A stretch of DNA of 24,154 nt, from IMG/VR virus record IMGVR_UViG_3300044294_000136, positions 1 through 24,154 of that record. One strand, given 5' to 3'. Origin of the DNA: a virus. The position numbers were made by a program, and so were the translations under genes. Every line of letters starts with the position of its first letter. The first letter of the stretch is position 1. The notes beneath the pieces were generated by a model. It saw only the letters and a program-made list of their open reading frames with translations. It was not told the origin of the DNA and ran no database searches. Positions 1 to 24,154 of the stretch are shown piece by piece.

Positions 1-3
1 TCA

Positions 4-1245
4 TCAGGCCGGGTCGGTGTCGGAGAGGGTGACCTTCACGATCGCGGCGGGGATGCGGGCGGCCAGGGCCACGCGCTCCTCGATGCGGGTCGTGATGAGG
101 TTGTTGGTGAAGTCGTCCACGTGGGAGTTGGTCGACTCCACCCGCACACCACCCTTGCGGTAGACCGTCGTCGAGGCCGCGAAGGCGCCGACGACCGCCG
201 TGTTTGCGGCGACGGCCGCGGTGACGATGGTGCGCAGGCCCCACAGCGGCGGCTGCTCGATCAGGCCACCGTTGCCGTACTGGCCGGCGAAGAAGCCGCC
301 GCCGAAGTACTGGCCGTTGGCGTCCGTGCTGAGCCGGAGCTGCTGGTAGTCGGCCGGATTGATGATGATCGCGTCGGCGGTGAGGCCGGTCGCGGTCTGC
401 ACCTTCGTCATCGCCCGGAAGAGGGCGTCGGCGTTGTCGGTGTTGTTGGCGGCCGTCTCGGTCTGGATGCCGGAGCGGTTGAGCAGGCCCAGGACGGTGG
501 AGCCGGTGCCGGGGCCGTTGAGGAGCTGGTTCTCCTCGGCGAGCGCCAGCAGGTAGAGGCCCCGCTGGTTGATCTCGGACTGCCAGAACGGGAAGTCCTC
601 GACCATCTCGTCGGTGAACTTCATGAACCCGGGGATCTTCTTGAGCGCGTCGGTGCGCGTCGTCGGGTCCGCGAAGTGGAGCTGCGGCTTGGCGCCGCCC
701 TCAGCGACGGTGGCGAAGGAGCCCTCGACCGCGCCCTCGACGAGGTAGGTGACCGCGTTGCCGCTGAGCGTGCCGGAGCCGAGGACGTCGGAGACGACCG
801 GGCGACGGAACGCGCGCACGATGGTGCGGTCGTAGTCGGTGCCCCACGGCGCGAGGCTGCCGGGCGTGGCGTTGGTGTCCGTGGCTGCCTTCTGGCCGCC
901 GGGCGTCCACTCGGGCAGGGCGACCGTGTGGCCGGAGACCGACTTGAGGCGCTCCAGGTCCGTCTTGCTGACGGTCTTCACGAAGTGCTCACCGAGCGAC
1001 TTCGCAGCCTCGGGCTTGTCGCCCTCGTCGCTCGAGGCGTCGGGGGCGATGCCGCCGATGCGGGCCAGGAGGGCGCTCGACTTCTCGGCGCTCTTGATCT
1101 TGCCCTCCAGCTCGTCCGCCTTGGCGAGCTGCTGGTCGACCTCCGCGATCTCGTCGGGGGTCAGGTCTCGCTGGGCCGCCTTGGCCTGCTCCGCGATGTC
1201 ACGGGCGGCCTGGAGGGCGGCCTCGCGCTGCTGCTTGAGGTTCAT
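4..1245 (-). CDS. Major capsid protein, HK97 fold
   Basis: Main shell protein of the phage head (413 aa). The N-terminal ~65 residues are charged and predicted to form coiled coil (RDLTPDEIAEVDQQLAKADE), as in the delta/scaffolding domain of HK97-type capsids, which is usually cut off by the prohead protease. The rest has the look of the HK97 capsid family: the stretch around 'FPFWQSEINQRGLYLLALAEE', the loop 'LNGPGTGST' and the 'INPADYQQLR' segment. I chose the ATG at 1245 because AGAAAGGAA lies just upstream; the open frame continues further but without family resemblance. Prohead protease and portal precede it in standard head-gene order. It ends in two consecutive stops at the window edge. 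Family assignment is from recognition of these motifs, not from a search. Confidence 0.93.
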   Translation of the reverse strand: MNLKQQREAALQAARDIAEQAKAAQRDLTPDEIAEVDQQLAKADELEGKIKSAEKSSALLARIGGIAPDASSDEGDKPEAAKSLGEHFVKTVSKTDLERLKSVSGHTVALPEWTPGGQKAATDTNATPGSLAPWGTDYDRTIVRAFRRPVVSDVLGSGTLSGNAVTYLVEGAVEGSFATVAEGGAKPQLHFADPTTRTDALKKIPGFMKFTDEMVEDFPFWQSEINQRGLYLLALAEENQLLNGPGTGSTVLGLLNRSGIQTETAANNTDNADALFRAMTKVQTATGLTADAIIINPADYQQLRLSTDANGQYFGGGFFAGQYGNGGLIEQPPLWGLRTIVTAAVAANTAVVGAFAASTTVYRKGGVRVESTNSHVDDFTNNLITTRIEERVALAARIPAAIVKVTLSDTDPA

Positions 1246-1247
1246 CC

Positions 1248-2024
1248 TCAGTTCCTTTCTCGAATGGAAATGACCGCCAGGACTGAGTCGACGGACGGTG
1301 CTCGCTTCGGCTCCTCGTCGGGCACGGACGACTTGGCCGCGGGCGGCTCCTCGTCGCTGGCGCCGGACTTGGCTTCGGCGGTTCCGCTGGCCTGCTTCTC
1401 CTGGTCGTCGCCGCTGCCCAGGGAGGACAGGACGGCGTCGATCGCGTCGCGTGCCTCGCGCAACGCGGTCTCGTTCTTGGCCGACAGCGTGCGGCCGGCC
1501 TTCATCTCGGTCTGCGTGAGCGCAGAGGCGGCCGACTTCACCGCGACCACCGAGGTGTCCTGGTTCGCGCCGATGGGCACGAAGCTGAACTCGTAGACCT
1601 TGAGCTTGCGCAGCTCGTTGGCCTTGACGCCGTCGACCTCGATCTGGCCCTCGTCCTCGACGTCGAACGCGAAGGAGAGCTGGCTGAGACGGCGGCCCTT
1701 GACGAGTCGGTAGACCTGCGGCCCCTTGGGGGAGTCGAGGTCGAACACGCCCTTGACCCACCAGCCGTGCTCGTCCTCGCCCATGTCGAGGGCGCCGGCC
1801 ACGAAGTAGTCGGGGTCGTCGAGGCGGTGGCCGTAGAGCCCGGGCAGCGTGTTGCCCGACTCCTTCCACGCCTCGATGGTGTCGAGGAACGCGCCCTTGG
1901 CGACGACGTCGCCGTAGGAGTCGGGCGTCCGGGTGAACGTCGAGGGGTAGACGAGGAACTCACCTTCGGCGAGGCCGTCGTCGGGTCCGGCCTTGAACTT
2001 GACCGGGACTTCCTTGACTCGCAT
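1248..2024 (-). CDS. HK97-type prohead maturation protease
   Basis: Serine protease (258 aa) that matures the prohead by trimming capsid N-termini. The catalytic domain fills residues 1-160. His66 in 'LYGHRLDDP' and Ser117 in 'LSQLSFAF' match the His and Ser of the U35/S78 prohead protease family, and Glu145 in 'YEFSFVPIGAN' lies in the conserved C-terminal strand. Residues 195-258 are a Lys/Glu/Ala/Ser-rich tail, typical of the disordered part of these proteins. The ATG at 2024 has GAGAGGCGGG upstream; the frame is open for 60 more codons, but that part is Arg-rich shadow sequence. It is separated from the capsid start by 2 nt and from the portal stop by 11 nt, so the three genes are probably co-transcribed and co-translated. 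Confidence 0.92.
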   Translation of the reverse strand: MRVKEVPVKFKAGPDDGLAEGEFLVYPSTFTRTPDSYGDVVAKGAFLDTIEAWKESGNTLPGLYGHRLDDPDYFVAGALDMGEDEHGWWVKGVFDLDSPKGPQVYRLVKGRRLSQLSFAFDVEDEGQIEVDGVKANELRKLKVYEFSFVPIGANQDTSVVAVKSAASALTQTEMKAGRTLSAKNETALREARDAIDAVLSSLGSGDDQEKQASGTAEAKSGASDEEPPAAKSSVPDEEPKRAPSVDSVLAVISIRERN

Positions 2025-2035
2025 GGTCCCGCCTC

Positions 2036-3988
2036 TCAGGGGATCGTGATGTCGACGGTGCACTGGCATCCCGCGACGCCATCCGCGCCGAGGACTGGGT
2101 CTCCGGGCCACTCGGCGCCGTTCGAGAAGGTCTCGTCGATGCCGACGGTCTCGCCGGACATGGCGGCGTGCTCGGAGCGCGGGTTGCGGCTGTTGACGAC
2201 CCACGTCTTGGTGGCGGTGTCGCCCTGGAGCTGCTTGGCGGCCTCAGTGAGTGCGAACCCGGCCAGCGCGGCGAGGATCGCGGTGCCGGCCGACAGGGAG
2301 CGGGACGACTCGGCTTCGTCGAACACCGCTGCTACGTCGTCGCCCGCCTCGAGTGCGGCCTCGATGCGCTCGAGGGTGGTGGAGTTGACCGCGCCTGCAC
2401 GGGATTCGGCGACCTTGCGGAGGAACGCCTCCGTGCGGTCGGGGTCGTAGTCGTCAGCCGAGAATCCCAGCGCCTCGGCCTGTCGCTCGCCCATCTCGCT
2501 GGCCGTGGTGAGCGCCAGGGCGTAAAGGTCATCGGCGAGTTCGTCATCCCATCGCTCGCCGTCCCACCAGTCGCCAGCGGCCTTTGCGCCGAGGGCGGAG
2601 AGCACGACGCGGCGCTGACGGGCGAAGAACTCCCGAAAGACATCCTCAGCCTTCTCGGGGTAGCTCTCGGGCACGAGATCCTCGGACTTGAACGAGGATG
2701 CCTTGCGCCGCGCCTTGAGGTGGCGAGGGCCAGTCGCATTGAGGTTCTGGCTGCCCGAGTCGGTGGGTGAAGCCTGTCCGCCGGTGACCACGTTGAGCGG
2801 CGTGATGGGCTCGTCGAACGCTTCGCCGAGGGAGGGCAGGTTGAAGCGGGCGCGGCCCTCGTTGCGGGTCATGAGCGGGGCGCCGACGAGGGTCTGCATG
2901 ACGGCCGCCTGCTCCTCAAAGGAGCCCTGGAGCTTCTCGGCGATGTTGAACTCGGCGTAGAACTCGGCGTTGTCCATGTCGAGCATCGGCAGGAGGAAGG
3001 TGTTGATCCGGTCCTCGATCTGCGCGATCAGCGGACCGAGAGTGTCGCCATAGAGCATCCGGCGGAACTCGCGGACGTTGGAGTAGTTCGCGTTGTCGAG
3101 GATGCCGACCATGGTCGGGTTGACGTGGAACGCTGAGGCGACCGTCGAGAAGGACAGCTTGGCGGCCTCGACGAACTGCTGTTCCTGGGCGTTGAAGTCG
3201 ACGCGAGTCAGCTTCATGCCGTCCTCGAGGATCGGCGTGCCGCCAGCCTTGGGGCCGCTGCCGGTGTACTTGGCGTACCAGTCCTCGCGGAACTGCTTCA
3301 TGGCCTCCGGGGACCACTGCGGGGCGTCCTTGGGGCGCTCGATGACCGCCGAGACGCGCCCACCCCGCTTCCACACCTGGCTGCGGTACTTCGACGCCTC
3401 GATCTGCTCCTGCAGCGTGCCCTTGAGCGCCTCAACCGTGGGGCTGCCCTTGCGCGGGCTCGACGGGTGGTAGCCCGTGAACGCCAGCACGTTCGCCGCC
3501 GGCACCTCGACCGACTCGCCGTTGGGCGAGAGGATCGCGTACCCCTTGGCGCCGAACACGTCGCGCCACACCGGAGTGACCCAGGTCGGCGGCAGGCGAC
3601 GGATCGTCCACCCGCTCGAGGACTCGGCGTCCTCGACTACGGCCCAGTAGGCGCGGTCGTAGAGCGCGAGATCGCCCACGAGCGAGTAGACGAGGTCGTA
3701 GGCCGTCTGGTCGGAGTTCGGGCGGCGCATGGTGGCCGCGAACGGGGACTCGCGGTCACGCAGGCGGTCCTCGCCGTCGCGGCGGAACGAGTGCAAGCCA
3801 AGCTGGGCGATGTTGCGCGCCAGGAACGACACAACCGTGCGGAGGTGGGGCTGGGTCGCCCACATCTGCGCAGGCGTGAGGTCGCCGAGGATGATGCCCT
3901 GGATCTCGTCGGCGCCCAGGTGCGTGACCTGCGGGGTGAAGAACGCGACGGGCTGCGGCCGACGAAGGAGGTTGTCCCAGAAGCCCAC
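2036..3988 (-). CDS. Portal protein with C-terminal MuF-like head morphogenesis domain
   Basis: Portal vertex protein (650 aa): the dodecameric ring through which DNA enters and leaves the capsid. Residues 1-400 resemble HK97/SPP1-type portals (e.g. 'NPTMVGILDNANYSNVREF' at 290-308, then a long helix-rich crown). Residues ~440-650 look like a separate MuF/SPP1 gp7 minor-head domain: Trp596, Arg604, His607, Gly612, 'NGAEWPGDP' at 623-631 and a final Cys641-x-Cys643. An Ala/Gly-rich hydrophobic segment spans ~567-585. Most phages encode MuF separately, so this is a fusion. Start GTG at 3988 is chosen for GGAGGTGCCCGC directly upstream; the open frame extends 71 codons further without similarity. 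It sits 14 nt after the large terminase. Confidence 0.9.
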   Translation of the reverse strand: MGFWDNLLRRPQPVAFFTPQVTHLGADEIQGIILGDLTPAQMWATQPHLRTVVSFLARNIAQLGLHSFRRDGEDRLRDRESPFAATMRRPNSDQTAYDLVYSLVGDLALYDRAYWAVVEDAESSSGWTIRRLPPTWVTPVWRDVFGAKGYAILSPNGESVEVPAANVLAFTGYHPSSPRKGSPTVEALKGTLQEQIEASKYRSQVWKRGGRVSAVIERPKDAPQWSPEAMKQFREDWYAKYTGSGPKAGGTPILEDGMKLTRVDFNAQEQQFVEAAKLSFSTVASAFHVNPTMVGILDNANYSNVREFRRMLYGDTLGPLIAQIEDRINTFLLPMLDMDNAEFYAEFNIAEKLQGSFEEQAAVMQTLVGAPLMTRNEGRARFNLPSLGEAFDEPITPLNVVTGGQASPTDSGSQNLNATGPRHLKARRKASSFKSEDLVPESYPEKAEDVFREFFARQRRVVLSALGAKAAGDWWDGERWDDELADDLYALALTTASEMGERQAEALGFSADDYDPDRTEAFLRKVAESRAGAVNSTTLERIEAALEAGDDVAAVFDEAESSRSLSAGTAILAALAGFALTEAAKQLQGDTATKTWVVNSRNPRSEHAAMSGETVGIDETFSNGAEWPGDPVLGADGVAGCQCTVDITIP

Positions 3989-4002
3989 GCGGGCACCTCC
4001 TG

Positions 4003-5568
4003 TCAGATGGTCAGCACGCCCCGCGCCTCGTAGGCCGAGGTGGCGGGCTCCTCGGTGGGTCGATGAAGGAGCCAGATGGCGCCAGTGGCGGCCTGGAGAG
4101 GAGCGACGTCGGTCGGCGAGCGCTTGCGGTCCCACAGGAACGCGCCGGCCTCGGTGAGCTTCGGGACCGCGGTGGCCGCGGCGAGATCCAGAGAGGGCCA
4201 CGGGTTGTGATTCAGGGCGTTCTCGCGGACAAGGTCGTAGAACTTCCCCGTGCCCTGCGCCAGGTCGGCGCCGCCCCAGTCCTCGAAGTTGATGACCTTG
4301 CCCAGCTCGGCGTCGAGGTCCTCCATGAGTGAGGAGACGGGCGCGCCGCGGGTCTGGCCGGTGATCGCGTCGATGATGCCGGCACGCTCGCGGAGCCAGT
4401 CCGCGACCCAGTCGGATCCGGCCCGTTCGGCGACGACCTCAACCTGAGCACGACCATCGGCGGTGCGGCCGGCGAACGCGATGTAGGTCTTGATCCGGTC
4501 CTGCGACATGTCGACGCAGGCCACGACGTTGCCGACGATCTGCGGAGGTTCGGCGTCCTTATCCCAACGGCCCGCGTCCCACGAACCAGGCGGAAAAGGA
4601 CCCTCGAGCGTCCCGTCCGACCACTGGCACAGGCACTCGGTGCGGAAGACCCACTCGGGGTCCGTCTTTGCGTCGCTCGCCAACACGGACTCCCGGATCC
4701 GGTAGCCGAGCGACGGGTTGGACATTGCCCAGGCGTCTCGGTCCATCACGTCGGAGCCGGGAGGGGCCGACCACTCGAAGAGACCAAGTCCCGAATCGAT
4801 GTCCGCGTCCTCGTCGACCTCGTCGGCGATGAGGTCATCGGGGGAGATGTCAGCATTGAGTCGATCAGGGTCGCCCAGCTCGTCATGAGCCTTCTGGCGG
4901 AGGTAGCGCAACACCACGCTGGTGGCATCGCCCGCGTTCGAGATCCCATAGACCTGCGCGCGCGGCTTGGCGTTCGTGGTCTTCGTGACTGCGGCCCAGG
5001 CATCCCACGACTGGTGCTCGCGAAGCTCGTCCAGGAGGACCAGCTCGCCGGACAGGCCGCGGCCGCCCCGACGAGAGGCAGCTTTGACCTTGTAGGTCTC
5101 GCGACTGCGCAACCGGAACATCTTCCGGCCGGGCTGGCGCTCCACCTTGCCGCCGCGCTCAATCTCCTCACGAAGCTCGTCGATGTCGAGCGCCATGTCG
5201 AGCGACTCGGACCAGAGAGACTCAGCAACCTCGAGATCCTGAGCCGTGCCAAGTACGAGCGAGGCGCGGTCCACAAAGAGCCGCCACAGCGTGAGCGCCT
5301 GCATCACGGTGCTCTTGCCGTTCTGGCGACCGACCAGAAGCACGACCTTGCGGAACCGGAAAACCGGATCGCCGTAGTCATCCACCTCGGTGGGGTGAAG
5401 TTCAAGAGCGTGAGTCAGAAACCACTTCTGCCAGGGCATGAGACTCAGACCAAGGGTGTCCTCGGCGAAGCTGATGCATTCGAACCCGAGAGAGGTTTCG
5501 GGGGTGAGTTCTCGAAGGGGCGGGGTCCAGATCCGCGGCTCGGTTGAACCGAGTCGCTTAGCCGGCAT
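4003..5568 (-). CDS. terL: Terminase large subunit (packaging ATPase/nuclease)
   Basis: Motor that pumps DNA into the prohead and cuts concatemers (521 aa, normal length). ATPase part: 'MPWQKWF' (44-50) adenine-binding region, Walker A-like 'GRQNGKST' (80-87), Walker B 'LVLLDE' (176-181). Nuclease part: first acidic residue Asp353 in 'VVACVDMSQDR' and last in 'SPTDVAPLQAATGA' (Asp487), as in actinophage large terminases. The ATG at 5568 overlaps the end of the preceding gene by 11 nt, indicating translational coupling with the probable small subunit. No frameshift or missing motif is seen, so the packaging motor appears intact. Confidence 0.95.
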   Translation of the reverse strand: MPAKRLGSTEPRIWTPPLRELTPETSLGFECISFAEDTLGLSLMPWQKWFLTHALELHPTEVDDYGDPVFRFRKVVLLVGRQNGKSTVMQALTLWRLFVDRASLVLGTAQDLEVAESLWSESLDMALDIDELREEIERGGKVERQPGRKMFRLRSRETYKVKAASRRGGRGLSGELVLLDELREHQSWDAWAAVTKTTNAKPRAQVYGISNAGDATSVVLRYLRQKAHDELGDPDRLNADISPDDLIADEVDEDADIDSGLGLFEWSAPPGSDVMDRDAWAMSNPSLGYRIRESVLASDAKTDPEWVFRTECLCQWSDGTLEGPFPPGSWDAGRWDKDAEPPQIVGNVVACVDMSQDRIKTYIAFAGRTADGRAQVEVVAERAGSDWVADWLRERAGIIDAITGQTRGAPVSSLMEDLDAELGKVINFEDWGGADLAQGTGKFYDLVRENALNHNPWPSLDLAAATAVPKLTEAGAFLWDRKRSPTDVAPLQAATGAIWLLHRPTEEPATSAYEARGVLTI

Positions 5569-5881
5569 CTGCGGCCTTCTTGGTGGGCGCCGGTCGGTTC
5601 CTTAGCTGCCTGACCTCGGCCAGCTTGCCGCCAGCCTCCTCCTTGCCAATCCCTCCCTCGATGCGAGCCTTCGGGGTTGCGTACATCTCGCGAAGGACGT
5701 TCATCAGGTGGGGGAGCAGGTACAGGGCCTTGGTGACCTCTTGGCCGTCACCAAGGGCGGTCGCCTCGTCCACGCGGTCGGCGATCTTGCGACCCGCCTC
5801 AACAAGCGCGTCGTCGACCTCGGGAGCAACCTGCGCGTTGCTCTTTACGCTGCGGTCGAACGCCTCTCGGAGATCGCCCAT
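5558..5881 (-). CDS. Probable terminase small subunit
   Basis: Small protein (107 aa) directly upstream of, and overlapping, the large terminase, the usual place for the DNA-recognition subunit. The central segment 'ALYLLPHLMNVLREMYATP' followed by 'KARIEGG' resembles the small-terminase-like proteins of actinobacterial phages; the N-terminal half is helical and charged, the C-terminus Lys/Arg/Ala-rich. The ATG at 5881 has a strong GAGGAGG upstream, the best ribosome site in the late region. Assignment depends on position as much as on sequence; no classical HTH is evident by eye. Confidence 0.6.
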   Translation of the reverse strand: MGDLREAFDRSVKSNAQVAPEVDDALVEAGRKIADRVDEATALGDGQEVTKALYLLPHLMNVLREMYATPKARIEGGIGKEEAGGKLAEVRQLRNRPAPTKKAADAG

Positions 5882-5983
5882 GAGACTTCCTCCTCGCGCG
5901 CGATGGGGTGGGGGTCGGCTCGCTATGAGAACCGCTGCCGGTGGAGCGGTTCGGACTCGAGATTGACAGTGATCCGAACGCCC
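5882..5983 (-). other. Short spacer before the small terminase gene
   Basis: A gap of 102 bp between the HNH gene stop and the terminase start, the largest in the late module. It holds the GAGGAGG ribosome site at its left end. I see no ORF and no convincing promoter or terminator in it. Confidence 0.4.
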
Positions 5984-6265
5984 CTACCATCTCCGGCTGG
6001 TGACACCGACCGAGCTCGTGCCTTCGTCAGCACCAGCCGACTTGCCGCAGTGGGCGTGCTCCGCTTGCAGGTTCGCGGGGTCGTCCCGGAGGTGTGGGTG
6101 GTCGATCCATGACTTGATGTGGCCGGCGATGAACGCGTCCGGGTGCTCGGGTGGCAACGTGTAGTCGATCCGTTGACCGCAACGAGCGCAAGGCTGGCGT
6201 CGCTGAGCCTTGAGGTTGTCGGCGTTGCGTCGCTCTCGCCGGGTCCTGCCGTTCCGCTCAGTCAT
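5984..6265 (-). CDS. HNH endonuclease, packaging-associated type
   Basis: Small HNH nuclease (93 aa) with Cys26-x-x-Cys29, then 'AGHIKSWIDHPHLRDDPANLQ' (His49, Asn65) and 'EHAHCGKSAG' (His70, His72, Cys73), giving the zinc-bound beta-beta-alpha-metal fold. Proteins of this kind beside the terminase (HK97 gp74 is the model) are known to stimulate terminase cutting, so a packaging role is likelier than homing. I use the ATG at 6265 because the protein reads cleanly from there; a GTG at 6379 is possible, but its extra 38 residues run through a homopolymer-rich stretch in another gene. The ribosome site is weak. The start overlaps the end of the preceding broken ORF (GATGACTGA), which suggests coupling. 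Confidence 0.82.
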   Translation of the reverse strand: MTERNGRTRRERRNADNLKAQRRQPCARCGQRIDYTLPPEHPDAFIAGHIKSWIDHPHLRDDPANLQAEHAHCGKSAGADEGTSSVGVTSRRW

Positions 6266-6450
6266 CGCGCAGGACGCTGATGACGGCTGCGCTATCGGAG
6301 ACGAACCGCAGGGTTCGGTACTCCCCCCCCCATTTCTTTTGAGTCGATACCCGGGGGGCCCTTCGGAAGCCGATAGCACTCCCGCCCCCCGATGACCGGG
6401 GGGGTGTTGTCGGCCTGGCTGCTGTGGTCACTAACGACAAGCACGTTCAT
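6258..6450 (-). pseudogene. Small ORF split by a G9 tract (frameshift), upstream of HNH
   Basis: From an ATG at 6450 with AGGAGGCCGGG just upstream, a frame opens 'MNVLVVSDHSSQADN' and runs into nine consecutive G residues (6323-6331 on the complementary strand). As written it stops at 6292 after 52 aa. With eight G the frame would continue 'EYRTLRFVSDSAAVISVL' to a TGA at 6258 that overlaps the HNH start codon, giving a 63-aa product. Good ribosome site at one end and coupled stop at the other suggest the 8-G form is the ancestral or functional one. C6, C7 and G6 runs also lie in this ORF. It could be a real frameshift, a slippery phase-variable tract or a sequencing error. I do not recognise the protein. 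Confidence 0.5.
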
Positions 6451-6560
6451 CCCGGCCTCCTGACTCGCCTGCCCGGTGCGCGCCCGTCGACAGGCGAGCC
6501 GGAGGGTTGGCCGCTGCTCGTACGCCATGCGCCCCGCGGCCGAGGTAGTCCCGAGAAAGG
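6451..6560. other. Start of late module; no promoter identified
   Basis: About 110 bp between the terminator and the first late ORF. A late promoter would be expected here, but I see no hexamer pair worth calling. An in-frame upstream ATG ('MAYEQRP') would extend the next ORF by 26 residues but has no ribosome site. Confidence 0.3.
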
Positions 6561-6594
6561 CGAAAGACCCCGGTCACTGGACCAGGGCCTTTCG
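6561..6594 (-). terminator. Intrinsic terminator between early and late modules
   Basis: Arms CGAAAGACCCCGGTC (6561-6575) and GACCAGGGCCTTTCG (6580-6594) flank a 4-nt loop. Read as - strand RNA all 15 pairs form, two of them G-U; read as + strand RNA the same two positions are A/C mismatches. The hairpin is therefore built for leftward transcription. A pyrimidine-rich tail (CCTTTCTC) follows on the - strand. It starts directly after the TGA at 6595, the original end of the preceding gene. Confidence 0.75.
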
Positions 6595-6798
6595 TCACGC
6601 AGTCTGCTGAAGCGCTGCCGACATTGGGCCAGCGGCCTTGACGCGCCTCACTGTGTAGCCCCACGGTTCGCCGTACTTGTGGCGCACCGCTTCAACATGC
6701 GCGAGGAGGCGCCGAGATGGATTGAAGTTCTCCCGGCGGCCCTGGCGTTCGGCCGCAAACTCGGCGTGCCTCGCCTGCTCCCGTTCGCGCCAGCCAGG
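6595..6798 (-). pseudogene. 3' part of T5orf172-like gene beyond an amber codon
   Basis: In the same frame as the 112-aa ORF at 6799-7137, the codons after its TAG continue for 67 residues to a TGA at 6595. They include 'QARHAEFAAERQGRRENF' and 'LLAHVEAVRHKYGEPWGY', which look like the usual C-terminal half of actinophage T5orf172/GIY-YIG-like proteins. The junction reads Val-stop-Pro-Gly where Val-Glu-Pro-Gly would be natural, so one G-to-T change (GAG to TAG) explains the break. The terminator begins right after the distal stop, supporting 6595 as the ancestral end. Confidence 0.7.
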
Positions 6799-7137
6799 CT
6801 AGACGGCCAGCAGCGCATCTCTGCCGACCCGAAGTTGGCTAATGCGCTCGGCAAGATGGATCGTGTAGCCGATCTTGATGTGATCGCCGAGGCGGACGTA
6901 ATAGACCACCGACCTTGACCGGGACCAGTCGGCCATCCGCCGCTCGCGATCTTGGGCGGCGAGGCGAGCGGGCTCTTTCCGCTCTCGCATCGCGTCGGCG
7001 CCGAAGATGGTGCGACGATGCACGTAGGTCTGGCCGATGATCGAGAAGTGGTAGTCGCAGAGTTCGATCTCGTCGACGCACTCGGTCTTGCAGCCGAGCC
7101 ACTTGCAGCGGTCGAACCGGCTGCCCTCGAACCTCAC
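6799..7137 (-). CDS. T5orf172 / GIY-YIG-like protein, N-terminal part ending at amber codon
   Basis: 112 aa as written. Residues 11-30 hold a Cys/His cluster (Cys11, Cys16, Cys20, Cys27, His30) that could bind zinc. Residues ~77-102, 'VVYYVRLGDHIKIGYTIHL' then 'AERISQLRV', match the start of the T5orf172 domain, a GIY-YIG nuclease relative common in actinophages. The domain is cut short by TAG at 6799-6801. The start is GTG at 7137 with GGGGTGA upstream. It lies alone between a 73-bp spacer and the terminator. Without suppression the product lacks the second half of the domain and is probably inactive; suppression or a sequencing error would restore a 180-aa protein. Confidence 0.75.
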   Translation of the reverse strand: MRFEGSRFDRCKWLGCKTECVDEIELCDYHFSIIGQTYVHRRTIFGADAMRERKEPARLAAQDRERRMADWSRSRSVVYYVRLGDHIKIGYTIHLAERISQLRVGRDALLAV

Positions 7138-7210
7138 TGCATCACCCCGAATCTGGGGACGCTGCCGCCGCGAAAACCCGGCATAAGCAATTTAACCACA
7201 TGGATGTCAT
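7138..7210 (-). promoter_or_regulatory. AT-rich spacer, possible promoter
   Basis: A 73-bp spacer that is clearly less GC-rich than its surroundings (TGGTTAAATTGCTTATG on the - strand). TGACAT and TTATGC lie 17 bp apart as weak -35/-10 candidates for the 6799-7137 gene. This is the only substantial gap on this side of the early gene chain. Functional call is speculative. Confidence 0.3.
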
Positions 7211-8074
7211 TCATGCCGCAGATCGCTTTCGAGTCGGCGTGGACAGGTGCAGTCGCCAGAGGTCCGGCCACCACACCCAGGTCTTCCGGGTCTCAAGGTC
7301 GCACCACGCACTGACAGTTTCGGTCGCCTCGTCGGCGAGCCACTTGCGGATGGTCCTCTCTGGTCGCCCCTGGGCCTTCAGGGTCGCCAGCGCGTCCACG
7401 AGCGGCACGTAGCGCTCGGCGCCCTCGGAGCGCAGCATCCGCGCGTAGGCACGCTGGAACTCGTCGGGGCTGTAGCGGCGCTTGCAGGACGGGCACTTGA
7501 AGTGGTCCGCGTCCTCGGTGTCGGCGTAGGCGACGATCAGCAGCGGTTTGAAGTCGCAGTCGTCGGCGTCGCAGCGGACCCGTGTCCGGTCAGCCCGCTT
7601 GCCGGCGTACAGCAGGTTCTCGAGCCGGACTCGAGCCCGCCGCACGTCCTTCGCGAATTCGTCCCAGTGCAGCTCGTTGTCCCACGCCCAGTCGAGCGAG
7701 CCGCGGATGAAGTTCGCCTCGGTCGAGATGGTTGGTCGGCGGTCGAGCGAGTACCCAGCTTCGGCGCGCCACTGCTCGGACCAGAACAGGAGCGTTTGGA
7801 GCGGCGGCTCGCCCTCGTCGTCTTCGCTCTCGGCGTAGTGGCAGCGGCTGTGGTCGAGCCGGTTGCAGATCGACAGGTGGTAGAACTCCTCGGCCGCGAC
7901 GTTCTCGCCCCACTCGTAGGGGCTGCCGACGGGCGCGAGGGCGACCATCGCCTCGCCGCCGGGCATGAGCCGGTCGTTGGCCTTGTGGACGGCCTGTACG
8001 AGCAAACCTTCGTACAGCGTCTCGATCTCGCGCAGGTCGCGTGCGACCTTCACCAGCGGACTGATCTCGGTCAT
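7211..8074 (-). CDS. Phage protein with zinc ribbon and C-terminal HTH
   Basis: 287 aa; resembles a family common in actinophage early regions, exact function unknown. The N-terminal 160 residues are mostly helical, rich in Trp and acidic residues. A zinc ribbon follows: Cys168, Cys173, Cys194 and Cys197 ('CDADDC' then 'CPSC'). Residues ~223-256 ('LVDALATLKAQGRPERTIRKW') look like a helix-turn-helix, and the tail has 'DLETRKTWVWWPDLWRLH'. A nucleic-acid-binding role is inferred. Start ATG at 8074 has GGAGGGG upstream and overlaps the previous stop as ATGA. It is the last gene of the continuous early chain. Confidence 0.7.
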   Translation of the reverse strand: MTEISPLVKVARDLREIETLYEGLLVQAVHKANDRLMPGGEAMVALAPVGSPYEWGENVAAEEFYHLSICNRLDHSRCHYAESEDDEGEPPLQTLLFWSEQWRAEAGYSLDRRPTISTEANFIRGSLDWAWDNELHWDEFAKDVRRARVRLENLLYAGKRADRTRVRCDADDCDFKPLLIVAYADTEDADHFKCPSCKRRYSPDEFQRAYARMLRSEGAERYVPLVDALATLKAQGRPERTIRKWLADEATETVSAWCDLETRKTWVWWPDLWRLHLSTPTRKRSAA

Positions 8075-8751
8075 CGCTTCCCCTCCTGCGCCCCACAGCG
8101 CCCGTCTCCCGCGTTGTCGTCGTCCCGGTGGCCCTCGGGTCCACCGTCGTCCTCCGAGGCCGTCAGATCGCCGCCGAGCGTGCTCAGCACTTCGTCTGCG
8201 AGGTGGTCGTCGAATGGCCCGGCCTCCCCATCTGCGAAGTAGTCGCCTTCCCAGCGCCCACAGGTGCAGTGCGTGCCGATCTCCTCGCCCTCGCCGTCAT
8301 AGCGGTTCCTGGGGATGTGTGCGCGGATGGTCGCAAGGATGGCGCTGCGGTCAGGCCGCGGCCGCCGCTTGCCCTCGGGTTCACCATTTGGGCCGTCGGG
8401 GTGGCCGTACAGCTCCTTGAGCACGGCAGCCCGGTTCATGGCGAGCAGGTGCGACTCCTCGGCTTGCTGCTTCCAGAGCGCCCGAACCTCCTCGGCGCCG
8501 GCCACCTTCGCCTCCGCGGCCTCCAGTCGGTCGATCAGCTCGAGGACGGTCGGCGGGTCGAAGGCGGCGATGTGGGCGGCGTCCTGCTCGACAAACTCGG
8601 CGCCCCGGTCCAGCGACGACCCCTTGACGATCCGGCCCATGTGGTCGAGGTCCGTCTCGACATGGGTGCCCATGGGGTCATGTGTCACCAGCCAGCGCCC
8701 CGGTGTCGCCGCCTCCGCCACCCGCCTCAGGTGGTCCAGGTCGAGAGTCAT
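8071..8751 (-). CDS. Ead/Ea22-like protein with C-terminal CxCGxW...H motif
   Basis: 226 aa. The N-terminus ('AEAATPGRW', then 'DAAHIAAFDPPTVLELIDRL' at 58-76) has the pattern of Ead/Ea22-like phage proteins, early proteins of unknown role. A coiled-coil stretch follows at ~75-105. Near the C-terminus His161-Cys162-x-Cys164-Gly-x-Trp and His183 form a small probable metal site that recurs in the 13162-13692 gene. The tail is very acidic. ATG at 8751 follows AGGAGG and overlaps the previous stop as ATGA; the stop overlaps the next start in the same way. Confidence 0.72.
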   Translation of the reverse strand: MTLDLDHLRRVAEAATPGRWLVTHDPMGTHVETDLDHMGRIVKGSSLDRGAEFVEQDAAHIAAFDPPTVLELIDRLEAAEAKVAGAEEVRALWKQQAEESHLLAMNRAAVLKELYGHPDGPNGEPEGKRRPRPDRSAILATIRAHIPRNRYDGEGEEIGTHCTCGRWEGDYFADGEAGPFDDHLADEVLSTLGGDLTASEDDGGPEGHRDDDNAGDGRCGAQEGKR

Positions 8752-9029
8752 CGCGCGGCCTCCTGCTCATCGCGCTCGATGGAGGTCATCCACGTGACCT
8801 TCTCGATGCGACCCTCCGCCACGTGCGCGCCGAGGTGTCCCCAGTCGTTTTCGCAACGGTGACCGCGCTCGATGCCAACACCGGGCGGTGCGGCCTGGTG
8901 GCACGGGCCAGGCCGCGGGGCGGGAGTGGGTCGCTCCAGCGCGTTGGCGATGCGGGCCAGCGTCTCGTGGATGCGCTCCAGGGCGTCCAGCGTGGCGCCG
9001 TCGATCTCGACGCTCAGGTTCTCGCTCAT
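8748..9029 (-). CDS. Small hypothetical phage protein
   Basis: 93 aa, not recognised. The first 33 residues form an amphipathic helix ('LDALERIHETLARIANALE'), then a Pro-rich linker, then a segment with Cys43, His44, His56, Cys58 and two further His ('RCENDWGHLGAHV') that may bind metal. I use the ATG at 9029 for its GAGGAGGG ribosome site; the open frame extends 90 codons further only as shadow. ATGA overlaps at both ends tie its translation to the neighbours. Confidence 0.68.
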   Translation of the reverse strand: MSENLSVEIDGATLDALERIHETLARIANALERPTPAPRPGPCHQAAPPGVGIERGHRCENDWGHLGAHVAEGRIEKVTWMTSIERDEQEAAR

Positions 9030-9316
9030 CGGCCCTCCTCGGGCTGCTCGTCCAGGTAGGCCAGCGCGACCGCGGTGGCTCCCTCGTTGGTGTCGCTGTG
9101 GAACGCGATGTCGCCGTCGGCTTCTCGCCCGAACCGCAGGTAGCCCTTGACGCCGGACTGCTGCCGGACGGCGACGTTGACCAGCTCGACGAACGGCTCC
9201 ATCTCGTCTTGCAGCACGGCCTCGGTGCGCAGCCAGTCGGCGACGGCGTGCCAGCGGGCGTCGGGGTCGGTGCGCATCTGCTCGGCGGCCCTGGTCCACA
9301 GGTCGGTGCGGCTCAT
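9026..9316 (-). CDS. Hypothetical phage protein
   Basis: 96 aa, no recognised family. It is mixed helical with a regular 'WHAVADWLRTEAVLQ' helix near residue 22 and a C-terminal 'GATAVALAYLDEQP' helix. ATG at 9316; the ribosome site GGAGAG is rather far upstream, so translation may depend on reinitiation after the tiny ORF that ends within its start codon. Its stop overlaps the next start as ATGA. Confidence 0.65.
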   Translation of the reverse strand: MSRTDLWTRAAEQMRTDPDARWHAVADWLRTEAVLQDEMEPFVELVNVAVRQQSGVKGYLRFGREADGDIAFHSDTNEGATAVALAYLDEQPEEGR

Positions 9317-9384
9317 GTCGTCTCGCTCTCTCCGCGCAGTTGCCGGCGGGCTGCTGCGATGTGCTCGGCGTGTCGGGTGGTCAT
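9313..9384 (-). CDS. Tiny ORF (23 aa) between dnaB and the next gene
   Basis: Reads MTTRHAEHIAAARRQLRGES then ETT. Its ATG overlaps the dnaB stop (ATGA) and its TGA overlaps the next ATG, exactly as in every neighbouring junction. GGGGGATCGC precedes the start. It is basic and helical. It may be a true micro-gene or merely a coupling leader carrying ribosomes across the gap; sequence alone cannot tell. Confidence 0.4.
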   Translation of the reverse strand: MTTRHAEHIAAARRQLRGESETT

Positions 9385-10670
9385 GCGATCCCCCTGGTCG
9401 GACTCCAGGCGACGGACGCGAGGCGGGCGTAGTGGCCCTGCATCTGCAAGGTCGCGGTGGCGAGTGGGCCGTGGCGGTTCTTGGCGATCGTCACGGTGAC
9501 TTCGGGGATCTCCGGGTCGGGTCGGTGCAGGAGCACGACAACGTCAGCGTCGTTCTCAGCGCCGCCCTCGCGGAGATCGGTGAGGCGCGGACCCTCGGTC
9601 GACTTGCCGCCCTCGCGGTTCACCTGTGCCATCGCTACGACACAGGCTCCGGTCTCGCGGGCCAGCAACTTCAGATCGCGGGCGATCTGCGAGACCTCCT
9701 CGGCCCGCGAGCCGTTGCGGCGGACATTCGACGGCGTCATGAGCTGGAGGTAGTCCACGACGATCAGCGCGAGGTCTTCGTGCTGGCGCTGCACGTCGCG
9801 CGCAGCCCTTCGGAGACCCTGGACCGACAGGTTCGACGAGTCCTCGACGAAGATCGGCATCTCGTCGAGCTCAGCGTGCTTGTCGGCGATGATCGCCCAG
9901 TCGGACTCGGGCACGGTCGCGTTCATCAGACCGGTCAGGCTCACGCCAGCGTGGGCCGCGAGCAGGCGGTAGGTGACTTCCTTCTCGGGCATCTCCAGCG
10001 ACGCGAGCAGCACCGCGTGGCCGTGCTTGTGGGCGACCTGGAGCGCGAGGTTGGTGCCGGCGATCGACTTGCCGCCACCGGGTCGCGCGCCGAAGATGAC
10101 GAGCCGCCCCGGGGCGAGTCCGCCGATGCTGCGGTCGATGTCGGGCCAGCCGGTCGGGATCACGCCGCCAGTGCCGTGCTCGGCTTCGTCGAGCGCGTCG
10201 GGGAGCAGGTCGGCCAGGCGTCGGGCCTTGGTGACATTGCGGCCGCGGCAGGCTTCGTCGACTCGCTGGCGAGCCTCCTCGCGCGCCTGGTCGAGGTCGC
10301 CGACGAAGGTGCCGCCGATCTCCTGAAGTGCGACGCCAGCCTGCTGGAGCGAGCGCAGCCCGGAGTCGGTGCGCACCTTTGCTGCGAACGCGGGGGCGTT
10401 GACGATGGCTGGCGCATCCTCGGCGAGCGAGAACAGCTGGACCGGGTCGATGGGCGGCTTGCGGTCAGCGAGCGCGAGGCGGACGGACGCGGGGTCGGGC
10501 CGGTTGCCGGCCGCCGCGACTCGCAGGATGGCGGCCCAGATGTCCTCGTGCTCGGGCCGGTAGAAGTCGCTGGGCTCAAGGTCGAGTTCGTCGGGGTTCT
10601 TCCAGCCGACGAGGCAGGCGCCGATGACGGCACGCTCGGCGTTGGTGTCGGTGCGCGCGTCGCCGATCAT
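9381..10670 (-). CDS. dnaB: Replicative DNA helicase, DnaB family
   Basis: Hexameric fork helicase (429 aa; close to bacterial DnaB). The N-terminal domain (1-~100) starts 'AERAVIGACLVG'. RecA-like ATPase domain: Walker A 'GARPGGGKS' (194-202), 'LLASLEMPEKEVTYRLLA' (221-238), Walker B 'LIVVDYLQL' (302-310), 'VVAMAQVNRE' (344-352), 'LTDLREGGAENDADVVV' (363-379) and the Arg-finger region 'AKNRHGP' (396-402). All key motifs are present. Start ATG at 10670 has AAGGAGG upstream; the open frame runs 12 codons further. The start overlaps the stop of the loader-like gene (ATGA), so helicase and loader are coupled, as expected for a replisome pair. Confidence 0.95.
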   Translation of the reverse strand: MIGDARTDTNAERAVIGACLVGWKNPDELDLEPSDFYRPEHEDIWAAILRVAAAGNRPDPASVRLALADRKPPIDPVQLFSLAEDAPAIVNAPAFAAKVRTDSGLRSLQQAGVALQEIGGTFVGDLDQAREEARQRVDEACRGRNVTKARRLADLLPDALDEAEHGTGGVIPTGWPDIDRSIGGLAPGRLVIFGARPGGGKSIAGTNLALQVAHKHGHAVLLASLEMPEKEVTYRLLAAHAGVSLTGLMNATVPESDWAIIADKHAELDEMPIFVEDSSNLSVQGLRRAARDVQRQHEDLALIVVDYLQLMTPSNVRRNGSRAEEVSQIARDLKLLARETGACVVAMAQVNREGGKSTEGPRLTDLREGGAENDADVVVLLHRPDPEIPEVTVTIAKNRHGPLATATLQMQGHYARLASVAWSPTRGIA

Positions 10671-11515
10671 GCTCGCCTCCTTGCCTGGCGCTGCTCCCAC
10701 TCCCACTTCGCGTACTCCTCGGGGCTGAGGCCCGAGGGCGGCTCAACGAGCTGGGAGACGTGGGTGGTGATGCGGCTGGCTGGTCGCTCGGTTGGTCGGG
10801 TTGGTCGGGCCTTGAGGAGCCACTGGGAGAAGGCGGCGTTCCAGTTGACGGCTCGTCGGTCGTTGGCTTCGGCGTGAAGTCGGAACGCTTCGGCTTCGCG
10901 CTCGACGTCGATGCCGCGGTCGGCGTGCTCGTGGTGCTTGGGGGTGGGCTGCCAGTCGTCCGGGATCCTGCGCGCCGGTCGCTTGCGACCGCTCTTGGCG
11001 CTCACGGCGCGACCATCACCATCACCATCACCATCACCATCACCATCACCATCACCTTCGTGGTGGGGGGGATCAACGCGCGTGGTCACGTCGTGTTGAG
11101 GTACACCTGCCCGCGTGGACACGTCGTGGTCACTGCGTGTCCCCGTCGTGGTCACTGCGTGCGAGGGGGGCTGGGAGGGGGTCGACACGTCGTGGTCACG
11201 GCGTGTTTTGCACGCCTCGCAGACCGTCTCGTAGCGCTTGTCGATGCGGGCGTGGTCCGACAGCTTCGGCAGGTAGATCACCCCGTTGGCGCGCCGGATC
11301 CTGCCGTTGGCGACGAGCTGTTCCAGCAAGTCTTCGACGTCGCACGAGTCGGCCGGGAGGATGCGCATCTTGAACTCCATCGGCTCGTCGTCGAGGTGCC
11401 CGCAGTCGGCCGCGTAGCACCACAAACCCTGGTAGAGCAGGCGGGCGAGCGGGTCGAGAGAGACGATGTGCTTGTCGGTGAAGAAGTCGGGCTTGAGGTG
11501 CCGTCCCTTCGGCAT
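10667..11515 (-). CDS. Replication initiator / helicase loader-like protein
   Basis: 282 aa. The N-terminal ~100 residues ('FFTDKHIVSLDPLARLLYQG', 'ADCGHLDDEPMEFKMRILP', 'RIRRANGVIYLPKLSDH') resemble the winged-helix part of phage replication proteins encoded before DnaB. Next comes a low-complexity linker (~110-175) with repeated His-Asp-Val-Ser/Thr-Thr motifs and a Gly-Asp repeat. The C-terminal part ('NWNAAFSQWLLKA', residues ~240) resembles the short tail of DnaD/DnaT-like loaders. The role, bringing DnaB to the origin, is inferred from fold and position. The linker DNA contains four iteron-like repeats. Start ATG at 11515 has GAGGAGG upstream and overlaps the previous stop by one base (TGATG). 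Confidence 0.75.
   Translation of the reverse strand: MPKGRHLKPDFFTDKHIVSLDPLARLLYQGLWCYAADCGHLDDEPMEFKMRILPADSCDVEDLLEQLVANGRIRRANGVIYLPKLSDHARIDKRYETVCEACKTRRDHDVSTPSQPPSHAVTTTGTRSDHDVSTRAGVPQHDVTTRVDPPHHEGDGDGDGDGDGDGDGRAVSAKSGRKRPARRIPDDWQPTPKHHEHADRGIDVEREAEAFRLHAEANDRRAVNWNAAFSQWLLKARPTRPTERPASRITTHVSQLVEPPSGLSPEEYAKWEWEQRQARRRA
11012..11056. repeat. ACCATC hexamer repeat, 7.5 units
   Basis: Perfect tandem hexamer inside the loader-like gene; on the coding strand GGTGAT repeats encode alternating Gly-Asp. At 50% A+T it is the most AT-rich patch of this gene and adjoins the iterons at 11081-11205. Copy number is likely unstable. Confidence 0.9.
11081..11205. repeat. Four iteron-like direct repeats, candidate replication origin
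   Basis: CGTGGTCACGTCGTG (11081), CGTGGTCACTGCGTG (11125 and 11147) and CGTGGTCACGGCGTG (11191): 15 bp, each differing by one or two bases, with start-to-start spacing 44, 22 and 44 bp. As 22 and 44 are not multiples of 3, the copies are translated in different frames (for example Asp-His-Asp-Val versus Ala-Val-Thr-Thr), so the DNA is conserved rather than the peptide. Iterons inside the initiator gene are the arrangement of the lambda origin within gene O. Origin function is inference. Confidence 0.6.
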
Positions 11516-11697
11516 CAGTCCTCCTCGTCGCTGAGTAGCCAGCGCGCCGAGAACATGTGTCCGGCGGCGCACATCAGGTAGGCGACGCGCACTCCTCGCG
11601 CGTCGTTGTCGGGCCGGGCGTGACCGTTGGCCGGTGCGGAGCAGATGAAGCAGGGGTGGTCGACGACCGCGATGTCGTGCTCAGAACGGAGGCTCAT
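11515..11697 (-). CDS. Small zinc-ribbon phage protein
   Basis: 60 aa with Cys16-x-x-Cys19 ('CFIC') and Cys43...His46 ('CAAGH'), suggesting a single zinc site; otherwise unrecognised. The ATG at 11697 has GGTGG upstream and lies 17 bases inside the end of ssb; a GTG at 11721 is possible but further inside. The stop shares a base with the loader-like gene start. It lies between ssb and the loader, so a role in replication is possible but unproven. Confidence 0.62.
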   Translation of the reverse strand: MSLRSEHDIAVVDHPCFICSAPANGHARPDNDARGVRVAYLMCAAGHMFSARWLLSDEED

Positions 11698-12130
11698 CGC
11701 TGCCACCGCCCCTCGGCGCACCCCACGGGTCGTTGCTGGTGGATGCCGCGGGACGCTCCCACGAAGATCCGTTGTCGGTCCGCTGGACGCGCTCGCCCTT
11801 TGGCTTCTTCACGGGCAGCGCGACGTCGGCGAACTTGATCTCGAGCGAGGTGCGCTTCTCGCCGTCGCGGCCCTCGTACTCGCGCTGGAACAGGCGGCCG
11901 GTGACGACGACCGGGACGCCCTTGAGCACCTTCTCGGCTACAGCTTCGGCGTCGTCGCCCCAGACGCTCACGCCGACGAACAGCCGGTCGCCGTCCTCCC
12001 AGGAGCCGTCGTCCTGCTTCTTGGACTCGGAGCAGGCGACGCGGAACGAGGCGACGGCCTTACCGCTGGAGGTGAAGCGCAGCTCGCTGTCGGCGACGGC
12101 GCGTCCGTTGATGGTGATGGTGGGCAGCAT
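11681..12130 (-). CDS. ssb: Single-stranded DNA-binding protein
   Basis: OB-fold SSB (149 aa). Residues 1-~110 follow the family: 'TITINGRAVADSELRFTSSG', 'VASFRVACSE', 'FVGVSVWGDDAEAVAEKVLKG' and 'VVVTGRL'. A flexible linker with Arg/Gly/Ser follows, and the acidic tip ends Asp-Glu-Pro-Pro-Phe, the variant of the DDIPF tail that recruits partner proteins. It would coat the unwound strand during phage replication and RecE-like recombination. ATG at 12130 follows GGAG; the gap to the preceding gene is 3 nt. Complete and apparently functional. Confidence 0.95.
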   Translation of the reverse strand: MLPTITINGRAVADSELRFTSSGKAVASFRVACSESKKQDDGSWEDGDRLFVGVSVWGDDAEAVAEKVLKGVPVVVTGRLFQREYEGRDGEKRTSLEIKFADVALPVKKPKGERVQRTDNGSSWERPAASTSNDPWGAPRGGGSDEPPF

Positions 12131-12133
12131 GGG

Positions 12134-12406
12134 TCAGGCTCCGATCTGGAGGTTGATCCCGTTCCTGGCGCGATAGCCACGGCGGGAGAGGCAGCTGGTG
12201 CAGAGGGTCAAGGTGGAGCGGCAGGCTTGGGTGGGAAGGCGTTCGTCGGGTCCCATGCGTCGCCACTGGGAGCGGACGATGAGTTCGCGGCGGCAGTCCT
12301 CGCAGGTCTCGGAGCGGGTGACGATCGGCTCGTCCGCGGGGCGAGGCCCGGTCCATCGGCGAATGAGGCCGTCCTGCACCCACTCGCCGCCGGTCAGCTC
12401 GTTCAT
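12134..12406 (-). CDS. Cys-rich small phage protein
   Basis: 90 aa. Two Cys pairs, Cys35-x-x-Cys38 ('CEDC') and Cys69-x-x-Cys72 ('CTSC'), plus Cys62 and many Arg residues, point to a zinc-binding, perhaps nucleic-acid-binding, protein. Family not recognised. ATG at 12406 is chosen for the ATGA overlap with the previous stop and GGGTGGCGG upstream; the longer open frame is shadow. It ends 3 nt before ssb. Confidence 0.65.
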   Translation of the reverse strand: MNELTGGEWVQDGLIRRWTGPRPADEPIVTRSETCEDCRRELIVRSQWRRMGPDERLPTQACRSTLTLCTSCLSRRGYRARNGINLQIGA

Positions 12407-12585
12407 GCCGCCACCCACACCTTCACCCGTCGGAACGGGTCGAAGCGCCACGCGCCGTCGGTCAGCGCGTCCTTGGGGCCGGGCTGCGGGAACGAGTCGA
12501 AGCCCTGGCAGTAGGCGCAGGTCTTCGCGGTGGCGCCGATGCTGACGCCGCACCACTCGCAGCGAGAAGTGGTGGGCTCGCTCAT
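12403..12585 (-). CDS. Small double-CxxC zinc-ribbon protein
   Basis: 60 aa. Cys9-x-x-Cys12 and Cys23-x-x-Cys26 ('CEWCGVSIGATAKTCAYC') form a compact zinc ribbon; the remainder is 'GAWRFDPFRRVKVWV'-like and basic. Starts 'MSEP', as does the zinc-ribbon protein at 19488-19706. ATG at 12585 with GGGCGGT upstream; ATGA overlaps with both neighbours. Function unknown. Confidence 0.7.
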   Translation of the reverse strand: MSEPTTSRCEWCGVSIGATAKTCAYCQGFDSFPQPGPKDALTDGAWRFDPFRRVKVWVAA

Positions 12586-12773
12586 GCCGCACCGCCCAGC
12601 ACCATGTCGGTCAGCAGCGCCTCGTCAGCCTCGTCCCGCGCGCACTCGTGGATGCGGCGGGCGACGACGGCACTGACGGCGGCGGTCGGGGGCCACTGGA
12701 CGGGGCCGAGCTGCTCTGAGGCGAGGGGTGCGTGGTCGGCGTTGGAGCGGATGGTTCGTCCTGGTCGGGTCAT
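12582..12773 (-). CDS. Small hypothetical phage protein
   Basis: 63 aa, no family recognised. The C-terminal half ('RRIHECARDEADEALLTDMV') is an acidic helix. ATG at 12773 shares one base with the rusA stop (TGATG); its ribosome site is weak, so it probably depends on reinitiation. Confidence 0.58.
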   Translation of the reverse strand: MTRPGRTIRSNADHAPLASEQLGPVQWPPTAAVSAVVARRIHECARDEADEALLTDMVLGGAA

Positions 12774-13165
12774 CAGAAGGGGACTTCCTGTGACGTGATC
12801 ACGAGGCGCACCTCGTGGTCGGATGGTCGGGTGAGGTTGGGGCCACGGCGGAAGGTCTCGGAGGCGACGAACTTCGGCCCGTCGTCTTCGAGCAATCCGA
12901 CCGCCACGAGGCCGTCAAGAAGTGCCTTTGTGGTGGGCTGCGAGTTGCTCGCATCGCCCTTGTCGAGCCGGACGCCCTTGGGGTAGCGGATGGTCCAGTC
13001 GAGGGCGACCAGGCCGGCGTAGGCGCCTTGGTGCTGCGCGCGTGCCGTTGCCGCCGCGAGGTCGTGGAGGTCGCTCACGATGCGGGCTCGGTGGCCGCGG
13101 TTGGCGTGGTGCCGGTTCGCGGTCAGCCAGAGCGTCTTGGGGATCGTGAACGTCAGCGCGCTCAC
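12773..13165 (-). CDS. rusA: RusA-like Holliday junction resolvase
   Basis: Endonuclease (130 aa) that cuts Holliday junctions and branched phage DNA. It carries the RusA pattern: 'TANRHHANRGHRA' near the N-terminus (15-27), 'RLDKGDASNSQPTTKALLDGL' (Asp68, Asp71, Asn74, Lys80, Asp84) and 'VGLLEDD' (Asp94, Asp95). The acidic residues and Lys correspond to the metal-binding catalytic set. Start GTG at 13165 has GGGAGGG upstream and a GTGA overlap with the previous stop; the longer open frame is shadow. It sits between recombination and replication genes, the usual place in lambdoid-style genomes. Confidence 0.85.
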   Translation of the reverse strand: MSALTFTIPKTLWLTANRHHANRGHRARIVSDLHDLAAATARAQHQGAYAGLVALDWTIRYPKGVRLDKGDASNSQPTTKALLDGLVAVGLLEDDGPKFVASETFRRGPNLTRPSDHEVRLVITSQEVPF

Positions 13166-13692
13166 TGCTCGCCCTCCCCGTGCTCGTCGGCTGCCCGGTC
13201 GACCGGCACCCACTCGGTGACGCGGTCGGCGTAGGAGGTGACGGTGCGGCGCTCCATCAGGAGCCACGCGTCGTCACCGCACGTGGGCTTCACGCCGAGC
13301 GATCCACTGACCTGCTCGATGGCGCCGTGGGTGCAGGTCCCGCGCCACTCGACGGTCTCGGTGGCTTCGGGTGCGGGGCTGGTCGTGTAGCCCTCGGCGA
13401 GGAGGACGTCGGCCAGGTGGGCGGCGTGGCCCTCGGAGGTGTCCTGCTGCCCGTCGGTGTCGCTGCCGTTGTCGCCCAGCGCGCCGTCCCACTCGCCGCA
13501 CGAGCACTCCCACGATGGGTAGGCGCTCTTGACGAAGTGCGGATGGTGCGCGCCGAGCAGCCGTGTCAGCGCCGTCTTGGGCTCGTCGTGCTCGCTCACG
13601 GGACGCGGGGGCTGGAGCGCCGCACCCAGCCCCTCGGGCACATTCAGGCGGTTGCGCTCTTCCGGCACGTTTAGGCGGCCGTGCTCGCTCAC
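13162..13692 (-). CDS. Hypothetical phage protein with CxCGxW...H motif
   Basis: 176 aa, function unknown. Cys63-x-Cys65-Gly-x-Trp68 followed by 'EGHAAHLADVLLAEGY' (87-102) parallels the C-terminal motif of the 8071-8751 gene. Further Cys residues at 120 and 138 frame a beta-rich C-terminal part. The N-terminus holds in-frame repeats: 'RLNVPE' twice and 'VSEH' twice, also visible as near-identical DNA. I chose GTG at 13692 because GGAGGTGTCCCC precedes it; GTG at 13716 would give a GTGA overlap with the previous gene but lacks a ribosome site, and a second in-frame GTG lies at 13599. Confidence 0.62.
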   Translation of the reverse strand: MSEHGRLNVPEERNRLNVPEGLGAALQPPRPVSEHDEPKTALTRLLGAHHPHFVKSAYPSWECSCGEWDGALGDNGSDTDGQQDTSEGHAAHLADVLLAEGYTTSPAPEATETVEWRGTCTHGAIEQVSGSLGVKPTCGDDAWLLMERRTVTSYADRVTEWVPVDRAADEHGEGEQ

Positions 13693-13712
13693 GGGGACAC
13701 CTCCGGGGCGCG

Positions 13713-14087
13713 TCACGAGGCGCGCCGCTTCGTTTTGTAGGGCCGGATCGCGTCGGGGTCGATGCCGTGCGAGATGGCTCGCTCCCAGACGAACTCGGGC
13801 GAGCTGGAGCCCGTGCGGTGCGACACCCAGTCAGCCGTCTCCTGGCCGCCTCGGCCCTGGCTCAGTGCGTCGTAGAGGAAGGCGAGGTGGGAGTGGCCGA
13901 GGTACTGCGACAGGGCGAAGTCGCTTTCGGCGGTCCACGCCTCGCCGATCCGAGCCGCAAACGCGTAGTGCCAGGCGATCGCCTGCGCGTAGTGATAGCG
14001 GACGGTGACGTCGATCGGACGCGTCTCGCCTTCGACGGGATGCGACACGACGTCGTGGGCGTACTTCTTCTCGGTGGTTTCGCTCAC
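13713..14087 (-). CDS. Hypothetical phage protein
   Basis: 124 aa, not recognised. The centre 'VRYHYAQAIAWHYAFAARIGEAW' and 'FALSQYLGHSHLAFLYDAL' is aromatic- and His-rich and helical; the C-terminus is basic. No signal peptide or membrane segment. GTG at 14087 follows GGGAGAG and overlaps the previous stop (GTGA). Confidence 0.65.
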   Translation of the reverse strand: MSETTEKKYAHDVVSHPVEGETRPIDVTVRYHYAQAIAWHYAFAARIGEAWTAESDFALSQYLGHSHLAFLYDALSQGRGGQETADWVSHRTGSSSPEFVWERAISHGIDPDAIRPYKTKRRAS

Positions 14088-14503
14088 GGGGTCTCTCCCA
14101 GGTAGGTACGGGCCAGGCGCAGGGCAGCGTCGAAGCCGTAGACGGCCGTGACGTTGGTGGGCAGCAGGTCCGGCGGGAACATGGCGAGGATCCGTGCGTG
14201 GCCGTCCGCGATCCCTTCGAGCAGGTCCGCGGTGGCGAGGGCGACGGCGGGGTGCCACGAGGCGATGTGCGTGCCGTCAGCTCCGCCCTGCTGGTCGTAC
14301 TCGAGCCGCGCGACCGTGTGCTCGGGGTCGTGGGCCGACGACCATCCGTCACGCACCACGCGCATGTGGTCGGGTCCATCGGAGGGGTCGCCGAAAGCCC
14401 CTCCGACCGACTCCCACGGCCCGACGGTCGCCGCCTGGGCCGTGGCGCGCATCTGCTCGATCGCGCGTCGGATCGTCTCGGCGGGGGTCTCGTGCGCGCT
14501 CAT
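14084..14503 (-). CDS. Ead/Ea22-like hypothetical protein
   Basis: 139 aa. 'AAQAATVGPWESVGG' near the N-terminus and 'GTHIASWHPAVALATADLLE' in the middle repeat the order of motifs seen in the Ead/Ea22-like gene at 8071-8751, so the two are probably paralogues. The C-terminus 'GFDAALRLARTYLGE' is a helix often seen in such actinophage proteins. ATG at 14503 follows GAGGAG and overlaps the previous stop (ATGA). Role in the phage cycle unknown. Confidence 0.65.
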   Translation of the reverse strand: MSAHETPAETIRRAIEQMRATAQAATVGPWESVGGAFGDPSDGPDHMRVVRDGWSSAHDPEHTVARLEYDQQGGADGTHIASWHPAVALATADLLEGIADGHARILAMFPPDLLPTNVTAVYGFDAALRLARTYLGETP

Positions 14504-14778
14504 CGCTGCTCCTCGGGGGTGGTGCATCGGGCGGCGTGCCAGTCGGTTTCGGCCTCAGTGCGCGTCGGACGCACGACCGCGTCAGGGGTGTCGGCAGCGC
14601 GGTAGCCGTCAGGGCCGCCAGGCTTGAAGCGGCCCTCCGCGCGTGCGGCGTTGCGCGGGATGACGAGCCCGCAGCACTCGGTGGGCGTCCGCCGCCGTCG
14701 TGGACGGACGGGTCCGATGGGGGCGCCGTAGGCCGTCGGGAAGTGGCGGCGGTAGTCGTGCTCACCCACGCTGCTCAC
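14500..14778 (-). CDS. Hypothetical phage protein
   Basis: 92 aa, Arg/Pro-rich, not recognised. Adjacent Cys residues at 35-36 and one near the C-terminus (Cys85) are the only notable residues. The first start, GTG at 14778, lies 17 bases inside the end of the methyltransferase gene, with GAGGGCG upstream; a second GTG at 14769 is equally plausible. Confidence 0.58.
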   Translation of the reverse strand: MSSVGEHDYRRHFPTAYGAPIGPVRPRRRRTPTECCGLVIPRNAARAEGRFKPGGPDGYRAADTPDAVVRPTRTEAETDWHAARCTTPEEQR

Positions 14779-16507
14779 CGCCCTCGGGGCTGGCGGGGGC
14801 GAGGGCGCGGTCGAGGTGCGCGAGGAGCTGGCGGCCGACGTGCTCGGCGTAGACCGGCGGGATCGACTCCTGCATCCCCTTGACCGTCATCCAGTCGATC
14901 CCGAGGAGGGCCTGCTGGACGGCGATGGAGCGGGGGACGTAGCCGCCACCACGCTCGACCCGGGCGGCGTACCGGTCGCGGGGTGCGACCTGCGCGAGGG
15001 TCTCGCCCGCGAGCCGCTTGGCACGCCTCGAGCCGCCGTACACGCCGGCGACCTGGAGCGCCCGGTCGTGCGGGGCGTGGTCAGGCACGGCGAGGTCGAT
15101 GTTCGACTCGAACAGCCGGTGCCTGTCGAGGACAAGCCGTGTGCCGTCCTCGTCGGCCGCGGCGAGCCCGAACGACCGGCCGCAGAGCAGGACCGGGGCG
15201 ACCATCTGCGACCGGGCCTGCTCGACGTTCTCGATCACCCACGGCCGACCCGTCAGCGCCAGCAGCTCACGCGTCGCGGCGATGAGGCGCTTGTGCTTCG
15301 CGCGGGCGTCGGGGTTGCCGGCCGTGGCGATCGAGTACCCCTGGCAGTTGTGGACTACATAGCCGAACGCCACGAACGAGTGGTCCTCGGCGACGGTGAT
15401 GTCGTAAACCCGACCGAAGCCGGCGTATGCGACGGGCTTGCGCTGCTTGAACCAGTGCAGTCCGTCCACGTCTCGCGTGTACCTGCCACGCCCCGTCGTG
15501 ATGCCGACTGACCAGTAGTTGCGCTGGTTGACGGTGCGGCCTTCGATGACGACGGTGTCGGACGTGACGACCTCACGAACGTTCGCGTTGTAGCCCAGCG
15601 ACAGCGCGAGGAGCCGGAGCTGAGATGCGAGCTGCGTTGACACAGTGTTGGCCGTCCAGCCGTTCGGTCGGACGGTGCCGTCGCCAGACAGGTACCCCTC
15701 AAGGAACCGTGCCCGCTCTGCCTCGTCGCAGCCGAGCACCCATGTCGGGATCGACTTGTTGGCGGCGCCATGTCCGAACTCCGAGCGCAGCCAGGCCGCA
15801 AGTTCGACGTCCTGACGGGTGTAGCGCTCACAGGACTTCCCCGTGGCAGCCACTCGCCAGTCCGTCCCGGCCTGCTGCTCGAACTCTTCAGCCTTGCCAG
15901 ACCCAACGGCGATCATGATGCCGTCTCGACCAGTCCATCCATCGGCGACATAGCGCCCGGCGAGCCACGGGTCGCAGCACCACTCGCCGGGCGTCTGGAC
16001 GGCAAGCGGTGACGAGACGAAGTGCCCGCGGAGCTGTTCGGCGGGCGTCCAGTCGGCAGGCCCGAGGCCCCACGTCCTGCGACGAGCTGTGCTGTCGTAG
16101 GCGTACCGCTGTGGGCGGGAGTAGAAGCGGTGGTCTGGCGTGGTGGTGATGGGGCCGACCCGCACGAGCTCGCTCTCGCGCGTCATCGTGTCGGTAACGG
16201 GACGCCATCGGTTCCGATGGGTCCACACCTCGTCCCCAACGATGACTTCCTCGATCGGGACCGAGCCTCGGCGTGTGAGTACCGGGGTGCCGGCCGCGAA
16301 GCAGGGCGGGGATGCGTGGATCGCGTCGTACTCGTGGCCGTGCTGGGCGAGGTAGGCGAGGGCGTCGCCGTGGATGAAGGTGCCGGGGTAGCGGGTGCTG
16401 TGGTCGGCGATGTCGACACCGGTGACGTCGAAGCCGGCGGTCTGGTAGCCGGCCGCTGCGCCGCCCTGGCCGCAGTAGAGGTCGAGCAGTCGTGGCCGCC
16501 CCATCAC
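14762..16507 (-). CDS. DNA cytosine-C5 methyltransferase interrupted by an intein
   Basis: Precursor of 581 aa. The enzyme parts are residues 1-68 and 388-581. Motif I is 'LLDLYCGQGGAAAGYQTAGF' (7-26, AdoMet binding), the catalytic motif IV is 'ASPP' + Cys, motif VI is 'WVIENVE' (423-429) and the C-terminus has 'SIAVQQALLGIDWMT'. The intein (69-387) sits exactly between Pro68 and the catalytic Cys, which becomes Cys388, the +1 residue. Splicing joins Ala-Ser-Pro-Pro to Cys-Gln-Gly-Tyr-Ser and leaves a 262-aa enzyme. It would methylate cytosine in phage or host DNA, perhaps against host restriction; no partner nuclease is nearby. GTG at 16507 (GTGA overlap, GAGGGCGG upstream) or ATG at 16504. 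Confidence 0.9.
   Translation of the reverse strand: MMGRPRLLDLYCGQGGAAAGYQTAGFDVTGVDIADHSTRYPGTFIHGDALAYLAQHGHEYDAIHASPPCFAAGTPVLTRRGSVPIEEVIVGDEVWTHRNRWRPVTDTMTRESELVRVGPITTTPDHRFYSRPQRYAYDSTARRRTWGLGPADWTPAEQLRGHFVSSPLAVQTPGEWCCDPWLAGRYVADGWTGRDGIMIAVGSGKAEEFEQQAGTDWRVAATGKSCERYTRQDVELAAWLRSEFGHGAANKSIPTWVLGCDEAERARFLEGYLSGDGTVRPNGWTANTVSTQLASQLRLLALSLGYNANVREVVTSDTVVIEGRTVNQRNYWSVGITTGRGRYTRDVDGLHWFKQRKPVAYAGFGRVYDITVAEDHSFVAFGYVVHNCQGYSIATAGNPDARAKHKRLIAATRELLALTGRPWVIENVEQARSQMVAPVLLCGRSFGLAAADEDGTRLVLDRHRLFESNIDLAVPDHAPHDRALQVAGVYGGSRRAKRLAGETLAQVAPRDRYAARVERGGGYVPRSIAVQQALLGIDWMTVKGMQESIPPVYAEHVGRQLLAHLDRALAPASPEGGEQRG
15347..16303 (-). mobile_element. Intein with LAGLIDADG homing endonuclease domain
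   Basis: 319 codons. Splicing blocks: Cys1 in 'CFAAGTPVLTRRGSVPIEEV' (block A), 'TTTPDH' (block B, Thr and His of TxxH), 'VYDITVAEDHSFVAFG' (block F) and 'VVHN' before Cys+1 (block G, penultimate His, terminal Asn). All nucleophiles of a class 1 intein are present. The insert carries two LAGLIDADG-like motifs, 'LAGRYVADG' (precursor 182-190) and 'LEGYLSGDG' (269-277), each with its acidic residue, so the homing nuclease is probably active. The target site encodes the universally conserved Pro-Cys of the methyltransferase, a place hard to delete without killing the enzyme. Confidence 0.92.
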
Positions 16508-17508
16508 GCACCGCCCTCGGGGCTGGCGTCAGGCCGACCAGCGAGCAGGGCGACGTGACGCTCAGCCTCGGCTCGGGCGGCGTTGAGGACCGCGACCGCG
16601 GTGGCTCGGAACTCGCGCCGTCCCTCGGCGGGGATGGTGTCGTAGGTCCACGGTCCGCGGACGTGCCCGGCGAGGTCGTCGCGCATGAACGCGGCCCGGG
16701 CGCAGACGTCGAGCAAGTCGGCGGCGTCGTCTGCATAGGGGTCGATCGCATCCCACTTCGCCTGCGCGTGTTCGGCCGCCTCGCGGTTCTCGCGGTTCTC
16801 GGTCATCACCTCGCCTAGCGCTTCCTGGGAGGCGTCGTACTGCATCTGGAGGTTGGCGAGCGCCTGCACGTGGTCGGCGAGGGTGTCGGGGGCCGGACGG
16901 GTGGGCTCCTCGGGGGCGTCGTACTCGATCTGGCCGCAGTACCCACAAATCATGTAGTCGTCGCTCTGGATGAGGCGCGACCCGACGTAGAAGGCCCCCG
17001 TCATCCAGAGGTGGTTGCGGCCGAACCCGGGCACGGGGCAAGTCGGCTTCGGGTTCGGCGTGACGATGCCGAGTGGGTCGCGCGGGTCGACCTCCTTCGA
17101 GGGGGCCGGGCCGCTGCAGTCCTCGCACGCCAGGGCGTCCAGCGCGTCGCGGTCGGTGGCCGGGGGCTGCGCGGCGAGACGAGCAGCGAGGATGTGCTCG
17201 ACGGTCTCCACCAGGTCGTCCGGGTCGACGAACACGCTGAACCCGCCGCGCGTGGCGCAGATGGGGCCGTGCGGGTCGGGCGGCGTGACACCACCGCAGT
17301 CGCAGAGCAACGCGAGGCGCTCTTCGTCGGTCAGCCGGTCGGGCGTGCTCACGGCAGCCACGACCATCGCCCACACCGCCGGGTCCGTGTCGCACTCCCG
17401 CAGCACCGCCACCGGGGCAGGGTCCTCACGGGTGCCGCGCCACAGGGTCAGGTCGCCGTCGGCGTCCGGGGCGATGAAGTGGGTGGCGGGGTTGATCGCG
17501 GCGGTCAT
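16504..17508 (-). CDS. Hypothetical phage protein with several Cys pairs
   Basis: 334 aa. The N-terminal part starts 'MTAAINPATHFIAPDADGDL'. Cys clusters 'CDCGG', 'CEDC' and 'CGYC' are spread through the middle; the last, with 'HLWMTGAFYVGSRLI' before it, looks like a zinc ribbon. The C-terminal third is helical ('NLQMQYDASQEALGEVMTEN') and acidic. It reads like several short phage modules joined together. ATG at 17508 with GGAGG upstream and an ATGA overlap; the frame open upstream is shadow. Function unknown; it directly precedes the methyltransferase gene. Confidence 0.62.
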   Translation of the reverse strand: MTAAINPATHFIAPDADGDLTLWRGTREDPAPVAVLRECDTDPAVWAMVVAAVSTPDRLTDEERLALLCDCGGVTPPDPHGPICATRGGFSVFVDPDDLVETVEHILAARLAAQPPATDRDALDALACEDCSGPAPSKEVDPRDPLGIVTPNPKPTCPVPGFGRNHLWMTGAFYVGSRLIQSDDYMICGYCGQIEYDAPEEPTRPAPDTLADHVQALANLQMQYDASQEALGEVMTENRENREAAEHAQAKWDAIDPYADDAADLLDVCARAAFMRDDLAGHVRGPWTYDTIPAEGRREFRATAVAVLNAARAEAERHVALLAGRPDASPEGGA

Positions 17509-17627
17509 CGCAGCATCGCCTCCTCGGCCTCGAGCGCGTCGAGCTCGGCGTCGGTCACGTAGACGTCGCGAGGTGTGGTGACCTGCCACCGCTCGTCGGG
17601 GGTGGGGTCGAGGTCGGGCGTGCTCAT
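17505..17627 (-). CDS. Very small acidic phage protein
   Basis: 40 aa ('MSTPDLDPTPDERWQV', then an acidic helix 'DAELDALEAEEAMLR'). Both ends form ATGA overlaps with the neighbours, which is the main reason to believe in it. No function can be suggested. Confidence 0.5.
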   Translation of the reverse strand: MSTPDLDPTPDERWQVTTPRDVYVTDAELDALEAEEAMLR

Positions 17628-18118
17628 GCGGCACCGCCCTGGAGTCGCGCGACCTCGGCCTCGATGACCTTGCGTCGCTCGGGGTCGGCGTCCTGCCACT
17701 CGGCGCGCAGGGTGGCGACGCGCTCCTGGGGCGTCGGCTCAGGCAGCGGCTCGACGGTGTGGACCTTCCGCTTGCCCCGCGTCTCGGTCAGGCTCGCGGT
17801 CACCGGCTTGTCGATGTGCGAGAGCCGCGAGACACGGATGCCGCCAACGCGATCGCGGCCGAAGGTGATCGACGGGTCGCCGTACAGCTCGGCGCGACGC
17901 CCGACCCACTTGGTCGCGTCGTCACCCCAGGCGGCCACGAGGAGCTTGAGGACGGTCACGGCTGGTCGCCAGACGCGCTCGTCGCCCTCGATGAGCACGT
18001 CGTACTGCTGCTCCTTGGTGCCCTTCTTGACCCCGGCGATGGTGACGACCCGGACGATGCCGCCCAGGAAGTCCTCGTAGTTCAACTGGTCTGTCTTCTT
18101 CTCGATGGTGACCTTCAT
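17624..18118 (-). CDS. Unrecognised protein coupled to RecE-like nuclease
   Basis: 164 aa. The N-terminal ~120 residues are beta-rich with a regular pattern ('FLGGIVRVVTIAGVKKG', 'QYDVLIEGDERVWRPAVTVLK', 'WVGRRAELYGDP', 'VGGIRVSRLSHID'), consistent with an OB-like or other small beta domain. The C-terminus is a charged helix. I have the impression of a recurring actinophage family but cannot name it. It follows the nuclease gene by an ATGA overlap, where phages often place the annealing protein or another nuclease partner; no RecT, Erf or Sak motif is visible. ATG at 18118. Confidence 0.68.
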   Translation of the reverse strand: MKVTIEKKTDQLNYEDFLGGIVRVVTIAGVKKGTKEQQYDVLIEGDERVWRPAVTVLKLLVAAWGDDATKWVGRRAELYGDPSITFGRDRVGGIRVSRLSHIDKPVTASLTETRGKRKVHTVEPLPEPTPQERVATLRAEWQDADPERRKVIEAEVARLQGGAA

Positions 18119-19005
18119 GCGAGCTTCAGCTCCGTCCCCTCGGCAGGCGCCAGTCCGGCGAACTGCTCAAGGCGGTAGTAGAGATAGGTCGGCAACTCCA
18201 TGTCGGTGATCCCGTCGGAGTAGCCGGGCCAGTGATTGGCGGCTTTGCACTCGGCGTAGAGGCGGACGCAGTGGTCCACGACGCCGTTGGCGAGCAGTAG
18301 GTCCGACTCGTCGGACAGGCGCGGCACCTGTACGAGGTGGGGTGCGGCGGTCTCGACGACGACGAAAACGAACTCGGGGTTCGTGTCGAGGCCGGTCGCG
18401 CGAATGCCGCGCTTGTAGAACTCCTGCTGGCCGTAGTAGCCGAACGACGCGACGTTCTTCGCGAAGTCAGGCTGAGCCGCGGTCTTCAGATCGGGGTAGC
18501 GACGCGGCTGGTCGTTCGGAAGCCAGTCGAGCCGAGCGCGGCACTTGGTGCCGGTCGTCTCGTCCAGCCAGAACAGCGACACCTCTGGTTGACCATCCGT
18601 GAGCAGCGCCGATGCGGCAGGGTGAGCGCGCACCTTCTCGGCCATCGCGACGGCCTGTTCCAACTCCCATGCCAGGATCGGCGTGAGACCCTCGGCGTAG
18701 ATGCGGTCCCGGTCGGCCTGGGCACTCTTGGTCGAGTAGTCGCGCGCGTCGTAGGGCTGCTTCTTGACGTCCAGCGCCTGCACCGTCTGGTACTTCGCGC
18801 CCTCGCCCAGCACTAGAGCGTGCACGACCTTGCCGAGGTCGAAGTGTCGCTTCTCGACCCGCGGTGAGTGCATGTAGTGGTCGAAGTGCGCGGGCGTGTT
18901 CGGCGGCAGCAGGTGCTTGAGCGACGACCATGAGATCCAGTCGCGCTGAGCGTGGTAGACGTTCTCGTCGAGGTCGAAGTAGACGCCGGGCTTGGTGATC
19001 TTCAT
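18115..19005 (-). CDS. RecE-like PDDEXK exonuclease (exonuclease VIII family)
   Basis: Nuclease of 296 aa expected to resect double-stranded DNA ends to give 3' single strands for annealing. The N-terminus 'PGVYFDLDENVYHA' and 'ISWSSLKHLL' is typical of the family. Catalytic set: His62 in 'GKVVHALVLGE', Glu141 in 'EVSLFWLDE', Asp160 in 'CRARLDWLP', then Asp172-Leu-Lys174 in 'YPDLKTA', followed by 'YYGQQEFYKRG'. All residues of the PDDEXK site are present. ATG at 19005 follows GAGGGAG with an ATGA overlap. It would act with the SSB of this phage and possibly the next gene. Confidence 0.88.
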   Translation of the reverse strand: MKITKPGVYFDLDENVYHAQRDWISWSSLKHLLPPNTPAHFDHYMHSPRVEKRHFDLGKVVHALVLGEGAKYQTVQALDVKKQPYDARDYSTKSAQADRDRIYAEGLTPILAWELEQAVAMAEKVRAHPAASALLTDGQPEVSLFWLDETTGTKCRARLDWLPNDQPRRYPDLKTAAQPDFAKNVASFGYYGQQEFYKRGIRATGLDTNPEFVFVVVETAAPHLVQVPRLSDESDLLLANGVVDHCVRLYAECKAANHWPGYSDGITDMELPTYLYYRLEQFAGLAPAEGTELKLA

Positions 19006-19181
19006 GCCGGCTCCCTCGCGTCATCCCGGCACTCCCCGCACGCCAGCCGGCACTCGGCGCACAGGTCCCCGGCGTGCGCACAGTCGGGCTGGCCGATGTC
19101 GCAGGGCACGCAGACGACCTCGCGGCAGACGCGGCAGCGGTACGCCGCCGGGCAGCAGTCGGTTGCGACACTGATGCTCAC
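19002..19181 (-). CDS. Cys-rich small protein, likely zinc finger
   Basis: 59 aa with 11 Cys residues: 'CC', then 'CRVCREVVCVPC', 'DC', 'CAEC', 'CGEC' and His47. The spacing suits two interleaved zinc sites, RING- or B-box-like in density, though no family is claimed. GTG at 19181 is chosen for the GTGA overlap with the preceding micro-gene and GAGGACGG upstream; a longer frame exists but adds only Arg/Gly-rich residues. Confidence 0.62.
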   Translation of the reverse strand: MSISVATDCCPAAYRCRVCREVVCVPCDIGQPDCAHAGDLCAECRLACGECRDDAREPA

Positions 19182-19342
19182 GCCGCACCGTCCTCGTCCG
19201 ACCACGTGTCGCACCCGATGAGCTCGAACGCCTCGGTCACGTGCAGGTCGAAGCCGTGCGCGCGGTCCCAGAGCTTGCTCCAGGCCCAGAGTCCGGCGCC
19301 GATGACGCCGATGACGAGGGCTGCGGTCCAGTCGGAGGTCAC
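19178..19342 (-). CDS. Small single-span membrane protein
   Basis: 54 aa. Residues 5-22 ('WTAALVIGVIGAGLWAW') form one hydrophobic helix with a Gly-x-x-x-Gly-like pattern, followed by 'SKLWDRAHGFDLHVTEAFE' and an acidic tail. The GTG at 19342 overlaps the previous stop (GTGA) and its TGA overlaps the next GTG. It is the only clear membrane segment of the early region. Function unknown; an early membrane effector is one possibility. Confidence 0.55.
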   Translation of the reverse strand: MTSDWTAALVIGVIGAGLWAWSKLWDRAHGFDLHVTEAFELIGCDTWSDEDGAA

Positions 19343-19491
19343 GCCACCCACCTCCCCGGCACGTCGTCAGCAGCCCGGTAGTCGGCGATGTCGTCGTCGG
19401 TCCAGACGTCCGCCGGGTCGAGGTAGTCGCCCGCGTAGGCAGCAGCGGTCGCGTCGTCGTCGGTGGTCCAGTGGGGGTGTGGTCGCTTCAT
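19339..19491 (-). CDS. Small acidic phage protein
   Basis: 50 aa, rich in Asp, Ala and Trp ('DYLDPADVWTDDDIADYRAADD'-type sequence), which could mimic nucleic-acid charge, though that is only a thought. ATG at 19491 with AGGAGGG upstream; ATGA overlap with the previous gene. No family recognised. Confidence 0.55.
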   Translation of the reverse strand: MKRPHPHWTTDDDATAAAYAGDYLDPADVWTDDDIADYRAADDVPGRWVA

Positions 19492-19706
19492 GCGGCGGCC
19501 CTCCTGAGGGCGGTTCGGATGCGACGGGCGGTCGTCGCGGGGATCACGCTTCGGACGCGAGCGGTGCGGGTCGGGCACGGCTCCACCTGCTGGCCCGCTT
19601 CGATGCAGGCGCACCGGCCGCAAATCGGGAGCTTCGACTTGCCGATGACGGAGCCCTTGCAGGGCGGGCCGCAGACCGAGCACGGCGGCAGGGTCGGCTC
19701 GCTCAT
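19488..19706 (-). CDS. Small zinc-ribbon protein
   Basis: 72 aa. Cys9-x-x-Cys12, Cys16, Cys29-x-x-Cys32 and Cys34 form a probable zinc ribbon; the C-terminal 30 residues are Arg/Ala/Thr-rich and basic ('TARRIRTALRRAAA'), suitable for DNA or RNA contact. Starts 'MSEP' like the 12403-12585 protein. ATG at 19706 has GGAGGGGG upstream and an ATGA overlap. Confidence 0.65.
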   Translation of the reverse strand: MSEPTLPPCSVCGPPCKGSVIGKSKLPICGRCACIEAGQQVEPCPTRTARVRSVIPATTARRIRTALRRAAA

Positions 19707-19858
19707 GCCGCGTCCCCCTCCGGCAGCTCGGCGCGGTACTTGACGCCCGCGACGGTCAGGTAGGCGTGACGCTCGCCCAGCTCGATGGGGACGCCGGTGC
19801 GGAAGGACAAGTCCTCGAGCGCGTCGGGGGTGAGGGTGAGGGCGGTGGAGGTGCGCAT
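19703..19858 (-). CDS. Small hypothetical phage protein
   Basis: 51 aa: 'MRTSTALTLTPDALEDLSF', 'TGVPIELGERHAYLTVAGV' and 'KYRAELPEGDAA'. It reads as a compact beta protein. Its ATG shares one base with the previous stop (TGATG) and its TGA overlaps the next ATG. Not recognised. Confidence 0.55.
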   Translation of the reverse strand: MRTSTALTLTPDALEDLSFRTGVPIELGERHAYLTVAGVKYRAELPEGDAA

Positions 19859-20148
19859 CAGGCCACCTCGTACCCGGCGTTGCGGAGGGCCTGGGCGTGG
19901 TCGGTGCCACCCTGGAAGGACCCGTCCAGCTCGCCCCAGTTGAGGACGTTGCCCTCGGCGTCAGACCCGAAGATGTAGGTCTCGGGGCCGGAGAGGGCAC
20001 CGACGGCGCTGACCCAGACGTGGTCGAAAGTGAACTTCTCGCCGTCGTACTCGGTGTGCTCGATCGGCGGCTCGACGCGGTACACGCGCCCGTCGCCCGT
20101 GCCGTTGCGCTGCTTGACGAAGGTGGCGACCTTCTTCTCGTCGGTCAT
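19858..20148 (-). CDS. Hypothetical phage protein
   Basis: 96 aa, beta-rich: 'RVYRVEPPIEHTEYDGEKF', 'FDHVWVSAV', 'PETYIFGSDAEGNVLNWGEL', ending with a helix 'DHAQALRNAGYEVA'. No family is named. ATG at 20148 with GAAAGG upstream. It opens the tightly packed gene chain after a 74-bp spacer. Confidence 0.68.
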   Translation of the reverse strand: MTDEKKVATFVKQRNGTGDGRVYRVEPPIEHTEYDGEKFTFDHVWVSAVGALSGPETYIFGSDAEGNVLNWGELDGSFQGGTDHAQALRNAGYEVA

Positions 20149-20174
20149 GACGTAGCCTTTCGGTGGATCGGATG

Positions 20175-20207
20175 AGCCCCGTGGTGCTGTGGAAGGTGCG
20201 CGGGGCT
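20175..20207 (-). other. Inverted repeat in spacer after the excisionase-like gene
   Basis: AGCCCCG (20175-20181) and CGGGGCT (20201-20207) face each other across 19 nt in a 74-bp spacer, the only gap among early genes 3 to 31. It could be an attenuator, an RNA processing site or an antitermination site; there is no T-run on either strand. Confidence 0.35.
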
Positions 20208-20222
20208 TGTCTGTGGGTGGGG

Positions 20223-20489
20223 TCAGCGGGACCTGGCGGCCGAGCGCTTGGTCTGGCCGGGGATCACGAGGGGCCGGTCCGTCTCGGGGCGCTCCGTGTG
20301 CATCCGCTCGATCTGCTCGACCATCTCCCGCGTCCACCGGAACTTGGTCCGCGAGATGCGGATGGCCGGCCAGTCGTTCGCGTTGCGCAGGTCGTGCAAC
20401 TCGCGGCGGTCGCGGAGGCCGAAGTGCTTGATCATGTCGTCCTCGCTCAGCAGGTTCTCGGGAACCTGGGCGGCTGGTCGGGCGCTCAT
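20223..20489 (-). CDS. Excisionase-like HTH DNA-binding protein
   Basis: 88 aa. Residues ~13-60 ('LLSEDDMIKHFGLRDRRELH', then 'WPAIRISRTKFRWTREMVEQI') have the winged-helix layout of MerR/Xis-type proteins: a helix-turn-helix followed by a basic turn with the characteristic 'RISRTKFRWT' strand. The C-terminal tail is basic. It may steer the integrase to excision or act as a small regulator; the sequence cannot decide. ATG at 20489 overlaps the antirepressor stop (ATGA). Confidence 0.68.
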   Translation of the reverse strand: MSARPAAQVPENLLSEDDMIKHFGLRDRRELHDLRNANDWPAIRISRTKFRWTREMVEQIERMHTERPETDRPLVIPGQTKRSAARSR

Positions 20490-21301
20490 GCCGCACCCCG
20501 CAGCTCGCCGAGCAGGCGGTCCAGACCCTTGCCGGTGATGCGGATCTGCGGCGCCACCTGGAGGCGCTCGCCCGACGGCTTGTAGCGCGGCGGGTAGATG
20601 CGAGGCTCGAGGAGGCCCTGCTCGCGGGCGCCCTGCTTGATGTGGCGCTGCCCGCCCTGGTGGAACGTCCAGCCGAGCGAGTCGAGCTTCGCCAGGAGCC
20701 GGTTCTGTCCGATCATCACGCCGACGTTGCAAAGCATCTGCGCGGCCTCGCGAGCCGCGAACGACCCGGCCCCCGACGCGATGTCCTTCCACGCCTGCGC
20801 GGCCGGCGTCAGCTCTTCGACCTTCGTCTCGGCGGTCTCGGCGCGCGCGGTCAGCGAGGCGATCCGCTCCGATGCGACGGTGAGCGCCTTCAGCATCAGC
20901 TCGTCGTCGGTCATCTCGATCGCTGGAGCAGCGACCTCGGCCTCGCGTGTCTTGACCGCGAAGTACGCCTGGGCGGCGGCGACCTCGGGCTTGCGGGGGT
21001 CGCCGTTCATCACCACGACGTAGGCGCCAAAGCGCGTCAGGTGGTAGTCCGGCACGGCGCGCTGTGCGCCGGAGCCCAGGTCGACCATCTTGCTGGCGTC
21101 AGCAACATGGTCCGTCACGGTCTCGCCCTGGTTGCCGAGCGAGATGATCGCGCGGTCGATGGCAGCGGCGAAGTTCCGCCACTGGTCGTAGGTCATCGCG
21201 TCGGCGAGGTCGCGGGCGGACCAGAACTCGGACCCGTCGGGACGGGTCTGCTTGATGGCGTCGAACGGCGACGGGGCGCCATCAACAGGGGTCAGGGTCA
21301 T
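20486..21301 (-). CDS. Antirepressor: DinD/BRO-like N-terminus plus KilAC domain
   Basis: 271 aa. The N-terminal half resembles DinD/BRO-type phage proteins: 'FWSARDLADAMTYDQWRNF' (26-44), 'GSGAQRAVPDYHLTRFGAYV' (77-96) and 'NGDPRKPEVAAAQAYFAVKT' (99-118). A short coiled coil follows (~128-165). The C-terminal part, 'REAAQMLCNVGVMIGQNRLL' then 'LGWTFHQGGQRH', is the KilAC/ANT domain of phage antirepressors. Such proteins inactivate the repressor, often during host stress. ATG at 21301 has GAGAGGAAG upstream and overlaps the Cro-like stop (ATGA). Confidence 0.82.
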   Translation of the reverse strand: MTLTPVDGAPSPFDAIKQTRPDGSEFWSARDLADAMTYDQWRNFAAAIDRAIISLGNQGETVTDHVADASKMVDLGSGAQRAVPDYHLTRFGAYVVVMNGDPRKPEVAAAQAYFAVKTREAEVAAPAIEMTDDELMLKALTVASERIASLTARAETAETKVEELTPAAQAWKDIASGAGSFAAREAAQMLCNVGVMIGQNRLLAKLDSLGWTFHQGGQRHIKQGAREQGLLEPRIYPPRYKPSGERLQVAPQIRITGKGLDRLLGELRGAA

Positions 21302-21549
21302 GCCGACTTCCTCTCGACGTTCTGGCGTGGATCACTGGACACCGCGGGCACGAAAAGGAGGTCGACGGGCACCTGCAGCAGGTAGGCGATCTTCACCGCC
21401 GCGTCCGTCGTCACCGATCGCGCTTGCCCGGCCAGGATCCGGTTCATGTAGGAGTGGGACTTCCAGCCCATCGACTTCGAGAGCTGGCGTGCCGAGTACC
21501 CCTTGGTCTCCATCAGGCGGCGGATCAGGTCCGCGTCCTTCACCTTCAT
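21298..21549 (-). CDS. Cro-like HTH (XRE) regulator
   Basis: 83 aa. Residues ~7-60 form a helix-turn-helix: 'DLIRRLMETKGYSARQLSKS', 'GWKSHSYMNRILAGQ', then 'DAAVKIAYLLQVPVDLLF', the classic XRE tail. First gene of the leftward early operon and divergent from the repressor, so by analogy it competes for the same operators. ATG at 21549 has CGGAGC upstream and lies about 30 nt downstream of the predicted -10 box; the longer frame would begin upstream of the predicted transcript start and is rejected. Confidence 0.85.
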   Translation of the reverse strand: MKVKDADLIRRLMETKGYSARQLSKSMGWKSHSYMNRILAGQARSVTTDAAVKIAYLLQVPVDLLFVPAVSSDPRQNVERKSA

Positions 21550-21804
21550 GTAGAGCTCCGATACATCGGGGGTGAGCAGTGACCTCACTGTAGATCGCCT
21601 CCCGTCGTTGTGTCCAGCGATTCCCGACAAACAATGAGGCACGGTGTCCGCGAACGCAAGCAGTTCCGACGAAAAAGCCCGCTCTGCCTGCGATTACAGC
21701 AGTGTTGTTCGGTACCGTCTGGTGTCCACGTTCTGCGCGACGGCCGCTCAATGGGGTGTCCGGGCTGTTTGCGCGGCTCGCCGTTGTGTCGTGAGGATTC
21801 CGTC
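21550..21804. promoter_or_regulatory. Immunity control region between divergent cro-like and repressor genes
   Basis: 255 bp without a gene. It contains the early promoter (separate entry), the perfect palindrome CAGTGA-CC-TCACTG at 21577-21590, and four GTGTCC hexamers on the + strand at 21610, 21644, 21722 and 21756, paired at 34-bp spacing. CGTTGTGTC occurs at 21605 and 21783. These are candidate operators. TACCGT at 21713-21718 could be the repressor gene's -10 box, but no matching -35 is clear. Confidence 0.6.
21587..21616 (-). promoter_or_regulatory. Early leftward promoter for the cro-like operon
   Basis: On the - strand TGGACA (21611-21616; five of six to TTGACA) and TACAGT (21587-21592; TANNNT) are 18 bp apart. 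The -35 contains a GTGTCC hexamer in reverse and the -10 overlaps the CAGTGA palindrome, so a repressor bound at either site would block RNA polymerase. Confidence 0.65.
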
Positions 21805-22266
21805 GTGCCCCAGGAAGTGACCCACCTGTGGCGGCTGATCCAGGACTGGCTTGACCGCCTGGATTTCCCGCCCACTCAGTCGAAGCTCGCCGAGCGTGTC
21901 GGCGTGACTCGGTCTGCGGTCAGTGACTGGAAGTACGGCAGGTCGACGCCGACGCCGCAGAACATGCGCGCGCTGGCCGAGCTGATGCAGCCCCAGCTGG
22001 GGCCGGCGACCTACGGGCTGCTGATCAGGGCGATGAACGTGGACGGCGGGTACATCCCCGCCTCTGAAGTGGAGGGAGGTGGGGGACGTGGCCGTCCCGC
22101 CGCCAACAAGACCGCGGGCGAGGACCGCGTCACCAACCTCGGCTCTCGCCGCAAGGGCGAGAGCAAGCTGTCGAGCATCAAGGACCCCTACGAGGTCGCC
22201 GACGCTGCGGCCGACGACCCCGACAACGAGGGCAAGGGCGGTCGCCGGAACGAGGGCGACTACTAG
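21805..22266 (+). CDS. Phage repressor, HTH (XRE) without peptidase domain
   Basis: 153 aa. N-terminal HTH: 'TQSKLAERVGVTRSAVSDW' (24-42) then 'NMRALAELMQPQLGPATYGL'. After residue ~85 the protein is hydrophilic and Gly/Lys/Asp-rich ('EVEGGGGRGRPAANKTAGED') with no LexA/S24 Ser-Lys peptidase site, so RecA-driven self-cleavage is unlikely. Being divergent from the Cro-like gene and followed by an ImmA-type protease, it is the likely immunity repressor. I chose GTG at 21805 (TGAGGATTC upstream); 65 more open codons upstream cross the control region and have no domain. It is one of only two + strand genes. Confidence 0.8.
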   Translation: MPQEVTHLWRLIQDWLDRLDFPPTQSKLAERVGVTRSAVSDWKYGRSTPTPQNMRALAELMQPQLGPATYGLLIRAMNVDGGYIPASEVEGGGGRGRPAANKTAGEDRVTNLGSRRKGESKLSSIKDPYEVADAAADDPDNEGKGGRRNEGDY

Positions 22267-22276
22267 AACTGTCGGC

Positions 22277-22297
22277 GGCGGGTCCTAGCGTCCCGCC
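22277..22297 (+). promoter_or_regulatory. Hairpin and -10-like box in the repressor/ImmA gap
   Basis: GGCGGG (22277-22282) and CCCGCC (22292-22297) form a hairpin with a 9-nt loop. TAGCGT (22286-22291) fits TANNNT and ends 8 nt before the ATG of the next gene. With no ribosome site visible, a leaderless transcript starting at that ATG is possible. No -35 is evident. Confidence 0.35.
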
Positions 22298-22299
22298 CC

Positions 22300-22716
22300 A
22301 TGACGGCAGCAATCCACCCGTGGCGCAGGTTCCGCGCCCACGACGGCTGGAGGCTCGTCCGCCACGATGGCGGCGAGCGGGGCGTGACGCTGTTCGCCGA
22401 GCGCAAGGTGAGCCTGCGACGCGGGCTCACGCAGGTGCAGCGCCGCTGCACGATCCTCCACGAGTGCCTGCACGTCGAGCGCGGTCCCGTGCTGAACGGG
22501 ATGCTCGAGGCCGAGGAACTGCGCGTGCGGCGCGAGACGGCGCGACTCCTTATGCCAGACATCCGCGTCGTCGGCGACGCGCTCGCGTGGGCACAGTCCA
22601 ACGAGGAGGCGGCGCATGAGCTGTGGGTGACGCCGGACTGCCTAGCGGACCGGCTGGGTGCTCTGCATCCCGTCGAGCGCCACTGGCTCCGCCGCCGCCT
22701 GGCCGAGGTGGACTAA
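22300..22716 (+). CDS. ImmA/IrrE-family metallopeptidase
   Basis: 138 aa. His-Glu-Cys-Leu-His at 54-58 in 'ILHECLHVERGP' is the zinc HExxH site; the third ligand is probably Glu71 in 'MLEAEELRVRRETARLL'. In ICEBs1 of Bacillus the ImmA protease cuts the ImmR repressor to start excision; with the adjacent repressor lacking self-cleavage, the same logic is likely here. It follows the repressor by 33 bp, lacks a ribosome site, and overlaps the integrase gene tail-to-tail by 4 bases (CTAA). Confidence 0.83.
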   Translation: MTAAIHPWRRFRAHDGWRLVRHDGGERGVTLFAERKVSLRRGLTQVQRRCTILHECLHVERGPVLNGMLEAEELRVRRETARLLMPDIRVVGDALAWAQSNEEAAHELWVTPDCLADRLGALHPVERHWLRRRLAEVD

Positions 22717-23921
22717 GTCAGCTCCGGCGTCGGCTTGGTCAGCACCTCGCCCGGCACGACGTTGTCGCGGCGGCCCATCAGTAGGGAGTCCAGACGGTCG
22801 GCCGCCACGTCGTTCATTTCGTCGATCATGCGGCCGTAGATGTTGATGGTCGTCTGGATGTCTTCGTGGCCGAGGCGTCGCTGGATCTCGGCCAGGCTCA
22901 GGCCGGCGGCGTGGCAGATGGCGACGTGGCTGTGCCGGAGCCAGTGAGGCGTGGGCTTGCGTGCCGTGAGGCCGGCGGCTTCAACGAGACGGGGCCAGCG
23001 GGTGTCGCGGAAGGAGTTGATGTTCCACGGCCCCTCGCGCTTGACCCCTGGTCGACCGTCCTTGAACGTGAAGACGAGGTCGCCCGGCGCCTTGCCGACC
23101 ACGCGACGGCGCACCACCTCGACACCGGGGCCGAGGACCCGCAGCCGACGCACCGCGGCGGCCGACTTGCCGCCCTTGGTGATGCCGACGCGACTGCGGA
23201 GCACCTGCTCCATCGTCACGTAGACCCGCTCGCCGTCATCCTCCACGGATCCGGCGGCCAGTGCCACGGCCTCACTGATGCGCCAGCCCGTCGAGGCGAT
23301 GAAAGCGACGAGGTCCGCGGCGTCGGCGTCGACCGCACGACCCTTCTCGATGAGCGCGAGGAGCTCGGGCAACCGCAGGCCCTTGGGTTGCGTCTTCTGC
23401 CGGCGGGGCAGCTCGGTCTCCTTGCACGGGTTGTGCGGCACCAACTTCCTCGTCTTCGCCGCGCCCCAGCCGAAGATCTGGTGCAGGATCGCGTGCCGAT
23501 CAGCGATCGACTTGGGCGACAACGGCTTCTTGGTGACGGAGGACTTGGCCGTGCGGAGGTCGTCCACCCAGCGCTGCACGTCCATCTCGTCGACCATCGC
23601 CGCCTCCCGGTGACCGAACCACGGGTCGATCCAGTTCTCGTAGTCGCGCTTGTATCCCGCCCAGATGTTCGGGGTGACGTCGCCCTCCTTCGACTCGAGC
23701 CACCGCGCCGCGAGGTCGGCAACCGTGATGCCCTTGGGCCGCTGCTGGGCGGCGATGATCTTCAGCGCCTCTTCGACGCCGACCGCATTGATGAGGTCGG
23801 CGAACTTCCCCGCTGCCTTGGCGCTGTCGAAGCTGGTCGACGACTGCTTCTTGCCCTGGCGGTAGAGCACCGCCCACGTCTTCTCGCCGGACTTTGTCTG
23901 CCTCTCGCGCACGCTCGCCAC
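22713..23921 (-). CDS. int: Tyrosine integrase
   Basis: Site-specific recombinase (402 aa) for integration and excision at the tRNA-Ser. The N-terminal arm-binding domain (1-~60, 'GEKTWAVLYRQGKKQSS') is AP2-like; SAM-like core-binding domain ~65-155; catalytic domain from ~180. Active-site residues: Arg214 ('TGWRISEA'), Lys near 249-252, His326-x-x-Arg329 ('HWLRHSH'), His352 ('LGHEDIQTT') and the nucleophile Tyr362 ('INIYGRM'). All are present, so it should be functional. Start GTG at 23921 with GAGAGGATG upstream. Its 5' end faces the tRNA gene 100 bp away. Confidence 0.95.
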   Translation of the reverse strand: MASVRERQTKSGEKTWAVLYRQGKKQSSTSFDSAKAAGKFADLINAVGVEEALKIIAAQQRPKGITVADLAARWLESKEGDVTPNIWAGYKRDYENWIDPWFGHREAAMVDEMDVQRWVDDLRTAKSSVTKKPLSPKSIADRHAILHQIFGWGAAKTRKLVPHNPCKETELPRRQKTQPKGLRLPELLALIEKGRAVDADAADLVAFIASTGWRISEAVALAAGSVEDDGERVYVTMEQVLRSRVGITKGGKSAAAVRRLRVLGPGVEVVRRRVVGKAPGDLVFTFKDGRPGVKREGPWNINSFRDTRWPRLVEAAGLTARKPTPHWLRHSHVAICHAAGLSLAEIQRRLGHEDIQTTINIYGRMIDEMNDVAADRLDSLLMGRRDNVVPGEVLTKPTPELT

Positions 23922-23942
23922 GGCTCATCCTCTCTCGCCCCA

Positions 23943-23960
23943 GTTGACCCCCCGTTGACC
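23943..23960. repeat. Paired GTTGACC repeats upstream of integrase
   Basis: GTTGACC at 23943-23949 and 23954-23960, 11 bp apart (one helical turn), between the integrase start and the terminator. They are candidates for integrase arm-type sites or for a binding site controlling integrase. Confidence 0.4.
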
Positions 23961-23964
23961 GTCG

Positions 23965-24008
23965 CCAAACAAGAAGGCCCCCGACCCGCGTTCATGCAGG
24001 TCAGGGGC
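23965..24008 (-). terminator. Intrinsic terminator between tRNA-Ser and integrase
   Basis: Arms GCCCCCGACC (23977-23986) and GGTCAGGGGC (23999-24008). In - strand RNA all ten pairs form (one G-U) and a T-rich tail, CTTCTTGTTTGG, follows; in + strand RNA there is a C/A mismatch. It should stop transcripts coming from the tRNA before they enter the integrase gene. Confidence 0.75.
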
Positions 24009-24020
24009 TATTCTACCCAG

Positions 24021-24050
24021 CAGAGGGAGCGGGATTCGAACCCGCGGTGG
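24021..24050. other. Probable attachment core in the tRNA-Ser 3' half
   Basis: The integrase gene lies next to the 3' end of the tRNA with the phage on that side. Tyrosine integrases of this kind usually recombine within the T-arm to 3' end of a tRNA, with the phage restoring that part. Only one end is in the window, so the core cannot be defined by comparison. Confidence 0.45.
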
Positions 24051-24105
24051 GTCTCCCCACGACCGCTTTCAAGGCGGTTCCGATCGGCCACTCCGGCATC
24101 CCTCC
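24021..24105 (-). tRNA. tRNA-Ser (UGA anticodon)
   Basis: 85 nt. Acceptor arm GGAGGGA pairs with TCCCTCT (G-U at the end), discriminator G as usual for serine. Anticodon stem ACCGC/GCGGT with loop CTTGAAA gives anticodon TGA (24069-24071). Long variable arm GTGGG-GAGA-CCCAC and T arm GCGGG-TTCGAAT-CCCGC. CCA is not encoded. The gene is complete, so the host still makes this tRNA after integration. Confidence 0.95.
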
Positions 24106-24108
24106 CGA

Positions 24109-24143
24109 GCGCGGCCGGAGCCGCGCGTCGGGACCTGAGTGTA
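24109..24143 (-). promoter_or_regulatory. tRNA-Ser promoter -10 and leader hairpin
   Basis: On the - strand TACACT (24138-24143) fits a TANNNT -10 box; the start would fall near 24131. Between it and the tRNA, GCGCGGC (24109-24115) and GCCGCGC (24120-24126) form a tight hairpin with a 4-nt loop in the 5' leader. The -35 lies at or beyond the window edge. Confidence 0.45.
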
Positions 24144-24154
24144 GGGGTGCCCGG

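Follow-up and report, generated by a model that had tools for sequence, protein, structure and literature searches.

A candidate replication origin with iterons at 11-bp pitch within a phage initiator gene

The origin of phage lambda lies within gene O, where, as in the O genes of Stx phages, dyad-symmetric iterons occupy the middle of the gene, with a strand-asymmetric tract on their 3' side and a helicase-recruiting function downstream (PMC5043065, PMC7466680). At oriL of phage SPP1, the initiator binds direct repeats in its own gene 38, beside an unwinding element (PMC6316719). For the RepA_N plasmid pSK41, the winged-helix N-terminal domain of the initiator binds Rep boxes located centrally in rep, the linker, which is coded by the origin, is dispensable, and the C-terminal domain is exchangeable; these boxes depend on a tract rich in A+T (PMC5703833). 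In the cluster A mycobacterial prophages Miko and Rachaly, a RepA-like initiator of 320-350 amino acids, in which residues 95-132 are predicted to form an HTH, is sufficient for replication, and the origin was suggested to lie within or next to repA, the intergenic regions examined showing no repeated motifs (PMC7157519).

The locus described here is part of a stretch of viral DNA of 24,154 nucleotides, referred to as the window, and comprises the following features:

9381-10670, minus strand: replicative helicase DnaB, the next gene downstream of the initiator gene, with a 4-bp overlap (PF03796, 2e-63; PF00772, 1e-11)
10667-11515, minus strand: replication initiator gene, 282 amino acids (PHROG 1408), with the array in its linker-coding part
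10667-11005, minus strand: C-terminal domain, DnaT-like, proposed helicase contact (PF17948, E 0.016, below the curated cut-off)
11012-11056, minus strand: short tandem tract, candidate strand-opening element, (GGTGAT)7.5 on the coding strand, equal to (ACCATC)7.5 (Tandem Repeats Finder)
11081-11212, unstranded: iteron array at 11-bp pitch, with good units at 11081, 11092, 11114, 11125, 11136, 11147, 11180 and 11191
11204-11515, minus strand: N-terminal domain, predicted to be winged-helix-like, proposed iteron reader (AlphaFold2, mean pLDDT 92)
11681-12130, minus strand: single-strand DNA-binding protein SSB, upstream and in the same direction (PF00436, 1e-21)

An earlier note on this DNA had placed a set of repeats in a "helicase-loader gene". 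The encoded protein matches the PHROG 1408 profile "replication initiation protein" with an E-value of 4e-23 over residues 5-244 of 282, and its annotated phage homologues carry the name "RepA-like replication initiator"; initiator is a more fitting name for the gene than helicase loader. The predicted fold of the N-terminal domain was read as winged-helix-like. Its best matches among solved structures are not significant and include several winged-helix regulators and the RepA_N structures 4pt7 and 5kbj, the latter two being weak matches with query-normalised TM scores of 0.52 and 0.58 and E-values of 0.12-0.16, while predicted phage replisome organizers are matched well by the model. No Pfam or NCBIfam model covers the domain, and at E 0.01 none of 63 family members matched any Pfam model, RepA_N (PF06970) included. 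The AlphaFold2 model of the C-terminal domain has a pLDDT of 77 and found no match in the PDB. The linker between the two domains is coded by the array and the (GGTGAT)7.5 tract.

This phage has few close relatives. A match to the window was obtained with IMG/VR contig 3300045117_000478, L001 being identical over 6.8 kb, and when the initiator served as the single query against viral and genome contigs, the same contig and an Arthrobacter prophage were the only hits. A wider set of relatives was reached through alignments of the N-terminal domain. The family of this domain also occurs in 37 plasmid records (PLSDB, H61-H75), possibly phage-plasmids.

Elsewhere in the window, all on the minus strand, a tRNA gene (24021-24105) lies beside a tyrosine integrase (22713-23921) and may mark an attachment site, and a Bro-N/KilAC antirepressor is encoded near the integrase end (20486-21301). 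A DNA methyltransferase-like gene (14762-16507) is interrupted by an apparent intein that includes a LAGLIDADG endonuclease portion (Hint_2, 5e-9; LAGLIDADG_3, 9e-7).

The four 15-bp repeats of the earlier note are confirmed: CGTGGTCACGTCGTG at 11081-11095, CGTGGTCACTGCGTG at 11125-11139 and 11147-11161, and CGTGGTCACGGCGTG at 11191-11205 match at 13-15 of 15 positions, and the exact sequence CGTGGTCACNNCGTG is found only at 11081, 11125, 11147 and 11191 on both strands of the window. Their spacing of 44, 22 and 44 bp also stands, but the phasing in steps of 22 bp that had been read from it does not. When the locus is read in 11-bp steps, further units in the same phase appear at 11092, 11114, 11136 and 11180, each agreeing with CGTGGTCACGT in 8-11 of its 11 positions, together with diverged units at 11103, 11158 and 11169 and a partial unit at 11202. 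The true pitch of the array is thus 11 bp, and the four 15-bp repeats are the best units of this longer array. The consensus of the unit, CGTGGTCACGT, is dyad-symmetric, with the dyad CGTGNNCACG. Independently, Tandem Repeats Finder reported periods of 22 and 11 at 11113-11161.

To judge how often such repeats arise by chance, the codons of the initiator gene were shuffled synonymously 20,000 times. No shuffle gave four copies of CGTGGTCACNNCGTG and two gave three. The observed self-match was reached in 49 shuffles at lag 11, in 175 at lag 22 and in 29 at lag 44, and the self-match at lags 10, 12, 21, 23 and 33 was unremarkable. Among 150-bp stretches of the window, the array locus has the highest self-match at both lag 11 and lag 22. 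The repeats had been said to be translated differently. Two frames are indeed used, but each by two copies, copies 1 and 3 (HDVTT/HAVTT) sharing one and copies 2 and 4 (RSDHD/RRDHD) the other. As three successive 11-bp units occupy all three frames, the case against coding constraint is stronger at the 11-bp pitch, and coding constraint as the cause of the repeats is ruled out by the shuffles together with the suppressed synonymous change in relatives described below. Rfam has no match in the array locus. Cumulative GC skew, suggested in the earlier note as a check, has no turning point near 11 kb and hence speaks neither for nor against an origin.

The hexamer tract next to the array, described previously as less GC-rich, has a GC content 16 points lower, and its duplex is among the 1.3% least stable segments of the same length in the gene; its strand asymmetry is only moderate. 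In relatives the balance of these properties is different. Their tracts are strand-asymmetric, 53 of 70 falling in the top 5% of segments of their own gene, while only 27 of 70 are among the weakest 10% as a duplex and the mean GC difference is -0.05. The tract types include (GGGGAACA)n, (GGTGAT)n and (TGATTCC)n. In 33 of the 34 genes with both elements detectable, the tract is located 3' of the array, at a median centre distance of 50 bp. Formation of an R-loop or G-quadruplex was rejected as a universal role of the tract, since the G-rich strand is not always the same one: in actinophages it is the coding strand, in enterobacterial phages the template.

To see how widely the pitch is shared, 240 loci and phage records were reduced to 96 initiators, non-redundant at 60% identity, and the self-match spectrum of the linker DNA (gene nt 240-500) was compared with synonymous shuffles at P<0.01. 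Lag 11 was the most strongly raised (mean z 2.03; 32 of 96 genes), followed by lag 8 (1.41; 28) and lag 22 (1.34; 22). A signal at 11 or 22 bp was present in 49 of 96 relatives, ranging from actinobacterial to enterobacterial phages, compared with 3 of 137 neighbouring ORFs; the control lag pairs 9/18, 12/24 and 13/26 passed in 3 to 5 of 96. The pairs 8/16 and 10/20 were also raised (33 and 21 of 96), the former because of the tract. No 11-bp peak was seen in the C-terminal parts of the same 96 genes, and the smaller peak in the part coding for the N-terminal domain (mean z 1.13; 18 of 96) arises because some actinophages have iteron copies inside it. By this self-match test 47 of 96 relatives, Mx8 and Schmidt among them, have no significant signal at 11 or 22 bp.

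The units themselves differ between groups. Mycobacterial and Gordonia-type phages have CTCGCGA(G/C)ACC; elsewhere there are groups with AAGCACCGTGC-like and TTAACGGTTAA-like units, a Vibrio phage has ACCACGCGTCA and the Arthrobacter prophage GCGAGCGCTCG. They tend towards dyad symmetry (mean z 1.14, n=49). A motif scan of viral contigs with GTGACCACGACGTGN{0,2}ACG gave 18 loci, and as none of them was accompanied by an initiator, they were taken as chance matches.

Over the array and tract, synonymous divergence drops in four groups of relatives to 0.00-0.3, compared with about 0.4-0.6 in the N-terminal domain. The values are 0.06-0.17, down from about 0.35-0.6, in the 26 genes of the L113 group, 0.08-0.29 in the L025/Hum25 group (12 genes) and 0.09-0.33 in the L062 group (16 genes), which has some genes in common with the L174 group (29 genes), so that these two are not fully independent. 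The linker peptide generally has a low amino-acid identity; the L174 group reaches 0.00 at nt 481-510, a stretch that is itself 97% identical in protein. In the L113 gene (nt 169-192) and similar actinophage genes, iteron copies lie inside the part coding for the N-terminal domain, and the L113 group shows a second dip to 0.25 over them. In the relatives tested, the repeats thus appear to be under selection at the DNA level, independent of the peptide. The earlier note had proposed a comparison in which the array should persist while the linker peptide drifts, and this is what was found; its reading of the repeats as a protein-binding array and a lambda-O-like origin gains support from the drop in synonymous divergence and from the frequency of the periodic signal in initiators relative to neighbouring ORFs.

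The similarity of iteron profiles between relatives correlates with the identity of the N-terminal domains (rho 0.52, reached in none of 1000 permutations) and not with that of the C-terminal domains (rho -0.08). That the iteron sequence follows the N-terminal and not the C-terminal domain suggests the former as the iteron reader; part of the correlation reflects shared descent, and we take it as support and not as proof. In a sample of the L113 group, the N-terminal domains average 70% identity, and the identity of the C-terminal domains is below 25% in 85 of 105 pairs. Initiators of this group, e.g. L113, L105, L107 and L119, have unrelated C-terminal domains, N-terminal domains of ~70% identity and common iterons, with a mosaic junction just 3' of the tract. 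These comparisons point to the N-terminal domain and the origin as one evolutionary module. More tentatively, a mobile module of reader and origin may be envisaged, in which N-terminal domain and 11-bp-pitch iterons travel together, C-terminal domains are exchanged, and the strand-asymmetric tract, which is not AT-rich, opens and serves as a recognition sequence repeated along the single strand, much as the DnaA-trio does; we regard this fuller picture as possible but rather doubtful.

Since relatives keep the DNA pattern while the surrounding protein drifts, the pattern very probably marks the replication start of these phages. In the window, we consider it highly likely from the comparative evidence that positions 11012-11212, where the initiator gene codes for the linker, form the replication origin of the phage, read by the N-terminal domain. 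Dyad-symmetric sites inside an operon would also suit an operator, at which the initiator or another phage regulator controls transcription of the replication operon instead of the start of replication, and replication initiators often regulate themselves. The array, however, is buried within the gene at some 300 bp from the start, and a sigma-70-type scan of 10600-12700 found no promoter-like site. An operator would moreover leave the conserved adjacent tract with its fixed polarity and the near-absolute synonymous conservation unaccounted for, and we judge it improbable.

Even less credible is neutral slippage in an unconstrained, disordered linker beside a microsatellite. In its favour, the linker peptide shows poor conservation and the array adjoins a perfect hexamer microsatellite. 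About half of the 96 relatives, however, have the 11-bp pitch in repeats of unrelated sequence, and slippage predicts neither this recurrence nor the suppressed synonymous change nor the tendency to dyad symmetry. A partition site would be centromere-like, as in plasmids whose centromere-binding proteins recognise 11-bp repeats; such direct repeats are known at some plasmid centromeres, e.g. R1 parC, and the N-terminal domain family is found on plasmid records as well. Against it, the presence of a tyrosine integrase indicates an integrating prophage, the proteins searched, whose annotation is not exhaustive, included no partition gene, and the iterons track the initiator's own N-terminal domain, so that this explanation, too, has a very low probability.

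For the array as an origin, the following mechanism can be proposed. The winged-helix N-terminal domain would bind the dyad-symmetric sites every 11 bp, and this pitch would bring successive protomers onto one face of the helix, where they may form a short filament. The filament could strain the adjacent tandem tract, (GGTGAT)n in the window, until it opens, and the opened tract may be kept single-stranded. The C-terminal domain might then help to place DnaB, the product of the adjacent downstream gene; the SSB of the phage is encoded nearby. In the full-text literature of the open PMC library, we found no experiment on any member of the family and no earlier description of 11-bp arrays in it.

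To our knowledge, few origins have been mapped in actinobacterial and environmental temperate phages. A sequence rule emerges: dyad-symmetric units at 11-bp pitch, with a short-period, strand-biased tract after them, in the linker of a recognisable initiator. It predicts origin candidates in many phages ahead of experiments, and the pattern suggests small replicons from which vectors could be built. A further question, open to testing, is how GC-rich phages melt their origin without an AT-rich element. The specificity of the origin would evolve together with the domain that reads it, and the rest of the protein would be exchanged.

The comparative evidence makes a strong case for an arrangement already known from lambda O, SPP1 gene 38 and the RepA_N plasmids, in which the origin sits within the gene for its initiator. 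As in lambda, whose gene O iterons were recovered by the same pipeline, the iterons lie in the middle of the initiator gene and the tract is 3' of them. The lambda iterons, however, are 18-19 bp long at spacings of 20, 24 and 23 bp, in contrast to the 11-bp pitch found here, and the lambda tract is AT-rich, unlike (GGTGAT)n. Membership in the lambda O family was rejected, hhalign giving a probability of 0.1% against the N-terminal part of lambda O and the pitch being different as well. With SPP1 oriL, where the unwinding element is AT-rich, the likeness is one of arrangement. The RepA_N plasmids pSK41 and pTZ2162 share the central position of the sites in the initiator gene, the linker coded by the origin and an exchangeable C-terminal domain; none of the 63 family members gave a RepA_N Pfam match, and the weak fold matches have E-values above 0.1. 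The RepA-like proteins of Miko and Rachaly are longer than the 282 residues found here and resemble the present protein as initiators with an origin suggested in or near the gene. By sequence, the initiator family is separate from both lambda O and RepA_N.
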